Below are positions 1 through 64,000 of a stretch of DNA of 64,000 nucleotides, piece after piece; position 1 is the stretch's first letter; every line of letters starts with the position of its first letter. The stretch is from Actinopolyspora halophila DSM 43834 (GTDB lineage: Bacteria > Actinomycetota > Actinomycetes > Mycobacteriales > Pseudonocardiaceae): positions 2,769,276 through 2,833,275 of the forward strand of contig NZ_AQUI01000002.1 of NCBI RefSeq assembly GCF_000371785.1, read 5' to 3'. A program made the translations under genes and the position numbers. A model generated the notes under the pieces. It saw nothing but the letters and a program-made list of their open reading frames with translations. It ran no database searches and was not told the origin of the DNA.

Positions 1-112
1 CTCCCGACTCCGCAACGCTGCCCGAACAGCCTACTACTTGCACGAATACGCAACTATTTATAGATTTACCTTTAAGCGGATGCGCAAGTATTGATGCATT
101 GGAGAGCCGGCA

Positions 113-1162
113 GTGCACGAGCGAGGATCCCGATCCCGGGACGCGGAGCACCACGGAGAGCACGGCCACGGGCACGGCCACGGCCACGGCCACGGCCACG
201 GGCACGAGGTGAATCCGAACGCGGACAAGAAGAAGCTGGTCCTCGCCCTGGTCCTGCTCGGCGGCTTCATGATCGGTGAAACCGTCGCGGCCGTGCTGGC
301 CAACTCACTGGCGCTGCTGTCGGACGCCGCGCACATGCTCACCGACACCGCCTCGATCGCCTTCGCGCTGATCGCCATGGTCCTGAGCACGTGGAGCAGC
401 TTCGGCTCCTACACCTTCGGCCTCAAACGCTCGGGAACGCTAGCGGCGTCGATCAACGGCCTGACCCTCACCGGTCTGGGTGGCTATCTGGGTTACGAGG
501 GCATCCACCGACTGATCGACCCGCCGGAGGTCGGCGGCGCCACAGTGCTGATCGTGGGCTGCACGGGAATCGTGGTCAACCTGCTGGCCACCTGGACGCT
601 GGCGAAAGCCAACCGCGACAGCCTCAACGTGGAAGGGGCCTTCCAGCACGTACTCAACGACCTCTACGCCTTCATCGGGACCACCGTCTCCGGACTCCTC
701 GTCCTGACCACGGGATTCATGCGCGCCGACGGGCTGGCCGCCCTCGTCGTCGCCGCCCTGATGCTCAAGGCCGGTGTCGGGCTGATCGGCGAGTCCACCC
801 GGGTACTGCTGCAGGCGGCGCCACGCGGCCTGGACCCGGACCGGATCCGTACCACACTGCTCTCCGAGTCGAGAGTCACCGAGATCGGTGACCTGCACGT
901 CTGGGAGGTCTCCTCCGGTTTCCCCGCCCTGTCCGCCCACGTGGTCGTGGACGATCACAGCGATCCCGACGACGTCCGCAGACAGCTGACCGAGCTGCTC
1001 TACGCGGAATTCGGCATCGATCACACGACCATCGAAGTGGCCCGTTCCTCCACCGCCCCCGCCGCGGAGAACATCTCCGCCCGCGGATGCCCACCACTGC
1101 GGAGCGACTCGTCCGCCCGAAATCTCCCGGAAGCGGAAACGAGCCGGGTCCGCGAAAGGTGA
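113..1162 (+). CDS. Cation diffusion facilitator (CDF) metal exporter
   Basis: This is a 349-residue inner-membrane metal/proton antiporter of the CzcD/ZitB type, expected to export Zn2+, Co2+ or a similar ion. Residues 13-31 are a His-Gly repeat (HGHGHG), a likely metal-binding cytoplasmic tail. TM2 carries the metal-site motif SDAAHMLTD, and TM5 carries HVLND, the second HxxxD site. After the membrane domain comes the ferredoxin-like cytoplasmic domain, with the typical stretch LHVWEVSSG. The GTG start is preceded by GGAGAG at 101-106. The C-terminal 40 residues are low-complexity and not part of the family fold. The family call is secure; the ion is not known from sequence. Confidence 0.93.
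   Translation: MHERGSRSRDAEHHGEHGHGHGHGHGHGHGHEVNPNADKKKLVLALVLLGGFMIGETVAAVLANSLALLSDAAHMLTDTASIAFALIAMVLSTWSSFGSYTFGLKRSGTLAASINGLTLTGLGGYLGYEGIHRLIDPPEVGGATVLIVGCTGIVVNLLATWTLAKANRDSLNVEGAFQHVLNDLYAFIGTTVSGLLVLTTGFMRADGLAALVVAALMLKAGVGLIGESTRVLLQAAPRGLDPDRIRTTLLSESRVTEIGDLHVWEVSSGFPALSAHVVVDDHSDPDDVRRQLTELLYAEFGIDHTTIEVARSSTAPAAENISARGCPPLRSDSSARNLPEAETSRVRER
163..207 (+). repeat. Tandem CACGGC hexamers encoding the His-Gly tail
   Basis: Six-base units (CACGGC/CACGGG) are repeated head to tail and encode alternating His and Gly near the N terminus of the CDF exporter. Such a run can change length by slippage, which would alter metal-binding capacity without breaking the frame. Confidence 0.8.
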
Positions 1163-1173
1163 GCCGGGACCGA

Positions 1174-1188
1174 GACGGGAAGCCCGTC
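1174..1188 (+). terminator. Small hairpin after the CDF gene
   Basis: GACGGG and CCCGTC pair around a 3-base loop, starting 12 bases after the CDF stop. There is no T-run. It is a weak candidate for a transcription end. Confidence 0.3.
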
Positions 1189-1357
1189 CACTCCGGCCCG
1201 AATCCCGGGGGCAGCGACCGTCACGGAACTTCGGACGAACACTCCACCGCTGCCAGGAACGCACAACCACCCACTCCGAGGTTTGGCACGGAGGGACGTC
1301 CGGGAACCCGGAGACGGAAAGCCCTCTCAATCACGACGGGCCACTGGAGTGATCGGA

Positions 1358-1513
1358 ATGTATCACTCGGCGCAAACCGCTGAGCAACAAGTCCCGGAGA
1401 AAGAGCTCCGGGAAACGAGGATCTCCACTCCTCCGCCCTCCGAGAACCCCCGGACCGAAGTCGACCCGGAGGAGTCGGAGGACGACACCGTCATCACGCT
1501 CGGATACAACTGA
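1358..1513 (+). CDS. Candidate 51-residue acidic peptide
   Basis: An ATG with a GGAG site at 1346-1349 (8-base spacing) opens a 51-codon frame. The product begins MYHSAQTAEQQ, is rich in Glu, Pro and Thr, and ends in a cluster of acids followed by TVITLGYN. I recognise no family. It stands alone between the CDF gene and the 75-residue protein, and no modifying enzyme is nearby, so a peptide-natural-product precursor is only a possibility. The good ribosome site and the switch from a polar body to a short hydrophobic tail are the reasons for listing it. It could be a chance frame. Confidence 0.35.
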   Translation: MYHSAQTAEQQVPEKELRETRISTPPPSENPRTEVDPEESEDDTVITLGYN

Positions 1514-1670
1514 GGATTCGACGGGTCCGCTCCGAGCACTCGGATCACGTTCCGCCCCTCTCCGGGAACCTCCCCCGGAAAAGCCGGACACGTGCCGTCA
1601 CACCCTTGCCGGAACCCTCTTTCCGGAAAGCGCAGCGAAAATATCCCGAAACGCACGAAGAGGAGCTCGT

Positions 1671-1898
1671 ATGTCCCAAGACCGGGAAAGTCCCCTCAAG
1701 GACAAGAACTACAACCTGATCACGGTGCTTCAGCAGTCCCTGGAGAACGTCTGGGTCGTGGACAGGTACATCCAGGACGCCGAAAACCAGGGCGACGAAG
1801 AGCTGGCCAGGTGGTTTCGCGCCATCAAGGAGAACAATCAGAAGGCAGGCGAGCAGGGCAAACAACTCCTGCACAAACGTCTGCAAAGTGAGCAGTGA
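1671..1898 (+). CDS. Conserved small actinobacterial protein, unknown function
   Basis: This 75-residue protein begins MSQDRESPLKDKNYNL and is predicted to be helical and highly charged, with no membrane segment or signal. The stretch NLITVLQQSLENVW, the following acidic helix and the KAGEQGKQLL end resemble small conserved proteins I know from actinomycete genomes, usually annotated only as hypothetical. GAGGAG lies just upstream of the ATG. It sits directly before a hairpin and the pup gene, in a group of stress-type small genes. No biochemical role can be assigned. Confidence 0.75.
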   Translation: MSQDRESPLKDKNYNLITVLQQSLENVWVVDRYIQDAENQGDEELARWFRAIKENNQKAGEQGKQLLHKRLQSEQ

Positions 1899-1945
1899 AG
1901 GTTTCACCGAGAACCGCACGCCCCGGTGTTTCCGGTGCCATCAGC

Positions 1946-1974
1946 GGCCCGTTCTTCTCCCACGAGAACGGGCC
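1946..1974 (+). terminator. Perfect 10-bp hairpin between the 75-aa gene and pup
   Basis: GGCCCGTTCT (1946-1955) pairs perfectly with AGAACGGGCC (1965-1974) around a 9-base loop. It lies 47 bases after the upstream stop and 31 bases before the pup start. No T-tract follows, so it may be an actinobacterial-type terminator or an attenuator in the pup leader. Confidence 0.6.
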
Positions 1975-2005
1975 CACCTTCCAGCCCCGCCCAGGGAGAC
2001 GTTCC

Positions 2006-2203
2006 ATGGAGCAGGAGAAGCCAGCACGGCGCGACCACGGAGATTCCTCCGCGGAGGACGACGCAGGCGGACGGCAGAACGGAAGCCAACGGCGCGAGCA
2101 ACTCGCCGAGGACACCGAATCCACCCTCGATGAAATAGACGACGTCCTCGAGGAGGACGCCGAGCAGTTCGTCCGCTCCTATGTGCAAAAAGGCGGACAA
2201 TGA
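2006..2203 (+). CDS. pup: Prokaryotic ubiquitin-like protein Pup
   Basis: This is a 65-residue protein tag. PafA joins Pup to lysines of target proteins, and the Mpa/ARC ATPase then recognises it for proteasomal breakdown. The diagnostic parts are all present: a disordered acidic N-terminal half, the coiled-coil helix around TLDEIDDVLEEDAEQFVR, and the C terminus SYVQKGGQ. The final Gln means that Dop must deamidate it before ligation. The ATG follows AGGGAG at 1992-1997. The usual neighbours (dop, prcB, prcA, pafA, arc) are all absent, so this is a stand-alone copy among stress genes, possibly a second pup. The family call is near certain; the reason for the separate location is not known. 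Confidence 0.95.
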   Translation: MEQEKPARRDHGDSSAEDDAGGRQNGSQRREQLAEDTESTLDEIDDVLEEDAEQFVRSYVQKGGQ

Positions 2204-2357
2204 CCGCGGGGCGCAGAACCGCGCACCGGAGTACCGGAAGAGCCCCCTTCTTGCCGGAAAACCCCGACGATCACGCCTCGCCCGCAGTGCCCCGCAGTCC
2301 GCTTCACCCGTCCTTTGCGCTCGCGGACCTCCCACCACCGTTTTGAGGCCGGCCCCT

Positions 2358-2642
2358 ATGGAACGAGAAAAACCATCCGGAAACCACGAGCACGGTGATC
2401 AGCCCGAGGAGACCCCCGGGCCGGATCCGGAGCGGACCCCCGGCCTGGACTCCGGAGGATCCGTGCCCGCAGGCGAGACTCCTCCGGAGGCCGCATCGGC
2501 CAGTCGCGCCGTCTCGCACCCACAACCGGCGACCGCTCGCCCGGCCACGTGGGTGTGGATCACCGTCACGAGTGTGGTCGTGCTGCTGCTGGCCGGTTTC
2601 TTCGTCTCCATGGGGATCGGCCTGCTGCCCTTCGGCTGGTGA
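2358..2642 (+). CDS. Small single-pass membrane protein
   Basis: This 94-residue protein starts at an ATG with GAGG at 2345-2348. The first 60 residues are Pro/Glu/Gly-rich and disordered. One transmembrane helix follows (TWVWITVTSVVVLLLAGFF, about residues 65-85), with a very short tail ending LLPFGW. The arrangement suggests a cytoplasmic disordered domain anchored at the membrane. I do not recognise a family. It follows pup by 154 bases on the same strand and could share its transcript. Confidence 0.65.
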   Translation: MEREKPSGNHEHGDQPEETPGPDPERTPGLDSGGSVPAGETPPEAASASRAVSHPQPATARPATWVWITVTSVVVLLLAGFFVSMGIGLLPFGW

Positions 2643-2706
2643 CCAGCCGTACGCGCCGTCGGTTCCACTCCGGTCCGACGCGACCGGACGCCCCCAGCAG
2701 GGACCA

Positions 2707-3018
2707 CTACCGCCCGCCGGTGAGCACCATTCCACTCTTGATCCCCTCGGGCGCACGCCCTTCGAGGAGCATCCGCAGGCAGGACTGCCCGGTTGCGGGC
2801 GAAAGGCATTCCACCCCCGCTTCCCGCGCCCGGGCCAGCATACGCCCTTGTTCAGGAGTGCAGCTGCCGTCGAGCACGTCCTCGTCGGCGACCACGTACC
2901 GCACTTCCGGATCCACTCGTTCGGCGAGTCGGAAACCGGACCTGTGCGCCCACTCCCGGAACCTCCCCAACTCGGCGGAACCCCCGATCAGCAGGATCGT
3001 CGTCTCGTTGAAATACAT
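2707..3018 (-). CDS. BRCT-like domain protein
   Basis: This 103-residue protein starts MYFNETTILLIGG. The ATG is preceded by AAGGG, which favours it over longer upstream frames. Residues 7-80 follow the BRCT pattern: a first strand ending in small residues (ILLIGGSAELG), a helix (FREWAHRSGF), a strand with YVVADED, a helix (ARAREAGVE) and a final strand. Single-domain BRCT proteins in actinomycetes are poorly studied; the domain often binds DNA ends or phosphopeptides in NAD-dependent ligases. The residue pattern is seen directly; any DNA-repair role is inference. Confidence 0.6.
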   Translation of the reverse strand: MYFNETTILLIGGSAELGRFREWAHRSGFRLAERVDPEVRYVVADEDVLDGSCTPEQGRMLARAREAGVECLSPATGQSCLRMLLEGRAPEGIKSGMVLTGGR

Positions 3019-3335
3019 GATCGCTACCCTTCGTGTTCTGCGAAGAGAATTCCGTCGTCCGCACGCCCGCGGTCCGTTCACGACGAGATCGCTCGGTCCC
3101 GTCGGCGCGGGCGAGGCCGGTGAACGGCCGTGCAGCTTCGCACCATCGGTGTACCCGCCCCCCGGAGCGGACAAACCACCTGCCCGCGTGCGCGGCTTTC
3201 TCATCGTCCCGTTGCCCCGGGCGGACGAGCACGGGCGCGGTGAGCTGCTACCACCCGTCCCCGGAGCGCTCGACGCCGTCGACGAACGCGCCCTCTCGTG
3301 GTGGCCCCGAAGCCGGAACCGGGAGGGCTCGTCGC

Positions 3336-3377
3336 CCCGTCCTCGAGCCCGGCAAGTCCCACGGACTCGAGGACGGG
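3336..3377 (-). terminator. Perfect 12-bp inverted repeat downstream of the first hemerythrin gene
   Basis: CCCGTCCTCGAG (3336-3347) is mirrored by CTCGAGGACGGG (3366-3377) with an 18-base loop. It lies about 30 bases past the hemerythrin stop on the minus strand, where a terminator is expected. It separates that gene from the BRCT-like gene. Confidence 0.65.
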
Positions 3378-3407
3378 AGCTCGGGACAGGTCCCGAAGTC
3401 CCCTTGG

Positions 3408-3974
3408 TCAGCGCTCGCGCCCGCTGAGCGCGTCCCTGATCTTGTCCACCAGCCCCGCGCCCGGATCCAGGAGCTTGTTCGCGGGCGGCGTGTCCGGAGC
3501 GGAGGGGTGTGGTCTCGTCGGAGCCGTCTCCTTGGAATGGCGGATCTTGTTGCCGAGGTCCTGGAGCTGTTCCTCACCGCACCATCGGCGCAGCTTGGGA
3601 AAGAGGTCGTTCTCCTCGTCCTCGACGTGGTGCCGTATCGACGAGATCAGCTGCCTGGTGGTCTCGTCGAACTGCCGATCCTCGGGATCGAGCCCTTCCA
3701 GCCTTTTCATCAACTGCTCGGCCTCGGCGTGTTCGGAGATCTCGTGATCGGCGATCTCGTTCCCGTTCTCCAGCGTCTGCCTGGCCACGGGATACAGGTA
3801 CTGCTCCTCGGCCACGGAGTGCCGCACCAGCTCGGTGATGATGTGATCCACAAGGTTCCGGCGCCGCGAGGTGTCCTCGATCCCGCCCTCGAACTCCTGG
3901 AAGGCCTGTTCCACGTTCCTGTGATCCTCGATCAGCATTCCGATCATGTCGCTGTACTTGGTCGCCTGGGACAC
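3408..3974 (-). CDS. Hemerythrin HHE-domain protein (paralogue 1)
   Basis: This is a 188-residue four-helix protein that should hold a carboxylate-bridged di-iron centre, used in this family for O2/NO binding or peroxide handling. Candidate ligands are H18 (LIEDHRN), H52 and E56 (RHSVAEEQYLYP), H82 and E86 (EHAEAE), and H115/H116 with E120 (HHVEDEENDLFP). After residue 150 comes a Pro-rich tail, TRPHPSAP, and then LLDPGAGLVDKIRDAL, which also occurs in the second hemerythrin at 24036-24608. The GTG start is chosen for the ideal AGGAGG five bases upstream; a longer frame exists but lacks such a site. Confidence 0.9.
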   Translation of the reverse strand: MSQATKYSDMIGMLIEDHRNVEQAFQEFEGGIEDTSRRRNLVDHIITELVRHSVAEEQYLYPVARQTLENGNEIADHEISEHAEAEQLMKRLEGLDPEDRQFDETTRQLISSIRHHVEDEENDLFPKLRRWCGEEQLQDLGNKIRHSKETAPTRPHPSAPDTPPANKLLDPGAGLVDKIRDALSGRER

Positions 3975-4638
3975 GGGTTCCTCCTGAACTGGTTGCCGTC
4001 TCGGGAACGGGTTCGAGAATCCGGGAAAGCCCCTTCCGCGGCACGCGGTGGAAAACAGCGGCCTCACCGGCACCCCGTCCCTTCCCCGCGCGGATCCACC
4101 CGAAACCCGCGCTCACGATCGGATGAAAAATAAATACGGATCATGATCGTCGAATTCGTCCGATCTTTTCTCGCTCAACCCGCGCAATCAGCCCTCACGC
4201 GTAAAGATCAAAAAACCGACACGAATCGCGCTGCTCATGAGAGCGTGAACACATTTGGCCTCGGAATCGATATAGCAGACCCCGGCAGGCGTGTCGAGGC
4301 TCCCGGATCCGAGCCGTCGCGGATGGTTCAGGACCGCAGCAATCCGTGGACGCACCGCGAGCCGCCCAGCGTCGCAGAAGGCGGCCAGCGGTGTTTCGGC
4401 GTACTCGACAGCGACGTTGCTGGGGCCACGGCCCCAGGTCGCTTTCGCTGCGCAACACTCGCCCCCCGGGATCCCGGTGGTCACGGCCTCGGTCGTAACC
4501 GTCCGCGGAACCGTTGCCGACCACGGTCACGGGGCGGCGACCTCCTGGGAGCTCGTGCGGCAGTGTGCGCGACGATTCCTCCCCTGCGGCCGAGTGTCGC
4601 GATCACCACGGTCACACGGTCGCTGCGCTGCTGACCCC
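3975..4638. other. Long intergenic stretch without a supported gene
   Basis: The stretch near 4130-4290 is visibly richer in A and T than its surroundings. Several frames of about 100 codons exist on both strands, but none has a recognisable domain or a convincing ribosome site. It should contain the promoter of the hemerythrin gene and the end of the holin/DUF3618 pair. Confidence 0.5.
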
Positions 4639-4983
4639 TCACAGCCGGAACAACGGGGGCCGGGCGGTGCGCCGCGCCCGGGAGAGGGCGATGTAGGAGA
4701 CGGTCGCCATACCCGCCAACGCGAGGAGGGACAACCACACCGCTGTCCGGGTGTCCTTGGCTCCCCGTGCGTGCCCGGCCATGTCCGCGGCACTCTCCTG
4801 CACCCTGGCCAGATAACCGTGCGCCGTTTCCTGCGCCCGCGAGCTCAGATCGGCCTTGCGGGTCAGCGCCTCGATCGTCTCCCCGATCTCCTGCCTGGCC
4901 AGGTCACGGCGGGCGCGCAATCGCTCGTCCTCGTCGGCCGCGGTCGTGTGCGTCCACGGCCGCCGCTCACCGCGGATGGTCAT
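4639..4983 (-). CDS. DUF3618 membrane-associated protein
   Basis: This 114-residue protein has a charged N-terminal half containing RARRDLARQEIGETIEAL, which is the DUF3618 signature, then an amphipathic helix and one C-terminal transmembrane segment (VWLSLLALAGMATVSYIAL). The family commonly travels with Phage_holin_3_6 proteins in actinomycetes, as here: its ATG overlaps the stop of the upstream gene (ATGA), so the two are likely translationally coupled. It probably acts at the cell envelope; the exact role is unknown. GGAGG stands before the start. Confidence 0.85.
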   Translation of the reverse strand: MTIRGERRPWTHTTAADEDERLRARRDLARQEIGETIEALTRKADLSSRAQETAHGYLARVQESAADMAGHARGAKDTRTAVWLSLLALAGMATVSYIALSRARRTARPPLFRL

Positions 4984-5393
4984 TTCCGTGTCGCCTCCCT
5001 GAGAGCGCGAACGTCCCACCGCACTCCGTCGAGAGTTTCCCTCGGAGCGAGCGGTGTGGATCTCTTCAACCGTACGGAGCCCACCAGCGCGATCAGTCCC
5101 GCGAGCAGCAGCATCCCGCCGCCCACGGTCAGCGCCGCGAGCCACGCGGGCAGTACGACCGCCAGAGCCAGGATCGCGCTGGTGAGCAGCCCCGCGATCC
5201 CGAACAGGGCGAGGCCAGCGGCCACGCCGAACATCGCGGCCCCTTTGCCCGCCTGCTTGCCCTTGCGTTCCAACTCGTGCCGGGCCAGCCGGATCTCGCT
5301 GCCGACCAGGTCGCCGAGCTGGTCCCCGAGACCACGAATCAGTTCGATGGTCGAGAGCTCGGAAACCGGAGGCTTCTGTTGGGTTTCGGTCAC
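4980..5393 (-). CDS. Actinobacterial holin-X / Phage_holin_3_6 family protein
   Basis: This 137-residue protein begins with a short helix containing LSTIELIRGLGDQLGDLVG and RLARHELERKG, typical of the family. Two strongly hydrophobic hairpin segments follow (about residues 50-110), then a charged tail. Despite the family name these are normal cellular membrane proteins, not phage lysis genes. The GTG start has GGGAGG nine bases upstream. It forms a two-gene operon with the DUF3618 gene through a 4-base overlap. Confidence 0.85.
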   Translation of the reverse strand: MTETQQKPPVSELSTIELIRGLGDQLGDLVGSEIRLARHELERKGKQAGKGAAMFGVAAGLALFGIAGLLTSAILALAVVLPAWLAALTVGGGMLLLAGLIALVGSVRLKRSTPLAPRETLDGVRWDVRALREATRK

Positions 5394-5583
5394 GGCGTCG
5401 CCTCCCTGACCGTTTCGACGATGCCGGTTCGCACCGTGGGAGTACCCAGTAGGACGCCGATCGATGTCGAGGGAGCGGCCGGACGACACAGAACACCCAG
5501 CGAACCGTCCCCGGTTAGACGATCGCTCCTCTCGGTTACCCGGATGAGGAGAAGCGTTGCGAGCCGCCCCGGTGGAGACGACG

Positions 5584-6777
5584 ATGCGAGCACTGACCTG
5601 GCAGGGCAAACGGGACGTACGGGTGGAGAACGTGCCCGACCCCCGGCTGCGGACCCCCGAGGACGCGATCATCCGGGTCACCAGCAGCGGGATATGTGGC
5701 TCCGACCTTCATCTCTACGAGGTGTTGACCCCCTACATGGAGCCGGGGGACGTGCTCGGTCACGAACCGATGGGGGTCGTCGAGGAAGTCGGCAGCGGAG
5801 TCGACAATCTCCGGAGGGGACAGCGCGTGGTGATCCCCTTCCAGACCGCGTGCGGACACTGCCATCTCTGCGAGCTCGGTTTCCACAGCCAGTGCGAGAC
5901 CACCCAGGTGCGTGATCGGAACATGGGAGCGGCGCTGTTCGGCTACACGAAACTCTACGGCCAGCTACCCGGCGGACAGGCCGAGTACCTGCGAGTTCCG
6001 CAGGCTCGTTTCACCCACATCCCCGTTCCCGAGGACATGCCGGACGAACGTTTCGTCTACCTTTCCGACGTGCTGCCCACGGCCTGGCAGGCCGTCGAGT
6101 ACGCGAACATTCCCTCCGGAGGCAACGTGACCGTCCTCGGGCTCGGTCCCATCGGGACGATGGCCTGCCGGATCGCCAAGCAGCGCGGAGCGGAACGGGT
6201 GTTCGGCGTGGACCTGGTTTCCGAACGCCTCGAACGGGCGAGCGAGGACGGGGTGGAAACGCTCGACCTCCGCGAAACCGACGACATCGCCGAGGCGATT
6301 CGTCAGGAAACACACGGCCGGGGCTCGGACGCCGTCATCGACGCCGTGGGCATGGAAGCACACGGTTCCACGCTCAGCGGCGTCGGAAAGCTCGCCCAGC
6401 ACATGGCGACGCTGCTGCCCACCCGGGTGGCCAGGACCGTGATGAACCGGGCCGGTCTCGACCGGCTGGGCGCCCTGTACACCGCGATCGACTGCGTCCG
6501 CCGCGGCGGCACGCTCTCCCTGACAGGCGTGTACGGGGGCCAGGCGGATCCGCTCCCGATGCTGACCCTGTTCGACAAGCAGGTCCAGCTCAGGATGGGC
6601 CAGGCCAACGTCAAGCACTGGGTCGACGACATCGTGCCGTTGGTCACGGAAAACACCGACCCCCTGGGCGTGGAGGACTTCGCCACCCACACCCTCCCGC
6701 TGTGGCAAGCACCGCACGGATACGACATCTTCCAGCGCAAAAGCGACGGTGCCTTCAAGGTGCTGCTCCAGCCCTGA
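5584..6777 (+). CDS. Zinc-dependent alcohol/formaldehyde dehydrogenase
   Basis: This 397-residue MDR-superfamily oxidoreductase should use NAD(P) to oxidise an alcohol or a formaldehyde adduct. Catalytic-zinc ligands are C38 (GICGSDLH) and H60-E61 (GHEPMG). The structural-zinc cysteines C90, C93, C96 and C104 are all present. The Rossmann motif is GLGPIG near residue 185. The closest general type is the glutathione-independent formaldehyde dehydrogenase-like subgroup. The ATG at 5584 is preferred to an upstream TTG because GGAG lies ten bases before it. The substrate is not predictable from sequence. Confidence 0.9.
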   Translation: MRALTWQGKRDVRVENVPDPRLRTPEDAIIRVTSSGICGSDLHLYEVLTPYMEPGDVLGHEPMGVVEEVGSGVDNLRRGQRVVIPFQTACGHCHLCELGFHSQCETTQVRDRNMGAALFGYTKLYGQLPGGQAEYLRVPQARFTHIPVPEDMPDERFVYLSDVLPTAWQAVEYANIPSGGNVTVLGLGPIGTMACRIAKQRGAERVFGVDLVSERLERASEDGVETLDLRETDDIAEAIRQETHGRGSDAVIDAVGMEAHGSTLSGVGKLAQHMATLLPTRVARTVMNRAGLDRLGALYTAIDCVRRGGTLSLTGVYGGQADPLPMLTLFDKQVQLRMGQANVKHWVDDIVPLVTENTDPLGVEDFATHTLPLWQAPHGYDIFQRKSDGAFKVLLQP

Positions 6778-6825
6778 ACCACCGCGACGGACCTCCGGCA
6801 ACGGATGCTCCCGCAGCGAAGGTCC

Positions 6826-8238
6826 TCAGGGCAGCAGCGGACCGTCGAGCAGCGGAAGGAGCACGCCACCACCGCCCCCCACCAGCAGGGAAAGCAGCGC
6901 GGCGAACACGGCGACGAAAGCCGCCCAACGCCCGGCGGGGCACGGTTCGTCCTCCGCGGCGGCCGGGGCGAGGACGGGAACGAGCCAGCGCAGGTAGTAG
7001 AACAGGCTGATCACGGTGTTGACCACGGCGACAACGGCCAACCAGGCGTAGCCCCCGTCGACGGCCGCGCTGAACACTTCCAGCTTGCCCAGGAAAACCG
7101 CCGTCGGTGGAGTTCCGACCAACCCCAGCAGACACACCACCAGCACCGCCGCCGCGGTGGGACGACGCCGTGCCAGACCGCGGTACTCCGCCAACCGCCG
7201 CGCGTGCGGGAAGCCTGCCACGACGGCGAAGGCGCCGAGGTTGGTCACGGCATAGGCGAGCAGGTAGAACAGCAGAGCGGGTTCGGCCAACTCGCTGCTG
7301 GCGGCGACGACCACGGCCAACAGCAGGTAACCGACCTGACTGATCGTGGAGTAGGCCAGCAGACGACGTACTTCATCCTGGAACAGCGCCGCGAGATTGC
7401 CGAGGGTCATCGACGCGGTGGCCAGCACCGCGAACAACAACGGCCAGCTCGCCGTTTCCGCGGGCAAAACCCCCTCGGCCAACCGGAACGTGGCGATCAG
7501 GCCACCGATCTTCGGCACGGTGGTCACGAAGGCCGCCACGGGCGCGGAGGCTCCTTCCGCGACGTCCGGGACCCAGAAGTGCGCGGGAACCGCGCCGATC
7601 TTGAACAGCAGACCGGCCAGCACCGTGACCCCGCCGACGGCGACGAGCGCGGACGGGGCCGCGGGCAGGCTCCGGGCCAGCGCCGCGTACTCGGTGGAAC
7701 GTCCCGCCCCGTAGAGCATCGTCACCCCGGCGATCATGGTGATCCCCAGCAGCGCCCCGAGCAGGTAGTACTTCAGCGACGCCTCCGTGCCGGGGGCGTC
7801 CGCGGAGAACCCGGCCAGGGCGTACAGCGGCACGGAGGCGAGCAGATACCCCGCCACCAGCAACAGCAGGTCCGTCGTCCCGGCCAGCACCACCGTGCCC
7901 GCACCGCCGAGCAGCACGAGCGCGTAGAACTCGGTTTCCCGGGGGTGCGAACGCACCGTGTCACCGGACAGCAGGAGCACCAGCAACGTGCCGCCCAGCA
8001 CGATCAGCCTGCCCGCCTGGGTGGCGGTGTCCACCGCGTAGCTCCCCTCGAAGGCCCGGTGGGCGACACCGTCCAACGAGGCCAGGGTGGCTCCCACACC
8101 GGCCAGGCACGCCGCCACACCGACCAGTCGCACCACCCACTGACGACCGCGCGGCAACCAGGAGCCGAGCAGCAGCCCCAGCACGGCCCCCGCGGCGGGC
8201 GCGAGTTCGGGAAGCAACACGAGCGGCCCCGCGCCCAT
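6826..8238 (-). CDS. nuoN: NuoN-like proton-pumping subunit of a minimal complex I
   Basis: This 470-residue antiporter-type membrane subunit is the last gene of the operon. It has about 14 hydrophobic segments. The channel lysine region LFKIGAVPAHFWVPD and the loop DEVRRLLAYSTISQVGYLLL are typical of NuoN. The stop of nuoM and its ATG share one base (TGATG), showing coupled translation. In complete complex I this subunit translocates protons. Here there is no NADH module in the window, so the energy input is unknown. Confidence 0.9.
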   Translation of the reverse strand: MGAGPLVLLPELAPAAGAVLGLLLGSWLPRGRQWVVRLVGVAACLAGVGATLASLDGVAHRAFEGSYAVDTATQAGRLIVLGGTLLVLLLSGDTVRSHPRETEFYALVLLGGAGTVVLAGTTDLLLLVAGYLLASVPLYALAGFSADAPGTEASLKYYLLGALLGITMIAGVTMLYGAGRSTEYAALARSLPAAPSALVAVGGVTVLAGLLFKIGAVPAHFWVPDVAEGASAPVAAFVTTVPKIGGLIATFRLAEGVLPAETASWPLLFAVLATASMTLGNLAALFQDEVRRLLAYSTISQVGYLLLAVVVAASSELAEPALLFYLLAYAVTNLGAFAVVAGFPHARRLAEYRGLARRRPTAAAVLVVCLLGLVGTPPTAVFLGKLEVFSAAVDGGYAWLAVVAVVNTVISLFYYLRWLVPVLAPAAAEDEPCPAGRWAAFVAVFAALLSLLVGGGGGVLLPLLDGPLLP

Positions 8239-9740
8239 CAACCGAACACCCCGACGAGCTCGACCGCGGCGGGTTCGATCACACCGAGCAACAGGCGCGG
8301 CAGGACCCCGAGCAAAAGCGCCACCCCCAGCAGGGGAAGTATCGCGAGGGACTCGTTCGCGCGCAGATCAGTGAAACCGCGCGCACTCCCCGGCGGGTCC
8401 GGCACCCGGGGTTCACCGAGGCAGACACGGTGCAACGCGCGCAACAGCAACGCCGCCGTGATCAGGATCCCCGGCAGGGCCAGCGCGGTCGCGACGGTGG
8501 CTGTCGCCAACCCCCCGGTCAGTATCTGGAACTCGGCGATGAACCCGGAGAACCCGGGAATGCCCAACGAGGCGAAAGCGGTCACCGCCACGGCGCCGGC
8601 GAAGACGGGAGCGAAAGCGGCCAGCCCGGAGTAGTCCTTCATGTGGTGACTGCCTCCCCGACTGTGGAGCACCCCCGCGAGCAGGAACAGCGCCCCGGTG
8701 AGCAGACCGTGGCTGACCATCTGGGTGACGGCCCCGGTCACCGCGAGCGAACGGGCCTGCTCCTGCCCGCCCGCGGCCAGCCCGGCGGCGCCCACCGCGA
8801 GCACCACGTATCCCATGTGGTTGACCGAGGTGTAGGCGACCATGCGCTTGAAGTCCTCCTGGGCGAGCGCGACCAGGGCCCCGTAGAGCACGGATACCAC
8901 TCCGAGCACCACGAACACCCAGGCGTAGCGACTCCACGTTCCGGGCAGCAGCGGCATCGCGATCCGCACGAACCCGTAGGTGCCCATCTTCAACAGCACC
9001 CCCGCGAGGATCACCGAACCGACGGCGGGAGCGTCCGTGTGCGCGGGCGGCATCCAGGTGTGGAAGGGGAAGGTGGGAGTCTTGATCAGCAGCCCGAGCC
9101 CGATCGCCGCCAGCACCGGCGCGCCGAGCGCGCCTCCTCCGGACAGCGGGTCCGACCTGGCGATGTCGACGATGTCGAAGGTGTGCGGTTCGACGGCCAG
9201 GTACAGCCCGATGAACCCGAGCAGCAGGGCCAACGACCCGAGGAAGGTGTAGAGGAAGAACTTCAGCGCCGATCCCCTGGAGTTCCCGTAACCCCACCCG
9301 GAGATCACGAAGTACATTCCCACGATGGACAGGTCGAAGTAGACGAAGAAAAGTATCAGGTCCAGTGCGGTGAACACTCCGAGGCAGACCGTCTGCAGAA
9401 ACAGGAACAGCAGCACGAACCCCTTGGTCCGGTGCGTCCCGCGCAGCGAGTAGACCGCGCAGGCCAGGAACAGTCCCGCCGTGAGCCCCAACAACGGCAG
9501 GGAGAGTCCGTCCACACCGACGTGGTAGCTCACTCCCGCTCCGGGGATCCACCGCACACGCTGCTCGAGCGCCAACCCCGTACCGGCCTCGTACCCGGTC
9601 CACGAGATGAGCACCAGAACGACATCGGTCGCGGTGGCGCACACCCAACCGGCCGTGAACACCCGGGAACCGGCGGAGACGGGGATCACGGCCAGCAGGG
9701 CGGCGACCACCAACGGCAGGAACACGATCAGACTCAGCAA
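8238..9740 (-). CDS. nuoM: NuoM-like proton-pumping subunit
   Basis: This 500-residue antiporter-type subunit starts at TTG, with GAGG seven bases upstream and only four bases after the nuoL stop. K220 in LGLLIKTPTFPFHTWMPP and the loop QEDFKRMVAYTSVNHMGY match NuoM. The residue aligned with the essential glutamate of E. coli NuoM (WEMMLVPMYF) is aspartate here, D136 in YFDLSIVGMYF, a conservative but notable change. About 14 membrane segments are present and the length is normal. Confidence 0.93.
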   Translation of the reverse strand: MLSLIVFLPLVVAALLAVIPVSAGSRVFTAGWVCATATDVVLVLISWTGYEAGTGLALEQRVRWIPGAGVSYHVGVDGLSLPLLGLTAGLFLACAVYSLRGTHRTKGFVLLFLFLQTVCLGVFTALDLILFFVYFDLSIVGMYFVISGWGYGNSRGSALKFFLYTFLGSLALLLGFIGLYLAVEPHTFDIVDIARSDPLSGGGALGAPVLAAIGLGLLIKTPTFPFHTWMPPAHTDAPAVGSVILAGVLLKMGTYGFVRIAMPLLPGTWSRYAWVFVVLGVVSVLYGALVALAQEDFKRMVAYTSVNHMGYVVLAVGAAGLAAGGQEQARSLAVTGAVTQMVSHGLLTGALFLLAGVLHSRGGSHHMKDYSGLAAFAPVFAGAVAVTAFASLGIPGFSGFIAEFQILTGGLATATVATALALPGILITAALLLRALHRVCLGEPRVPDPPGSARGFTDLRANESLAILPLLGVALLLGVLPRLLLGVIEPAAVELVGVFG

Positions 9741-9744
9741 CCGG

Positions 9745-11619
9745 TTACCTCACCAACACGACGAGCAGGGCGAGCACGGCCAGGACCGCCGCGGTCTGGG
9801 CGTAGTACTGGTGCAGCTGTCCCGTCTGGACACGCCGCGCGAACGCTCCGAGTCGACGCGCGGTTCCGCCCACGACGCGCACCAACGCCTCGATCGGGAT
9901 CTCGACACCGCGCTCGACCATCCGCGCCGACCACAGCCCCACCGCGGGAACGGCCCGGACACCCCGATCGAGCACGCGCTCGTCGAAGACGGCCAGCCCC
10001 CCTGCCAACGCGGTGACCGGCCGCACCAGCAACAGCCGGGCCAACGACTCGAACCGCGCCCACTCCGCGAGCAAGCCGCGGAGTGCTCGCGGCACGGGCA
10101 CGGGACGCTCGCCCCACCACCAGACGAAAGCCGCCACCCCGACCGCCAGCACCCCGGACAGCACCGTTTCCCGGGCAGAGGGCGAGCTCGCCCCGGACAC
10201 CCCGATCAGGCCGGACAGGTACTCCACCGCCCAGGGCAGGGTGAGCACACCGAGCACGGCCGACATCCCGACCAGCAGCACCAGCGGGGGCAACGCGCGG
10301 GCGGCGGGGGCGGTTCGCGTACCACTCGCCACCTCGTCCCGCTCGCGGGAGGAATCGTGCCGTGCGGGCAACCAGATCAGCCTGACGACCTTGACGCCGT
10401 AGACGGTGGCGAGCACGGAGGCGATCGTCGCGACGACGTGGAGGGCCGAGCCGTGTTCCGGAGCGGCTGCCGTGATCTCGCTCTTGGTCGCCCACAGCGA
10501 CAGCGGGGGGATTCCCGCCAGCGCCGCTGCGGCCACCGTGAAGGCGACCCCCACGGAACGGTACTCGCGAGCCGCTCCCCGCAGCGCGCTCAACCGCTCG
10601 GTCCCCAGCGCGGTCAGCCACGCCCCGGCCGCCAGGAACAGCGCCGACTTCGTCGCCGCGTGCGCCACGAGATGCGTCGTACCGCCCACCACGCTCCCGA
10701 CACCGGAGGCGAGAACGACGAACCCGAGCTGTGCCGCGGTGGAGGCGGCCAGCAGCTGTTTGAGATCGCGCTGGGCCACGGCCACCAGCCCGAGCACCAG
10801 CGCGGTCAGCGCACCGCTCCAGGCCACCGCCTGCTCGGCCCAGGACGTTTCCGCGAGCAGGGGACGGATGCGCAGCAGCAGATAGCCTCCGGCCGCGACC
10901 ATCGTCGCCGAGTGCAGCAGCGCCGAGACCCCGCTGGGCCCCTCCATCGCCCGGGACAGCCAGAAGTGGAACGGCAGCTGCGCCGACTTGCCCAGGGCGG
11001 CCGTCACCAACCCCGCCGCCACGAGCGTGGCCCACGGCTCTCCGACCCCGGGCAGTTCGCGGAACGCGAGGGAGTCCGCGCCCCCGGCCACGGCCGCCCC
11101 CGCCGCGAGGTACATCCCGAGATCGGCGGCTCTCGTGGTCACGAACGCCGTGCCGGCCGCACGCACCCGCCGGGAGTCGCACCACCGGAACCCGATCAGT
11201 GCCCAACTCGTAGCCCCCATGATCTCCCAGGACACGAGCAGCGGGGCCACTCCGGAGGCGGTGACCGTGCCCAGCATGGAACCGGAGAACAGCAGCATCA
11301 GCCCGGTGAACCGCGCCGGGGACTCCCGCGGTCCGACAGCGCCCCGGCAGAACCACAGCACCGCGGGCACGACCACCGCCACCGTGACGACCAGCAGCGC
11401 CGACAACCCGTCCACGGAAACCCCGGCCGCGATCCCGAGCAGCAGCGGCACCTCGGCCGAGGGGCGAACGACCGCGACCGCGAGGGCCAGCCCCAGGGTC
11501 ACCGCGGCCACCGCGAGGCCGACCGGGAAGGCGATCCGCTCTCCGCGGCGTCCCGCGCAGGACAGCACGGCCCCGGCAACGCCGGGAACCGCCAGCATCG
11601 TCCAGAGCAGACCAGCCAC
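9745..11619 (-). CDS. nuoL: NuoL-like proton-pumping subunit
   Basis: This 624-residue antiporter-type subunit retains the functional residues: E132 in SWEIMGATSWALIGF, K211 in LGKSAQLPFHFWL, and the motif AMEGPSGVSALLHSATMV. The C-terminal part contains a long hydrophilic/amphipathic stretch and a final hydrophobic helix, as expected for the lateral helix of NuoL. The GTG start lies three bases after the nuoK stop. It is the best-conserved subunit of this operon and suggests that ion pumping is retained. Confidence 0.93.
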   Translation of the reverse strand: MAGLLWTMLAVPGVAGAVLSCAGRRGERIAFPVGLAVAAVTLGLALAVAVVRPSAEVPLLLGIAAGVSVDGLSALLVVTVAVVVPAVLWFCRGAVGPRESPARFTGLMLLFSGSMLGTVTASGVAPLLVSWEIMGATSWALIGFRWCDSRRVRAAGTAFVTTRAADLGMYLAAGAAVAGGADSLAFRELPGVGEPWATLVAAGLVTAALGKSAQLPFHFWLSRAMEGPSGVSALLHSATMVAAGGYLLLRIRPLLAETSWAEQAVAWSGALTALVLGLVAVAQRDLKQLLAASTAAQLGFVVLASGVGSVVGGTTHLVAHAATKSALFLAAGAWLTALGTERLSALRGAAREYRSVGVAFTVAAAALAGIPPLSLWATKSEITAAAPEHGSALHVVATIASVLATVYGVKVVRLIWLPARHDSSRERDEVASGTRTAPAARALPPLVLLVGMSAVLGVLTLPWAVEYLSGLIGVSGASSPSARETVLSGVLAVGVAAFVWWWGERPVPVPRALRGLLAEWARFESLARLLLVRPVTALAGGLAVFDERVLDRGVRAVPAVGLWSARMVERGVEIPIEALVRVVGGTARRLGAFARRVQTGQLHQYYAQTAAVLAVLALLVVLVR

Positions 11620-11622
11620 GTG

Positions 11623-11928
11623 CTACTCCCGGAGGTCGGCGGCCATGTCGGTCATGTCCACATCCCCGGCGCGGAAAATCGCCGTGACCACCGCGAAACC
11701 GAGCGCCATCTCCACGGCCATGGCCGTGATGGCCACCAGGATCAGCACCTGCCCGCCGGTGCCGGACGGTGCCGCGAAGTGCTGGAACGCCGCCGCGGCC
11801 AGCACGATCCCGCCGATCATCAGCTCCAGCCCCATCATCAGCATCACGATCGACTGCTGCGACAGCGCCCCGTAGAGCCCCACGGCCACGAGAGCGGCCC
11901 CGAACAGCAGGAACACCTCCAAACTCAT
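11623..11928 (-). CDS. nuoK: NuoK-like membrane subunit
   Basis: This is a 101-residue three-helix subunit (MrpC-like). The two membrane glutamates needed for coupling are present, in MMGLELMIGG and ITAMAVEMALG. Its ATG overlaps the nuoJ stop by four bases (ATGA). Length and hydrophobic pattern are normal for NuoK. Confidence 0.93.
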   Translation of the reverse strand: MSLEVFLLFGAALVAVGLYGALSQQSIVMLMMGLELMIGGIVLAAAAFQHFAAPSGTGGQVLILVAITAMAVEMALGFAVVTAIFRAGDVDMTDMAADLRE

Positions 11929-12524
11929 CGGCGACCTCCCCTGCCCGTGCTCGACGAGTCCGTACCCGCTGCGCCGACCCCGCCAGGCACCGGGTCGGCG
12001 GGACGACCGCGCAGCCCGGGGCCGAACCGGTCGTAACGTCCCCGCCGCGTGGACAGCGTCACCGTCGCCAGGATCGTGGCGAACAGCACGAGACCGAGCG
12101 TCATCATCGTCGGCATCTGCGCGCCCATCAGCTCGTGCCCGAGCGCAGCGGTCGGATCGGCCGCGGGACGTCCCGCGCGCTCGGGCCAGTCCACGAGCAG
12201 GATCCCCGCCGCGAGCACGACGAAGGTGCCCACCGAGACCGACATCGCCGCGGCCTTGTTGTGATACATCGCCATGGGCATCAGCCCGGCGGGGTTCATC
12301 ATGTACATGATCATGAACACCGCCATGATCACCATTTCCATGACCATCATCAGCACGAGCACGGCACCGAGGTAGTTCAGCCCCAGCAGCATCACCTCGA
12401 AGGCGACGAACAGGAACGAGGCGAGCAGGGCGAACGTCACCCGGGCCATCGAGTCCAGCCGGAACACCAGGAACCCGAACACCACGGCGGCGACGCCGAA
12501 AACCCAGCACAGCACAGCTTCCAT
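11925..12524 (-). CDS. nuoJ: NuoJ-like membrane subunit
   Basis: This 199-residue subunit has five predicted membrane helices, including LLGLNYLGAVLVLMMVMEMV, which corresponds to the pi-bulge helix (TM3) of NuoJ. The third to fifth helices are Met-rich. A disordered tail rich in Gly, Arg and Ser follows from about residue 165. It overlaps nuoK by four bases and lies seven bases after nuoH. There is no nuoI between nuoH and nuoJ, unlike full nuo operons. Confidence 0.9.
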   Translation of the reverse strand: MEAVLCWVFGVAAVVFGFLVFRLDSMARVTFALLASFLFVAFEVMLLGLNYLGAVLVLMMVMEMVIMAVFMIMYMMNPAGLMPMAMYHNKAAAMSVSVGTFVVLAAGILLVDWPERAGRPAADPTAALGHELMGAQMPTMMTLGLVLFATILATVTLSTRRGRYDRFGPGLRGRPADPVPGGVGAAGTDSSSTGRGGRR

Positions 12525-12531
12525 GCTTCCC

Positions 12532-13455
12532 TCACCGAACCAGCACGAGAACGGAGACCAGCAGCGCCTGCACCAGCGCCACCGGGATCAGCACCATCCA
12601 GGAGAACTCGGCGAACCTGTCCATCCGCACCGTCGGGAAACGGCGAGCCAGCCAGACCAGCGCCAGCACGACCACCGCCGTCTTGACCAGGGTCCACAGC
12701 CACGGCGGCAGCACCGGCCCCTGCCCACCGCCCAGGAACAGCGGAACGGACAGCGCGACCGCGACCACGAACAGCGCCCACCGCCCGCCGAGCAGCACCA
12801 GCCGGTCCACACCGGACAGCTCGGCGGCCGCCCCACCGGCCAGGTCACCGCCGAGCGGCGCGTCGAACGGCCCCCGGAAAGCCATCGCCGCGGCGCTGAT
12901 CAGGTACACCGCGAACGCCACCGGCATCCACACCGCGAACCAGAGCCCGGACTGGGCCTCGACCACGTCCCCGACCCGGAGGCTTCCCGCGGCCGTGGCC
13001 ACCGTGATCAGCGCGAACATGTGCGGCAGCTCGTAAGCCAGCCCCTGGGCCACGAACCGGTACCCGCCGACCAGGGAGAAGACCGAGTTCGGCCCCCAAC
13101 CGGCCATCCAGACCGCGGCCCAGGCCAGGATCTCCATCGCGTTGAACCACACGACCCCCACGGCCGGATCGGCCACCGAGCGTCCACCCAGCGGCAGCAC
13201 CAGCGCCGCCGACAGCGCCGCCAGCGGAACGAGCGCGACCCCCGCGCGCCACAGCACCGGATCGGCCGCACGAGTCGTGCGCCGCTGGGTCACCAGCAAG
13301 CGGGCCGTCCCGCGCAGCGGCGCAGCGAGCCCACCCACGGCGGGCGCGCCGGCCGCGCGGGCGGCGAGCAGGGAGTCGAACGCTGCCGCGGCGAAGGTGG
13401 CGGTCCCCAGCGCCGCGGGCAGGACCACCGCCCACCACAACGGGGTGTCAGCCAC
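12532..13455 (-). CDS. nuoH: NuoH-like membrane subunit, divergent quinone-site loop
   Basis: This 307-residue subunit has the NuoH signature in the form GWGPNSVFSLVGGYRFVAQ followed by LAYELPH. The acidic cytoplasmic loop near the quinone entry, normally FDLPEAE.ELV, is replaced by FDAPLGGDLAGGAAAELSG, so several conserved glutamates are lost. This fits the degeneration of the neighbouring Q-module protein. The GTG start overlaps the upstream gene by eight bases. Around eight hydrophobic segments are visible. Confidence 0.88.
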   Translation of the reverse strand: MADTPLWWAVVLPAALGTATFAAAAFDSLLAARAAGAPAVGGLAAPLRGTARLLVTQRRTTRAADPVLWRAGVALVPLAALSAALVLPLGGRSVADPAVGVVWFNAMEILAWAAVWMAGWGPNSVFSLVGGYRFVAQGLAYELPHMFALITVATAAGSLRVGDVVEAQSGLWFAVWMPVAFAVYLISAAAMAFRGPFDAPLGGDLAGGAAAELSGVDRLVLLGGRWALFVVAVALSVPLFLGGGQGPVLPPWLWTLVKTAVVVLALVWLARRFPTVRMDRFAEFSWMVLIPVALVQALLVSVLVLVR

Positions 13456-14737
13456 CGGACACCTCCACCGGACGCGCGGAGCCCAACCCGGCCACCTGCG
13501 GATCCAGGCTGGCGACGATCAACCGCGCCCCGGACAGCTCCACTCCCCGCAGCAACCGGGGCAGCACCTCCAGCACCGGCCCGGCGCGGGCCCGCGCCGG
13601 GCCGGGCGGGGAGTCCTGCCCGGACAGCTCGGAGGTTCCGTCCAACCGGGCCAGCCCGTCCTCGATCTCGACGAGCCATTCCCGCCACCGCGCGGCGACG
13701 TCACCACCGGAACGACTCGCCCGCACCACGCTCGCCCCGAAACCGGCGCGCTCGGCCGCTTCCCGGGACAGCACCCCCAGATCGGTGGTGAGCCAGCGCA
13801 GCGTCCGGCTGGCGCGCAGTCGCCCGATCAGGCGCACGAGCCGACCGCGCACCCGTTCCCCCGGTGTTCCGGCGAGCACCTCCTCCCGGAGCCGCGCGGC
13901 CCGCGCCGCCGGGTCCGGCCAACCGGCCACCGCGAGGAAGCGGACCAGACCGTCCAAGTGCGCCGCCACGACGCGCCGGGCCCCGACGCCGTGCTCGACG
14001 CGCTGCCCGGCCGCGGCGCGACGCCACGGTTCGGTCCAGAAGTCCTCGTGCTCACCGGTGTCGTCGAGCAGCTCCACCTCGGCCTCCTGGACCACGTCGC
14101 CCTGCAGGGTCGTGCGCACGATCAGTCCCGGCGGCCAGTGCGGCAGCGCGGGGCCGAGCGGGACGTGCAACCGGTCCAGCGCGAGCCCGTCCCGATCGGG
14201 ACCGCGCTCGGCCATGGCCAACCCCGCCGGGTTCCCGCCGTGGCCGCCGTGACTACCATGGCCGCCGTGACCACCGTGGTCACCGTGATTGCCGTGCTCC
14301 CCGTGGCCACTGTGATCGCTGTGACCGCCGTGACCCTCGCGGTCCGCGGAACCGGCGTGCTCCTCGGAGGGGCGGGGTCCCCCGTGACCACCTCCCCGCT
14401 CGAGTCCGGCTCCGCGCAGCTGACCACCCCGCTCGGACAGTCCACCGACGACCCCGTCGAGCAGCTCGGCCACCCCCTCCGGGGCCGCGACGTGCACGAA
14501 CACGCGGGGCTCCGGGACCCGCGCCCACAGGGAGCACACCGCGTTCCACGACTCCGCCCCCGGACGCCCGGTGCTGATCAGCACATCGGTGTCCGCGGGG
14601 GAGGCGGCGTTCCCCCAGCCGCGCCGGCGCAGCTCGTCCTCGACGGCCAGCCGCGCCACCGTTCCCGCGGGCCCCTCCACCACCATCGCGTGCGGGGTGG
14701 AGGCGGCGAAACGCAGCAGAACCCGGCTCAGTCCCAT
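13448..14737 (-). CDS. Degenerate NuoB-NuoD-like fusion protein with a His-rich linker
   Basis: This 429-residue protein occupies the nuoB-C-D position. Residues 1-95 resemble NuoB in layout: AASPADTDVLISTGR and VPEPRVFVHVA match the NuoB blocks ASPRQADxLIVxGT and MPEPKWVISMG. The cysteines that bind cluster N2 are missing; the protein has a single Cys. Residues 117-167 hold 13 His in HGGHGDHG-type repeats. Residues 185-230 (LHVPLGPALPHWPPGLIV, then DVVQEAEVELL) resemble the start of NuoD (LGPQHPATHGVLR, then VVxxAEPHIG). The ATG lies within the end of nuoA (10-base overlap) with GGGAG upstream. It cannot carry electrons through an N2-type cluster. The role is unknown; a structural cap or metal-sensing plug is conceivable. 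Confidence 0.72.
   Translation of the reverse strand: MGLSRVLLRFAASTPHAMVVEGPAGTVARLAVEDELRRRGWGNAASPADTDVLISTGRPGAESWNAVCSLWARVPEPRVFVHVAAPEGVAELLDGVVGGLSERGGQLRGAGLERGGGHGGPRPSEEHAGSADREGHGGHSDHSGHGEHGNHGDHGGHGGHGSHGGHGGNPAGLAMAERGPDRDGLALDRLHVPLGPALPHWPPGLIVRTTLQGDVVQEAEVELLDDTGEHEDFWTEPWRRAAAGQRVEHGVGARRVVAAHLDGLVRFLAVAGWPDPAARAARLREEVLAGTPGERVRGRLVRLIGRLRASRTLRWLTTDLGVLSREAAERAGFGASVVRASRSGGDVAARWREWLVEIEDGLARLDGTSELSGQDSPPGPARARAGPVLEVLPRLLRGVELSGARLIVASLDPQVAGLGSARPVEVSGG
14230..14340 (-). repeat. Nine-base tandem repeats encoding the His-rich linker
   Basis: Imperfect 9-base units, reading GG(C/T)CAC-type codons on the minus strand, encode repeated His-Gly triplets in the NuoB/D-like protein. 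They are coding repeats with synonymous drift between units, which suggests selection on the protein rather than a recent DNA expansion. Confidence 0.7.
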
Positions 14738-15078
14738 CGCAACGCTCCCTCGCGCCACGCGTAGACCACGCCGACGAGCAGAACGCCGAGGAAGACGAAC
14801 ATCTCCACGACCGCCTTCGTCCCGACCGCGGAAACGACCAAGGTCCACGGATACATGAACAGCATTTCCATCTCGAAGGCCAGATAAACCATCGCCAGCG
14901 CGTACCAGCGCACGTGGAACCGGCAGAAGGCGTGCTCGACGGGCTCGTGTCCGGAGAGGAACTGGTCGACCGCCGCACCCGACGGCCTCACGGCCAGCGC
15001 CCACGCCAGGCCGTACACCGCACCGAGAAGCAGCACCCCCACCCCGAGCAGCACCAGCGCCGCACCGAAACCCCCCAT
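14728..15078 (-). CDS. nuoA: NuoA-like membrane subunit
   Basis: This 116-residue first gene of the operon has three membrane helices. LAFEMEMLFMYPWTLVVS corresponds to the NuoA block FDVEVVFLYPWA. The loop that normally reads FECGEEP is FLSGHEP here, so the conserved cysteine of the quinone-site loop is lost. The start may be this ATG or the GTG three bases upstream (15081); a GGGGAG site at 15092-15097 suits the GTG slightly better. A divergent promoter region lies between it and the gene at 15395. Confidence 0.9.
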   Translation of the reverse strand: MGGFGAALVLLGVGVLLLGAVYGLAWALAVRPSGAAVDQFLSGHEPVEHAFCRFHVRWYALAMVYLAFEMEMLFMYPWTLVVSAVGTKAVVEMFVFLGVLLVGVVYAWREGALRWD

Positions 15079-15301
15079 CACGCCACGCTCCCCGAGAGGG
15101 GCAGGGCGCGTGCAGCGGCAGCGCACGACGCGCGGAACGGCACGTCAGCGGACTCGTACACGATCACCTCCACCCACCGGAACGCGAAACCGATCCTCGC
15201 GCACCGAAAGCGTTCCCGCTCGTCGCCGAAAAACACTCGTATCGCCTCCGCCACGGGGCGTTCCCGTATCCCGCTCGGACGTAACACCGCCGGTTCAAAC
15301 C

Positions 15302-15327
15302 GTTTGCCACCTCCCCCACGCGGGTAT
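15302..15327 (+). promoter_or_regulatory. SigB/SigF-type stress promoter
   Basis: GTTT (15302-15305), a 16-base spacer and GGGTAT (15322-15327) match the actinobacterial stress-sigma consensus GTTT-N14-17-GGGTAT. It lies 67 bases before the epimerase gene and points towards it. Confidence 0.65.
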
Positions 15328-15394
15328 TCGAACGCGGGCAGGCGGAGCCGAGAGTCCGGACGGTTTCCCCGGTTCCGGACGAGGAGTTGAGACG

Positions 15395-16471
15395 ATGTGC
15401 CCGCACGGGGACGCGAACGACGGCGCACACGTGGTCGTCATCGGAGCCACGGGCAATGTGGGGACCAGCCTCCTCGACGCGCTGAGCGCGGACCCGCGGG
15501 TTGCCTCGATCACCGGTGTCGCCCGCCGGTTGCCGAGATTCGCCCCGCCCGGGGTTCACTGGCTGTCCGCCGACATCCGCACCGACGAGCTGGCCGGGCA
15601 CTTCCGGGGCAAGGACGTCGTCGTCCACCTCGGATGGATATTCCAGCCCACCCGGGACCCGGTCACGACCTGGCGCAACAACGTGCTCGGAAGTCTGCGG
15701 GTGTTCGACGCCGTAGCCGAGGCGGGCGTCGGCACCCTGGTGTACGCCTCCTCCATAGGAGCCTACTCACCGGCCACGGGGGACAGTCCCGTGGACGAGT
15801 CCTGGCCCACCCACGGGTGGCCCGGCGCGGCCTACACCCGGGAGAAGGCCTACCTGGAGCGCTGCCTCGACCGTTTCGAAGTCCAGCACCCCGGCACGCG
15901 AGTGGTACGGCTCCGCCCGGGATTCCTGTTCAAACGCGAGTCGGCCTCCCAACAGCGCAGGCTGTTCGCGGGGCCACTGCTCCCCCGGTGGCTCGTGCGC
16001 CCCGAAGCGCTGCCCCTGCTGCCCACCCCAGCGGGGCTGGTGCTGCAGGCCACGCACACCGACGACGTCGCCGAGGCCTACCGCCTGGCGATCCACACCC
16101 CCGCCGCCGGGGCGTTCAACGTGGCCGCCGAGCCCCCGCTCGACGGAGCCGGCCTGGCCGAGCTCTTCGGAGCGCGCCAGCTGCGAGTCCCCGCCCGGGC
16201 CGCGCGGTCGGTGCTGGCAGCGCTGTGGAAGCTGCACGCCGTCCCCGCCTCCCCCGAGCTGTTCGACGCGGTGCTGCGGCTGCCCCGGATGGACACCACA
16301 CGCGCCCGCGACGAACTCGGCTGGTCACCACGCCACGACGCCACCGAGGCGCTGTCCGAGGTGATCGCGGGGATGCGCCGGGCTGCGGGCGCTCCCACAC
16401 CTCCCCTGGAACCGCGGGTCGCGGGTGGGCGCGCGCACGAGATCGCGACCGGGGTCGGAAGCAGACAATGA
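15395..16471 (+). CDS. NAD-dependent epimerase/dehydratase family protein
   Basis: This is a 358-residue extended short-chain dehydrogenase. The Rossmann motif GATGNVG (VVVIGATGNVGTSLL) is near residue 17. The active-site Ser is in YASSIGAYSP, and the Tyr-x3-Lys pair is seen in AYTREKAYLE. The C-terminal part has the long variable substrate region of the family. The ATG follows GAGGAG by eight bases. A stress promoter precedes it, so a role in a stress-linked sugar or lipid modification is likely but unspecified. Confidence 0.88.
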   Translation: MCPHGDANDGAHVVVIGATGNVGTSLLDALSADPRVASITGVARRLPRFAPPGVHWLSADIRTDELAGHFRGKDVVVHLGWIFQPTRDPVTTWRNNVLGSLRVFDAVAEAGVGTLVYASSIGAYSPATGDSPVDESWPTHGWPGAAYTREKAYLERCLDRFEVQHPGTRVVRLRPGFLFKRESASQQRRLFAGPLLPRWLVRPEALPLLPTPAGLVLQATHTDDVAEAYRLAIHTPAAGAFNVAAEPPLDGAGLAELFGARQLRVPARAARSVLAALWKLHAVPASPELFDAVLRLPRMDTTRARDELGWSPRHDATEALSEVIAGMRRAAGAPTPPLEPRVAGGRAHEIATGVGSRQ

Positions 16472-16533
16472 CGAGAGCCTCCGCGGTCCCCGGTCGCGGG
16501 ACGTCCGGCCCCGAGCGCCGCCCGGGCGGGACG

Positions 16534-17403
16534 TCAGGTTCCCGGATGGGTCTCCCCGCCGATCGGCGCGAGCACCTCACCCGTGTAGTAGCTGGACAGC
16601 AGCTCGGAGGCGAAGAAGACGTACGAGGGCGCGATCTCGTCCGGCTGGGCCTTCCGCCCCATCGGGGTCTGCTCCCCGAACCCCTCGACCTTGTCCTCCG
16701 GGAGCGTCGCGGGGATCAGCGGCGTCCACACCGGCCCCGGAGCCACGCAGTTCACCCGGATCCCGCTGGCGGCCAGGGACTGGGCCAGCGACTTGGTCAG
16801 GATGTGCACGGCGGCCTTGCTCGCGGAGTAGTCCATCAGCGCCTTGTTCCCGCGCAGCCCGTTGACGGAACCGGTGTTGATCACTGATCCGCCCTCCGGC
16901 AGGTACGGCAGCGCGGCGCGGGTCAACCAGAACGGCCCGTAGACGTTGACCCGGAAGGTGCGATCGAACTGCTCGGTGTCGATGGCGGTGAAGTCCTCCT
17001 GGTAAGCCTGGGTTCCGGCGTGGTTGACCAGCACGTCCAGCCCACCCAGGTCCTGCGCGACCCTGCCCGGCAGGCTCGTGCAGAAGGACTCCTCCGCCAG
17101 ATCGCCCTTGTACAGCTCGCAACGACGCTGCTGAGCGCGCACCAGGGTGGCCGTGCGCTCGGCATCGTCGTCCTCCGCGTCCCCGTAGTAGACCACGGCG
17201 ACATCGGCCCCCTCCTTGGCGAAGGCCACCGACACCGCACGGCCGATGCCCGAATCACCACCGGCCACCAGGGCCCGCTTGCCCTCCAGCAGCCCCTTGC
17301 CCTCGTACAGCCGCATCTCGTCCCGCGGAAGCGGGCGCATCGCGTCGGTACGACCCGGATACTCCTGCTGCTGCCCCGGCACGCTCTCCGGTTTCTCGAC
17401 CAC
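16534..17403 (-). CDS. Short-chain dehydrogenase/reductase of the GsiB/YhdF stress type
   Basis: This is a 289-residue classical SDR with an N-terminal extension of about 45 residues (PGRTDAMRPLPRDEM) typical of the general-stress oxidoreductase subgroup. The cofactor motif is GGDSGIGRA, NHAG corresponds to NNAG, the active-site Ser lies in INTGSVNG, and Tyr-x3-Lys is in DYSASKAAV. The GTG start is supported by GGGAGG five bases upstream. The gene converges with the epimerase. The substrate is unknown; glucose-1-dehydrogenase-like annotations are common for this type. Confidence 0.88.
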   Translation of the reverse strand: MVEKPESVPGQQQEYPGRTDAMRPLPRDEMRLYEGKGLLEGKRALVAGGDSGIGRAVSVAFAKEGADVAVVYYGDAEDDDAERTATLVRAQQRRCELYKGDLAEESFCTSLPGRVAQDLGGLDVLVNHAGTQAYQEDFTAIDTEQFDRTFRVNVYGPFWLTRAALPYLPEGGSVINTGSVNGLRGNKALMDYSASKAAVHILTKSLAQSLAASGIRVNCVAPGPVWTPLIPATLPEDKVEGFGEQTPMGRKAQPDEIAPSYVFFASELLSSYYTGEVLAPIGGETHPGT

Positions 17404-17772
17404 CGCATCCTCCCGGCCACGCACGGCTCGCGATTCGGTCCGCCACTCGACTTCCCCCCGACGGGGCGGATGAAACACCGTTCGCGGCCAGTGCTGCGCA
17501 GCAGCACCTCCGGATTGCGCGCCGGCCTGTCAGGTGCATCCTGGTAGCACGGCTTTTCGCACGAAACACAACCTCTCGCCGGAGCAAGCACGCCAACGCC
17601 CCGGGCCCGAGGAATGTCGCCGAGCCCGGGGGGCATCTCCTTCGGGGCGGCCGATCCGCACGCTCCGTCGAGATCGCGTCGCCGCTGCGTTGACGAGGCC
17701 GCGGCCGGACGAGTGGACCGGTTTCTCACGAACGTGCCCCGGTCGGCGAACCCTCCGAATCGTGGGGACAAC
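17404..17772. other. Intergenic region without a supported gene
   Basis: This divergent control region lies between the SDR gene and the STAS gene. I see no convincing small frame and no clear promoter consensus. Confidence 0.5.
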
Positions 17773-18228
17773 ATGCCCGAATTCGACATACCCGAGCAGA
17801 GCTCCCGCAGTCCGGAGGACTCCTCCTCCGAACCGGTCTTCCGCCCCGGAGCGGGACCGGACCATCCGCTGCGCATGCAGGTCCACCGCCCCGGCACGGG
17901 AGTGCTCGTGCTGTCCGCGGGCGGAACACTGGACACGGCCACCACCGCCGACTTCGCGGAGCTGGTGCGGCACCGGCTGGAATGCACCGCCTCCGGGCTG
18001 GTGCTCGACCTGGCCCACATCGAGTTCATCGACACCGACGGGATCATCACCCTGCTCGAGACCGCCACGCGAGCGCAAGCGCGCGGGGTCGAGCTGGTGC
18101 TGGTGCCCGGGCCGTCCGTGACCAGGCTGCTGGAGCTGCTGGAGGTCGGCGACAGGTTCGTGCGCGAGGACTCGGCCGAGCACGCGGTCAGCAACGCGCA
18201 AGCCGCCGTCCGGGGCCGGTCGCGTTGA
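17773..18228 (+). CDS. STAS-domain anti-anti-sigma-type regulator
   Basis: This 151-residue protein has a disordered acidic N terminus (1-32) and a STAS domain (about 34-145). VLVLSAGGTLDTATTADF and LDLAHIEFIDTDGIITLL follow the SpoIIAA/RsbV fold. At the site where RsbV proteins carry the phosphorylated serine (DSSG) this protein has D87-T88-D89-G90, so the regulated Ser is replaced by Asp. It may therefore be locked in a phospho-like state or regulated in another way. The ATG is chosen because GGGG precedes it and the upstream extension is low-complexity. No partner kinase lies nearby. Confidence 0.82.
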   Translation: MPEFDIPEQSSRSPEDSSSEPVFRPGAGPDHPLRMQVHRPGTGVLVLSAGGTLDTATTADFAELVRHRLECTASGLVLDLAHIEFIDTDGIITLLETATRAQARGVELVLVPGPSVTRLLELLEVGDRFVREDSAEHAVSNAQAAVRGRSR

Positions 18229-18258
18229 GCGGTCGACCCGCCCCACGGCCGGGCGCCG

Positions 18259-19380
18259 CTACCGCGCGGTGTCCTCGAACAGCGGCGCGGCCTCCGAAGC
18301 GAGCTGCAGCTCCTCGCGCGGTTCCACGACGAGCACCGGTGGGCTCGCCCCGGAGCGACTGACCACACCGTCCTCGGCACGGTTCCCGGACAGCCCGGCA
18401 GGCACCCCCAGCAGCGCAAGCCGCTCACAGACGCCTTCACGCACTTCGGGCTGATTCCAGCCGATCTCGCCCGTGAACACCACGGCATCGACGCGACGCA
18501 GGTGCGTGGCCATCGCCGCCAACCCCTCGGCAGCCCGCCTGCAGAACACCTCGATCGCCAGTCCGGCCGCTGCCCCACCACGGTTCGCCTCGGCGACGAG
18601 CTCCCTGGTGTCGTCGGAATACCCCCCGGACAAGCCGTACAGCCCGGACTCCCCGTGCAGGGAATCGCTCAACTCGTCGAGCCCCACCTCCTCGTGTCGC
18701 AGCAACCACAGCAGAGCGCCGGGATCCACGTCCCCGCTGCGCCGAGCCATCACGACCCCGCTCAAGGGGGTCAGCCCCATGCTCGTCGCCACGCTGGCAC
18801 CGGAACGCACCGCGCAGACCGAGCTCCCGCCCCCCAGGTGGGCCACCAGCACGTCGATGTCCTCCCGACGAGCTCGCAGCAGCTCGCCCGCACGGCGCAG
18901 CGCCCACGCGTAGGAGATCCCGTGGAACCCGAAACGGCGCGTGGCTTCCCTCCAGCGTTCAGGCACCGGTTCGACACGCGCCGCCTCGGGGAGGGTCTCG
19001 TGGAAAGCGGTGTCGGGGCACACCGCCTGCGGCAGTTCGGGAGCCGCGTGCCCGGCGCGCTGGAGCAGCTGGACGGTGGAGGGAACGTGCTGCGGTGCCA
19101 GCGGCTCCAGCTCGTGCAACGCGTCGACGGTGTCCTGCCCGAACAGATCCGGCCGGGGAAAACGTCGCCCTCCGTGCATCAGCCGGTGAGCCACTCCACG
19201 CACCGTGGTCCGGTGCCTTTCGAGGAACTCGTCGAAAGCACGCAACGACTCCCCCGAGGTGGGGGACTCACCCGTGTGGCGGGAGTCCAACAGCCGGGGC
19301 AGGGAGTCCGCCGTGACCTCGACCGCATCGAGCCGCAGGCTGTTCGACCCCGGATTCACCGTCAGAACACCGGTATTCAC
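18259..19380 (-). CDS. ackA: Acetate kinase
   Basis: This 373-residue enzyme makes ATP and acetate from acetyl phosphate. The N-terminal motif VLTVNPGSNSLRL, the block RFGFHGISY and the phosphate-binding loop HLGGGSSVCAV identify it. The C terminus has VVFTGEIGWNQPEVR. It is slightly shorter than the usual 400 residues. The GTG start has GGAGGG upstream and lies one base after the phosphoketolase stop, so the two enzymes form an operon: xylulose-5-P or fructose-6-P is split to acetyl-P, which is then cashed in for ATP. Confidence 0.95.
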   Translation of the reverse strand: MNTGVLTVNPGSNSLRLDAVEVTADSLPRLLDSRHTGESPTSGESLRAFDEFLERHRTTVRGVAHRLMHGGRRFPRPDLFGQDTVDALHELEPLAPQHVPSTVQLLQRAGHAAPELPQAVCPDTAFHETLPEAARVEPVPERWREATRRFGFHGISYAWALRRAGELLRARREDIDVLVAHLGGGSSVCAVRSGASVATSMGLTPLSGVVMARRSGDVDPGALLWLLRHEEVGLDELSDSLHGESGLYGLSGGYSDDTRELVAEANRGGAAAGLAIEVFCRRAAEGLAAMATHLRRVDAVVFTGEIGWNQPEVREGVCERLALLGVPAGLSGNRAEDGVVSRSGASPPVLVVEPREELQLASEAAPLFEDTAR

Positions 19381-19381
19381 G

Positions 19382-21817
19382 TCACCCTCCGCTCTCGTGC
19401 TCGTCACCCGCTTCCGCGCTCGCCGCGCCCGCACCGGGACGTTCCTCGGAACCGGGGCCCTGCCAGGTCCACTCCGCGACCTCGGGAAGATCCCGACCGT
19501 GCTCGCGGGTGTGGAGATCGTGCTCGGTGCGCTTGTCGATCATCGCCTGCCGCGTCTCCGCGGCTCCCGCCCCCAACCCTGCGACGTGGTCGATCACGTC
19601 GACGACCAACGCGTAGCGGTCTATCCCGTTGCGCACAGCCATGTCGAAGGGCGTGGTGGTGGCCCCTTCCTCGCGATAGCCACGCACGTGCAGATTCCGG
19701 TTCGGCCTCCCGTGCGTGAGCCGGTGGATCAACCACGGATAACCGTGGTAGACGAACACCACCGGCTTGTCGGCCGTGAACAGGGATTCGAACTCGGTGT
19801 CGGGGATGCCGTGCGGGTTCTCCCGCCCGCCCTGCAGACGCAGCAGGTCGATCACGTTGACCACCCGCACCCCCAGTCGCGGAAGCCGGTGCCGCAGCAG
19901 GTCCACCGCGGCGAGGGTCTCCCTGGTGGGCACGTCGCCCGCGCAGGCGAGCACCACGTCCGGCTCCCCCTCGGCGGTGCCCGCCCACTCCCACGTCCCG
20001 ATCCCCCGCACGACGTGACGCCGCGCCTCCTCCATCGCCAACCAGTTCGGCTGTGACTGCTTGCCGGACACGACGACGTTGATTCCGTTCTCACCGCGCA
20101 GGCAGGTGTCGATGACGCAGAGCAGCGTGTTCGCGTCGGGAGGCAGATGCACCCGAACCAGCTCCGGCTTCTTGTGCGTGACGTGGTCGAGGAAACCGGG
20201 GTCCTGGTGCGAGAAACCGTTGTGGTCCTGCTGCCAGACGTGCGAGCTCAGCAGATAGGTCAACGAGGGAACCGGCCCGCGCCACGACAGTTCACCGCTG
20301 ACCTTCAGCCATTTGGCGAACTGGTTGAACATCGAGTCGACGATGTGCACGAACGCCTCGTAGCTGACGAACAGTCCGTGCCTGCCCGTCAGCAGGTATC
20401 CCTCCAGCCACCCCTGGAGGGTGTGCTCGCTGAGCATCTCCATGACCCTGCCTCCGGGAGCCAGCTCGGCCTCCACCGAGTCCGTCTCCGCCTGCCAGGC
20501 CCGCGAAGTCGCGGCGTGGACGGCGCCCAGTTTGTTGGAGTCCAGTTCGTCGGGGCAGAAGATCCGGAAGTCGCGCCGCCGCGCGTTCGCGGAGAACACG
20601 TCACGCAGGTACTCCCCGAGCGCGGCCATGGGCGATCCGACCCCGCCACCGCGTCGGGGGATGTCCACCGCGTACTCACGGACGTCCGGAAGCCTCAGCG
20701 CGACCGCCACGCCCCCGTTGGCAGCCGGATTGGCCCCCATCCTCCTGTGCCCCTCCGGAATCGCTTCGGTGATCACCGAGCGGGGACGCCCCCGCTCGTC
20801 GAACAACTCCTCCGGGGCGTACTCGCGCATCCACCGCTCCAGCAGCCCGAGCCGCTCCGGATCCTCCGCGGGAGAATCCAGCGGGATCTGGTGGGCCCGC
20901 CAGGTTCCCTCCACGGGCTCACCGCCGAGCTCACCGGGCCCCGTCCACCCCTTCGGTGTGCGCAGCACGATCATCGGCCACCGCGGCCTGGTTCTCGTGC
21001 CGTGCTCCCGCGCGGACCGGCGGATCTCCCGAATGTCGTCGATCGCGCGGTCCAGCGCCCCGGCGAGATCATGGTGCACCCGCTCCGGGTCATCGCCCTC
21101 GACCAGGTACGGGACGTACCCGTACCCACTCAGCAACGCGGAGAGCTCCTCGTCGCCGATGCGGTCCAGCAGGGTCGGGCTGGCGATCTTGTACCCGTTC
21201 AGGTGCAGCACCGGAAGCACCGCACCGTCGTGGACGGGATCGAGGAACTTGTTGCCGTGCCAGGCCGTGGCCAACGGCCCGGTTTCCGCCTCGCCGTCCC
21301 CGATCACGCAGACCGCGATGCGTTCCGGGGCGTCGAACACCGCGCCGTGGGCGTGCGCCAGGGAGTAGCCAAGTTCCCCGCCCTCGTTGATCGAACCGGG
21401 AACTTCGGGACCGCTGTGACTGGGCATCCCCCCTGGAAAGGAGAAGTTCCGGAACAGCTCGGCCATGCCGTCCTCGTCCCTGCCCACGGCCGGATACATC
21501 TCGCTGTAGGAGCCTTCCAGCCAAGTGGCGGCCTGCACAGCCGGGCCGCCGTGCCCCGGCCCGGTCACGTACAACACGTCGAGATCGCCGAGGCGGATCA
21601 ACCTGTTGAGATGGGAATAGACGAGCGTGAGTCCGGGCACCGTGCCCCAGTGACCGAGCAACCTCGATTTGACGTGCTCGGCACGCAACGACTCACGCAG
21701 CAGCGGGTTCGCCGTCAGGTAGAGCTGACCGACGGCCAGGTAGTTCGCGGCTCGCCAGAAGGCATCCACTCGCTCGTACTCACCGTCCGCGAGCGGCGCT
21801 GCGGGAACGGTCCGCAT
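19382..21817 (-). CDS. xfp: Phosphoketolase (xylulose-5-P/fructose-6-P)
   Basis: This 811-residue TPP enzyme cleaves xylulose-5-phosphate (and often fructose-6-phosphate) into acetyl phosphate plus glyceraldehyde-3-phosphate or erythrose-4-phosphate. Signature parts are GHWGTVPGLTLVYSHLNR, GPGHGGPAVQA, SFPGGMPSHSGPEVPGSINEGG and the TPP motif GDGEAETG. The length is normal for the family. The ATG has GGGAGG upstream. No transaldolase or transketolase gene is nearby. Paired with ackA it gives a short ATP-yielding bypass. Confidence 0.96.
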   Translation of the reverse strand: MRTVPAAPLADGEYERVDAFWRAANYLAVGQLYLTANPLLRESLRAEHVKSRLLGHWGTVPGLTLVYSHLNRLIRLGDLDVLYVTGPGHGGPAVQAATWLEGSYSEMYPAVGRDEDGMAELFRNFSFPGGMPSHSGPEVPGSINEGGELGYSLAHAHGAVFDAPERIAVCVIGDGEAETGPLATAWHGNKFLDPVHDGAVLPVLHLNGYKIASPTLLDRIGDEELSALLSGYGYVPYLVEGDDPERVHHDLAGALDRAIDDIREIRRSAREHGTRTRPRWPMIVLRTPKGWTGPGELGGEPVEGTWRAHQIPLDSPAEDPERLGLLERWMREYAPEELFDERGRPRSVITEAIPEGHRRMGANPAANGGVAVALRLPDVREYAVDIPRRGGGVGSPMAALGEYLRDVFSANARRRDFRIFCPDELDSNKLGAVHAATSRAWQAETDSVEAELAPGGRVMEMLSEHTLQGWLEGYLLTGRHGLFVSYEAFVHIVDSMFNQFAKWLKVSGELSWRGPVPSLTYLLSSHVWQQDHNGFSHQDPGFLDHVTHKKPELVRVHLPPDANTLLCVIDTCLRGENGINVVVSGKQSQPNWLAMEEARRHVVRGIGTWEWAGTAEGEPDVVLACAGDVPTRETLAAVDLLRHRLPRLGVRVVNVIDLLRLQGGRENPHGIPDTEFESLFTADKPVVFVYHGYPWLIHRLTHGRPNRNLHVRGYREEGATTTPFDMAVRNGIDRYALVVDVIDHVAGLGAGAAETRQAMIDKRTEHDLHTREHGRDLPEVAEWTWQGPGSEERPGAGAASAEAGDEHESGG

Positions 21818-22121
21818 CCGGGAGACCTCCCGTCTCCTAGGGGCACTTGCGCGCTCTGCGCCGAACTCCTCCGCCTCGCGTGCGCGAGGGCCGCGTTCAC
21901 GAGCTCACCAGCGCGTTCCTGCCGCGTCGGCTACTGACGTGGCGCTTCTCGGCGCGGCATCGAAGAATCCACCCGGGCAACTCGCACCGTCGCGAGCTCC
22001 CGGTCGAGCGCCCGGCGAGGACGGCCCCGCACCAGCTGGACCGCTACCCGGTGTCAGGGACTCCCGGAGCCGGGCGTCGTCCGAGGTTCCGCCGAGTGAG
22101 CCTGCGCCGATAAACGCCTGC
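21818..22121. other. Intergenic region upstream of xfp
   Basis: This stretch of about 300 bases must contain the xfp-ackA promoter and the end of the DUF2267 transcript. I found no SigB-like box and no supported small gene in it. Confidence 0.5.
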
Positions 22122-22538
22122 TCAGGTCGTGTGCATCTCGCCGGTGCTTCCGGAGTCGAGGAGCTGCCGGAGCTGCTCCGGCAAGGCGTCCCGCACCTTG
22201 TCCATCTGACCGCCCTGGGTGGCTTCGCGCAGCATCTCCATGACCACCCGGCTGGCGTACGCGGCCCCGGACTCGTCCAACCCGCCACGAGAGCTCACCC
22301 GTTCGAGGAACTCCTTCAGGTCGAAGCGCTCCCCGCTGCCCGCGCCGCTGAACACCTCGGTGCGCCGCAGGTGCTCGCCGATCTCCCTCGGGAGCTGGGC
22401 GGCCACGTGCTCGGCGAGCTGCTCCGGGATCCGCTCACCGAGCGTCTCCAGCGTCGCCCGCGTGACCGCCTCGGCCGCTCCGCGGCTCGGCAGCTTGGCA
22501 CGGGCCTGCACCTGGCCGATGAACGTGTCGTGTTGCAT
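22122..22538 (-). CDS. DUF2267 family protein
   Basis: This 138-residue soluble helical protein starts MQHDTFIGQVQARAKL and contains AAEAVTRATLETLGERI and AAQLPREIGEHL, the recurring pattern of DUF2267. The C-terminal part repeats a similar helical unit. The molecular function of the family is unknown. A SigB/SigF-like promoter lies about 55 bases upstream of the start codon, consistent with stress induction. Confidence 0.88.
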   Translation of the reverse strand: MQHDTFIGQVQARAKLPSRGAAEAVTRATLETLGERIPEQLAEHVAAQLPREIGEHLRRTEVFSGAGSGERFDLKEFLERVSSRGGLDESGAAYASRVVMEMLREATQGGQMDKVRDALPEQLRQLLDSGSTGEMHTT

Positions 22539-22592
22539 GGTCTTTCCCCAATCAACGCCGTCCCTCGATCAACGCTGTCCCTCAGCAGGGGA

Positions 22593-22619
22593 ATACCCAG
22601 CACGCTCGGGTGCACAACC
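22593..22619 (-). promoter_or_regulatory. SigB/SigF-type promoter for the DUF2267 gene
   Basis: Read on the minus strand, GGTTG (22619-22615), a 16-base spacer and GGGTAT (22598-22593) fit the stress-sigma consensus closely. It points at the DUF2267 start at 22538. Confidence 0.6.
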
Positions 22620-22643
22620 TCCGCACCGGCAGCGAACGGCCGA

Positions 22644-23852
22644 TCAGTCCGCGTCCTCGTGCTCCTGCCCGGTGCGTTCCCTCCTGCGCCTGCGCGCTCG
22701 GCGTTCCTGCTCCCGCTTGCTGTAGGTGGCCCGGCGCACCGCGGCCTCGCTCTCCAGGCTGGACCCCAGAGCACCCGCGATGGTGCCCATCGAACTGGCC
22801 AACCACACCAGACTCGCGTACTCGGACAGCCCCACCGAGTGCCCGAGCTGAACCTCCATGTAGGAGGCGGAGATGACCGCCACCGCGGCCAGCAACGTCA
22901 CGGCGAACAGCAGCACGTACATGCACACCACGCCGATCAGCAGGGTCAGCAGGGTGGCGGCGTTGTACATCGCGGCCCGTTTCGCGTCCCCGTGCCGCGC
23001 GGGGCGCTCCCACAGGCTGTTGTGCACGATGATCCAGACGGCCATCATCGCCACGGCGAAGCAGGAGATCCCCAACAGCCGCAGCGAGCTCAGCGCATCG
23101 GCCATGCCCCAGATCGACGGGTAGAAGATCCCGAACGCGGCCGCGGCGGCCGAAGCGGCGATCGCCCTGGACAAACTGGGCACCAGCCTCCACGGGCGGT
23201 TGTCCCGCACCATCCCGAACAACAACCGCAGCCTGCCCCGCGTGCCGGTCAGCGCCAGGTGCAGGTCGATGTTCTCCTGCTCGGAGGGGACCTGCCGCAC
23301 CGGCGAGGCGAGCTCGGTGGGGCGCCTGCGTATGTGGTGGTGGCTGCGGCTGACCGCACGGCTGCCGCTGGACCCCAGCTTCTCCTTGCTGATCATGCCG
23401 ACCACGTGCGCCACGGTGTTGCACGCGTGGGCGCGGGGACGCAACCAGCCGATCGCCGGCAGCGAAGCCAGAGCGACACCACGCTCCACGTCGACGTCGG
23501 CCACCACGGGACGGCTCCCGTCGCTGCGGGGAAGCTCGGTGATGCACACCATGAGGTCCCACTGCTCGGTGGACATCTTCTCCGCCGCCTCGTCCAGGGG
23601 AATGCGGCCCTGCTCGTCCAGTGGAATCTGCTCGGAGCGAACGCGCACCCGCCAGACGACCTCGTCGTCCACCCGGTTCGCCAGCACGCCGGGCAAGTCC
23701 GTGCTCAGCTTGCGAGCGATGTCGGTGGGTCTTCCCGGATCGGACAGCAGTCCCACCGTGACCGTAGGCGCGCTGCCGTCGGCCCCCGATTCCGCGTTCA
23801 ACGGCGTTGCCACCTCCCCCGGATCGCGTCCCCGACCCCACGTGGGTCCCAC
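22644..23852 (-). CDS. Multipass membrane protein with a cytoplasmic N-terminal domain
   Basis: This 402-residue protein has residues 28-190 as a soluble alpha/beta domain (VTVGLLSDPGRPTDIARKL, then WDLMVCITELP). Four hydrophobic segments follow between about 225 and 360, and a very basic tail (RRARRRRRER). The layout matches conserved actinobacterial membrane proteins of unknown function. The start is uncertain: the GTG at 23852 has a poor ribosome site, while a TTG at 23801 lies 11 bases after GGGGGAGG and would begin MNAESGADG. No function can be assigned. Confidence 0.7.
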   Translation of the reverse strand: MGPTWGRGRDPGEVATPLNAESGADGSAPTVTVGLLSDPGRPTDIARKLSTDLPGVLANRVDDEVVWRVRVRSEQIPLDEQGRIPLDEAAEKMSTEQWDLMVCITELPRSDGSRPVVADVDVERGVALASLPAIGWLRPRAHACNTVAHVVGMISKEKLGSSGSRAVSRSHHHIRRRPTELASPVRQVPSEQENIDLHLALTGTRGRLRLLFGMVRDNRPWRLVPSLSRAIAASAAAAAFGIFYPSIWGMADALSSLRLLGISCFAVAMMAVWIIVHNSLWERPARHGDAKRAAMYNAATLLTLLIGVVCMYVLLFAVTLLAAVAVISASYMEVQLGHSVGLSEYASLVWLASSMGTIAGALGSSLESEAAVRRATYSKREQERRARRRRRERTGQEHEDAD

Positions 23853-23915
23853 CGAAAAGGTTCCACGGTGATCCCGAGGTCAAACTCCCCGAGCGGGACC
23901 GCACGTTCCCGGGAG

Positions 23916-23940
23916 GTTTCGCTCCGACTCATCCGGGATA
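23916..23940 (+). promoter_or_regulatory. Possible SigB-type promoter for the second hemerythrin
   Basis: GTTT (23916-23919), a 15-base spacer and GGGATA (23935-23940) resemble the stress-sigma consensus with one altered position in the -10 element. The hemerythrin start is 95 bases downstream. Confidence 0.4.
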
Positions 23941-24035
23941 TTCACGAGGAAGTGTGTCCTCCGAACGAACCGGGCACCTTCCGGGCCCCGCCCGGACACT
24001 TGAACACATGCGCATCGACGCCGCAGGAGAACACC

Positions 24036-24608
24036 ATGCTGCGGGAACTGGTCACCAACGAGGGCGATCTGATCGACATCGTGGACAACGATCACCGCAC
24101 TCTGGAACGTGCTTTCGAGGAGTACGAGGGTGGATCCGGTGACTCGTGGGACCGGCGTGGACTGGTCGAATACATCACCGCCGAGATGATCCGCCACATG
24201 GTGGCCGAGGAGGAGTACCTCTACCCGGCGGTCCAGGAGAAGCTCTCCGAACTCCAATCCACCAGCGAACGGGAACTGTCCGAGCACGCGCGGTTCGAAC
24301 AGGAGCTGAAAGCCCTGGAGGGGATCACCTCCGATCAGGACGACTTCGATCGGCGCGCCCGTGCGCTGTTCCGGGGCTTCCGGGAGCACATGCGCGGTGA
24401 GGAGCGGGAGCTGCTCCCGCGCCTGTACTCCGCCTGCAGCGCCCGTCAGCTGCTGGCCCTGGGCAGCAAGATCACGATGGTTCGCTCCGTCGCCCCGACA
24501 CGGCCGCACCCGGCGGCACCGAGCCATCCCCCCGCCAACATGCTCCTGAACCCCGGGATGGGGCTCGTCGACCGCGTGCGGGACGCGTTCTTCGGCAAAG
24601 AACGTTGA
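24036..24608 (+). CDS. Hemerythrin HHE-domain protein (paralogue 2)
   Basis: This is a 190-residue di-iron four-helix protein. Candidate ligands are H20 (VDNDHRTLE), H54 and E58 (RHMVAEEEYLYP), H84 (SEHARFE) and H118 with E122 (EHMRGEERELLP). The tail after residue 153 (TRPHPAAPSHPPAN, then GLVDRVRDAFFGKER) matches the tail of the hemerythrin at 3408-3974 almost residue for residue. The ATG follows CAGGAGA by five bases. The two genes are paralogues 20 kb apart in the same stress region. Confidence 0.9.
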   Translation: MLRELVTNEGDLIDIVDNDHRTLERAFEEYEGGSGDSWDRRGLVEYITAEMIRHMVAEEEYLYPAVQEKLSELQSTSERELSEHARFEQELKALEGITSDQDDFDRRARALFRGFREHMRGEERELLPRLYSACSARQLLALGSKITMVRSVAPTRPHPAAPSHPPANMLLNPGMGLVDRVRDAFFGKER

Positions 24609-24657
24609 CCGGCCGGAAAGCGGTCCCGCCTCGCGGTCGTGGCGGTGTCGGCGGGAA

Positions 24658-24700
24658 GGCCCGGTTCGAAGTCCCCACCACGGGCGGGACTTACCGGGCC
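24658..24700. terminator. Bidirectional terminator between convergent genes
   Basis: GGCCCGGT pairs with ACCGGGCC and, after a 3-base bulge, AAGTCCC pairs with GGGACTT around a 10-base loop. It stands between the hemerythrin gene (ends 24608, plus) and the DUF4383 gene (ends 24728, minus), so it can serve both. Confidence 0.75.
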
Positions 24701-24727
24701 CGACCGGGCACCGACGGAGAAATCCGG

Positions 24728-25384
24728 TCAGGGCCCGCCCGAGGGGTCACGACGCGTGGCTTGACGATAGGCCCTGGCGTGCTCCGAAGCCCTCCGGCGG
24801 GCGTGATCCCGCCGCACGGCCAGGACCTGGTCGACGGTCGCTTTGCCCTCCCCCATGGCGACCTCGGCTTCCAGCAGTCGCTGCTCCTGCTCGTCGGGCT
24901 CCTGCTCGTGCAGTTGCTCCTCCGGATCCGGACGGCGGGAGCGCATCGGATGCGCACGCCGGTAGGGATTGTCGGGCGGCAACCCTCCCGAGACCCGGCC
25001 GTAGAAACCGAGCACGAGCAGGAAGACGCCGACGACCAGACTGAAGAACACGTTCGGCAACCGGAACGCCAGGATGTTGAACGACGTGTGCAGAATCGCC
25101 AGGTGCACGATCCCCGACAGCAGGAACAGCACCGCGAACACGACACTCGTCGTGGAGGAGACCTTCGGCCCCCACAGGGCCGCTCCCACCAGGAGCGCCC
25201 CGGCCACCACGGAAATGACGGCCAGCGCACCGTTGCTGGACAGCCCGTACACCCACTGTCCGTCCGTCCTGAACCAGGCAAGCCCCCGGATCAGTCCCGT
25301 GATCGCGAACACGAGCAGGGCGAGTCCGATAACGGCCGCGCCCGAGCGGTGTATCAAGTGCACCGTGCGAGGACCCAGCGCCAT
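24728..25384 (-). CDS. DUF4383 membrane protein
   Basis: In this 218-residue protein residues 1-130 contain four transmembrane helices with the DUF4383 pattern (VHLIHRSGAAVIGLALLVFAITG at the start and HTSFNILAFRLPNVFFSLVVG later). A charged Gln/Glu/Arg-rich cytoplasmic tail follows, ending near LAVRRDHARRRASEHARAY. The tail is longer than in basic members of the family. Function unknown; the family is common in actinomycete stress regions. Confidence 0.85.
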   Translation of the reverse strand: MALGPRTVHLIHRSGAAVIGLALLVFAITGLIRGLAWFRTDGQWVYGLSSNGALAVISVVAGALLVGAALWGPKVSSTTSVVFAVLFLLSGIVHLAILHTSFNILAFRLPNVFFSLVVGVFLLVLGFYGRVSGGLPPDNPYRRAHPMRSRRPDPEEQLHEQEPDEQEQRLLEAEVAMGEGKATVDQVLAVRRDHARRRASEHARAYRQATRRDPSGGP

Positions 25385-25510
25385 GGTCGGACCTCCGAGA
25401 ACCCGAGAGTTCGTTCGACCACGGACTTCCCCCCCCGTCGCGGGATCCGAAACACGATCCCGACGAGTTCCGCTCGATCACCCGTCCCCCGCTCCCGTTA
25501 AGATGGCGCC

Positions 25511-25900
25511 ATGTCCGCACCGAGCCACGAAACCCGCCGACCGAACCGGGTCTACCAGGAGGGCACCGATCCCGATCCCCGCTTCTCCCTGGCCAACGAG
25601 CGGACTTTCCTCGCATGGCTGCGCACCGCGATGGCGCTGATGGCCGCGGGAGTGGGCATCGAAGCGGTGAACACCAGCACCGCCCTGTTGCACACCCCGC
25701 TCGTCACGGGGCTCGCCGTGCTGCTGCTGCTCGGTGGCGTGCTCATCAGCGCGGTCTCGTTCACCCGCTGGGCCACCACGGAAAAGGCGCTGCGCACCGG
25801 CAGACCGCTGCCTCCCCCTCGAATGGGTGCTTTTCTCGGTTACGGGCTCACGGCCATCGGGATCGCCGTCGTGGTGCTGCTGATCCTGCTCGGTTTCTGA
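25511..25900 (+). CDS. DUF202 (YidH-like) membrane protein
   Basis: This is a 129-residue inner-membrane protein. The DUF202 signature FSLANERTFLAWLRTAMALMA is present near residue 25, followed by three hydrophobic helices. It is followed 118 bases later by a second DUF202 gene, the common two-gene arrangement of this family (YidH/YidG). Function is unknown. Confidence 0.9.
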   Translation: MSAPSHETRRPNRVYQEGTDPDPRFSLANERTFLAWLRTAMALMAAGVGIEAVNTSTALLHTPLVTGLAVLLLLGGVLISAVSFTRWATTEKALRTGRPLPPPRMGAFLGYGLTAIGIAVVVLLILLGF

Positions 25901-26018
25901 ACCCGTTTCCGCACCGGGGCCGCGGGGGCGGCTCCAACAGTGCCGACCACGACCGAAGAGGGCCCCGTGGAACGTTCCACCTCCCGGAAGAAGTCCCAAG
26001 CGAACGGAGCTGATCGAG

Positions 26019-26351
26019 ATGGGCCAGCCCGGTGAGCCCGCCGAGCCCCCGCCCGGGTTGCAGGCCGAACGCACCACACTCGCCTGGCTACGCACCGCCC
26101 TGACGTTCCTCGTCGGCGCGCTGGTGCTGCTCAGACTCGTCGCACACACCCGCCCAGGCCTCGCGGTCGGCGCGGCCTGCGTGCTGCTTCCGGTGGCGGG
26201 GCTGGTCGGCGGCCTGGCCGTACGGCGACACCACTCCGGGGACCGGGAGCACGAGCCGCGCCCACTGCTCGACGGCACGCTGCCTGCCGGAATCACCCTG
26301 CTGGCGATCCTGGTGGCCGGTCTGGGCACGCTCTACGTGCTGGCCGGTTGA
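26019..26351 (+). CDS. DUF202 (YidG-like) membrane protein
   Basis: This 110-residue protein has the signature LQAERTTLAWLRTALTFLV near residue 15 and three predicted helices; the loop between helices 2 and 3 is basic and then acidic (RRHHSGDREHEP). It is the shorter partner of the preceding DUF202 gene. The ATG follows CGGAG by nine bases. Confidence 0.9.
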   Translation: MGQPGEPAEPPPGLQAERTTLAWLRTALTFLVGALVLLRLVAHTRPGLAVGAACVLLPVAGLVGGLAVRRHHSGDREHEPRPLLDGTLPAGITLLAILVAGLGTLYVLAG

Positions 26352-26389
26352 AAGACATCGGCCGCACGGGCTGCTGCCGCTTCGGAACC

Positions 26390-26415
26390 GCATCGGACCC
26401 CGCCGCAACGGGTAC
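26390..26415 (+). promoter_or_regulatory. Possible SigB-type promoter for the site-2 protease
   Basis: GCAT (GNNT), a 16-base spacer and GGGTAC (26410-26415) fit the streptomycete SigB form of the consensus. The protease gene begins about 100 bases downstream. Confidence 0.4.
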
Positions 26416-26518
26416 TTGCCCGTAAGAAGAAACGCTGTGACGCTGGTCGGGGAAGGGCGAACGGAGCCAGAAGCGGACCTTCCGACACGAGACCTCCGAG
26501 TAGGTTGGCAGATCGGCG

Positions 26519-27727
26519 ATGACAGGCACGATTCCGCTGGGCCGTGTGGCGGGGATTCGCCTCGGGCTGCACTGGAGCGTGGCAGGTATCGTCGGCCTGA
26601 TCGTTTTCGTGCTCGGCTCCTATTGGTTGCCGAACACCTTTCCCGGCCATGCCGCCTTCTTCTACTGGCTCTCCGGGGGAGTGGCCGCTTTGCTGCTGGT
26701 CACCTCGGTGCTGGTGCACGAGCTGGCGCACGCGCTCGTGGCCGTGCGCCGCGGTGTGCCGGTGGACGGGATCACCCTGTGGCTGCTGGGCGGGGTCTCC
26801 CGGCTGCGCGGTGAGGCGCCCAACCCACGTGTCGACCTGCTCATAGCCGTGGTCGGACCGGTGGCCAGTGGCCTGCTCGCCGGGGTCTTCGCCGGCCTCT
26901 CCTGGGCGCTGGTCGCATTGCAGGCGGGGCAACTGAGCGTGGCCGTCACCAGCTACCTGAGCGCGCTGAACCTGGTCGTGGCCGTGTTCAACCTGCTGCC
27001 AGCGGCCCCGTTGGACGGGGGACGGATCCTGCGCGCCGCGATCTGGTCCCGAACCGGGGACCGCTTCAAAGCCGCCGTGTGGGCCACGCGTACCGGGGCG
27101 ACGTTGGGGTTCCTGCTCATCGCCTACGGCTTCTACAACCTGGTGACCCGCGGTTTCGAGGGGATCTGGGCGGTGCTGATCGGGCTTTTCGTCATCCGGG
27201 CCGCCGGGGCGGAGAAGCAACAGGCCCAGGTCAGCGCGGCGCTCGCCGGGGTCCGAATCGAGGACGTCATCGGTCTCGGTCTGGCACCGATCGGTGCGGA
27301 GTCTCCGGTGCGTACCGCGCTGACCGTCTCCGGGATGCACGGAAACGCCGCTCTCGCCGTCACGGACACGACCGGACGTACGGAGGGGGTGGTCCTCCCC
27401 GAACAGCTACGCGCGGTTCCGATCCCGGACCAGGAACGCACAACGGTACGACAACTCGCCCGGCCCGTCTCCGAGTTCGAGTCCGCCACCGTGGGCGAAG
27501 CCCTGACGACCGTACTCACCCGGCTCCGTTCCCCCGGTAACAGTTCGATTCCGGTCTTCGAGAACGAACGTCCCGTGGGAATGGTGCTCGGTACGGAGCT
27601 CGACAGGATCGTCACCGAGAGGATGACGAGACCGCGCACGCGAACCGTCCCGGGAGAAACGGTCGCTCCTCCCGGGGCGGAACCACCCGCGGACTGGTGG
27701 TACCCGGGGCAAGGACACCGTCGCTGA
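26519..27727 (+). CDS. Site-2 protease (M50) with C-terminal CBS-like region
   Basis: This 402-residue intramembrane zinc protease has H67-E68-x2-H71 (LVHELAHAL) as the metal site and D166 in LLPAAPLDGGRILRA as the third ligand, in the usual S2P order. Six membrane helices span about 20-230. Residues 245-375 form a CBS-pair-like sensor (VSGMHGNAALAVTD and NSSIPVFENERPVGMVLG). The type is Rip3-like. Such enzymes release membrane-bound anti-sigma factors or cleave other membrane proteins; the substrate is not visible here. Confidence 0.92.
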   Translation: MTGTIPLGRVAGIRLGLHWSVAGIVGLIVFVLGSYWLPNTFPGHAAFFYWLSGGVAALLLVTSVLVHELAHALVAVRRGVPVDGITLWLLGGVSRLRGEAPNPRVDLLIAVVGPVASGLLAGVFAGLSWALVALQAGQLSVAVTSYLSALNLVVAVFNLLPAAPLDGGRILRAAIWSRTGDRFKAAVWATRTGATLGFLLIAYGFYNLVTRGFEGIWAVLIGLFVIRAAGAEKQQAQVSAALAGVRIEDVIGLGLAPIGAESPVRTALTVSGMHGNAALAVTDTTGRTEGVVLPEQLRAVPIPDQERTTVRQLARPVSEFESATVGEALTTVLTRLRSPGNSSIPVFENERPVGMVLGTELDRIVTERMTRPRTRTVPGETVAPPGAEPPADWWYPGQGHRR

Positions 27728-27999
27728 TCCCGTTCGGATTCCCGGGGCAGGGGCACCCGCTCCCGAGGTCCTGGATGAGGCCACGCCGAGCGTGCCGTCC
27801 CACCAACGGTCCCGGAGCAGTTCTCAGGTACCTCCTCCCGGGGTGCCGGCCCCTGCTGAAGTGCCCGGCCAACTCGAACCGATTCGTTCCGGGGCGTGAT
27901 TCGGATGGCTCGCAAGGCACCGTGCGCGTGGCTCGAGGTGCCCGCGACGCGGCAAGGCGCCGGTTCGCGTGCCGATAACCGGTCACCCGGACAAAGCTC
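27728..27999. other. Gap between the protease gene and the IS200/IS605 element
   Basis: No supported gene. It was specifically checked for the missing 3' half of the ribokinase cut by the neighbouring element; no ribokinase-like sequence was found on the minus strand. Confidence 0.5.
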
Positions 28000-28170
28000 C
28001 GCTACGCGTCCCCAGGCTTGACATCCTCACCGCCCTGGGGGGCGGTGATTCCAGCCCGCGCGTTACGCGGCTGTAGGTTCACGGACGCTCGCCCCGCCAG
28101 CAGGCGGTGTCGTCCCTCCGGCCCGTCCGGCCGCGACATTGATCGCTGCGTTCGTATCCGCATTGCAGGA
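28000..28170 (-). ncRNA. Probable omega RNA (reRNA) with guide at the element's right end
   Basis: TnpB proteins use an RNA made from the 3' end of their own gene and the right end of the element. The terminal hairpin (28027-28034 with 28041-28048, loop 28035-28040) between GGAATC and GAGGATGTCAAG matches that architecture. The roughly 16-base guide would then be the flanking DNA at about 28001-28016. The 5' end is a guess. Confidence 0.5.
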
Positions 28171-29292
28171 GAAACCGCAGGACACGCAGACGAACTCGGC
28201 TTGGCTCTTGCGCGAGTTCTTCTCGATCCACCCGCAGCTGCTGCAACGCAGACTGGTGTACGGCGCGGGCACGTCGGTGACCCGCCCCGGTGCTTTGTCC
28301 TCGGTGCGGGCACGCAGCAGCCCCCAGCCTTGCGCCAGGATCGCCCGGTTCAACCCGGCCTTTTGCTTCACGCCCCGCCCGGGGTTGTCTTCCGTGCCCT
28401 TCGCGGAGCGGGCCATGGTGCGAATGTTGAGCTTCTCGAACCGAACCGCGTCGAACTGGCTGGCCAGCATGGTGCTGGTCTTCTCCACCCAGTCCTTCCG
28501 AACGGACGTTTCCCGAGCACGCAGCTTCGCCACTTGGGCGTACTCGTCAGCCTTGGCCTGGCTGTTCTTGGGTGCCCGAGCGGCACGGCGTTCGTGCTTG
28601 CGGCGTTTCGCCCGTTCCTTGCTGGACGGCTGCGGGCAGTTCAACGTCTGACCGTCGTGCAGCGCGGCGGTGATTTCCACACCGCGGTCGACCCCGGCGG
28701 TGTTCCCGTTGCCGGGTTTGGCGACCGGTTCGGGCTGGATCGCGAACGCCACGTGCCATTGCCCGTTCTTCCAGGTCACCCGGCAGGTTTTCGCGTGTGG
28801 CAGCTGCCGCACCGTGAGCCGGAACCGCACCCATCCGGCGCTGGGGAGTTTCACCTGTGCCCACCGGCGGTTGAGTTTCTGCACCGCCACCCGGCGGGTC
28901 ATGACCTGCTTGCCGGTGCGGTTCAGCTTCGGGCTGCCGTCCGCTTCGTAGTCGGGTTCCCGGCCGCCTCCGATGATTCGGAAGCCTTCGTTGCGGTATT
29001 TCTTCCGCCACGTCGGCTCGCCGAACCCGGACTGGAAGAACGCGGTGCGGGCATGGTGATAGTCCTTCAACGCCTGCTGGCACACGTCCGAGTTCCAGGC
29101 GGCGAACCAATCGTTCTCGGAGCGCGCCTCGGTGAGCTGGCGGCACTGCTCGGCCCAGCCTGGTCCTGACCTGCGGCCGGGTTGCCAGTGGGAGTGCTGT
29201 TCGACGGCGAGGTTCCACACGAACCGGGCTGCTGCGCAGTGCTCGGTGAGCACGCGTTCTTGCTCGGGGGTCGGGTAGAGCCGAAACCGCAC
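28063..29292 (-). CDS. tnpB: TnpB RNA-guided nuclease (OrfB)
   Basis: This 409-residue protein carries all three RuvC motifs: D in GVDRGVEITAAL, E in VRFEKLNIRTMAR and D in CNADTNAAINVAAG. The zinc-finger pairs CSSCGW and CVSCGF lie between motifs II and III. The N-terminal LYPTPEQERVLTEHCAAARFVWN is the usual RNA-binding start. The GTG start has GGAGG eight bases upstream. It is likely active in guided cleavage of the empty donor site. Confidence 0.93.
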   Translation of the reverse strand: MRFRLYPTPEQERVLTEHCAAARFVWNLAVEQHSHWQPGRRSGPGWAEQCRQLTEARSENDWFAAWNSDVCQQALKDYHHARTAFFQSGFGEPTWRKKYRNEGFRIIGGGREPDYEADGSPKLNRTGKQVMTRRVAVQKLNRRWAQVKLPSAGWVRFRLTVRQLPHAKTCRVTWKNGQWHVAFAIQPEPVAKPGNGNTAGVDRGVEITAALHDGQTLNCPQPSSKERAKRRKHERRAARAPKNSQAKADEYAQVAKLRARETSVRKDWVEKTSTMLASQFDAVRFEKLNIRTMARSAKGTEDNPGRGVKQKAGLNRAILAQGWGLLRARTEDKAPGRVTDVPAPYTSLRCSSCGWIEKNSRKSQAEFVCVSCGFSCNADTNAAINVAAGRAGGTTPPAGGASVREPTAA

Positions 29293-29331
29293 TGTCGATC
29301 ACCTCCTACTGGCCATTGTACAGTTGGTTTG

Positions 29332-29748
29332 ATGACTGATCAAAACGACTTCCGTGCAGGTCGTCACGTTGTTTACGCCATGCACGCACACTTGGTTTTC
29401 GTCACCAAGTATCGGCACCCGGTGTTCACCGCGACGCATCTGAACCGCCTCGAACAGATCATGAGCGACGTGTGCGGCGACTTCGAGGCCGAACTGTCCG
29501 AGTTCAACGGCGAAGACAACCACGTCCACTTGCTGGTGCACTTCCCCCCGAAAGTTGCGCTGTCGAAGCTGGTCAACAGCCTGAAAGGCGTCTCGTCACG
29601 ACTCTTGCGTAAGGAGTTCGAAGACATCCGGGTCGCCTACTGGAAAGGCGTGCGTCTCTGGTCCGGTTCGTACTTCGCCGGTTCGGTCGGCGGGGCCCCG
29701 CTGGAGGTGCTGCGGGAGTACATCGAGCAGCAGGCCCGTCCCGACTAG
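29332..29748 (+). CDS. tnpA: IS200-type Y1 transposase TnpA
   Basis: This is a 138-residue HUH transposase. The HUH motif is HVHLLVHF, and the catalytic Tyr lies in the C-terminal helix REYIEQQ. The N-terminal part has AHLVFVTKYRHPVF, typical of the family. It is divergent from tnpB with 39 bases between starts, and no strong ribosome site precedes the ATG. It is intact by length and motifs. Confidence 0.93.
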   Translation: MTDQNDFRAGRHVVYAMHAHLVFVTKYRHPVFTATHLNRLEQIMSDVCGDFEAELSEFNGEDNHVHLLVHFPPKVALSKLVNSLKGVSSRLLRKEFEDIRVAYWKGVRLWSGSYFAGSVGGAPLEVLREYIEQQARPD

Positions 29749-29749
29749 T

Positions 29750-29796
29750 ACCGGCCTACCGGCCGGTGTCGCGATTCCCTACCGGCCCGAAGGCCG
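29750..29796. repeat. Two hairpins at the tnpA-side end of the element
   Basis: ACCGGCC/GGCCGGT (29750-29767, 4-base loop) and CGGCC/GGCCG (29783-29796, 4-base loop) follow the tnpA stop. Subterminal hairpins are the recognition sites of IS200/IS605 TnpA; the first could also end tnpA transcription. Confidence 0.55.
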
Positions 29797-29812
29797 ATAC
29801 TCCCACGCGACG

Positions 29813-29929
29813 CCTGGTGGTCAGCTCGGTCGCCCGCAGCGTTTCGCCCGGCGACGGATGGCGCTGCACTCGCGCGGTCAGATCGACGTTGAGGGAGCCC
29901 ACCACGACGAGGTCGAGAGTGTGCGACAT
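29813..29929 (-). pseudogene. rbsK: Ribokinase, 5' fragment cut by the IS200/IS605 element
   Basis: From the ATG at 29929 (AAAGGA upstream), 39 codons read as the start of a PfkB-family ribokinase: LDLVVVGSLNVDLTARV then HPSPGETLRATELTTR. The next family block (GGKGANQA) is missing; the frame runs into the element and stops at 29756. The rest of the gene was not found on the other side of the element, so part has been deleted. The gene begins 30 bases after the nucleoside hydrolase stop, so the pair once formed a nucleoside-to-ribose-5-phosphate operon. Confidence 0.8.
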
Positions 29930-29959
29930 CGTAGGTCCTTTCTCGCAGGGCCACGAGCG

Positions 29960-30943
29960 TTACGCGGCGTGGTGGGAACCGACGTCGGAAAAACCGCACA
30001 GCCGCTCGACCAGTTGTTGGGGAAAACTCCGTTCGGTGCGCAGCACGACGCGCGCACGGGTGTTCTCCCGATCCGGGAACTCGCGGTCCCTCCCGCGAGT
30101 GTCGGCGATGGTCACGCCGCGCGCCGGGCCGTCCCCTGTGTCCACATCGATCGTCAAACCAGGTGCCCGGTGGGAGGGGACGTCGCCGACGGCTATGGCC
30201 GCCGCGAGCGGATCGTGGCAGGCCGCACTGCGGGCACCGAACACGTCCCGCTCGTAGAAGTCGAGATAGTGCCCCAGGATCGAGGCAGCGAAGGAGGGCA
30301 CCGCACGGCCGGTTCGCTCGAGTCGGTCGTGGAGCTCCTCGGTCAGGAGCTCCGTCATGGTGACGTCCAGCGGCACCAGCGTGATGTCCCACTCCGCACG
30401 AAGAACGATCCGGGCCGCCTCGGGATCGTTGTGGATGTTGGCTTCGGCGGCAGCGGTGACGTTGCCCGGATGATGGATCGCTCCGCCCATGATCGTTACG
30501 TGTTCGACCAGTCCGGGCAGTTCCGGTTCGAGCAGCAGGGCTGTGGCCAGGTTGGTCAGCGGACCGAGCGCGAGCAGCCGCAGTCGGCCGGGGTGTTGCC
30601 GTGCCAGGCGCACGATCATCTCCGGTCCCGGCTCCTCCACCGGCACCGACGTCGGTGCGGGCAACCCCGCGCCGGCCAGGCCGTCGTCGCCGTGCACGAA
30701 CGGCGCCGGGTGGAAAGTTCCCCGCCAGTTGACGCGGGCTCCGACCGCCACGGGAATATCCTGACGTCCCACCAGTTCGAGCACGCGCAGTGTGTTGTCC
30801 GCGGCCGTGACGGCATCGGTGTTGCCGGACACGCTCGTGACGGCGCGGAGATCGACCTCGGGGTCACCGAGTAGATACAGCAGCGCCAGGGCGTCGTCGA
30901 TGCCGGTGTCGCAGTCGACGATCAGGGGGTCCTTCACGGCCAT
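29960..30943 (-). CDS. Nucleoside hydrolase (inosine/uridine-preferring type)
   Basis: This 327-residue enzyme should hydrolyse ribonucleosides to base plus ribose. The calcium/ribose site DCDTGIDDALALL is at residues 9-21, GPLTNLATALL lies in the middle, and the block NIHNDPEAARIVL and the late ACHDPLAAAI follow the family order. The ATG has AGGAAGG upstream. It is followed at 30 bases by the truncated ribokinase, so the released ribose may no longer be phosphorylated from this operon. A TGTCAGACA box lies 280 bases upstream. Confidence 0.93.
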   Translation of the reverse strand: MAVKDPLIVDCDTGIDDALALLYLLGDPEVDLRAVTSVSGNTDAVTAADNTLRVLELVGRQDIPVAVGARVNWRGTFHPAPFVHGDDGLAGAGLPAPTSVPVEEPGPEMIVRLARQHPGRLRLLALGPLTNLATALLLEPELPGLVEHVTIMGGAIHHPGNVTAAAEANIHNDPEAARIVLRAEWDITLVPLDVTMTELLTEELHDRLERTGRAVPSFAASILGHYLDFYERDVFGARSAACHDPLAAAIAVGDVPSHRAPGLTIDVDTGDGPARGVTIADTRGRDREFPDRENTRARVVLRTERSFPQQLVERLCGFSDVGSHHAA

Positions 30944-31224
30944 CGGGGGTGCCTTCCTGTTCGCACGCTCGGTGTCGAGGTGTTTCGCGGATCTGGTGCG
31001 TGGTGTTTCGACCGCGCTGCCCCGGAGCGTCCGCTCGGCGGTCGACAGAGGTGCGTCCGTGGAGCGGATCCGCTCGGCCGTCCGCTCGGCCGGGGTGATG
31101 GGTGCGCTACGGAAAAGCGTCCTCCGGCGCGCGAGGGGAGCCGACGCGTCCCCGTTGAGCTCCACGGTCAGATGTCGCAGTGGTCGTCCACCCCATCACG
31201 GTTCACTTCCCGAACACCTTCTGA

Positions 31225-31233
31225 TGTCAGACA
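31225..31233. promoter_or_regulatory. TGTCAGACA operator-like box 1
   Basis: A palindrome TGTC-A-GACA within GATGTCAGACAAC, of the form bound by GntR/FadR-type regulators. It lies on the nucleoside hydrolase side of the divergent region. Confidence 0.55.
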
Positions 31234-31354
31234 ACTTAGAAAGGTTCCCCTGGTTTCGTCAATACTTCACCAGCCTGGAGCAGAATAAATGGCTAGTCAT
31301 AGCTTGACTCTGTCGAGGTTGAGCCTGTAAACCCTTCCGCTAACAAGCAGAACT

Positions 31355-31363
31355 TGTCAGACA
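31355..31363. promoter_or_regulatory. TGTCAGACA operator-like box 2
   Basis: The same 9-base palindrome within CTTGTCAGACATG, 99 bases before the MFS start. Confidence 0.55.
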
Positions 31364-31462
31364 TGACCGAGTTCGGTTGTACCCGGCCGAGCTCATCAAC
31401 GCCACCCGCACACCCACATGCGGCTACCCCAGCTCCCGACCTCGGTAAAGGTGGAGGTTTTT

Positions 31463-32893
31463 ATGACGACGCTCCGAGATCCGTCACCGAGCACGGTGTC
31501 TTCGGCCCGCCATGCCGGGTTGCTCAGCGCGTTGGTACTCGCGGTGGCCGGATACCAGATCAACGCCACCATGCTCGCCCCGGCACTACCGGACGTGATC
31601 GAACGCCTGGACACCACCAGCGGATCGGCCGGACTTGCCCAGACCCTGTTCTTCCTGTTCGCCGCGATAGGACAGGTCACGATCGCGCGGCTCAGCGACC
31701 ACGTGGGACGACAGCGCATGCTGTTGGCGACGCTGGGGGCGCTCATCGCCGGTGAAGCGGTCTGCGCCCTCGCCCCGAACATCGGGATCTTCGTCATCGG
31801 CCGGATGCTGCAAGGAGTGTCCTCGGGGACCTTCTCCTTGGCGTACCTGATCCTGCACGAGTCCCTACCGCCTCGAAGGTTCGGTCGGGCCCTCGGCATC
31901 GTCACCGCGGTCAATGGCGGCATCGCTGGCATCGACGCTGTGCTCGGTGGCATGGTCGCCGACACCGTCGGTTTTCGCGGCATCTTCCTGGCCAGTCTGG
32001 TGCTCACAGCCGGGGCCACCGCGGCGGTGTTCGTCTGGGTCCCGTCCACGGGCGTTCCGTCAACCGGCAAGATGGACTGGAAAGGTGCTCTCCTGCTCGG
32101 GCTCGGTCTGACCGGCATACTGCTCGCCCTCAACGAGGGCAGCGACTGGGGATGGGGCTCTCCAGGAACGCTTGTGCTGCTGCTCGGCGGTCTTTCGGCG
32201 CTGGCGCTGTTCTTCCGGGCGGAGGGCAAAACCCGCGGCGCGCTCATCGATACCGCGACGCTGACCTCCCGCCGAGTGTGGCCACTGCTGCTGACCACCG
32301 TGTTCACTCTGGCCGGAGTGTTCGGAATGCTCAACTTCACCATCCCGTTGTTGACCCAGAGCCCCGAGGGCGGGTACGAGGTGTCGGCCACCCTTTCGGC
32401 ACTCCTGTTCTTGACCCCGGCCTCGGCGCTCGGAATCGTCGCGGCCCCGATCGCCGGGCACTTCGCGCCTCGAATCGGTTGGCGACGCTCGGTCCTGATC
32501 GGCCTCCTGGGGACGGTCGTCGCGTTCCTCCCGCTCGTGCTGGCCCCCCGGGTGCCGTGGGTGCTGTTCACCGCACTGGCGACATTGGGTATCACCTATA
32601 CCGGCTACAGCCTGACAGCGCTGACCGGACTGGCGGTCGAATCCGCGCCCCCGGACAAACCCGGCTCGTTGCCCGGAATCAACGGAGCCTGTTTCGGCAT
32701 CGGGTCTTCGCTCGGCATCGCTGCCGTCTCCAGCGTCGTAACCGGTGTCACGACGGACGGAGCTCCGACGTTCGACGCGCTGCACACGGCACTGTGGGTA
32801 TCGGCGGGTTTCGTGCTTCTGGCCCTGGTGACCGCTCTGCTCATCAAGCCGAGCCCGAAAACCGGTGAGCGAGAAGTGACCACCATCCGATGA
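31463..32893 (+). CDS. MFS transporter, DHA2-like (14 TM)
   Basis: This 476-residue major-facilitator protein has the loop motif RLSDHVGRQRML after TM2. ILHESLPPRRFGRALG and AVNGGIAGIDAVLGG follow as in DHA2 (EmrB/QacA-type) carriers. About 14 hydrophobic segments fit this group. ATG with GGAGG seven bases upstream. Most relatives are drug/proton antiporters, but the position beside the nucleoside hydrolase and within the TGTCAGACA boxes suggests a nucleoside, base or ribose substrate. That is inference. Confidence 0.88.
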   Translation: MTTLRDPSPSTVSSARHAGLLSALVLAVAGYQINATMLAPALPDVIERLDTTSGSAGLAQTLFFLFAAIGQVTIARLSDHVGRQRMLLATLGALIAGEAVCALAPNIGIFVIGRMLQGVSSGTFSLAYLILHESLPPRRFGRALGIVTAVNGGIAGIDAVLGGMVADTVGFRGIFLASLVLTAGATAAVFVWVPSTGVPSTGKMDWKGALLLGLGLTGILLALNEGSDWGWGSPGTLVLLLGGLSALALFFRAEGKTRGALIDTATLTSRRVWPLLLTTVFTLAGVFGMLNFTIPLLTQSPEGGYEVSATLSALLFLTPASALGIVAAPIAGHFAPRIGWRRSVLIGLLGTVVAFLPLVLAPRVPWVLFTALATLGITYTGYSLTALTGLAVESAPPDKPGSLPGINGACFGIGSSLGIAAVSSVVTGVTTDGAPTFDALHTALWVSAGFVLLALVTALLIKPSPKTGEREVTTIR

Positions 32894-32974
32894 GGGGGCC
32901 ATGAGCTCCCGAACAGCACTTCCGGTGCGTCCGGGCCGTACTCGACGGGAAACATCAGTTGAACCGGAACCGGC

Positions 32975-32999
32975 CATCAGCCGAACCGCTGGGCTGATG
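32975..32999 (+). terminator. Hairpin after the MFS gene
   Basis: CATCAGCC pairs with GGCTGATG around a 9-base loop, 82 bases after the MFS stop. No T-tract follows. Confidence 0.5.
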
Positions 33000-33162
33000 C
33001 GGGAAGTGATGCAGCCGACCGCCGGTGCTCGGTGATCGCCGAGCACACGGAGGAGGGATCGCGGTCCCGCCGGTACACGACGCCGGCGGGTGTTCACGTG
33101 TCGCGCAAGCGTCCCTCCCGGACTGAGTGAGCTCTCGTCGCCGGCACCAGTTTCTCGATCGA

Positions 33163-33171
33163 TGTCAGACA
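33163..33171. promoter_or_regulatory. TGTCAGACA operator-like box 3
   Basis: The 9-base palindrome within GATGTCAGACAAG, 260 bases before the acid phosphatase gene. Confidence 0.55.
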
Positions 33172-33304
33172 AGATCGGTGTCGTTTTCACAAACCAGCAG
33201 TATCCACAAAGGGATTGTCCGGAGATGGCTCCCTGGTTTTAAGAGCCCTTTTCATCTTGACAGCTCAGACTGCCAAACGATAAACGTTCCACTCAACACG
33301 CAAA

Positions 33305-33319
33305 AGATGTCAGACATCT
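33305..33319. promoter_or_regulatory. TGTCAGACA operator-like box 4, extended perfect palindrome
   Basis: AGATGTCAGACATCT is a perfect 15-base palindrome around the same core, 105 bases before the acid phosphatase start. It is the best-formed of the four and may show the full operator. Confidence 0.6.
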
Positions 33320-33423
33320 CGGGGTTATTGCCCGCAAGTAGAACGGATGAAAGCGCGAACGATCATGCCGAGCCCCGACCGAGTCTGTCGCCGATCGCCC
33401 TCCAGCCATCGAAGGAGCGGAGC

Positions 33424-34224
33424 ATGTCCCGTCAACCGCTGCTCACTTTGTCGCGCACTCGTCGTGCTCTCACTGCGAGCGCCACGGTCGTGGCACTCAC
33501 CGGTATCGCGTTGTTCAGCGCCGGCGCGGGAATCGCGGAGAACAGCACTCCGCGAACCGCCCGGAACATCCCCAATCTCGATCAGGTCAAGACCGAGATC
33601 GCGGCGTATTACGGCGACATCGAGACCGAAGACGGCGAGCACTACGCCTCGCCGGAGAGCAACTACGCCGAACAGGTACGACGTGTCGAGGACCAGGTCC
33701 GGAAAAGCCTGAACCAGGCCGCCGTGCGCGCGGACGAGGGAAAACCGGCCATCGTCGTCGATGTCGACGACACGACCCTGCTCATGTACAACTTCGAACG
33801 GCGAATCGGTTACGACTTCACCGGACGAGCCCAGGACGAGTACCTCAGATCGACCGATGCGGACCCCGTGTTCGGCATGCCCGACCTCGTGAACCGGGCA
33901 CACGACGAGAACATCGCCGTCTTCTTCGTGACCGGTCGCGAGGAGTACCAGCGCGACTGGAGCGTGCGGAACCTGAAGAACGCAGGGTACGACGTGCCGG
34001 TCGGCCGGAAGCACTTCTTCCTGGAGAACACCGACAACCCGCCGCCGTACTTGGAGTGCGGTAGCGAGTGCACAACGGTCGAGTACAAGTCGGGCACCCG
34101 CAAGCACATCGAGTCCCGTGGGTACGACATTCTCGCCAACGTCGGTGACCAGTACAGCGATCTGAAGGGCGGCTACGCGGACAAGACCTTCAAGCTGCCG
34201 AACCCGATGTACCGCACCCCCTGA
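33424..34224 (+). CDS. Secreted HAD-family acid phosphatase (class B type)
   Basis: This 266-residue protein has an N-terminal signal peptide: basic TRRALT, a hydrophobic core and AGAGIAEN near residue 39. The HAD catalytic motif I is D113-x-D115 (IVVDVDDTTLL), motif II is FFVTGR, a Lys follows, and motif IV is NVGDQYSDLKGG. The acid phosphatase B family releases phosphate from nucleotides outside the cell. With the nucleoside hydrolase and transporter it suggests extracellular nucleotide scavenging. The ATG has AAGGAG upstream. Two TGTCAGACA boxes lie in its leader. Confidence 0.9.
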   Translation: MSRQPLLTLSRTRRALTASATVVALTGIALFSAGAGIAENSTPRTARNIPNLDQVKTEIAAYYGDIETEDGEHYASPESNYAEQVRRVEDQVRKSLNQAAVRADEGKPAIVVDVDDTTLLMYNFERRIGYDFTGRAQDEYLRSTDADPVFGMPDLVNRAHDENIAVFFVTGREEYQRDWSVRNLKNAGYDVPVGRKHFFLENTDNPPPYLECGSECTTVEYKSGTRKHIESRGYDILANVGDQYSDLKGGYADKTFKLPNPMYRTP

Positions 34225-34247
34225 CATCCGCGATTCGAGGCAGCCCC

Positions 34248-34268
34248 GCTGGGCTTACGTTGCCCAGC
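34248..34268 (+). terminator. Hairpin after the acid phosphatase gene
   Basis: GCTGGGC pairs with GCCCAGC around a 7-base loop, starting 24 bases after the stop codon. Confidence 0.6.
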
Positions 34269-34406
34269 CAGGGCCGCCTCGGCGCGCACAGTGCCCCGGC
34301 AGCCCCTCGGGAGAATGTTTCGCGGTCGGCAGAGGCATGATCAACCAAGGGCTGCCTCCCGGACGCCAGGACCGGCACAGCAGCGGCAAGGGATGAGCGA
34401 GACGCC

Positions 34407-34622
34407 CTAGGGAATTCCGAAGGTCTCCTCGTCCTCCACGGCGGCCACCCCGGACAAAGCGCGCACTTTCTCGGCCTCGGCCGCGGACAACGACCCGATG
34501 ACCACGCCGAGCTGGTCGAGCACCTGCTCCACACGCATCCCGGACCGCCGCAGCTCCTCCGCGGCGGTCTCGGGCTCGTTCATCCACTCCTCACCGAGGG
34601 TGACCACCACTCTCGCGGACAT
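34407..34622 (-). CDS. Small I9-type subtilase inhibitor/propeptide-like protein
   Basis: This 71-residue protein starts MSARVVVTLGEEW, with GMRVEQVLDQLGVVIGSL in the middle and VRALSGVAAVEDEETFGIP at the end. The beta-alpha-beta order and the final VAAVEDE strand match stand-alone inhibitor-I9 domains, which fold like subtilisin prodomains and insert their C terminus in the protease active site. It lies 54 bases downstream of a subtilase gene on the same strand, so it is probably the cognate inhibitor or chaperone. AAAGGGA precedes the ATG. Confidence 0.75.
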   Translation of the reverse strand: MSARVVVTLGEEWMNEPETAAEELRRSGMRVEQVLDQLGVVIGSLSAAEAEKVRALSGVAAVEDEETFGIP

Positions 34623-34676
34623 CCACTTCCCTTTCGGAAACCATCGCTCGGCGCGGGTAGGACCGCACGCACACCG

Positions 34677-36017
34677 TCACAACGGGGCCTTGGCCAGACC
34701 GGCCCCCACGTCGGCCGCGGGCAACTCCAGACGTTGCGCCGCACGAACCAGTGTCGACCACAGCGCCTCCCCACGCGCGCCGCTGCGCTCGGCCCACAAC
34801 GCGGCAAGACCCGACACGTGCGGGGTGGCCATGCTCGTCCCGGAGATCGTGTTGTAGCGCTGGTCCATGAGCCAGCTCGAGTAGACCTCCACACCCGGTG
34901 CGGCGATGTCGACCTGCCCGCCTTCCACGGAACTGCTGCGCGCCGAGAAATTGGCGATGCCGAGCTTGGAGTCCAACGCGGCAACGGCCATGATGGAGGG
35001 ACTGTTGGCGGGGACGCCGACGAACCCGGGATCGCCCGCACCGCGATCCGCGTTGTTGCCCGCCGCGGCGATGATCAGCGACCCTCGGTTCAACGCACGC
35101 TGTCCGACGGTCTCGTAGCGCTTCGAGACCTGGCGGCTGTTGGCGCCCAGCGACATGGAGATCACTCGGCAGTCGTTCTTGACGGCCCAATTGATCGCGG
35201 CGAGGATTTCGGTGTCCGAACCCGATCCCTGGTCCCCGAGGACTTTGCCCACCAGGATCTCGGCCTCCGCCGCGATGCCGTAACGGCGACTGCCAGGAGG
35301 TTCGGGCGGGTTCTGCGGCCCGCAGGACGTTCCCACGCAGTGCGTGCCGTGTCCATTGCCGTCCCGGGCCGGCTGACCGGAGACGAACGACCGGGTACTC
35401 AGCTCACGTCCCTCGAAGTCCGGGTGCTGGGTGTCGAGTCCGGTGTCCAGCACTGCCACACTGATGCCCGCACCGGTCAGCGGCGACTCCGTCGTCTCCG
35501 TCGCCTGCAGACCCCAGGTGGCCTGCGCCGTGTCGGCGAACTGCTGGGAAGGGCTCGCCACCGACCAGGTGGGAGCCGCGGAGATCCGCTCGGCGGTTCC
35601 TCCGTCCACTTCGGACGCACGTCCGGAGTCTCCCAGCGCGTACATGACCTGCTCGGGCTCCACGGACACGATCCGGGAATCCTGCGCGGCGGCCTCGGCG
35701 ATCGCCTCGGCCCTGTCCGAATCAGCGCTGAACACGCCGAGTCCCAGATCGCCGAACATCGTCGCGTCGGCGCCCGCCGCCTGATCGACGTCCAGCGCGC
35801 CGAATTCGAAGTCACTCGTGCTGGCGATGTTGGTCGCCCCGCTCAACGAGCGCAGTGTTTCGATCCCGTCGGCTTCCCGGGCGAAGACTTCATCGCTGAG
35901 TACCACTACGTAGCGCCCGGTGGAAGCATCCGAGCCCTCTCCCGGAGCACCGTGGGCTCGTTTCGAGTCGCCATTTCCCGAAGACGGGGTTCCCGGGGAC
36001 GGATTGGAGCCGGCCAT
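34677..36017 (-). CDS. Subtilisin-family (S8) serine protease without signal peptide
   Basis: In this 446-residue protease residues 1-33 are low-complexity, and residues 35-128 form an I9-like prodomain (RYVVVLSDEVF, ending RIVSVEPEQVMYAL). The catalytic triad is D191 (VAVLDTGLD), H223 (GNGHGTHCVG) and S395 (ISGTSMATPH); the oxyanion Asn is N321 (IIAAAGNN). No signal peptide is visible, so it either stays inside or leaves by an unusual route. The ATG follows GAAGGAG. A separate I9 protein follows it, giving the enzyme two potential inhibitors. Confidence 0.92.
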   Translation of the reverse strand: MAGSNPSPGTPSSGNGDSKRAHGAPGEGSDASTGRYVVVLSDEVFAREADGIETLRSLSGATNIASTSDFEFGALDVDQAAGADATMFGDLGLGVFSADSDRAEAIAEAAAQDSRIVSVEPEQVMYALGDSGRASEVDGGTAERISAAPTWSVASPSQQFADTAQATWGLQATETTESPLTGAGISVAVLDTGLDTQHPDFEGRELSTRSFVSGQPARDGNGHGTHCVGTSCGPQNPPEPPGSRRYGIAAEAEILVGKVLGDQGSGSDTEILAAINWAVKNDCRVISMSLGANSRQVSKRYETVGQRALNRGSLIIAAAGNNADRGAGDPGFVGVPANSPSIMAVAALDSKLGIANFSARSSSVEGGQVDIAAPGVEVYSSWLMDQRYNTISGTSMATPHVSGLAALWAERSGARGEALWSTLVRAAQRLELPAADVGAGLAKAPL

Positions 36018-36481
36018 GATGGCATCTCTCCTTCGAAAACGATCAGTTTGACGGGAAGTTCGGAATAACGGCCGCATCCGAGTCGATCACGCGTTCCGCG
36101 CGGGACGGCGATACGTCGGTTCCGGCGGAAGGTCATTTCCCGGAACAACGCACGGACGAGCCGAACTGATCCACACTTGTAACCGTAGCGTGACCCGAAG
36201 GTTATTAGCCACCTTTTGCGAATTTTTCGAACAATCTCATTCCGACGGGTGAGTAACACATTACCGCGGAGTTATCGACAGTGAACACCTCGAAAAGAGA
36301 CCACGAAACCGGGTGAACCCCTTTCCTCGAAAGGAGGAGCAATCGAAAACGAAACTTTTTCGAGTACTGTTCAGGTGCCCGTCACGTGCCTCTCACCCGT
36401 GCGGCCCCCGCGACGAGCTCCGGGCCGGCGACAGTCGACGCCCTCGAACCATCCCGGCACCCCACGGGGAGAATGGTGCCC
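36018..36481. other. Divergent intergenic region, comparatively A/T-rich
   Basis: This lies between the subtilase and the S4-domain gene. No supported gene. The segment around 36180-36360 contains A/T-rich tracts suited to promoters in both directions, but I could not pick a confident consensus. Confidence 0.5.
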
Positions 36482-36694
36482 ATGGAGGACGTGGAGATCC
36501 GGGACGAGACCATCCGACTCGGTCAACTGCTCAAACTGGCGGGAGCGGTCGAGCACGGCGCCGAGGCCAAGAGCCTCGTCCAGGCGGGCGAGGTGCGGGT
36601 CAATCAGGAGGTCGAGACCCGCCGGGGACGACAGCTCGTCCCCGGCGACGAGGTCTCGGTGGGCGAACAGACACTGCGGGTCAGCACCGGCTGA
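36482..36694 (+). CDS. S4-domain RNA-binding protein (YaaA/RlbA-like)
   Basis: This 70-residue single S4 domain reads IRLGQLLKLAGAVEHGAEAKSLVQ then GEVRVNQEVETRRGRQLVPGDEV, the usual S4 layout with Arg/Lys on the RNA face. Stand-alone S4 proteins bind structured rRNA or tRNA. The ATG at 36482 or the in-frame ATG at 36473 could start it; GGGGAGA at 36465-36472 is too close to the earlier one. Confidence 0.85.
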   Translation: MEDVEIRDETIRLGQLLKLAGAVEHGAEAKSLVQAGEVRVNQEVETRRGRQLVPGDEVSVGEQTLRVSTG

Positions 36695-36773
36695 CCGATG
36701 TTCCCCGTCCTCCGCCGCGGGGACTCGTCACCCGAGCACCCGAGCAAGCCGTACCGTGAGGAGTCCCGGAACG

Positions 36774-37664
36774 ATGTCGGTCCCCGTGACCCGCCCGGTC
36801 GGCCCGCGCACCACCGCGTACCTGCAACCACCCGGTGGGTGGTTTCTCAACAACGCGGGATGGATCGTTGGCACCGAGCGGCTGGTGCTGGTCGACACCT
36901 GCGCCACCGAACAACGCAGTCGTCACCTGATCGAACAAGCACGGAGCGGCAAGCGGGGTCTTCGGCTCAGCGCGGTGCTGACCCACGCCCACGGTGATCA
37001 CGCCAACGGAGCGGGACACGTGGAGCGGGCCGGTGGAACCGTGCACGCCACACCCGCCGCGGCCGAGGAGATCCGCACCGGACCGCACACCCACCCCGAG
37101 GTCTTCGGGGAGGTCCCCTGGGGAGAGATCTCCCCTCCCGAGCGGATCACTCCCGTCCTGGAACCGACCGAAGTGGATCTGGGCGGTGCCCGGATCGAAG
37201 TCCACCCCGTTCCCATCCGGGCACACACCGGTGGGGATCTGGTAGTCCACCACCCGGCCGAGAGTGTGCTGTTCACCGGCGACCTGCTGTTCTCCGGAGT
37301 CACCCCGCTGGCGTTGCACGGCAGCTTAGGCGGCTGGATCGAAGCGCTCGAATGGGTGAAAAGCTTCGGGGCGAGCACACTCGTGCCCGGACACGGTCCG
37401 GTCATCACTCCGGCCGAGGACGTGCTCGAGCGGCAGTCCGCGTACCTGCGGTGGCTGCTCGCCGTCACCACGGACACCGAGCCCGAACACAGCACGCTGC
37501 AACAACGTGCCCGTGCGAACTGGCCGGAGTGGCACGACGCGGAACGTCACGCGGTCAACCTGCGCCGCGCGCACGCCGAGAACCACGGTCACGACTTCGA
37601 TCTCGCGGACGCGGCACTGGCCATGCTGAGCGCGGCCGGTGGACGCATCCCGCTCGACATCTGA
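36774..37664 (+). CDS. Metallo-beta-lactamase-fold hydrolase
   Basis: This 296-residue protein has the metal motif THAHGDHANGAG near residue 74, a later His in PIRAHTGGDLVV, the bridging Asp in LFTGDLLFSG and the last His in LVPGHGPV, giving the complete MBL metal set. A helical C-terminal region of about 70 residues follows. It is of the general SoxH/quinoprotein-relay-like type; the substrate is unknown. GAGGAG precedes the ATG. It follows the S4 gene by 79 bases. Confidence 0.88.
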   Translation: MSVPVTRPVGPRTTAYLQPPGGWFLNNAGWIVGTERLVLVDTCATEQRSRHLIEQARSGKRGLRLSAVLTHAHGDHANGAGHVERAGGTVHATPAAAEEIRTGPHTHPEVFGEVPWGEISPPERITPVLEPTEVDLGGARIEVHPVPIRAHTGGDLVVHHPAESVLFTGDLLFSGVTPLALHGSLGGWIEALEWVKSFGASTLVPGHGPVITPAEDVLERQSAYLRWLLAVTTDTEPEHSTLQQRARANWPEWHDAERHAVNLRRAHAENHGHDFDLADAALAMLSAAGGRIPLDI

Positions 37665-37844
37665 TCCGTGTCCGAACCTCCCGTCACTCGGCGGCCCTCC
37701 GTCCGGCGGTCTCGTGACGAGGAGAACGCACGAGCCACCGCTGGACGGACCGCACCTCACCGATGTTTTCCGATCGTGCTGCCCGCAGGCGCAGTACTTC
37801 CGGCACCGGCCGCGCCGGAACCCCGACCCGAACGGAAACCTCGA

Positions 37845-38099
37845 TCAGGCCACCGTGTCGAGGAACGTCTTCAACGACTCGGCCGCCTGACGCAACATCG
37901 TCAGACCTTGCTGTGCGGCCGCCGCGGCCTCCTGCGGTGAGTCGGCGACCCACCACACCAACAACGCGACGGCTACCAGTGAAAGAAGCCCCTTCAGAAG
38001 CTCCCCCTTCCCCCGGTTCCCCTGGCTCGAGCCAGTGTCCCCGAGCTCGGCCCGATTCGCTCGATCGAACAGCTCGTTCCCCGGAAGCGGCACGCCCAT
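37845..38099 (-). CDS. Small single-pass membrane protein, unknown
   Basis: In this 84-residue protein residues 1-38 are polar, one transmembrane helix lies around LLKGLLSLVAVALLVWWVA, and an Ala/Gln-rich amphipathic helix completes it (AAAAAQQGLTMLRQAAESL). The start at MGVPLPGNELFD has GGGG nearby. No family is recognised. It converges with the MBL-fold gene. Confidence 0.6.
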   Translation of the reverse strand: MGVPLPGNELFDRANRAELGDTGSSQGNRGKGELLKGLLSLVAVALLVWWVADSPQEAAAAAQQGLTMLRQAAESLKTFLDTVA

Positions 38100-38484
38100 A
38101 ACACCCCAGCGTTTTCGGATCGTTATCCAATGGCCTCCACGGTTACCCGTAGACCGCTCCACCGACGTTGCCGGCACTCGCGCGAGCGAACACCGCGGGG
38201 CCCTCGTACGGAGCACACGGAAAACCGCTCACCGAAAAACCACATCCGGCCGCACCGAAAAAATCTTCGCCGAAGGCAATTGACCAAAAAACACTCCAAG
38301 CGAACGAGAATCCCCTGAAAGGAGCAGCCGGAAGCACCTACGTGCAGCACGAACCGGCGACAACGGTGAACTCGCTTTTTCCGCCCCATCGCGCTGTTGA
38401 CGCATTATCCCGCTCTGACAGAGGATCCCCGCGGAATCCACGAGAGGAAAGAACCAGCGGAGTTCGAGAAGGAAAGGTTGATTC
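38100..38484. other. Control region of the beta-helix protein gene
   Basis: This stretch of about 385 bases includes A-rich tracts at 38255-38300. No gene is supported; it probably holds the promoter for the Tat-exported protein and for the small membrane protein on the other strand. Confidence 0.45.
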
Positions 38485-39741
38485 ATGATATTCGGCGCGC
38501 GGAACGATTCCGAAAGACCCGGTGACGGATCCCTCGCCCGGAGGAACTTCCTGAAGCTCGGCACGGCGAGCGCGGCCGGTCTCGCGGTGGCCGGTTTTTC
38601 GGCCGGTGTGGCCGCGGGCCGCTCCGGTTCCGCTCCGAGCCGGCCGGCAGGTCCCGCTCCGCTCGCGGTGAACACGATGCCCGACCCGGCACCGGTCGAC
38701 CTGAAACAGGGCGGAGGAAAGACCTACCACTCCAGCCCGGGGGACACGCCCTCCTTCCACGTGAACGACTTCGACGGGTTGAAAAACGCGTTGGAACAGG
38801 CCGGTGACGGCGACATCATCCGGGTCGGCGACAACGCACAAATCGACCTGACGGGCCAGGAGAACACCCTGTCCATCGCCTCCGGGGTGATCCTTTCCGG
38901 CGGCCGGGGCAACAACGGCAGCCTGGGCGGGTTGCTCTACACCACCCGGGACAGAAACCCGGTCGCCGACACTCCCCTGCCCATGTTCAAAACCCGCGGT
39001 GACCGGGTGCGGTTCACCGGACTGCGAATCCAGGGCCCAAGACACGCCGACTACTGGGATCCCGAGGGCAACGAGGGCGACCCCTCCGAACACCAGGAAT
39101 ACGAGAACTACCTGATCGGCGGAATCCACTTTCTCGGCGAGAATTGCCGGGTGGACAACTGCCAGCTGTACGGCTTCACCCACGCCGCCGTCTCCGTCGG
39201 CGCCAAGGGGTATCCGGTATCCGCACGAGTGGACCACTCCAGCATCCACAACAACCCCATGGAGCACTTCGGTTACGGGGTGAACCTCTACAACGGGGAA
39301 TCGGTGATCGAGTGGAACTACTTCGACTACAACAGGCACTCGATCGCCGGATTCGGCTACGAGGAGAACGGCTACACGGCCCGCTACAACCTCGTCGGAG
39401 CGCACCCGATCAGCCACGCCTTCGACATGCACGGGTTGAACCAGAACAACGGTGACGGCGAGGTCGCTGGTGGAACCATCAACATCCACCACAACACCTT
39501 CCGATTCACCCACGACGTTCATCCCGACAACCGGGCCCAGGAGGCCATCGCGATCCGCGGCGTCCCCGCCGACCGGTGCGACATCGACAACAACTGGTTC
39601 TACCACGACTCCAAACCCACCGAGGTCAACAAGCAGGGCAACGCCTACCGGCAGGAGAACGAGAAGTGGATGCACGTTTGGGCCTCGGGCAACCACTTCG
39701 GAACCGGTGAGCCCGGATCGGACGTCGGACACCCGCGCTGA
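38485..39741 (+). CDS. Tat-exported right-handed beta-helix protein (pectate-lyase-like)
   Basis: This 418-residue protein has a twin-arginine signal (ARRNFLKLGTASAAG at about 18-32), then a Pro-rich linker and a parallel beta-helix of short repeats from about residue 90 to 400. Examples are GGIHFLGENCRVDNCQLYGF and YGVNLYNGESVIEWNYFDY, and VDHSSIHNNP is pectate-lyase-like. Asn ladders are frequent. It is likely a secreted polysaccharide lyase or epimerase. The substrate cannot be named. The ATG follows GGAAAGG. Confidence 0.82.
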   Translation: MIFGARNDSERPGDGSLARRNFLKLGTASAAGLAVAGFSAGVAAGRSGSAPSRPAGPAPLAVNTMPDPAPVDLKQGGGKTYHSSPGDTPSFHVNDFDGLKNALEQAGDGDIIRVGDNAQIDLTGQENTLSIASGVILSGGRGNNGSLGGLLYTTRDRNPVADTPLPMFKTRGDRVRFTGLRIQGPRHADYWDPEGNEGDPSEHQEYENYLIGGIHFLGENCRVDNCQLYGFTHAAVSVGAKGYPVSARVDHSSIHNNPMEHFGYGVNLYNGESVIEWNYFDYNRHSIAGFGYEENGYTARYNLVGAHPISHAFDMHGLNQNNGDGEVAGGTINIHHNTFRFTHDVHPDNRAQEAIAIRGVPADRCDIDNNWFYHDSKPTEVNKQGNAYRQENEKWMHVWASGNHFGTGEPGSDVGHPR

Positions 39742-39876
39742 GCGGCCCGCCGGGGACGGAAACCACCACGCGACGACTCCGGAAGTGCTCGGGGCTCGTC
39801 CCGCCCCACCCCGTGATCCACCCCTGGGGAGCGCACCCGTTTCGTCACGGTGACTCCCACCGACCGTGGTGCGGCT

Positions 39877-39916
39877 CAGTCCACAGTGCCTCCCCCCGGG
39901 GGGGTACTGTGGACTG
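39877..39916. terminator. Long bidirectional terminator stem
   Basis: CAGTCCACAG (39877-39886) pairs perfectly with CTGTGGACTG (39907-39916), and the C-rich and G-rich inner arms extend the stem almost to the centre. It lies between two convergent genes (39741 and 39946). Confidence 0.8.
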
Positions 39917-39945
39917 GGCGGGGCGGGTGAGCCCCGCGTGATCGT

Positions 39946-41106
39946 TCAGAGCTGCCGCAGATCCGCCTGCCGCAGCGCGGCGAGATCCGGGTAACCGTCG
40001 ACGGCCATGAGCAGGTCGGCTTCGGCCAGCAGGGAACGCAGCTGGTGTGCCACGGCGTGCTCCCCACCCGCGGCCAGGGCATAGGTGTAGGGCCTGCCGA
40101 TACCGACGGCGGTGGCCCCGAGGGCCAGGGCCTTGACCGCGTCCGTTCCACTGCGGACCCCGGAGTCGAACAGCACGGGCAGCTCCCCGGCCGCGTCGAC
40201 GACCTCGGGCAGCATCCGCAGCGCGGGCATCCCGCCGTTGGCCTGCCGTCCGCCGTGATTGGAACAGTGGATCCCGTCGACACCGTGGTCCTTCGCGCGA
40301 CGCACGTCGTCGGGGTGTTGGATGCCCTTGAGCAGGATCGGCAGGTCGGTGGCTTCGCGTATCCACTCGAGGTCCTGCCAGCCCAGGGACTTGCCGAAGA
40401 CGTTGACCCACTCGCCGACCACGGCCGAGGGGTTCTCGGCCGGATCCGCGGGAAGCCGACGGCGGAAGGCTTCGTCGCTGGTGTAGTTGGCCAGGCAGTA
40501 GCCGCGCAGCTGCGGGAAGTTGGCCGTGTTCAGGTCCCTGGGGCGCCAGCCGGTGACCCAGGTGTCGACGGTGACGATCAACGCTCGGTAGCCAGCGTTC
40601 TCGGCGCGGCGGATCAGGCTCAGCGCCAGGTCGCGATCGTCCGGGGTGTAGAGCTGGAAGAAGCCCGGCGTGTCACCGAGCTCGGCGGCGACGTCCTCCA
40701 GCGGATCCTGGGTGAGGGTGGAGACGGTCATCGGCACGCCGGTGCGGGCGCAGGCGCGGGCCGTGGCCAGGTCGCCGTGGAAGTCCTGGGCGCAGAGGCC
40801 GAGCACCCCGATCGGCGCGAGGAACAGCGGGTGCGGCAGGGTCAGGCCGAACAGCTCGATCGACAGGTCGCGGTCGTGAGCGCCGTTGAGCATGCGCGGA
40901 ACCAGCCCCCAGCGCTGGAACTCGGTGACGTTGACGCGCTGGGTGTGCTCGTCCCCGGCGCCACCTGCGACGTAGGAGTGGATCCACGAGGGGAGGACTT
41001 CGGCGGCCTTGCGCTCGAGGGAGGCGAAGTCCACCGGCTGGGCCGGTAAGTGCCCGGCGAGCCCGCCCGCATAGATCTCGGTCTGGTAGTCACCGTAGCG
41101 CGTCAT
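39946..41106 (-). CDS. FMN-dependent alpha-hydroxy-acid oxidase (lactate 2-monooxygenase-like)
   Basis: This 386-residue TIM-barrel flavoenzyme has the block PILLKGIQHPDDVRRAKDHG, which holds the flavin-interacting Lys, the active-site His-Arg in CSNHGGRQ, and the phosphate site FDSGVRSGTDAVKALALGA with IGRPYTYALA. The N-terminal YQTEIYAGGLAG and the central VDTWVTGWRPRDL loop are typical of lactate 2-monooxygenases, which turn L-lactate into acetate, CO2 and water. Other hydroxy acids are possible. Confidence 0.88.
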   Translation of the reverse strand: MTRYGDYQTEIYAGGLAGHLPAQPVDFASLERKAAEVLPSWIHSYVAGGAGDEHTQRVNVTEFQRWGLVPRMLNGAHDRDLSIELFGLTLPHPLFLAPIGVLGLCAQDFHGDLATARACARTGVPMTVSTLTQDPLEDVAAELGDTPGFFQLYTPDDRDLALSLIRRAENAGYRALIVTVDTWVTGWRPRDLNTANFPQLRGYCLANYTSDEAFRRRLPADPAENPSAVVGEWVNVFGKSLGWQDLEWIREATDLPILLKGIQHPDDVRRAKDHGVDGIHCSNHGGRQANGGMPALRMLPEVVDAAGELPVLFDSGVRSGTDAVKALALGATAVGIGRPYTYALAAGGEHAVAHQLRSLLAEADLLMAVDGYPDLAALRQADLRQL

Positions 41107-41299
41107 CCTCGTCTTCCCTTCCGAGCACCGGGTGGGAACGAAAGTCCCTGGTCTATGTCGCTCGGCAGCCTAGTCGGCGGCGCGGTTCGGCGTCAGTGCT
41201 GCGGCGGCACCGATTTCCCCGGAAATCCGCCCGGCGGGGCCATCCCACCGGGCGGACATCACGCGGGTTCTCAGCCGGACGCGGTACGCCGGTACACCA

Positions 41300-42205
41300 T
41301 CACTGCCGGACGCGCACCCAGTCGATCAGGTAGCGCGCGGAGTCCGCGGCCACCTTGTCCACACTAGACTGAGGAAGCCCCGGGTACGGCTCGGTGACAC
41401 CGTTGACTCCCTGCGGGTAGCTGCCGCCGAGAGCGAAGTTGAGGATCATGAACTGCGGATCGTCGTAGACCCAGGTCCAGCCGTTGTTCTGGATCTCCTG
41501 CTTGGTGATCCGGTAGATCTGCTGGTCGTCGACGTAGAAGCTGATCCCGTCGGGGCTCCAGTCCGCGCGGTAGACGTGCCAACCGCCCGGATCCATGCCC
41601 TCGAAGTGCTGGTCGGCGGTGACCGGCGTGTCGCCGTGGTACTCCGGCCCGTGCAGAGCACTGCTGGTCCACGGTTCACCGACGTGCTCCATCACGTCGA
41701 CCTCACCGTTGTTCGGCCACGGCTCACCCTCGTCGATCTTCGCGCCGAGCGACCACCAGGCGGGCCACAGCCCGGACGCGTTCCCACCCGAGGGCAGCTT
41801 CACGCGTGCCGCGTAGCTTCCGTAGGTGAACTCGAACTTGTCCTGGGTGTTGACCCGGCCGGACACGAAATCGTAGGTCCTGCCGTCGGGTGCCTGGTAA
41901 CCCGGCCTGTAGCGCGGATGCAGCGCCAGGGCACCGTTGTTGGCTCCCGCCGCGCCCTGATCGACGTAGATCGTCTCCGGAGAGTCCACATAGGCCTGCT
42001 GCTCGTTGTTGACCGTACCGAAGTTCTCCCCGGTCACCTCGACGTTCCACTTCGACCGGTCGAGCGAACCACCGGAGAAGTCGTCGAAGAAGACCTGGGT
42101 GTCCGCCGCGGTGCCCTGCTGTGGAGCGGCCATCGCTGACGAGGACATCAACGCGGCCAGCGTCAGCGCAGCGGCGGTGGCCGCCGTCTTCGATCGTACG
42201 GGCAT
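41300..42205 (-). CDS. Secreted GH16 beta-glucanase-type hydrolase
   Basis: This 301-residue protein has a signal peptide (MPVRSKTAATAAALTLAAL, cleavage near AMAAPQQ). The GH16 active site reads GEVDVMEHVGEP, equivalent to ExDxxE with the nucleophile and acid/base glutamates. WPAWWSLGA and FYVDDQQIYRI follow in the right order for laminarinase-type GH16. It probably cuts beta-1,3-glucans outside the cell. The ATG has GAGGAAAG upstream; a longer frame to 42283 lacks such a site. Confidence 0.92.
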   Translation of the reverse strand: MPVRSKTAATAAALTLAALMSSSAMAAPQQGTAADTQVFFDDFSGGSLDRSKWNVEVTGENFGTVNNEQQAYVDSPETIYVDQGAAGANNGALALHPRYRPGYQAPDGRTYDFVSGRVNTQDKFEFTYGSYAARVKLPSGGNASGLWPAWWSLGAKIDEGEPWPNNGEVDVMEHVGEPWTSSALHGPEYHGDTPVTADQHFEGMDPGGWHVYRADWSPDGISFYVDDQQIYRITKQEIQNNGWTWVYDDPQFMILNFALGGSYPQGVNGVTEPYPGLPQSSVDKVAADSARYLIDWVRVRQ

Positions 42206-42593
42206 GGTCTTTCCTCTCGTGGGGTCCAACGGGCATCCCCCCGGTGAATCGATACTGTGCGCCGAGGTCGGTTGACCGATCAAGACCGGAATCGATTCAG
42301 TCGTCGGTTTTCACGCCGCACGCCCCAGCCGCTACGTCTGTTCGGAGCAGCGTGGTGCGCCATCCTCGCCGCTGCGTGATTCGCCATGAAAACGATCACG
42401 TTGTCCGGTTGACGGACCACACGTACGCCCACGATGCCCCGAGTACGGGACGAAGACCGTTGATCCCTCTCGGGATCGTGCTCGGTGTGGCAGTACTGGC
42501 CGCTTCGGGAGCACTCGTGGTTTCCGGAAGCCCTCGCGCGCCCCGTCCACTCCGACGTGTCCGATGCGGTCACCGATCACCGCACGCGGTTGC
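42206..42593. other. GH16 upstream region and tail of the broken hydrolase
   Basis: Two copies of GAATCGAT (42246-42253 and 42289-42296, the latter in the palindrome GAATCGATTC) precede the GH16 gene and may be operator half-sites. A plus-strand frame with one hydrophobic stretch near 42460-42530 exists but has no start or family support. Confidence 0.35.
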
Positions 42594-42959
42594 TCAGTGG
42601 TGTCGCCGGTGCAGCGCGGACAGCTCCACCGCTTCGGCCATGGCCCTGGCCCCCGCGTCGTTGGGGTGCAGCCCGTCACCGCTGTCGTACTCGGGGCGCA
42701 GCCGCAGCGGGTCCTCGGGTTGGGCGGTGGCCGCGGCGAAGTCCACCACACCGTCGAAGAGCTCGGTGCCGCGGATCCAAGCGTTGACCCGCTGCCGGGT
42801 GCGCTCCCGCTCGGGCGTCCACACCACCGAGCCCTCGAACTGGGTGAGCGTGCCGCCGAGCACCCGCATCCCGTCGCGGTGGGCTCGCCGCACGAGCTGC
42901 TTGTAGCCCTCGATGAGCTGGGCGGCCGTGGCGTCGTCGGAGATGTCGTTGATCCGTTC
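42594..42959 (-). pseudogene. SGNH/GDSL hydrolase, 3' fragment
   Basis: This is the C-terminal part of a secreted SGNH lipase/esterase: ERINDISDDATAAQLIEGY, then MRVLGGTLTQFEG and the catalytic Asp/His block YDSGDGLHPNDAGA. It is separated from its N-terminal part (44701-45656) by two mobile elements. It is read in frame from the TnpB gene, giving a fused frame. About 25-30 codons expected between the two fragments are missing. Confidence 0.82.
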
Positions 42960-44383
42960 AGGAAATGTGCGAAAATGTTCCTGAGCTGTCGCCTTGCGAC
43001 GCAGCGTTGGCCCCGGTCCGGCGGGTCGGGGTCTTCCCGTGGCGGTACCCGTTGCCAGCATGGCTGGTCTTACGTGGGTTTCCAGCGGGCTCGTTTTTCG
43101 TCGCCCACCAACTGTGGGAGGACGCCAGGCCCGCGAGGTTGCGGCCGCGTTGAGATCGCGATCTGCGGTGTGGCCGCAGTGATCGCAAGTGAAGACACGC
43201 TGGCTCAGGCGCAGTTTGGCTTTCACCGTGCCGCAGCCGTGGCAGGTCTTCGAGCTGGGGTAGAACCGGTCGGCCACCACGAGCTGTCGGTGTGACCAGG
43301 TGGTTTTGTAGTCGAGTTGCCGTCGCAGCTCGCTCATGCCCACGTCGGCGATCGAACGGGCCAGTCGCCGGTTGCGCACCATCCCGGCCACGTGCAGGTC
43401 TTCGACGACTATGGTGTCGAACTCGTCCACCAGGCGGGTGGAGAGCTTGTGCAGCCCGTCGCGGCGGGCATTGGCGATGGCGGTGTACAGCGTGGCGATA
43501 CGGACTTGCGTACGACGCCACCGGTTCGAGGCTTTCCGCTCGGTGCGCCGGTCGGGGCCACAGCGTCGGGCGGCCTGGCGCTGCAACCGGAGCAGTTCCC
43601 GCTGTGCGACTTCGAGGTGTTTCGGGTTGACGATGACCTCGCCGGTGGACAACACCGCCAGGTGCTTCACTCCGAGATCCACGCCGACCGTGCCGCCACA
43701 CGTTGCCGAGGCCGGTTCGGAACGCTCGATTTCCACGGAGAACGACACGTGCCACCGGCCGCGCCGGAAGCTCACGGTGGCCGAACGGATGCGGGCCGTG
43801 CCGCGCTCGACGTGCCGGGCGAGCTTGCGGGTTGATTCGTGGGTGCGCACCAGCCCGATGCGGGGCAGTCTCACATGTCGACGGTCAACATCGGAGAGCC
43901 CGAACGATCCGGTTGAAACCCGGAAGGACCAAGTGCTGCGCTTCGACTTGAACCGAGGGAATCCGAGTGCGCGCCCGCCGCGTTTGCCGGCGCGGGACTT
44001 GTTCCAGTTGTCCAACGCCCTGGACAAGTTCGCCAACCCGGAAGCGTAGGCCTCCTTCGAGTTCTCGCCCCACCAAGGGGCTACCTCGCCCTTGACAGCG
44101 TTGAACGCCTTCCGCAACGAGTAGGCCGACCAGTTCCAGCTCGGAGTGAGCTCGTCCTCGACGATGCCGTAGGACCGTTCCGCGCTGCGCTGGTCCAGCA
44201 CCGCCTTCATCCGGCCCAAGCCCCAATTGTAGGCGAACCGCGCCGCCCCACAGTGCGACGACAACATGGCCCGTTGGTGCTCGGTGGGGTCCAGAGCGAA
44301 CTGATACGCCTGCACCACCGTGGCCATGCTGTACACCTCCCTACGTGCGACTCGGCTGATCACAGTCTGTCATGCCTGGATAC
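42958..44383 (-). mobile_element. TnpB-only IS200/IS605 (IS1341-type) element
   Basis: This element of about 1.4 kb has tnpB but no tnpA. The right end lies at the junction with the SGNH fragment, where CAGGAA/TTCCTG (42959-42964 and 42978-42983) form a hairpin. The left edge is not sharp; it lies between the tnpB ribosome site and the IS30 remnant. Confidence 0.6.
42960..44327 (-). pseudogene. tnpB: TnpB, frameshifted near the C terminus
   Basis: The protein has RuvC I D in GVDLGVKHLAVL, RuvC II E in VVEDLHVAGMV, zinc-finger pairs CHGCG and CDHCG, and RuvC III D in TADRDLNAAAT. Directly after motif III one base appears to be lost (around 43141-43147). The other frame continues with the expected family tail NLAGLASSHSWWATKNEPAG, then AGNGYRHGKT, and would stop at 42958. 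In the present frame it reads through the element end into the SGNH fragment. The catalytic core is complete, so activity is not excluded. ATG with GGGAGG. Confidence 0.8.
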
Positions 44384-44449
44384 GTCTCACTTGGATGGTG
44401 CGGAGATCCTCGAGGCCAGCGTGACAACGCCGCATCGTCACCCCTACAT

Positions 44450-44656
44450 CTACGACGACTTCCCCCCAGCCGTTCCTGTCGTGGGATTCCGACCGTTGCG
44501 CCACACCTTGCCGGTGCGACGGTTGACCCCCACGAGCCGACACGCCTCCTGGCTACTCACACCTTGATCCACAAGGCGGAAGTATTCCTCCCGCTCCCGG
44601 GCGAGCTTCTTCCGTCCCTGCGGACTACGAACCTTGCGCTTCTCGAAGTCGTCCAT
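44450..44656 (-). pseudogene. IS30-family transposase, N-terminal remnant
   Basis: Sixty-eight codons read as the start of an IS30 transposase: AREREEYFRLVDQGVSSQEA then CRLVGVNRRTGKVWRNGRNP, the family helix-turn-helix. The catalytic DDE part is absent. The terminal inverted-repeat-like sequence GGTCGTTGCAACATCCGACC lies just upstream at 44669-44688, at the junction with the SGNH gene. It was probably the first insertion, later truncated when the TnpB element arrived. Confidence 0.75.
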
Positions 44657-44700
44657 CCCGCCCCTTGAGGTCGGATGTTGCAACGACCACCAGAACCCAA

Positions 44701-45656
44701 GAGGGCTTGCCGGGGCGTTCGGCCAGCAGCCGGTTGCCGCTGATCCCCGCGTTGACCACCGAGAGGCCCGCGTCCCCTTCAGCAGCGCGCAGTCTCCTGG
44801 AGAGGTGATCGGGCCAGCGGTGGTTCGCGTCGACGGTGGTGTCGACCCCGTCGGTGATGGAGTCGCCGAAGGCGACCACCGAGCCGGCCGACCGCGGTTT
44901 CGCAGCGACGTCGACCCCGCTGACGCCCATCCAGCAGGTGGTGGTGCCGTAGTGATCGCCCGATGACTTGTGGCTGCGGTTGCCCTGGGCGACGTAGTTG
45001 GTCTGCGCGGTGAACGGGTGCTGAGTCAGCGGACCGGTCGCTCCGGGGTAGAAGACGCTGACCAGCAGCGTGGACAACGCCTCGACGTCGAGGGCGACCG
45101 GGTCGCTGAACACCTCCTCGCCCGCGGGGATGGTGGTGTGCTCGCGCCCGTCGAAGGTCAACGCACGCATCGTCCCGTCGACCGCCCGAGCCTGCGAGTC
45201 CTGCACGGCCACCGTGGCCCGACCCACCCGCAGGGGCTCCTCCCCGAAGGCGTTGGTCAGACGGATCCGCGCCTCGGGGCCACCCGCGCTGAGAAACACG
45301 ACGTTGCGCACGGTCTGTCCCCGCAGCCCTTCTCCCGCGGGGCAGTCGAAGTCGGGGACCTCGCTGCCGCGTACCGGGCTGGCCGACCAGCTCGCCGTCC
45401 ACGCCGGACGGTGCCCGTGATGGTGGTCCTGGCCCGCTGCCGCCGCTCCGGGCAGCAGCGGCAGCGCGAGAGCAAGCGCCGTGCCCAGGCCGAACACCGC
45501 GCGAAGCGGCCGGGAGAACCGGGACGTGGTTCGCGCTCCCCGCCGAGACGGGGAGGTTCCCGCGAGGTCCTCGTTCGCTCGTTCGCTACGTCTGCCCGCC
45601 CGGAGAACCGATAACCGGTGCCCTCTGGTGGTTCGTGGGGTCCGCGCTCGCGCCAT
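44701..45656 (-). pseudogene. SGNH/GDSL hydrolase, 5' fragment
   Basis: This is the N-terminal two thirds of a secreted SGNH hydrolase: a hydrophobic export segment (RAVFGLGTALALALPLLPG), WTASWSASPV, and the catalytic Ser block VVAFGDSITDGVDTTVDANHRW, then VVNAGISGNRLLAERPGKPS. The frame then enters the IS30 end. The proposed ATG has GAGGGA upstream, but the 55 residues before the hydrophobic segment are long for a signal peptide, so the true start may be internal. Confidence 0.82.
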
Positions 45657-46056
45657 GGCTTCCCTCTGGTGTGAATCGGAACGAGGAAAGCGCATTCCAA
45701 CACTCCGCGCCGGCCCACAACAAGACTGGGCCCCCGAAAGGAGCAGCCGATTGGACCGACTCGTGGCCCCACCCTGGCTGTTCGACCATCACGTCAGTCC
45801 CGCGAGGTGAACACCTGAACGCGTGTTCACCGCTGGCCACTGACACTGCTGCGCCACGGCCGCCACGGACTGCGCCGCCTGTGACCGCAGCGAAAACCAC
45901 GGCAGCTCCCCGAATTCCGGACTCGCCGGGCGAAGTGCTTGTTCGGTCGAGAGACCAGTACTACCCACGAACAAGGCGAATGACGGATCCGTCGGGAACG
46001 TTTCACTGATCGCATGGTGGGAGTCGGGAGTGCCGCGAGCTCGGGGGACAGCAGCA
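45657..46056. other. Intergenic region before the STAND ATPase gene
   Basis: This stretch of about 400 bases is divergent between the broken SGNH gene and the STAND gene. No supported gene and no clear promoter consensus. Confidence 0.45.
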
Positions 46057-48255
46057 GTGCCAGGGGAGAACACACCGGCTCACCGCGCCAGCCACACCGC
46101 CGGCCCCGACCCGTCCACCACGGACAACGAGCTCTCCGACCCGGTGTCGGGAAACGTGGTCCAGGCCGGGACCGTCCACGGCGGACAGCACCTGCGCGCT
46201 CACTCCCCCGGCACGCAGCCCGTCCCCCGGCAGCTTCCCCCGCAACCACACCTGCTCGTGGGCAGGGAAGCGGAACAGGCCGAACTGGACAACCAGCTGC
46301 GCGACACGGCCGAACGCCCCGTGCTCATCTCCGTCAGCGGCCCCGGAGGAGTGGGTAAGACCACCCTGACACTGGACTGGTTGCACCGGCAGCACGCCCG
46401 CTTCCCCGACGGACAGCTCTTCGTCGAAGGCAGCTCCCCTTCCGCGAACACCCCCCGCTCGGCGGCCGACATCCTCGGGCACCTGCTGCGTTCCCTGGGC
46501 GTGTCCCCGGAGGCCATCCCGTTGGACATCGGCGAACGACTGAGCTGGTACCGCTCACTGACCTCGGGAAAGTCCCTGGTCGTCTTCGTGGACGACGCCG
46601 TCTCCGCCGCGCAGGTACGCCCGCTGCTGCCGAACTCCCCCACCGGTGCCCTGCTGATCACCAGCCGGACACGACCGGTCAGCCTGGCCCTGGACGGGGC
46701 GCACTTCCTGGAAGTCCCCCCGCTCGACGAGCAAAGCGGGCTGCGCGTGATCTCCGAGCTCCTCGGCAACCCGCGCACGGAAGCCGAACCCGACAACGCG
46801 CGTGCGCTGGTGAGGCTGTGCAGCGGATTCCCCCTGGCACTGGCGGTGTCCTCCGCACGCCAGGCCGCCCATCCACAGTGGCCACTGGAGCACACGGTCA
46901 CACGGCTGCGCGACAGGAGGAGCAGGTTCGCCGCCCTCACGCTCACCCCGGCCCTGTCGGTGTCCACCGTCTTCGATTCCTGCTACCACGGCCTGTCCAC
47001 CCAGGCAGCGACGCTCTACCGGCGCCTGGCCCAACACCCGGGCCCCGACCTGTCCCACGAGCTGGCACGACACCTGGCCGAACCCGACGAGACCGACCAC
47101 ACCACCACCCTGGCCGAACTCCGCGAAGCCCACCTGCTCCAGGAAACCGACCGGCGCTACCGGTTCCATGACCTCGTCCGCACCCACGCGCGAGCGACCG
47201 GCGAGCACGCCGACACCCCCGAGTCGCGCGCGGAGTCCCTGCGCCGCGCGCTGCACTGGTACCTCACCCGCGCGGCCGCGGCCGATCTGATCATCACGCC
47301 GCAGCGCCAACGGATCGGCCCCCACCACGCGCGGCAGGCCGCGCACCGACCCACCTGGTCCGGCGCGACCGAGGCGCTCGACTGGTTCGACCGCGAACGC
47401 GCCAACCTCGCGGCCGTGCTCGCCGAGGCCCACAGGACAGGGCAGGACGAGGTAGTCTGGCAGCTGTGCGAAGCCATGTGGAGCTTTTTCCTGCACCGCA
47501 AGCACTACCGTGACTGGATCGACTCACACCACCTCGGCATCGAAGCTGCCGCCCGACTCGGCCACCACCGCGCCGAAGCACGCCTGCGCTGCCAACTCGG
47601 CTTCGCCCACCTCGACCTGGAGCACTTCGACACGGTGATCGAACTGTGCACCCCGGCACTGCGGCTGGCCGAAGCCTCCCTCGACCGCGCCGGAATCTCC
47701 ACGGCGCTGTCCCAACTCGCGAAGGCGGCCCGTGGTCGGGGCGACCACGAACTCTCCCTGCGCTACTTCCGGCGAGCCCTGCGGCTGGACGAGAACACCG
47801 GCAACCGGCGCGGCATCGCCCTGCGCTGCCGACGTATCGGCACCCTGCTCGCCGAAACGGGCAACCACGGCGAAGCCGCGATCAATCTCGACCGGGCGCT
47901 CGCGCTGCTGACCGAGCTCTCCGACCACCGTGGACGTGCCAGAGCACTGACCGACCGGGGTGACCTCCACATCCGCCGCGGGGAGTTCGCCGCGGCCGAG
48001 ACCTGCCTGACCGAGGCGCTGGCGGTGATGCGCGAGTCCGGCTCGCCCACCTACCAGGCAGACGTCCTCGGCGAGCTCGGCGAGCTCGCGACACGACGCG
48101 GAGAGCTCACCACGGCCCTGCGGCACTGGAGGGAGGCCGAGCGGCTGTTCCGCCTGTGCTCGCACCCGCGTGCGAACCGGGTGCGCGCGCGGCTGGACAA
48201 CCTCGCCCGTGAACATCCCGGTGGCACCACCCCCGACGAACCGCCGCGGGACTGA
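46057..48255 (+). CDS. NLR-like STAND ATPase with TPR repeats and N-terminal amyloid-type motif
   Basis: In this 732-residue protein residues 28-48 read LSDPVSGNVVQAGTVHGG, a short motif of the VVQAG type seen at the N termini of actinobacterial NLR-like proteins. An NB-ARC-type ATPase follows: VGRE, P-loop GPGGVGKTTL (95-103), Walker B LVVFVDD and LLITSRT. A winged-helix/linker region comes next, then TPR-like repeats from about 470 to the end. It resembles AfsR without the SARP DNA-binding domain. The GTG at 46057 has GGGGGA nine bases upstream; the GTG at 46030 is an alternative. No partner effector with the same motif is nearby. Confidence 0.82.
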   Translation: MPGENTPAHRASHTAGPDPSTTDNELSDPVSGNVVQAGTVHGGQHLRAHSPGTQPVPRQLPPQPHLLVGREAEQAELDNQLRDTAERPVLISVSGPGGVGKTTLTLDWLHRQHARFPDGQLFVEGSSPSANTPRSAADILGHLLRSLGVSPEAIPLDIGERLSWYRSLTSGKSLVVFVDDAVSAAQVRPLLPNSPTGALLITSRTRPVSLALDGAHFLEVPPLDEQSGLRVISELLGNPRTEAEPDNARALVRLCSGFPLALAVSSARQAAHPQWPLEHTVTRLRDRRSRFAALTLTPALSVSTVFDSCYHGLSTQAATLYRRLAQHPGPDLSHELARHLAEPDETDHTTTLAELREAHLLQETDRRYRFHDLVRTHARATGEHADTPESRAESLRRALHWYLTRAAAADLIITPQRQRIGPHHARQAAHRPTWSGATEALDWFDRERANLAAVLAEAHRTGQDEVVWQLCEAMWSFFLHRKHYRDWIDSHHLGIEAAARLGHHRAEARLRCQLGFAHLDLEHFDTVIELCTPALRLAEASLDRAGISTALSQLAKAARGRGDHELSLRYFRRALRLDENTGNRRGIALRCRRIGTLLAETGNHGEAAINLDRALALLTELSDHRGRARALTDRGDLHIRRGEFAAAETCLTEALAVMRESGSPTYQADVLGELGELATRRGELTTALRHWREAERLFRLCSHPRANRVRARLDNLAREHPGGTTPDEPPRD

Positions 48256-48282
48256 GTTGCCGAACCGGTTCCTCCGCCCCGC

Positions 48283-48906
48283 TCAGCCGTCCACCCGCAC
48301 CACCACGCGCAGCGTGCGCGGACCGTGCACCCCCTCGACCCGGTCCAGCTCGATGTCCGAGGTCGCCGAAGGGCCGCTGATCATGGTCGTCGGGCGCACG
48401 GGGTCGAGCCTGCCCACCGCCTCGGGGACACCGAGGACCACGGAGGACAGATCCACCACGCACACGTGCAGGTCCGGCACCAGGGTCAGCGCCCGCCTGC
48501 CCTGATCGCCCGCGGCGTCCAGGAAGACGGTTCCGGTCTCGGCGCACGTCACAGCCGAGGAGGTCACCACCCCGTCCACGTCCTCCAACCACCGGACGGG
48601 GGACTCCGCCGAGTCGACCTCGACCCGGCCGGTGAACTCCTCAGTCCAGGAAGCGTCCAGCCCACCGGGCACGGCGACCAGCCGCGCGTCCCCGAGAGCC
48701 TCGGCGACCGTGGACGCCGTCTCCGCCACCGAACACCGGTACACATCCGCCCGGTACTCGCCGAGCCGGTCCACGAGCAACTCCAGCCGCTGCTCACCGG
48801 ACGATTCACGCCCTCCGCGGTACTCGCGGGGGACGGTCACCGGCTCCGGGGGTGCGGCGGCCAGCGCGTCCCGCACCCGTCCCAACACGACATCACGCGC
48901 GTTCAC
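48283..48906 (-). CDS. lutC: Lactate utilisation protein C
   Basis: This 207-residue LUD-domain protein of the LutABC L-lactate oxidation complex starts NARDVVLGRVRDAL and carries GVVTSSAVTCAETGTVFLDA and PTTMISGPSATSDIELDRVEGVHGPR, the core LUD motifs. Its start overlaps the lutB stop by four bases. It probably assembles with LutA and LutB to pass electrons from lactate to the quinone pool. Confidence 0.93.
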   Translation of the reverse strand: MNARDVVLGRVRDALAAAPPEPVTVPREYRGGRESSGEQRLELLVDRLGEYRADVYRCSVAETASTVAEALGDARLVAVPGGLDASWTEEFTGRVEVDSAESPVRWLEDVDGVVTSSAVTCAETGTVFLDAAGDQGRRALTLVPDLHVCVVDLSSVVLGVPEAVGRLDPVRPTTMISGPSATSDIELDRVEGVHGPRTLRVVVRVDG

Positions 48907-50429
48907 GACTCACCTCGCTCTGCCTCACGACGAGCAGCTCGGACAGCTTCCCTGCCGTCCTCCGAGTCCCACCACTCGCGGAACGTCCGCTTCGGGGGAG
49001 CGGGAAGATCACGCGCCGAGGTCCAGGCGTTCAACGGTGGCGGAAGAGCGCTGATCCGCCCGTCCGCGCCCCCGAGCACCCTGCCCAGCCTGGACGCGCG
49101 CTGCGCCTTGGTGAAACGCTTGGCCGAGGACATGGCCAGCGAGGACGCCCGCATCATCGCGGCCTCGGCGGTGTAGCGGCTCTGCTCCACGTGCTGGTGG
49201 CGCAGCTCCACCAGCAGCGAGGGAATGTCGATCTTGACCGGGCACACGTCGTAGCACGCCCCGCACAGGCTCGACGCGTACGGCAGGGACGCGTTCGGAT
49301 CGTCCCGCGACTCGTGCATCCCCGCCAGCTGCGGAGTGAGCACCGCGCCGATCGGCCCCGGGTAGGTCGATCCGTAGGCCTTGCCGCCGGTGCGCTCGTA
49401 CACCGGGCACACGTTCAGGCAGGCCGAGCAGCGGATGCACTGCAACGCCTCCCGCCCCACACCGTCGGCCAGGGTGGCGCTGCGCCCGTTGTCCAGCAGC
49501 ACCAGGTGGAACTCCTCCGGCCCGTCCCCCTCGGTCACCCCCGTCCACATCGAGGTGTAGGGATTCATCCGCTCCCCCGTGGAGGAACGCGGCAGCAGCT
49601 GGAGGAACACCTCGAGATCGGTGAAGCTCGGGACGAGCTTCTCGATGCCCATCACCGTGATGAGCGTTTCCGGCATGGTCAGGCACATCCGACCGTTTCC
49701 CTCGGACTCGACCACGCTCAGCGTGCCCGTGTCGGCCACCCCGAAGTTCGCCCCCGAGATCGCCACCCGCGTGCTCATGAACTTCGAGCGCAAGTACTTG
49801 CGGGCCTCCTCGGCCAGCCGCACCGGGTCGTCGTCCAGGTTCGGATCCACCCCCGGCATCTCGCGCAGGAAGATGTCCCTGATCTCCGCGCGATTGCGGT
49901 GAATGGCCGGAACGAGGATGTGCGAAGGCCGATCGGCCCCCAGCTGGACGATCAACTCGGCCAGATCGGTCTCCACGGGTGAGATCCCAGCGGACCCGAG
50001 GTGCTCGTTGAGGCCGATCTCCTGGGTGGCCATCGACTTCACCTTCAGGACCTCGTCCGAGTCCTTGTCCGCGACCAGCCGGGTGACGATCTCGTTGGCC
50101 TCGTCGGCGTCGCGGGCCCAGTGCACCACTCCCCCGCGCTCGGTCACCTCGCGTTCGAACCGCTCGAGCAGCTCGGGAAGCCGGGCCAGCACATCGGCCT
50201 TGAGCGCCGAACCCGCCGAACGCAGCTCCTCCCAGTCGGGCAGCTCGTCGGCCACCTGATCGCGCTTGCCCCGGATCGTCGCGGTGGCCTTGCCGAGGTT
50301 GCGCCGCTGCTGCGTGTCGTCCAGCGCGGTGTGCGCCGCCTCCGGGAAGGACTGGTCACCGCGCAGATGCCCGGTCGCGTACGGGGCCCGGGGCGGCGGG
50401 GTGGGAAACCCGAGGAACGCGCTGCTCAT
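48903..50429 (-). CDS. lutB: Lactate utilisation iron-sulfur protein B
   Basis: This is a 508-residue two-part protein. An N-terminal LUD domain (MATQEIGLNEHLG, then GANFGVADTGTLSVVESEGNGR) is followed by two ferredoxin-type clusters: CIRCSACLNVCPVY and CGACYDVCPVKID, each binding [4Fe-4S]. The C-terminal helical part is as in LutB. The ATG at 50429 overlaps the lutA stop by four bases. The family and operon position are unambiguous. Confidence 0.95.
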   Translation of the reverse strand: MSSAFLGFPTPPPRAPYATGHLRGDQSFPEAAHTALDDTQQRRNLGKATATIRGKRDQVADELPDWEELRSAGSALKADVLARLPELLERFEREVTERGGVVHWARDADEANEIVTRLVADKDSDEVLKVKSMATQEIGLNEHLGSAGISPVETDLAELIVQLGADRPSHILVPAIHRNRAEIRDIFLREMPGVDPNLDDDPVRLAEEARKYLRSKFMSTRVAISGANFGVADTGTLSVVESEGNGRMCLTMPETLITVMGIEKLVPSFTDLEVFLQLLPRSSTGERMNPYTSMWTGVTEGDGPEEFHLVLLDNGRSATLADGVGREALQCIRCSACLNVCPVYERTGGKAYGSTYPGPIGAVLTPQLAGMHESRDDPNASLPYASSLCGACYDVCPVKIDIPSLLVELRHQHVEQSRYTAEAAMMRASSLAMSSAKRFTKAQRASRLGRVLGGADGRISALPPPLNAWTSARDLPAPPKRTFREWWDSEDGREAVRAARREAERGES

Positions 50430-51193
50430 GCGGAAACCTCCTCTTCCGAACGGAACCGCTGCTCGGTGGAAGCGAGTATCTCGGCCAGGTGCACCGTGCC
50501 GGTCCCGGTGCGCAGCCGGGAGAGTCCACCGCCGATGTGCATCAGGCAGGAGGAATCGCCCGCGCTGCAGAACTCCGCGCCGGTCGTGGTCACCGCGCGC
50601 ATCTTGTCCGAGAGCATCGCCGTGGAGGTCTCGGAGTTCTTGAGCGCGAAGGTCCCCCCGAAACCGCAGCACTCCTCGGCCCTGGGCAGCTCAACCAGGT
50701 CGATCTCGCGCACCTGCTCGAGCAGCCGCAGCGGTTTGTCCCCGACCCGCAGCATCCGCAGCGAGTGACACGTCGGGTGGTAGGTCACCCGGTGGGGGAA
50801 ACGCGCGCCGACGTCGGTGACCCCCAGCACGTCGACGAGGAACTCGGACAGCTCGTAGGTCTTGGCTCCGGCCCGCTCCACTCGCTCGCGCAGGGAACGG
50901 TCCCCGTAGCGCTCGGCCACGATCTCGTGCTGGTGGCGGATCGACCCCACGCAGGAACCGGAGGGTGCGACCACGGCGTCGATCGACTCGTCGGCGAAGT
51001 CCGCGGTGTAGTTGCGCACCAGCGGCAAAGCGTCGGCCTGATAGCCGGTGTTGACGTGCATCTGCCCACAACAGGTCTGACCGGGCGGGAAGACCACTTC
51101 CTGCCCGAGCCTGGTGAGCAGGACCGCCGTGGCCTTGACCGCCTCCGGGAACAGGGTGTCGCCCAGACACGTGGCGAACAGTGCGACGCGCAT
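50426..51193 (-). CDS. lutA: Lactate utilisation protein A
   Basis: In this 255-residue protein the two CCG-type cysteine domains are seen as PPGQTCCGQMHVNTGY (first) and AEECCGFGGTFALK (second), with YHPTCHSLRML between them. Such domains bind Fe-S clusters and form the catalytic or electron-transfer core of LutABC. First gene of the operon; the start is 15 bases from an operator palindrome. Confidence 0.95.
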   Translation of the reverse strand: MRVALFATCLGDTLFPEAVKATAVLLTRLGQEVVFPPGQTCCGQMHVNTGYQADALPLVRNYTADFADESIDAVVAPSGSCVGSIRHQHEIVAERYGDRSLRERVERAGAKTYELSEFLVDVLGVTDVGARFPHRVTYHPTCHSLRMLRVGDKPLRLLEQVREIDLVELPRAEECCGFGGTFALKNSETSTAMLSDKMRAVTTTGAEFCSAGDSSCLMHIGGGLSRLRTGTGTVHLAEILASTEQRFRSEEEVSA

Positions 51194-51208
51194 TGCCTTC
51201 CTTCCCTC

Positions 51209-51223
51209 TGTGGTCTGACCACA
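51209..51223. promoter_or_regulatory. GntR/FadR-type operator between lutA and its regulator
   Basis: TGTGGTCTGACCACA is a near-perfect palindrome (TGTGGT-CTG-ACCACA) containing the TGGTCnGACCA core of FadR-family operators. It lies 16 bases upstream of the lutA start codon, where binding would block transcription or loading. Confidence 0.75.
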
Positions 51224-51347
51224 CTAGGCCACCGCCACCACGCCGTGAAGTCCCCTCCGGAGATCGATCACCCGCCGTCCGAGTGTGCTCGCTCGAACGA
51301 ATGCGAGCAGCGGGAGACCACGCGGCGACGCCGATAGACTCGACCTC

Positions 51348-52055
51348 ATGACCACCGCTGCTCCGCGCGCTTGGGAACGAGTACTCGCACACATCGAGTC
51401 CGACCTGCTCGACGGCAGGCTCACCCCCGGACAGCGGATCCCGGGCGAACGCGCCCTGGCGGGCGAGCTCAACGTCGGACGTTCCTCGGTGCGCGAGGCG
51501 ATGCGCGTGCTGGAGGCGCTGGGAGTGCTGCGCGCGCAGACCGGCTCCGGCCCGGAGGCGGGAGCGATCATCCTCACCCGCCCCACCGGCGGGATGAGCG
51601 CCCTGATGCGACTGCAGGTGGCCGGGCAGGGCTTCCCGGTGCCGGACGTGGTCCGCACCCGGGTGATCCTGGAGACCTCCTCGGTCTCCGAACTGGCCGA
51701 CGGCACCGAACCGGTGGACCTGTCCGAGGTCGAAGAACTGCTCGACGCGATGGACGATCCCGAGCTGACCCGGCAGGAATTCCTCGTGCTCGACGCGCAG
51801 TTCCACCTCACGCTGACGCGGGCGGCGGGGAACCAGGTGGTGACCGCGATGATGAGCGGACTGCGGGACTCGATCGAGACCTACACCGGGCGGATCGCGA
51901 CCGCCCTGGACTCCTGGGAGGACACCGCGAACCGACTGCGCGCGGAGCACAGGGCTATCACCGCCGCCGTGCGCGACGGCGCCGCAGACCTGGCCGGTGA
52001 ACGCGTGGCCGCCCACATCAGGGGCTACTACGCCGCTACACCCCCGGAGGAATGA
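51348..52055 (+). CDS. GntR/FadR-family regulator of the lut operon
   Basis: This 235-residue protein has a winged helix at about 5-70 (LTPGQRIPGERALAGELNVG then RSSVREAMRVLEALG) and a helical FCD ligand domain (VVRTRVILETSSVSEL, VLDAQFHLTLTRAAGN, LRAEHRAITAAVRDG). Divergent from lutABC, it is very likely the lactate-responsive repressor (LldR/LutR type). No clear ribosome site precedes the ATG; the transcript may be nearly leaderless. Confidence 0.88.
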   Translation: MTTAAPRAWERVLAHIESDLLDGRLTPGQRIPGERALAGELNVGRSSVREAMRVLEALGVLRAQTGSGPEAGAIILTRPTGGMSALMRLQVAGQGFPVPDVVRTRVILETSSVSELADGTEPVDLSEVEELLDAMDDPELTRQEFLVLDAQFHLTLTRAAGNQVVTAMMSGLRDSIETYTGRIATALDSWEDTANRLRAEHRAITAAVRDGAADLAGERVAAHIRGYYAATPPEE

Positions 52056-52576
52056 ACGATCCCGCGAAATCCGGGATGCTGTCACCCGCGGCAGGATTCC
52101 CGCAGCGCCTTGGCCGGCTCCGCCTCCGGCGGGGCCCCGAAGGACTCCTGTCCGTACCGGTCCTCCACCGACTGATGTTTTCCGTTCTCCCCGCGTCGTA
52201 GACGGTTCCACAGCGGAACCTCCCCTGCGGCGCCGAATGCCCGGGGGCGTGCTTCGGCGCTGCCCACCGCACCACGAACGCCCCGCTCCCGGATCCCGCC
52301 CGAACAGCTGTTCCGCCCTACAAGCAGGTCGGCGTCTCTTCGCCGGTGCGCGCGGCGGAACCTCGCTGCCCCACACGTTCTCGCCGGGAACCCCGTCGCA
52401 ACCGAGTCCTCCCCTGCCGGCACACCGGAACGGGACCAACACCGGGGACCCCGCCCGCCGCACCGCTCACCAGCACGGACTCGAACGCGCTGTCGAGCAC
52501 CTTCCGACCGGCCCGAAGGAACCCACACGCTCCTCTTGTGGCAAGCGTTACAAGCGGGTTAATGTCTCCCGCACTA
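52056..52576. other. Long intergenic stretch before the sugar cluster
   Basis: This stretch of about 520 bases contains no recognisable gene, although frames run through it on both strands. The end near 52550 becomes A/T-richer and should carry the promoter of the dehydrogenase-ABC operon. Confidence 0.5.
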
Positions 52577-52588
52577 GAAAGCGCTTTC
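52577..52588. promoter_or_regulatory. LacI-type operator, perfect palindrome
   Basis: GAAAGCGCTTTC, the central-CG palindrome typical of LacI-family repressors, lies 63 bases before the first gene of the sugar operon. A related site lies beside the lacI gene of the same cluster. Confidence 0.7.
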
Positions 52589-52650
52589 CAACTTTTCGTT
52601 CGAGGCGAACGGCGTCTCGACGCACACGAGAGGAGAAAGCCACGTCCCCC

Positions 52651-53763
52651 GTGAGCACTCGCTTCCGCGCCGCCGTCATCGGAACCGGCGCCGTGGCGAC
52701 ACACCACCTTTCCGCACTGTCCGAACACGACGAGGTCGACCTCGTCGCCGCGGTCGACGTCGATCCGGCACGGCTGGAGGCCTTCCGCGCGGAGAACCGG
52801 ACGATGCGGGGCTACACCGACCCGCACGAGATGCTCAACACCGAAAAACCGGATCTCGTGTCCATCTGCACCCCACCCGCCCTCCACGTGGAACAGGTCA
52901 AGCAGGCACTGCGGGCCGGCGCCTGGGTGTGGTGCGAGAAACCTCCCTGCCTCTCCCTGGCCGGCTACGACGAGATGGTCGACGCGGAGGGAACGAACGG
53001 GCCGTACGCCTCCTTCGTCTTCCAACAGCGCTTCGGCTCGGGATCCGAGCACGCAGGCGCGCTGCTGTCCAGCGGCGAACTCGGCACCCCACTGGTCGCG
53101 CACTGCCAGACCACCTGGTACCGCGACTCCCGGTACTTCTCCGTTCCCTGGCGCGGCAAGTGGGAGACCGAAGGCGGTGGCCCGGCGATGGGACACGGCA
53201 TCCACCAGCTCGACCTGCTGCTGCACCTGCTCGGGCCGTGGACGGAAGTGCAGGCGATGACCGGACGTCTGCGGCACGACATCGACACCGAGGACGTCTC
53301 CACCGCGCTGGTGCGGTTCTCCTCCGGGGCACTGGCCACGATCGTCAACAGCGTGCTCTCCCCGGCCGAGACGAGCCGGATCCGTCTGGACTGCTCGGAC
53401 GCCACGCTCGAACTGATCCACCTCTACGGGCACGGCAACGAGAACTGGCACTACACCCCGGCACCGCACGTCACCGACGAGGCGCGGATCGCCCACTGGC
53501 GCAGCCCCGCACGCGACGAGCCGAGCTCCCACCGCGGGATGCTGCGCGAACTGATCGCCGCGATGCGGGCGGGAAAGCGCCCCCCCTGCAGCGGGCGGGA
53601 CGGCCGCCTCGTCCTGGAACTGCTCACCGCGCTCTACAAGTCGGCGGCCACCGGCCGCGCGGTCTCCGCCACGGAGATCGACCCGGAGGACCCCTACTAC
53701 ACGGTGATCCACGGCGGAAGCCCGGAGAAACTGACCGAGCGGGGAAAGGCGAGCACCACATGA
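52651..53763 (+). CDS. Gfo/Idh/MocA-family sugar dehydrogenase (first)
   Basis: This is a 370-residue NAD(P)-dependent oxidoreductase. The N-terminal Rossmann motif is AAVIGTGAVATHHL, the family EKP motif is VWCEKPPC, and the catalytic-domain His-x3-Asp motif is MGHGIHQLDLLL. Substrates in this family are cyclic sugars, inositols or their glycosides. The GTG start is 14 bases from AGGAG, a rather long spacing, so the exact start is not certain. The next gene overlaps by four bases. Confidence 0.9.
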   Translation: MSTRFRAAVIGTGAVATHHLSALSEHDEVDLVAAVDVDPARLEAFRAENRTMRGYTDPHEMLNTEKPDLVSICTPPALHVEQVKQALRAGAWVWCEKPPCLSLAGYDEMVDAEGTNGPYASFVFQQRFGSGSEHAGALLSSGELGTPLVAHCQTTWYRDSRYFSVPWRGKWETEGGGPAMGHGIHQLDLLLHLLGPWTEVQAMTGRLRHDIDTEDVSTALVRFSSGALATIVNSVLSPAETSRIRLDCSDATLELIHLYGHGNENWHYTPAPHVTDEARIAHWRSPARDEPSSHRGMLRELIAAMRAGKRPPCSGRDGRLVLELLTALYKSAATGRAVSATEIDPEDPYYTVIHGGSPEKLTERGKASTT

Positions 53764-54677
53764 ATCATCCCATCACGGTGACGCACCGGCACGGCGAGAG
53801 CATCACCGTCGAATCCGACCGGACCGAGCTCATGACCTACGTCTACAAGCCGGATCCGCTCGAGTTCGAGTCCAGGAAGCCCTACATACACCCCCTGCGC
53901 ACCCTTTCCGGGAACACGGTGACCGGCTACCGGCCGAACGACCACCGCTGGCACAAGGGCCTGCAGATGACCGCCAGCCACGTTTCCGGGCACAACTTCT
54001 GGGGTGGAAACACCTACGTGCGCGGTGAAGGCTATCTCGCGCTACCCGAGCGGGTCGGCTCCATGCGCCACGAGGGTTTCGAGACCTTCGAGGTGCACCC
54101 GGACGAACTGCGTTTCGTCGAGAACCTGCGCTGGCTGGACAGCGGCGGGGGCCCGTGGGCCTTCGAACGTCGCGAGCTGCGCGCACACTCCGTCGATCCC
54201 GCCAACGGCACCTGGGCGCTGGACTGGTCCATCCGGCTGACCAACACGTGCGACGAGCCGCTGCGCTTCGGAAGCCCCACGACCGAGGGCCGTGAGATGG
54301 CCGGATACACGGGACTGCACTGGCGCGGCCCGCGGGAATTCACGGGCGGAACGGTGCAAGGCCCCGGCACCACCGGAGCCGACGCGATGATGGGGGCGCG
54401 GGGCCGCTGGTTGGCCTTCACCGGCGAACACGACGAAGTCGACGGGCATTCCACGGTCGTGTTCGAACACTGCCCGAGCAACTCCGAGTCCGTGCACGAA
54501 TCGCACTGGTTCGTGCGTTCGGACCCCACACCGGCCGTGGCGATTTCCTGGGCCTTCTTCGAGGAATTCGAGCTTCCCGGTGGGGAAAGCTTCGAATACA
54601 CCTATCGAATCCTGATCGCCGACGGCGCGCTGAACCACGAACGAATCGACAGAACTCTCGACGAACATCCCTGGTAG
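53760..54677 (+). CDS. PmoA-like family protein (DUF6807)
   Basis: This 305-residue protein is similar to the family annotated as methane oxygenase PmoA, which is a misleading label: it is a soluble beta-rich domain. HPLRTLSGNTVTGYRPNDHRW then HKGLQMTASHVSGHNFWGG is the signature, with several conserved His. Such genes usually sit beside Gfo/Idh/MocA dehydrogenases in sugar clusters, as here (ATGA overlap). The reaction is not established in anything I can cite. Confidence 0.82.
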   Translation: MNHPITVTHRHGESITVESDRTELMTYVYKPDPLEFESRKPYIHPLRTLSGNTVTGYRPNDHRWHKGLQMTASHVSGHNFWGGNTYVRGEGYLALPERVGSMRHEGFETFEVHPDELRFVENLRWLDSGGGPWAFERRELRAHSVDPANGTWALDWSIRLTNTCDEPLRFGSPTTEGREMAGYTGLHWRGPREFTGGTVQGPGTTGADAMMGARGRWLAFTGEHDEVDGHSTVVFEHCPSNSESVHESHWFVRSDPTPAVAISWAFFEEFELPGGESFEYTYRILIADGALNHERIDRTLDEHPW

Positions 54678-54686
54678 GAGATCGTC

Positions 54687-55439
54687 ATGACCGAATCCCC
54701 CGAGATTCCCCTTCCGGGATCGATCGGGCTCTCACACGTGCGTTCCTACGAATGGCCCGCCGAGGACGGACTCGGCGGCGGTAGCCCGCACATGCATCTG
54801 GCCTGCACCGAGGCCTACGTGGTCACCCACGGCCGCGGTGCGGTGCAGACGCTGAGCACGGACGGATACCGCGAGCACGAACTGGAGCCCGGTGCCGTGG
54901 CCTGGTTCGCGCCCGGAACGGTGCACCGGATGGTGCAGCACGAGGACCTGCGGGTCACGGTGCTGATGCAAAACAGCGGCCTGCCCGAGGCAGGCGACGC
55001 GGTGTTCACCTTCCCGCCCGAGGTGCTCGCCGACCCGGACTCCTACGCCGCTGCCGCGAGCATCCCGCGGGAGGCCGACGAGCAGGAGACACGAGCCGCC
55101 GCTCAGCGACGCAGGGACCTGGCCGTGTCCGGGTACCTGACCCTGCGCGAGTCGTTGCGCGCGGGCGATGCCGAACCGCTGCGCGAGTTCCACCGGGCAG
55201 CCGTGCGACTGGTGGGGCCCGAAGTGGACCGCTGGAGGAAGCTGTGGCGGCGCGGCGCGCTGGCCACCGCCGAGCACACCGGTGCCCGCCTGGACCGTCT
55301 GGCCGAGGGCGATCCCGCCGACCTGGAGAACTCCGAGGTCTGTCTGGCCCACCCGTCACGGCGGGACGGCTACGGCGTGTGCGGTCTGCGCGACGAGTAC
55401 GAGATCCCCGGTGCCACCCTTCCCTACGGAGGCGAATGA
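54687..55439 (+). CDS. Cupin-domain protein
   Basis: In this 250-residue protein residues 35-100 form a cupin barrel with metal ligands HMHLACTEAYVV (His, His, Glu) and the second motif GAVAWFAPGTVHRM (His). The C-terminal 130 residues are helical and Arg/Glu-rich. It may be a sugar isomerase, an epimerase or a ligand sensor. TAGGAG precedes the ATG. It follows the DUF6807 gene by nine bases and overlaps the next gene. Confidence 0.82.
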   Translation: MTESPEIPLPGSIGLSHVRSYEWPAEDGLGGGSPHMHLACTEAYVVTHGRGAVQTLSTDGYREHELEPGAVAWFAPGTVHRMVQHEDLRVTVLMQNSGLPEAGDAVFTFPPEVLADPDSYAAAASIPREADEQETRAAAQRRRDLAVSGYLTLRESLRAGDAEPLREFHRAAVRLVGPEVDRWRKLWRRGALATAEHTGARLDRLAEGDPADLENSEVCLAHPSRRDGYGVCGLRDEYEIPGATLPYGGE

Positions 55440-56749
55440 TGCCGGACACCTCCCCGAAGTCGCGGACGCTGCCCCGCACCGGGATCAAGGCATCAGCGCT
55501 GACCTTCGCGGTGCTGACGCTGTGCGGTCTGCTGGCAGGCTGCGGTGCAGGAACGAGCGGATCCGCGGGCGACAAGGTCGAGTTGCAGTTCAGCTGGTGG
55601 GGCAACGCCGACAGGGCCGCCGCCACCAACGAGGCCGTCGACCTCTTCGAACGGCGTCATCCGAACATCGAGGTGCAGACCTCGTTCTCCAGTTACAACT
55701 CCTACATCCAGAAGCTGGCCACCCAGGCCGCCGGGGGCAACGCCCCCGACGTGATGCAGCTGGACTACCGGCAGATCAGCCAGTACGCCTCCTCCGGTCT
55801 GCTGCTCCCGCTCGGGGATCGCCCCGAGGTGAGCACCGAGAAGGTGGGCTCGGGCATGCTGCGCACCGGCCAGGTCCGTGGAACGCAGTACGCGATCCCG
55901 ATGGGCCGGACCTCGCAGGTGCTGGTCTACGACTCCGCCGAGTGGCAGCGGGCCGGCGTGTCCGAGCCGCGTCTCGACTGGACGTGGCAGGACTGGAGCG
56001 CGGCCATGCGCGAGCTGAACGAGAACACCGACCAGGCGGGCTCCACCGATCCGGGATGGAGTGAGGACTGGTTCGAGGTGTGGCTGCGCGGCAGGGGCAA
56101 GAGCCTCTACACCGACAGCGGTGAGCTCGGCTTCGACAAGAGCGATCTCGCGAAGTTCTGGAGCTTCACGAACGAGCTCAGCCAGCGGGGCGCGGTCAGC
56201 CCGGCACGCCAGACGACGCAGATAGACGGGTCGGCGGCGAACATGCCGTTCGGACGCGGCAACGCCGCATCGGGCATCACCTGGGACTCCGCCGTCGGCG
56301 GTTTCCAGGCCCTGATCGGTGACAGCCTGCGGCTCGCCCCGTTGCCCTCCGGCCCGGACGGCACACCGGGGCAGTACTTCAAACCCTCGATGCTCGTCGG
56401 CGTCTCCGCCAACAGCCCCCACCCGGAGGAAGCCGCGCAGCTCGTCGACTTCCTGATCAACGATCCGAAGGCGGGCGACGTTCTCGGGGTGAGCCGCGGA
56501 ATGCCGGTAAACCAGGACATCCGCGAGAACATCACGCCCTCCCTGAGCGGTCTGGACGAACGGATCGCCGACTTCCAGCAGCGTCTCGAGGGCAAACTGC
56601 TCGACCCGCCGAGCGCTCCCCCCGCGGGTGATCTCGCACTGCAGACGACCTTCCAACGCGACTACGACCACGTGGGCTTCGAACTCCGATCACCGCGGCG
56701 GATGGCCGAGCAGTTCCTCACCAGCGTGAGATCGGAGTTACAACCATGA
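55439..56749 (+). CDS. ABC sugar transporter, substrate-binding lipoprotein
   Basis: This 436-residue extracytoplasmic binding protein of family 1 has a lipobox LLAGC around residue 33 after a hydrophobic signal. ELQFSWWGNADRAAATNEAV, the AGGNAPDVMQLDY block and the late SVRSELQP end are typical. It feeds the two permeases downstream. A second ATG three bases upstream is also possible; GGAGG favours this one. Confidence 0.93.
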   Translation: MPDTSPKSRTLPRTGIKASALTFAVLTLCGLLAGCGAGTSGSAGDKVELQFSWWGNADRAAATNEAVDLFERRHPNIEVQTSFSSYNSYIQKLATQAAGGNAPDVMQLDYRQISQYASSGLLLPLGDRPEVSTEKVGSGMLRTGQVRGTQYAIPMGRTSQVLVYDSAEWQRAGVSEPRLDWTWQDWSAAMRELNENTDQAGSTDPGWSEDWFEVWLRGRGKSLYTDSGELGFDKSDLAKFWSFTNELSQRGAVSPARQTTQIDGSAANMPFGRGNAASGITWDSAVGGFQALIGDSLRLAPLPSGPDGTPGQYFKPSMLVGVSANSPHPEEAAQLVDFLINDPKAGDVLGVSRGMPVNQDIRENITPSLSGLDERIADFQQRLEGKLLDPPSAPPAGDLALQTTFQRDYDHVGFELRSPRRMAEQFLTSVRSELQP

Positions 56750-57717
56750 ACGTCGAAGCCCCTGACCAGAGACTGAGCGAGAAGCCGGGGGTCGAGAGAC
56801 CAGCAGGCGCGCCCAAAACGGAGGGCACACGGCGGAAAGGGAAACGCGAGGGTGCCGCCTGGGTCTTCCTCTCGCCGTGGCTGCTCGGTGCCGCGGTGCT
56901 GACGCTGACCCCGATGCTGGCCTCGCTGTACCTGTCGTTCACCGAGTACGACCTGTTCACCGCCCCGAAGTGGGTGGGCCTGGACAACTACGTGCACATG
57001 TTCACCCAAGACCCCCGTTACTGGCGGTCGGCAGTGAACACCCTGGTGTACGTGCTGGTGGCCGTGCCGCTGCAACTCGCGTTCGCGTTGGCCGCGGCCC
57101 TGGCGCTGAACTCCATCGGACGCGGCAAGGGGTTCTACCGCTCGGCCTTCTACGCCCCCTCGCTGCTCGGCGCGAGCATGAGCATCGCGCTGGTCTGGCG
57201 AGCCCTGTTCAACGACGGCGGCACCGTGGACGACCTGCTGTCCTCGATCGGGGTGAACATGGGTGGCTGGGTGAACCAGCCGGGCTGGGCGCTGCTGGTG
57301 GTGGCCCTGCTGACGATCTGGCAGTTCGGCGCCCCGATGGTCATCTTCCTCGCGGGCCTGCAACAGGTCCCGGGCGAACTGTACGAAGCGGCCGAAGTGG
57401 ACGGCGCGGGACGGTTGCGGCGGTTCCGCTCGGTGACCCTGCCGATGCTCTCGCCGGTACTGTTCTTCAACCTGGTGCTGCAGACCATCCAGGCCTTCCA
57501 GGTATTCACCCCGGCCTTCACCGTCAGCGGGGGGCGCGGTGGCCCCGCGGACTCGACGCTGTTCTACACGCTCTACCTGTACGACCGGGGATTCACCGCA
57601 TCGCACATGGGATACGCCGCTGCGATGGCCTGGGTGCTGCTCGTGGTTATCGGCATCGTGACCGCGCTGCTCTTCCGCAGCTCACGCTCCTGGGTCTTCT
57701 ACAACGATAAGGGGTGA
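56746..57717 (+). CDS. ABC sugar transporter permease 1 (MalF-type)
   Basis: This 323-residue protein has six predicted membrane helices after a cytoplasmic leader of about 35 residues. The EAA loop reads YEAAEVDGAGRLRRFRSVTL, which docks on the ATPase. The start overlaps the binding-protein stop by four bases (ATGA). Confidence 0.94.
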   Translation: MNVEAPDQRLSEKPGVERPAGAPKTEGTRRKGKREGAAWVFLSPWLLGAAVLTLTPMLASLYLSFTEYDLFTAPKWVGLDNYVHMFTQDPRYWRSAVNTLVYVLVAVPLQLAFALAAALALNSIGRGKGFYRSAFYAPSLLGASMSIALVWRALFNDGGTVDDLLSSIGVNMGGWVNQPGWALLVVALLTIWQFGAPMVIFLAGLQQVPGELYEAAEVDGAGRLRRFRSVTLPMLSPVLFFNLVLQTIQAFQVFTPAFTVSGGRGGPADSTLFYTLYLYDRGFTASHMGYAAAMAWVLLVVIGIVTALLFRSSRSWVFYNDKG

Positions 57718-57719
57718 CG

Positions 57720-58586
57720 ATGGTAGCCGTCAGAGGATCCATCACCGGTCGCGGACCCGACTGGGGCCGTATCGGACTGCACGTCGGCTGCCTGGCCGTC
57801 CTGCTGGTCATGCTCTACCCGCTGGTATGGCTGGTCGCGACCTCGTTCAAACCCGCCGATGAGGTGATATCGAGTCTTCAGCTGCTGCCGAGCAGGATCG
57901 AGCTGGGCAACTACGCCACGGCGCTGGAGGGCGTCGGCGGGGTCAGTGTCCTCAGGCTGATCGGGAACTCCCTGATCATCTCCGTCGGTGCCGTGCTGGG
58001 CAACGTGCTCAGCTGCTCCCTGGCCGCCTACGCGTTCGCCCGGCTCCGGTTCACGCTGCGGGGGCCGTTGTTCGCGCTGATGCTGGCCACGATCATGCTC
58101 CCGCAGCACGCGATACTGATCCCCCAGTACATCGTGTTCAACCAGCTCGGATTGGTGAACACCTTCTGGCCGCTGGTCCTGCCGAAGTTCCTCGCCACCG
58201 ACGCGTTCTTCGTCTTCTTGACCGTCCAGTTCATGCGCGGGATCCCCAAGGAGCTCGACGAGGCCGCCACACTCGACGGTTGCGGTCCCTTCCGCACCTT
58301 CTTCCGGATCATCCTGCCGCTGAGCAGGCCCGCACTGATCACCACGGCCATCTTCACCTTCATCTGGACGTGGAACGACTTCTTCCTGCAGCTGATCTAC
58401 CTGTTCGAGCCGGAGAAGTTCACTATCACCCTGGCGCTGCGGTCCTTCGTGGACACTTCCAGTCAATCGGCCTACGGCCCGATGTTCGCCATGTCGGTGA
58501 TCGCCCTGCTGCCCATCGTGCTGTTCTTCATGGCCTTCCAACGATTCCTCGTCCAGGGGATGGCCAGCTCCGGTGTGAAGGGGTGA
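57720..58586 (+). CDS. ABC sugar transporter permease 2 (MalG-type)
   Basis: This is a 288-residue permease with six helices. The EAA loop is DEAATLDGCGPFRTFFRIILP. The ATG at 57720 has AAGGGG at the right distance; a GTG six bases upstream is an alternative. It pairs with the preceding permease. Confidence 0.94.
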   Translation: MVAVRGSITGRGPDWGRIGLHVGCLAVLLVMLYPLVWLVATSFKPADEVISSLQLLPSRIELGNYATALEGVGGVSVLRLIGNSLIISVGAVLGNVLSCSLAAYAFARLRFTLRGPLFALMLATIMLPQHAILIPQYIVFNQLGLVNTFWPLVLPKFLATDAFFVFLTVQFMRGIPKELDEAATLDGCGPFRTFFRIILPLSRPALITTAIFTFIWTWNDFFLQLIYLFEPEKFTITLALRSFVDTSSQSAYGPMFAMSVIALLPIVLFFMAFQRFLVQGMASSGVKG

Positions 58587-58596
58587 GTTCTTCTCG

Positions 58597-59232
58597 ATGA
58601 CCGCCACGTCACAACCGAAACAGCACCGCGGCCCGTTCGGCCCCGGCTTCGAGCTGTTCGCGGACATGCTGGGCATCGGAGTGGCCACCACACTGGCGTC
58701 GCTGCCCGTGGTGACCACCCCCGCCGCGGTGTCGACAGCCTGTGCGCAACTGCGGGCACGCTCCCGAGGAGGCCGCGGCCCCGGAGGCCTCGGGTACGCA
58801 CGCCAATTCCTCCGGAGGCTGCGCGGCGAACGAGTACTCCCCGACCTCACCGCGGGGGTGCTCGCGCTGGTCACGGGAGCACTGCTGGCACTCGACCTGT
58901 TGTTGACGCGCACGAGCAGTGGTTTCCCCGGCCAGGGATTCGTCACGGTGATCCTCTTCCTCGTGGCGTTGACGCTGGTTCCGATCGGGTTGCGCGCCGT
59001 GGCACTGCCCGAGTCCGAGCACGACTGGCGCGCGGCACTGACAACGGCCGCCCGGACCACCGCCACCGACCCCGGCGGGAGTGTGCTGCTGTTCGGAGCC
59101 GTGGCCGTGTCCGCCCTGTGCGTGTGGATGCTGCCCGTTCTGGCAGTGCTGATCCTGGGCCCGCTCAGCCTGGCCGCCACGGCCGTCGAGGAACGCAGGC
59201 CCCGCCGGGGCTCGGAAAGCTCAACAGGTTGA
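58597..59232 (+). CDS. YesL-like (DUF624) membrane protein
   Basis: This 211-residue membrane protein has four to five helices; the start GPGFELFADMLGIGVATTLASLPVVT resembles YesL/DUF624 proteins, which commonly accompany carbohydrate ABC importers. The role is unknown. It lies ten bases after the second permease, in the same operon. Confidence 0.7.
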   Translation: MTATSQPKQHRGPFGPGFELFADMLGIGVATTLASLPVVTTPAAVSTACAQLRARSRGGRGPGGLGYARQFLRRLRGERVLPDLTAGVLALVTGALLALDLLLTRTSSGFPGQGFVTVILFLVALTLVPIGLRAVALPESEHDWRAALTTAARTTATDPGGSVLLFGAVAVSALCVWMLPVLAVLILGPLSLAATAVEERRPRRGSESSTG

Positions 59233-59378
59233 GCCGAACAACGATTCCCCGCCGCGGAAAAGGCCGGACGCGGGAAAACCGAAAAGCACAACGGGCCCCC
59301 TCCGCGCGAACACGCTTCGGCGGACGGGAAGCCCGACCGACCGAGAAACAGCACTGTCGAAATCGAGGCATTGTTCGT

Positions 59379-60530
59379 ATGACGACGAAAACGGTACGTA
59401 TCGCGCTCAACGGCGTCACGGGACGAATGGGGTACCGCCAACACCTGCTCAGATCCGTGCTGGCCATCCGGGATCAGGGAGGTATCGAAACCGCCGACGG
59501 TGGCCGGGTGACCGTGGAACCCGTGCTGATCGGCCGCAGGCCCGAAAAACTCGCGGAAATCGCGCGGCAGCACGACATCTCCGAGTGGAGCGCGGAACTG
59601 GACACCGTACTGTCCGACGATTCCGTGGACGTGTACTTCGACTCCCAGATAACATCGGCCAGGCAGAAAGCGCTTCGTTCGGCCGTGGAAGCGGGCAAGC
59701 ACGTCTACTCGGAAAAACCGGTCTCCGAGACCGCGGAGCAGGCCCTCGAACTGGCCCGGCTGGCCGAGAACGCCGGAGTGTGCCACGGGGTGGTGCACGA
59801 CAAACTGTTCCTGCCCGGCCTGCTGAAACTGCACCGCCTGCTCGAAGGCGGATTCTTCGGCCGGGTGCTGTCCGTGCGCGGCGAATTCGGGTACTGGGTC
59901 TTCGAAGGGGACTGGCAGTCCGCGCAGCGCCCCAGCTGGAACTACCGCTCCGAGGACGGTGGCGGAATCGTCTCCGACATGTTCTGCCACTGGCACTACG
60001 TACTGGAGAACCTGTTCGGACGGGTCGAGTCGGTCACGGCCAAGGCCACCACACACGTCCCCCGGCGCTGGGACGAGCGGGGAGCCGTCTACGAGGCCAC
60101 CGCCGATGACGCGGCCTACGGGATCTTCGAGCTCGAAGGCGGCACGATAGCCCAGATCAACTCCTCGTGGGCGGTGCGGGTCAATCGCGACGAGCTGGTC
60201 GAGTTCCAGATCGACGGTACCGAGGGGAGCGCGGTGGCCGGGTTGCGCGGCTGCAGGTTGCAGCACCGCACCATGACCCCGAAACCGGTGTGGAACCCGG
60301 ATCTGCCCGCCACCGACCCCTTCCGCGACCAGTGGTCCGAGGTCCCGGACAACGAGGAGTTCGACAACGGGTTCAAGACCCAGTGGGAGCAGTTCCTGCG
60401 GGACGTGGTCGGCGAGAAGAAACACCGCTACGACTTCTTCGCCGGAGCCAGGGGAATCCAGCTCGCCGAAGCCGGACTGCGCTCCTCCGCGAGCGGAAAG
60501 CGGATCCCACTGGACCGTCTCGACAGTTGA
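59379..60530 (+). CDS. Gfo/Idh/MocA-family sugar dehydrogenase (second)
   Basis: This is a 383-residue oxidoreductase. RIALNGVTGRMGYRQHLL is a variant Rossmann start, EKP is in VYSEKPVSE, and the His region is SDMFCHWHYVLENLFG. It is clearly a different subfamily from the first dehydrogenase of the operon. Two such enzymes in one cluster suggest oxidation and later reduction of the same sugar, a known logic for 3-keto-sugar and inositol routes. The ATG has GAGG 11 bases upstream. Confidence 0.9.
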   Translation: MTTKTVRIALNGVTGRMGYRQHLLRSVLAIRDQGGIETADGGRVTVEPVLIGRRPEKLAEIARQHDISEWSAELDTVLSDDSVDVYFDSQITSARQKALRSAVEAGKHVYSEKPVSETAEQALELARLAENAGVCHGVVHDKLFLPGLLKLHRLLEGGFFGRVLSVRGEFGYWVFEGDWQSAQRPSWNYRSEDGGGIVSDMFCHWHYVLENLFGRVESVTAKATTHVPRRWDERGAVYEATADDAAYGIFELEGGTIAQINSSWAVRVNRDELVEFQIDGTEGSAVAGLRGCRLQHRTMTPKPVWNPDLPATDPFRDQWSEVPDNEEFDNGFKTQWEQFLRDVVGEKKHRYDFFAGARGIQLAEAGLRSSASGKRIPLDRLDS

Positions 60531-60604
60531 CGGGAATTCGTTGACTCGGTTGCCGTAGGTGGCCACCCGGCGGGCCCGCCCGCGGCGACGTCGACTGCTC
60601 GGCT

Positions 60605-60633
60605 GTTCTTCGGCGCTGCCTGCGCCGAAGAAC
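60605..60633 (+). terminator. Perfect 12-bp hairpin before the ABC ATPase gene
   Basis: GTTCTTCGGCGC (60605-60616) pairs with GCGCCGAAGAAC (60622-60633) around a 5-base loop. It lies 74 bases after the second dehydrogenase stop and 50 bases before the ATPase start. It can end or attenuate the operon, so the ATPase may be expressed at a different level. Confidence 0.7.
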
Positions 60634-60683
60634 ACCGACCTCGAACAACCGAACGAACGGAAAAAACTTCAGGAGGAACAGCG

Positions 60684-61778
60684 ATGGCACAGGTCGCCTA
60701 CGACAAGGCCGCGCGGGTTTTCGGCGGGACCCCACCCGTACGTGCGGTCGACGGTTTGGATCTGACGGTCGAGGACGGGGAGTTCCTGGTTCTGGTCGGT
60801 CCCTCGGGATCGGGCAAATCGACGGCGCTGCGCATGCTCGCCGGTCTGGAGGAGATCGACGAGGGCGGCGTGCGGATCGGTGACGTGGACGTGACCACGA
60901 TGCCACCGAAATCCAGGGACATCGCGATGGTGTTCCAGTCCTACGCGTTATACCCCCACATGACCGTGGCCGAGAACATGGGCTTCGCCCTGAAGCTGCG
61001 GCGCATTCACAAGCAGGAGGTTCGGCGTCGGGTGGAGGAGGCGGCCGAACTGCTGGACCTGACCGGCTACCTCGACCGCAAGCCGAAAGCGCTGTCCGGG
61101 GGACAGCGTCAACGTGTGGCCATGGGACGCGCCATCGTCCGCGAACCGTCCGTGTTCCTCATGGACGAACCCCTGTCCAACCTGGACGCCAAACTGCGGG
61201 TGGAGACCCGGGCCAACATCGCCTCGCTGCAACGTCGTCTCGGAACCACGACCATCTACGTCACCCACGACCAGGTGGAAGCCATGACTATGGGGCACCG
61301 GGTGGCCGTCCTCGCCGACGGGGTCCTGCAGCAGTGCGAAACCCCGCGGGAGCTCTACGAGCGCCCGGCCAACGCCTTCGTGGCCGGGTTCATCGGTTCT
61401 CCCGCGATGAACCTCAGAACGGTGCCGTTGACCCCCGAGGGGGCGGAACTGGACGAGGTCTCCATCCCGGTCCCCCGTTCGGCGACCTCCGGACGGTCCG
61501 ACGATTCCGAGATCACCATCGGCATCCGTCCCGAGTCGCTGCACCTCGTCTCCTCCGAGGAGGACAGCCTGCCGCTGCAGGTGGAACTCGTCGAGGAGCT
61601 GGGTGCCGACTGTCTGATCCACGGCCGAACGCTCTCGGGCACGAACAAGGACCCGCTGATCATCCGCGGGGACGGACGCACACCCCCCACACCGGGCGAG
61701 ACCGTGAACGTGGCCGTGCGCGATCTCGAGGAGATCCACCTGTTCGACGCCGGAAGCGGGGAAAGGCTGGCGAGCTGA
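60684..61778 (+). CDS. ABC sugar transporter ATP-binding protein (MsmK/UgpC type)
   Basis: This 364-residue ATPase has Walker A GPSGSGKST, Q-loop MVFQSYALYPHMTV, signature LSGGQRQRV, Walker B VFLMDEPLSNLD and the H-loop THDQ. The C-terminal part has the TOBE regulatory barrel (GIRPESLHLVSSEE). AGGAGG stands eight bases upstream of the ATG. It completes the importer of this cluster and may also energise other importers, as MsmK-type ATPases often do. Confidence 0.95.
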   Translation: MAQVAYDKAARVFGGTPPVRAVDGLDLTVEDGEFLVLVGPSGSGKSTALRMLAGLEEIDEGGVRIGDVDVTTMPPKSRDIAMVFQSYALYPHMTVAENMGFALKLRRIHKQEVRRRVEEAAELLDLTGYLDRKPKALSGGQRQRVAMGRAIVREPSVFLMDEPLSNLDAKLRVETRANIASLQRRLGTTTIYVTHDQVEAMTMGHRVAVLADGVLQQCETPRELYERPANAFVAGFIGSPAMNLRTVPLTPEGAELDEVSIPVPRSATSGRSDDSEITIGIRPESLHLVSSEEDSLPLQVELVEELGADCLIHGRTLSGTNKDPLIIRGDGRTPPTPGETVNVAVRDLEEIHLFDAGSGERLAS

Positions 61779-61958
61779 ACCCGACGAAACCGGGGAGGGG
61801 CTTCGGTCCGGGCATCGGAAAACGCTCCCGGACGGGTCCCGGACTCACTTCCCCAACTGCCCACCGTATTCCGCGCGAGTGGGGTCGACGTGCGCGTCTG
61901 ACGGCGACTCCACTCCGCGGCGGACCCCGCCGCGCACCGAGCCCGCCCCGGACCCGCC

Positions 61959-62990
61959 TCAACCAATTCCCGGCGTGCTGGCCCGCACGACCACTTCTCC
62001 CCGGAAACGCCGCAACCTCGCCCTGTCCGCGGGCTCGTCGAGCAGGAAGCCGAGCGCCTCCTCCCCGAGGCGCTCCAGCGGAATGCGCACCGTCGTCAAC
62101 GAGGGCCACACGTCCCGCAGACTGGCGATGTCGTCGAAACCGGCCACGGCCAGCTCCTCGGGCAGGCGCACCCCCCGCTCGCGGAACGCGGAGAGGGCAC
62201 CCACCGCCATGACGTCGTTGACCGCGAACACGCACTCCGCACCGCTGCCCCGATCGAGCAGCTCACAGGCGGCCTCGTAGCCACCGTCCCGGGTGAAGGC
62301 GCCGTTGAGCACGTTCCGGCGGGGCAGCTCGATTCCCTTCTCGCGCAGTCCCTGCCGGAACCCGGCCAGCCTGTCCCGCGCCGTGATCAGGTCGGCGGGA
62401 CCGGCGAGGACCGCGAACTCGCGGTACCCCAGTTCCACGAGCTTCTCGGCCAGCGAGCTCGCCCCGGCACGGTTCTCCACCACCACCGTGTCGGCAGGCA
62501 GCTTGTGCTGTCCGATAGCGGCAACCCGCCCGCCCGCGGCCGTGTAGGCCTCGACCTCCGTGCGCAACGACTCCAGATCCTCGTCGTTGGTGGTGCGGCT
62601 GCCGACGAGGACGATGCCGCGCGCCTGTTGTCTGCGCAGCGAGGCCACGTACTCGGCCTCGCGCTCGAAACGACGCTCGGTGGTGGACAGGTTGATGATC
62701 AGACCGTGGGGTTCGGCGGTGCGGACGATGCTGGCGGCGATCGTCGAGAAGTACGGATCGGCGATGTCGGGAACCACCAGTCCCACGACGTCCGTCCCGC
62801 CGCGGGCCATGGCCTGCGCGGGCGCGCTCGGCGAGTAGTCCAACCTGGCCGCGGCCTGACGAACGCGTTCCCGCAGGTCGGTACCGACGCTGCGGGTGCT
62901 TCCGTTGAGGACCCGCGACGCGGTCGCCAACGACACACCGGCCTGGCGCGCCACGTCGACCAGATTCACCTTGCCGGAACCGCGCGGCAT
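61959..62990 (-). CDS. LacI-family transcriptional repressor
   Basis: This 343-residue protein has its helix-turn-helix at residues 8-30 (VNLVDVARQAGVSLATASRV) followed by the hinge helix and a periplasmic-binding-protein-type ligand domain (VVGLVVPDIADPYFSTIA, then FAVNDVMAVGALSAFRERG). It should control the sugar cluster in response to a sugar. It lies divergent from the DUF993 gene, with palindromic sites between them. Confidence 0.93.
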   Translation of the reverse strand: MPRGSGKVNLVDVARQAGVSLATASRVLNGSTRSVGTDLRERVRQAAARLDYSPSAPAQAMARGGTDVVGLVVPDIADPYFSTIAASIVRTAEPHGLIINLSTTERRFEREAEYVASLRRQQARGIVLVGSRTTNDEDLESLRTEVEAYTAAGGRVAAIGQHKLPADTVVVENRAGASSLAEKLVELGYREFAVLAGPADLITARDRLAGFRQGLREKGIELPRRNVLNGAFTRDGGYEAACELLDRGSGAECVFAVNDVMAVGALSAFRERGVRLPEELAVAGFDDIASLRDVWPSLTTVRIPLERLGEEALGFLLDEPADRARLRRFRGEVVVRASTPGIG

Positions 62991-63183
62991 CAGTCCTCCC
63001 TAGGGACTCATAGCAGAACTCTGTCCAGGTGGCCGATTACCGCACGTGAGTCGGCGCCTTGCAATGCATCCGACTCACGCACCGGAGCCACACGCTCCGC
63101 TCGGGGCCGAGCACCCGAGCCGAACGGACTTTTGTTGGAAGTCTCAACTCGAAGCGCTCCGATACTACCTGCTCGGGAGAAAC

Positions 63184-63196
63184 CTTTCCGGGAAAG
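63184..63196. promoter_or_regulatory. Palindrome CTTTCCGGGAAAG in the lacI/DUF993 control region
   Basis: A 6+1+6 palindrome sharing the TTTCC/GGAAA arms of the other LacI-type sites. It may be a secondary operator. Confidence 0.4.
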
Positions 63197-63242
63197 CTCC
63201 CGCTGTTTTCTTGCGTTCACGCTACCCTCCCACCTAAGCTTT

Positions 63243-63256
63243 GGAAAACGCTTTCC
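63243..63256. promoter_or_regulatory. LacI-type operator before the DUF993 gene
   Basis: GGAAAACGCTTTCC, a near-palindrome related to GAAAGCGCTTTC at 52577-52588, lies 20 bases before the DUF993 start codon and could repress both that gene and lacI itself. Confidence 0.65.
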
Positions 63257-63275
63257 GAATTCTTCCGAGGTTTCC

Positions 63276-64000
63276 GTGTCGTACACCATCCAACTGCCAG
63301 GTGCGGACGGTTCGCTCATCACCCACCGGCTGAACGAACCGATTCCCCGACCGGCCGAATCCACCCCGCCCGAGAACCGCGTCGCCTACGCGGCCGCCCA
63401 CGTCGTGGGCGACCCCCTCGGCGCCAACGCGCCGGGAGCCCCCGCCGATGTCGACTGGGACTCCACAATGGCCTTCCGCAGGCATCTCTGGAGCCACGGC
63501 CTCGGAGTCGCCGAGGCCATGGACACCGCACAACGCGGCATGGGACTGGACTGGGCCGCCACCCGCGAGCTGATCAACCGCAGCGCCGCCGAAGCCTCCG
63601 AGGTCGGCGGACGCATCGCCGCCGGTGTCGGAACGGACCACCTGCCCCCCGATGTCACCGACCCGGAAAAGATCACCGCAGGCTACGCGGAGCAGCTCGA
63701 GTTCACCCAACACGCGGGCGCGCGAGTGATCCTGATGGCGAGCAGACAACTCGCCGCCGGGGCGCGCGGCGCCGCCGACTACCACAAGGTCTACGACCGC
63801 CTGCTCGAAGACGTGCAACATCCGGCGATCCTGCACTGGCTCGGACCGTCCTTCGACCCCGCGCTGGAAGGCTACTGGGGATCGACGGACATCACCGAGG
63901 CCACCGAGACGCTGCTGGAGATCCTGCACGCGCACTCCCACCGGGTCGAGGGAGTGAAGGTGTCGCTGTTGGACCTCGAGCACGAGATCCGCCTGCGTTC
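63276..64000 (+). CDS. DUF993 (dihydrodipicolinate-synthase-like) protein, partial
   Basis: The first 241 codons are in the window; the gene runs past its end. It starts VSYTIQLPGADGS at a GTG with GAGG five bases upstream, and contains MAFRRHLWSHGLGVAEAMD, GVGTDHLPPD and ILHWLGPSFDPALEGYWGS, as in DUF993 proteins, a TIM-barrel family related to DHDPS/aldolases. It should act on a sugar acid or keto-sugar from the neighbouring pathway. The catalytic Lys cannot be placed with confidence (GVKVSLLD is a candidate). Confidence 0.82.
   Translation, partial: MSYTIQLPGADGSLITHRLNEPIPRPAESTPPENRVAYAAAHVVGDPLGANAPGAPADVDWDSTMAFRRHLWSHGLGVAEAMDTAQRGMGLDWAATRELINRSAAEASEVGGRIAAGVGTDHLPPDVTDPEKITAGYAEQLEFTQHAGARVILMASRQLAAGARGAADYHKVYDRLLEDVQHPAILHWLGPSFDPALEGYWGSTDITEATETLLEILHAHSHRVEGVKVSLLDLEHEIRLR

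What the first reader, a model, noticed from the sequence alone, without database searches (positions are those of the whole stretch)
6826..15078. A complex I-like membrane arm with no recognisable electron-input module
The operon encodes A-(B/D-like)-H-J-K-L-M-N in the normal order but has no nuoE, F, G or I and no normal nuoB, C or D. The pumping subunits L, K and N keep their key charged residues, while NuoA has lost its loop cysteine, NuoH has lost the acidic quinone loop, and the Q-module protein has lost its Fe-S ligands. From memory, similar second nuo clusters exist in streptomycetes without an assigned function. The pattern suggests a machine that still moves ions but is driven in another way, or that works as an Mrp-like antiporter.
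Basis: partly seen in the sequence, partly recalled or inferred. Interest (0 to 1): 0.8.

Follow-up and report, generated by a model that had tools for sequence, protein, structure and literature searches.

The report
Copper-linked complex I without electrons
This is a stripped-down relative of the respiratory proton pump complex I that has lost the parts that handle electrons and often turns up among copper-resistance genes in related bacteria, so it may be an ion-driven machine that handles copper rather than a respiratory enzyme.

Summary
Confirmed: eight packed genes, nuoA-(B/D fusion)-H-J-K-L-M-N, window 15078-6826, minus strand. B/D is a NuoB-NuoD relative without the paired cysteines of cluster N2 or the quinone histidines. 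The genome holds one ordinary complex I and a second copy of this module. 71 of 80 fetched actinobacterial loci show all eight genes. Seven of 50 module-bearing genomes show no complex I, so borrowed electron-input subunits are not needed.

Papers describe what is almost certainly this operon as 'partial NDH-1' (nuoAHJKLMN), for marine or osmotic adaptation. New here is a metal signature. NuoJ has eleven methionines (each in at least 83 of 85) and an invariant glutamate in and after its third helix. The B/D linker is mostly His-rich, or in a basal lineage a heavy-metal-binding domain.

Best reading: an electron-free, ion-gradient-driven copper (soft-metal) homeostasis complex. Metal transport is inferred, not shown, and the 64-kb window itself holds none of the copper markers.

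The parts
14728..15078 (-). NuoA-like subunit (116 aa, ATG at 15078)
   Evidence: Pfam PF00507 E 5.4e-25; loop Cys absent, acidic pair of TM2 kept, EM.FMYPW conserved in the family
13448..14737 (-). B/D fusion protein (429 aa): NuoB-like N-part (1-103), His-rich linker (about 105-170), NuoD-like C-part (178-415)
   Evidence: no Pfam hit; profile vs NuoB Prob 92.8, E 3.9e-7 over residues 43-83, vs NuoD only Prob 2.8; AlphaFold model pLDDT 83, pTM 0.81 whose 50 listed Foldseek hits are complex I/NDH 49-kDa-type subunits plus one formate hydrogenlyase chain; basal relative L170 has Oxidored_q6 (1.9e-4), HMBD and Complex1_49kDa in one chain
14228..14425 (-). stretch encoding the disordered, His-rich linker (residues about 105-170)
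   Evidence: read; pLDDT under 50 in the model; at least 5 His in 40 residues in 59 of 78 family B/D proteins
12532..13455 (-). NuoH-like subunit (307 aa)
   Evidence: Pfam PF00146 E 8.2e-49; E216/E218 lost, E157/E228 kept
11925..12524 (-). NuoJ-like subunit (199 aa) with Met-rich third helix
   Evidence: Pfam PF00499 E 9e-9; M59 M64 M67 M71 M75 M76 M84 M86, E63, H88 in 85/85, M60 84/85, M73 and M82 83/85; helix 50-76 in the model
11623..11928 (-). NuoK-like subunit (101 aa)
   Evidence: Pfam PF00420 E 2.6e-11; E36/E72 kept
9745..11619 (-). NuoL-like subunit (624 aa)
   Evidence: Pfam PF00361 E 7.2e-46; seven of eight listed positions kept in the window, D400 is Ser
8238..9740 (-). NuoM-like subunit (500 aa)
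   Evidence: TIGR01972 E 1.4e-135, over its cut-off; E144 is Asp in 80/80
6826..8241 (-). NuoN-like subunit (471 aa)
   Evidence: TIGR01770 E 6.8e-96, just under its cut-off (322.1 of 332.6 bits), Pfam PF00361 over cut-off; TM5 Glu replaced by Leu in 78/79, H305 by Gln in 79/79

Best explanation
A membrane complex descended from complex I that no longer handles electrons. A fused B/D protein without the known redox ligands caps the membrane arm A-H-J-K-L-M-N where the iron-sulfur/quinone module used to sit. It takes part in copper (possibly other soft-metal) homeostasis. Proposed mechanism: cytosolic metal is collected by the His/Met-rich or HMBD linker of B/D (or, in one lineage, a His-rich NuoJ tail) and handed to the former quinone/E-channel region, where the Met-rich third helix of NuoJ, with its invariant Glu, passes or senses Cu(I). 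Proton (or sodium) flow through the antiporter-like subunits powers this, that is, complex I run backwards with a metal in place of the electrons. Shown here: gene content, loss of redox ligands, genomes in which no complex I was found, the conserved Met/Glu/His signature, a metal-binding domain in relatives, copper-gene neighbourhood of relatives. Inferred: assembly into one complex, direction of ion flow, that metal is the transported or sensed species, and export rather than supply.
For: No redox: CC pair in 0 of 53 rows, quinone HPSTHG motif replaced in 53/53; no NuoD and no canonical NuoH found in 7 of 50 module-bearing genomes, four of which also lack any PF01058 match. Maintained: 71 of 80 loci show all eight genes; dN/dS 0.24-0.47 against L176 and 0.24-0.40 against the second copy. 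Metal signature: M59/64/67/71/75/76, E63, then M84, M86, H88 of NuoJ in 85/85; Met content of J 9.5% against 3.6% in canonical J, while H, L, M, N have less than canonical; Pfam HMBD inside B/D of L170 and its motif in 9 of 11 loci of that family; His-rich NuoJ tails in 5 of the 6 deepA rows shown. Neighbourhood: any of seven copper-type markers in 44 of 80 loci (23 of 32 genus labels; 39 of 75 without the five loci that supplied exemplars) against 1 of 38 controls; csoR-copZ-copA-nuoA...N on one strand in L084 and L108, csoR directly before nuoA in L125 and L161; RefSeq-annotated plasmids: HMA-P-type ATPase-nuoA...N in Curtobacterium pC1a, multicopper oxidase-nuoA...N in Arthrobacter FB24; the four neighbouring ATPases tested pass the copper-type cut-off TIGR01511. 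One-locus-per-genus Pfam tally without choice of markers: E1-E2_ATPase 5, HMA 5, DUF305 4 of 120 flanking proteins; each of these in at most one of 116 control proteins.
Against: 36 of 80 loci have no marker in the DNA held, among them both Streptosporangium, both Mycobacterium and three of four Actinopolyspora loci. No marker lies anywhere in the 64-kb window or in the stretches L175 and L176 around same-genus copies; L011 has only the multicopper oxidase. The second copy in the genome stands next to a Cd/Pb-type CmtR regulator and a CDF transporter, and the four ATPases also pass the cadmium-family cut-off TIGR01512 at lower scores, so the metal need not be copper. Markers were chosen after looking at neighbours; the HMA exemplar can also match CopA's own HMA domain; loci of one genus are not independent. 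The canonical-complex-I control (no marker at 20 loci) is weak because complex I fills most of those stretches. 19 of 78 B/D proteins are not His-rich, among them L084 and L108, which have the clearest copper operon. Eight conserved Met/Glu residues of the helix do not form a significantly one-sided face (2465 of 20000 random sets as good); only a five-Met subset picked afterwards does. No expression, binding or transport data exist here.
Confidence: 0.45

Rival explanations
1. A proton or sodium translocator for life in salt (the published view of the nuoAHJKLMN 'partial NDH-1' operon), in effect an Mrp-like antiporter built from complex I parts.
For: Published association with marine and osmotolerant actinomycetes (PMC3314556, PMC4018334, PMC6002675, PMC6676996, passages read); L, K and most M charged residues conserved; several loci are from genera known for halophiles (recalled).
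Against: Also in Arthrobacter, Brevibacterium, Dietzia, Mycobacterium and a glacier Gordonia; the genome already has two Mrp-type loci (my reading); the clade's constant novelties are Met/His features and, in over half of the loci, copper neighbours, which salt does not explain; NuoN TM5 Glu is lost. PMC6676996 itself notes the operon in a strain from copper-rich mine fluid.
Confidence: 0.2
2. A hybrid partner of the ordinary complex I, borrowing its NADH and Fe-S modules to make an alternative respiratory pump.
For: 40 of 50 module-bearing genomes have a strong NuoD match, and one more a canonical NuoH; a hybrid machinery was voiced for Streptomyces nuo2 (PMC9239103, passage).
Against: In 7 of 50 genomes no NuoD or canonical NuoH was found; the module has its own B/D cap, which would occupy the docking site (inference), and lacks the quinone-site residues.
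Confidence: 0.07
3. A metal-responsive accessory that does not move metal: for example a B/D-gated proton leak or pH/PMF stabiliser switched on under copper stress, or a machine that supplies copper to extracytoplasmic copper enzymes.
For: Location beside copper genes including multicopper oxidase and DUF305; metal-binding linkers could be sensors.
Against: A mere leak does not need all three antiporter-like subunits conserved, nor a strictly conserved Met-rich helix inside NuoJ (inference).
Confidence: 0.2
4. A decaying remnant without function.
For: One copy in Actinopolyspora biskrensis (L048/L040) is broken.
Against: dN/dS well under 1, a second copy in this genome, 71 of 80 loci with all eight genes, NuoH matches on 13 plasmids.
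Confidence: 0.02

Closest known systems
'Partial NDH-1' / nuoAHJKLMN operon of Salinispora, Kocuria flava S43 and marine Streptomyces (PMC3314556, PMC6002675, PMC6676996, PMC4018334, PMC8622039; passages read)
   Same: Same order, nuoA then a 'hypothetical protein' then nuoH, J, K, L, M, N (PMC6676996 wording). Almost certainly the same family, though I did not fetch those very loci.
   Different: In the passages read, the papers do not identify the hypothetical protein as a B/D fusion, do not note lost redox ligands or the NuoJ signature, and propose osmotic or marine adaptation.
Streptomyces nuo2 (SCO4599-4608; nuoABCHIJKLMN)
   Same: Second, incomplete nuo cluster with membrane arm; function unclear (PMC9239103, passage).
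   Different: The two clusters of this make-up that I read (L159, L160) have NuoB, NuoC and NuoI matches, ordinary NuoJ (Y59, G61) and NuoN E133 and lie outside the module clade in the NuoM tree.
Respiratory complex I (NDH-1)
   Same: All seven membrane subunits homologous; B/D fold matches the 49-kDa subunit.
   Different: No NADH or Fe-S subunits in the operon, no N2 cysteine pair, no quinone His; B and D fused and much reduced.
Mrp Na+/H+ antiporter
   Same: Antiporter-like L/M/N and K-type subunits, no electron input.
   Different: Mrp has no NuoA, H or B/D parts (recalled); the module has none of the extra small Mrp subunits among its eight genes.
Copper resistance islands (copA-copZ-csoR, multicopper oxidase, DUF305)
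   Same: The module sits in or beside such genes in 44 of 80 loci.
   Different: No description of a complex I-derived component in such islands was seen in ten literature searches (listings) or in the passages of the papers opened.

Membership tests
Complex I (NDH-1) | Membrane subunits A, H, J, K, L, M, N | tested here: met
   Pfam matches over cut-off for all seven
Complex I (NDH-1) | NuoB cysteines for cluster N2 | tested here: not met
   CC pair in 0 of 53 B/D rows; no Cys among invariant columns. A Cys occurs at position 56 in 32 of 53 rows, inside the stretch aligned to NuoB VAG, not at a known ligand (recalled)
Complex I (NDH-1) | NuoD quinone motif HPSTHG | tested here: not met
   LPxWPxG in 53 of 53
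Complex I (NDH-1) | NADH module E/F/G | tested here: not met
   absent from the eight-gene operon; no PF01512 (NuoF-type) match in 6 of the 7 genomes without complex I
Mrp antiporter | Mrp-specific small subunits in the operon | tested here: not met
   none of the eight genes matches such a subunit; what defines Mrp is recalled
Group 4 hydrogenase / Ehr complexes | NiFe or Fe-S cysteines in the B and D parts | tested here: not met
   no invariant Cys; only three columns with 5 or more Cys
Streptomyces nuo2 | NuoB, NuoC and NuoI present | tested here: not met
nuoAHJKLMN 'partial NDH-1' operon | order A-hypothetical-H-J-K-L-M-N | tested here: met
   description in PMC6676996
Copper homeostasis determinant | genomic association with copper genes | tested here: met
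   for the family: 44/80 against 1/38, annotated plasmids; not for the window itself
Copper homeostasis determinant | recognised metal-binding domain in the complex | tested here: inconclusive
   HMBD in B/D of basal relatives; only a His-rich linker in the window protein, no Pfam domain
Copper homeostasis determinant | copper-induced expression, metal phenotype, transport | not testable with these tools
   no expression or laboratory data available

The most novel reading that the evidence does not exclude
A proton-motive-force-driven copper (soft-metal) pump made from the complete membrane arm of complex I: the redox module has been replaced by a metal-collecting cap, and the Met-rich third helix of NuoJ forms the metal path through the former E-channel. 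Complex I's coupling machinery would then have been re-used in reverse for metal transport.
Probability: 0.35. Interest if true: 0.95.

Novelty: new variant of a known kind. Interest (0 to 1): 0.8.

Why it matters
How complex I couples its Q-site to distant ion channels is a long-standing question. A natural complex that keeps the coupling arm but has discarded electrons, quinone site and iron-sulfur clusters would let the arm be studied alone and would show that its energy flow can serve another substrate. It would also add a new kind of component to bacterial copper homeostasis, one now annotated as NADH dehydrogenase or credited to salt adaptation, and one that is also found on plasmids of actinobacteria.

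Tried and rejected
Rejected: (1) identity with Streptomyces nuo2, by gene content and residues of two such clusters. (2) Ordinary complex I with spare B or D subunits elsewhere in this genome, by whole-genome PF01058/PF00346 searches. (3) Kineococcus L116 as a complex-I-free genome: one search found no NuoD, but one search found a full canonical NuoH on another contig (bases 1606-2523), so I dropped it (8 of 50 became 7 of 50). Humibacter L055 and Cryobacterium L082 have only weak, hydrogenase-4-like B/D/L sets; they are not counted among the seven. Dietzia L110 lacks NuoD but Dietzia L070 scores one on a 7.9-kb contig. Completeness of these genomes is not given by the tool. (4) A one-sided Met face of the NuoJ helix using eight conserved residues: not significant. 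(5) Immediate upstream gene statistics: my ORF picker is noisy in G+C-rich DNA; 14 of 69 loci gave a marker as the nearest upstream gene. (6) NuoD homology by profile comparison alone: Prob 2.8; it rests on the model (query TM-scores only 0.33-0.42) and on the basal relative. (7) The tally of 232 of 396 phylum genomes is not a count of the module: most of those matches are weak hits over the NuoB-like core, as canonical NuoB gives. (8) A literature link between this operon and copper: none seen in ten searches. Spero et al. 2015 (recalled) was not held.
Full report
What is there. On the minus strand, window 15078 to 6826, eight open frames with overlaps or gaps of a few bases encode NuoA, a 429-aa protein, NuoH, J, K, L, M and N. 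Pfam names seven of them over its cut-offs; the 429-aa protein has no Pfam match and only a hint of NuoB in NCBIfam (E 0.06). The genome is 5.35 Mb in two contigs, 99.75% complete. It has one ordinary complex I with the single PF01058 and PF00346 matches of the genome, two Mrp-type loci (my reading), and a second copy of the same cluster at C2:3.63 Mb whose 429-aa homologue is 55% identical. The nearest named relatives are Actinopolyspora.

The B/D protein. Seventeen, then 53, homologues align. The N-part keeps the NuoB core SPADAD-LVV-G...VPxPR; profile comparison with canonical NuoB gives Prob 92.8, E 3.9e-7, and the family profile in turn picks out canonical NuoB weakly (own NuoB at E 3.4e-5). 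Comparison with NuoD gives only Prob 2.8, but the AlphaFold model (pLDDT 83, pTM 0.81) finds complex I/NDH 49-kDa-type subunits as 49 of its 50 listed PDB matches and a formate hydrogenlyase chain as the other, best E 7.6e-7, with modest query TM-scores of 0.33-0.42. A basal relative, L170, carries Oxidored_q6 (1.9e-4, below its bit cut-off), HMBD heavy-metal-binding (5.4e-12) and Complex1_49kDa (2.8e-14) in one chain. So it is a fused, shrunken NuoB-NuoD. A CC pair occurs in 0 of 53 rows, and HPSTHG of NuoD has become LPxWPxG in 53 of 53.

Spread. One scan of genome contigs found 241 relatives and returned the best 80. By BLAST of the window proteins 71 of 80 show all eight genes; eight of the other nine are cut by contig ends, and one, in A. 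biskrensis, is broken. Of 100 genomes searched, the window's own included, 22 match the B/D protein, two of them only weakly in short frames. In a 396-genome sample of the phylum, deeper relatives with the same eight-gene set appear in other families; in L166 BLAST and my ORF search missed the B/D gene, which the profile finds there. A NuoM tree puts module, deepA (L161-L169) and deepB (L170, L171) on one side of a branch with 94/91 support, just under the program's star, apart from canonical complex I and the nuo2 pair. Window NuoH matches 13 plasmid records of PLSDB; in the five that I opened it lies in an A-hypothetical-H-J-K-L-M-N set (in one, Pseudonocardia, the second gene is annotated short). 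dN/dS is 0.24-0.47 against L176 and 0.24-0.40 against the second copy.

It lives without complex I. Of 50 module-bearing genomes searched (50 of the 80 loci given, chosen by me for diversity), 8 have no NuoD match and 5 no PF01058 match. A check with PF00146 and PF01512 on ten of the 50, these eight included, showed a canonical NuoH (398 bits) in Kineococcus, which I dropped. The remaining seven are two strains of Arthrobacter echini, two further Arthrobacter, a Paenarthrobacter, Dietzia sp. NCCP-2495 and Brevibacterium antiquum; their NuoH matches (one each, two in A. echini) score 145-159 bits, like the window's (167). Four of the seven have no PF01058 protein at all; the other three have one that matches only from position 36 or 37 on, in a frame of about 360 aa, as a hydrogenase small subunit would (inference). 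One of the seven has a PF01512 match. Drafts can miss genes and completeness is not reported, but two strains of one species agree. Against this: a second Dietzia (L070) does score a NuoD, on a 7.9-kb contig.

Channel residues. Against E. coli positions (canonical controls from 19 loci): NuoL E144, D178, K229, H254, K305, K342 are kept in 75/75; NuoK E36 84/84; NuoM K265 and E407 80/80 with E144 replaced by Asp in 80/80; NuoN K247 and K395 79/79, but E133 is Leu in 78/79 and H305 Gln in 79/79. In canonical controls NuoN K247 is Leu and H305 Asn in 3 of 19. H305 is Gln in the nuo2 pair too. NuoH loses E216 and E218 and keeps E157 and E228. The NuoA loop Cys is also absent in E. coli.

The metal signature. 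NuoJ helix 3 (residues 50-76 in the model, pTM only 0.55; listed model matches are NuoJ/ND6/NdhG chains, best E 2.3e-3) and the residues after it read LMMVMEMVIMAVFMIMYMMNPAGLMPMAMYH in the window. M59, E63, M64, M67, M71, M75, M76, M84, M86 and H88 are invariant in 85 of 85, M60 in 84, M73 and M82 in 83. The canonical Tyr59 and Gly61 (19/19 in controls) are gone. Met content is 9.5% in J against 3.6% in canonical J, and raised in K and A, while H, L, M and N have less than canonical (canonical A from 4 loci only). The B/D linker is His-rich in 59 of 78; in deepA the His run sits on the NuoJ tail instead, in 5 of the 6 rows shown; in the deepB family 9 of 11 loci have the CPMHPEV...CxxCGM-type heavy-metal motif in B/D. 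Eight conserved helix residues together are not significantly one-sided.

The neighbourhood. Clustering flanking ORFs of 96 loci without labels first showed, besides spurious ORFs, P1B-ATPase (21 loci), DUF305 (16), CsoR (15) and multicopper oxidase (11) as the commonest families (identities). With exemplars taken from those clusters, any of seven copper-type markers occurs in 44 of 80 loci, each held to at most 10 kb on either side of the B/D match (23 of 32 genus labels; 39 of 75 if the five loci that supplied exemplars are left out), against 1 of 38 20-kb stretches from genomes of the same set; two or more in 31 against 1; Fisher p 3.6e-9. The markers were picked after seeing the neighbours and loci are related, so the p-value flatters. 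No marker lies at 20 canonical complex I loci, a weak control because complex I fills most of that DNA and one locus held only 1,950 bases. A Pfam tally with one locus per genus label (28) and no marker choice gives the same families, with 120 flanking proteins against 116 of 152 drawn control proteins; the control set is weighted to ribosomal regions. In L084 and L108 csoR-copZ-copA-nuoA-BD-H-J-K-L-M-N lie on one strand; in L125 and L161 csoR precedes nuoA. RefSeq annotation of five plasmids looked at: four have heavy-metal or copper genes near the module, Gordonia p2 does not. The four neighbouring P-type ATPases tested score over the copper-type cut-off, and lower but also over the cadmium-family cut-off; the CsoR tested matches RicR below its cut-off. 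The second copy of this genome has a multicopper oxidase and a CmtR (Cd/Pb) regulator with a CDF transporter nearby. The 64-kb window holds none of the markers, nor do the stretches around two same-genus copies.

Mechanism. Without electron donor, cluster or quinone site the likeliest energy source is an ion gradient (inference). The conserved antiporter-like subunits, NuoK glutamates and NuoH/A/J core can relay it to the old Q-site region, where this clade has placed a metal-binding cap and a Met-rich helix. I therefore favour ion-driven copper (soft-metal) handling, most likely export. Involvement in metal homeostasis I hold at about 0.7, transport itself at about 0.35-0.45.

What is known. 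What is almost certainly this operon has been in print since 2012 as a partial NDH-1 (nuoAHJKLMN) credited to marine or osmotic adaptation (PMC3314556, PMC4018334, PMC6002675, PMC6676996, PMC8622039; passages read), with the second gene as 'hypothetical protein' (PMC6676996). That paper notes it in a strain from copper-rich mine fluid and still reads it as osmotic. PMC8622039 separates it from nuoABCHIJKLMN, the nuo2 type. In none of the ten searches (listings) or the passages opened did I see it linked to copper.

Noticed in passing
L011 (own genome C2:3620001-3640000), about 7.4-15.6 kb: Second copy of the module in the same genome; a CmtR-type (Cd/Pb) regulator and a CDF transporter lie upstream and a multicopper oxidase downstream.
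   Followed up: partly
L048 / L040 (Actinopolyspora biskrensis): A broken copy: internal stop in the B/D gene, and nuoL and nuoM not found.
   Followed up: no
window 6826-15078 against L175 (same-genus genome G002): A, H, J, K and, apart from gaps, B/D are nearly identical (dS up to 0.025) but L, M, N differ by about 10% (dS 0.16-0.22), suggesting a recombination border between K and L.
   Followed up: no
G494, G495, G502, G511, G519 and others: Several genomes carry a second NuoD-like match that falls into two pieces (profile 2-170 and 197-271), apart from complex I.
   Followed up: no
window 113-1162: CDF-family transporter with a poly-HG N-terminal run, about 5.7 kb past nuoN.
   Followed up: partly
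window 3408-4073: Hemerythrin-like protein by my reading of the translation; not searched against a library.
   Followed up: no
window 28063-29292 and 42594-44363: Two ORFs that read like IS605/IS200 OrfB (TnpB) transposase-type proteins (my reading).
   Followed up: no
L177 and L178 (Humibacter, Cryobacterium): Clusters with NuoB-, NuoD- and NuoL-like genes resembling group 4 hydrogenase or related complexes in genomes where no strong NuoD match was found.
   Followed up: no
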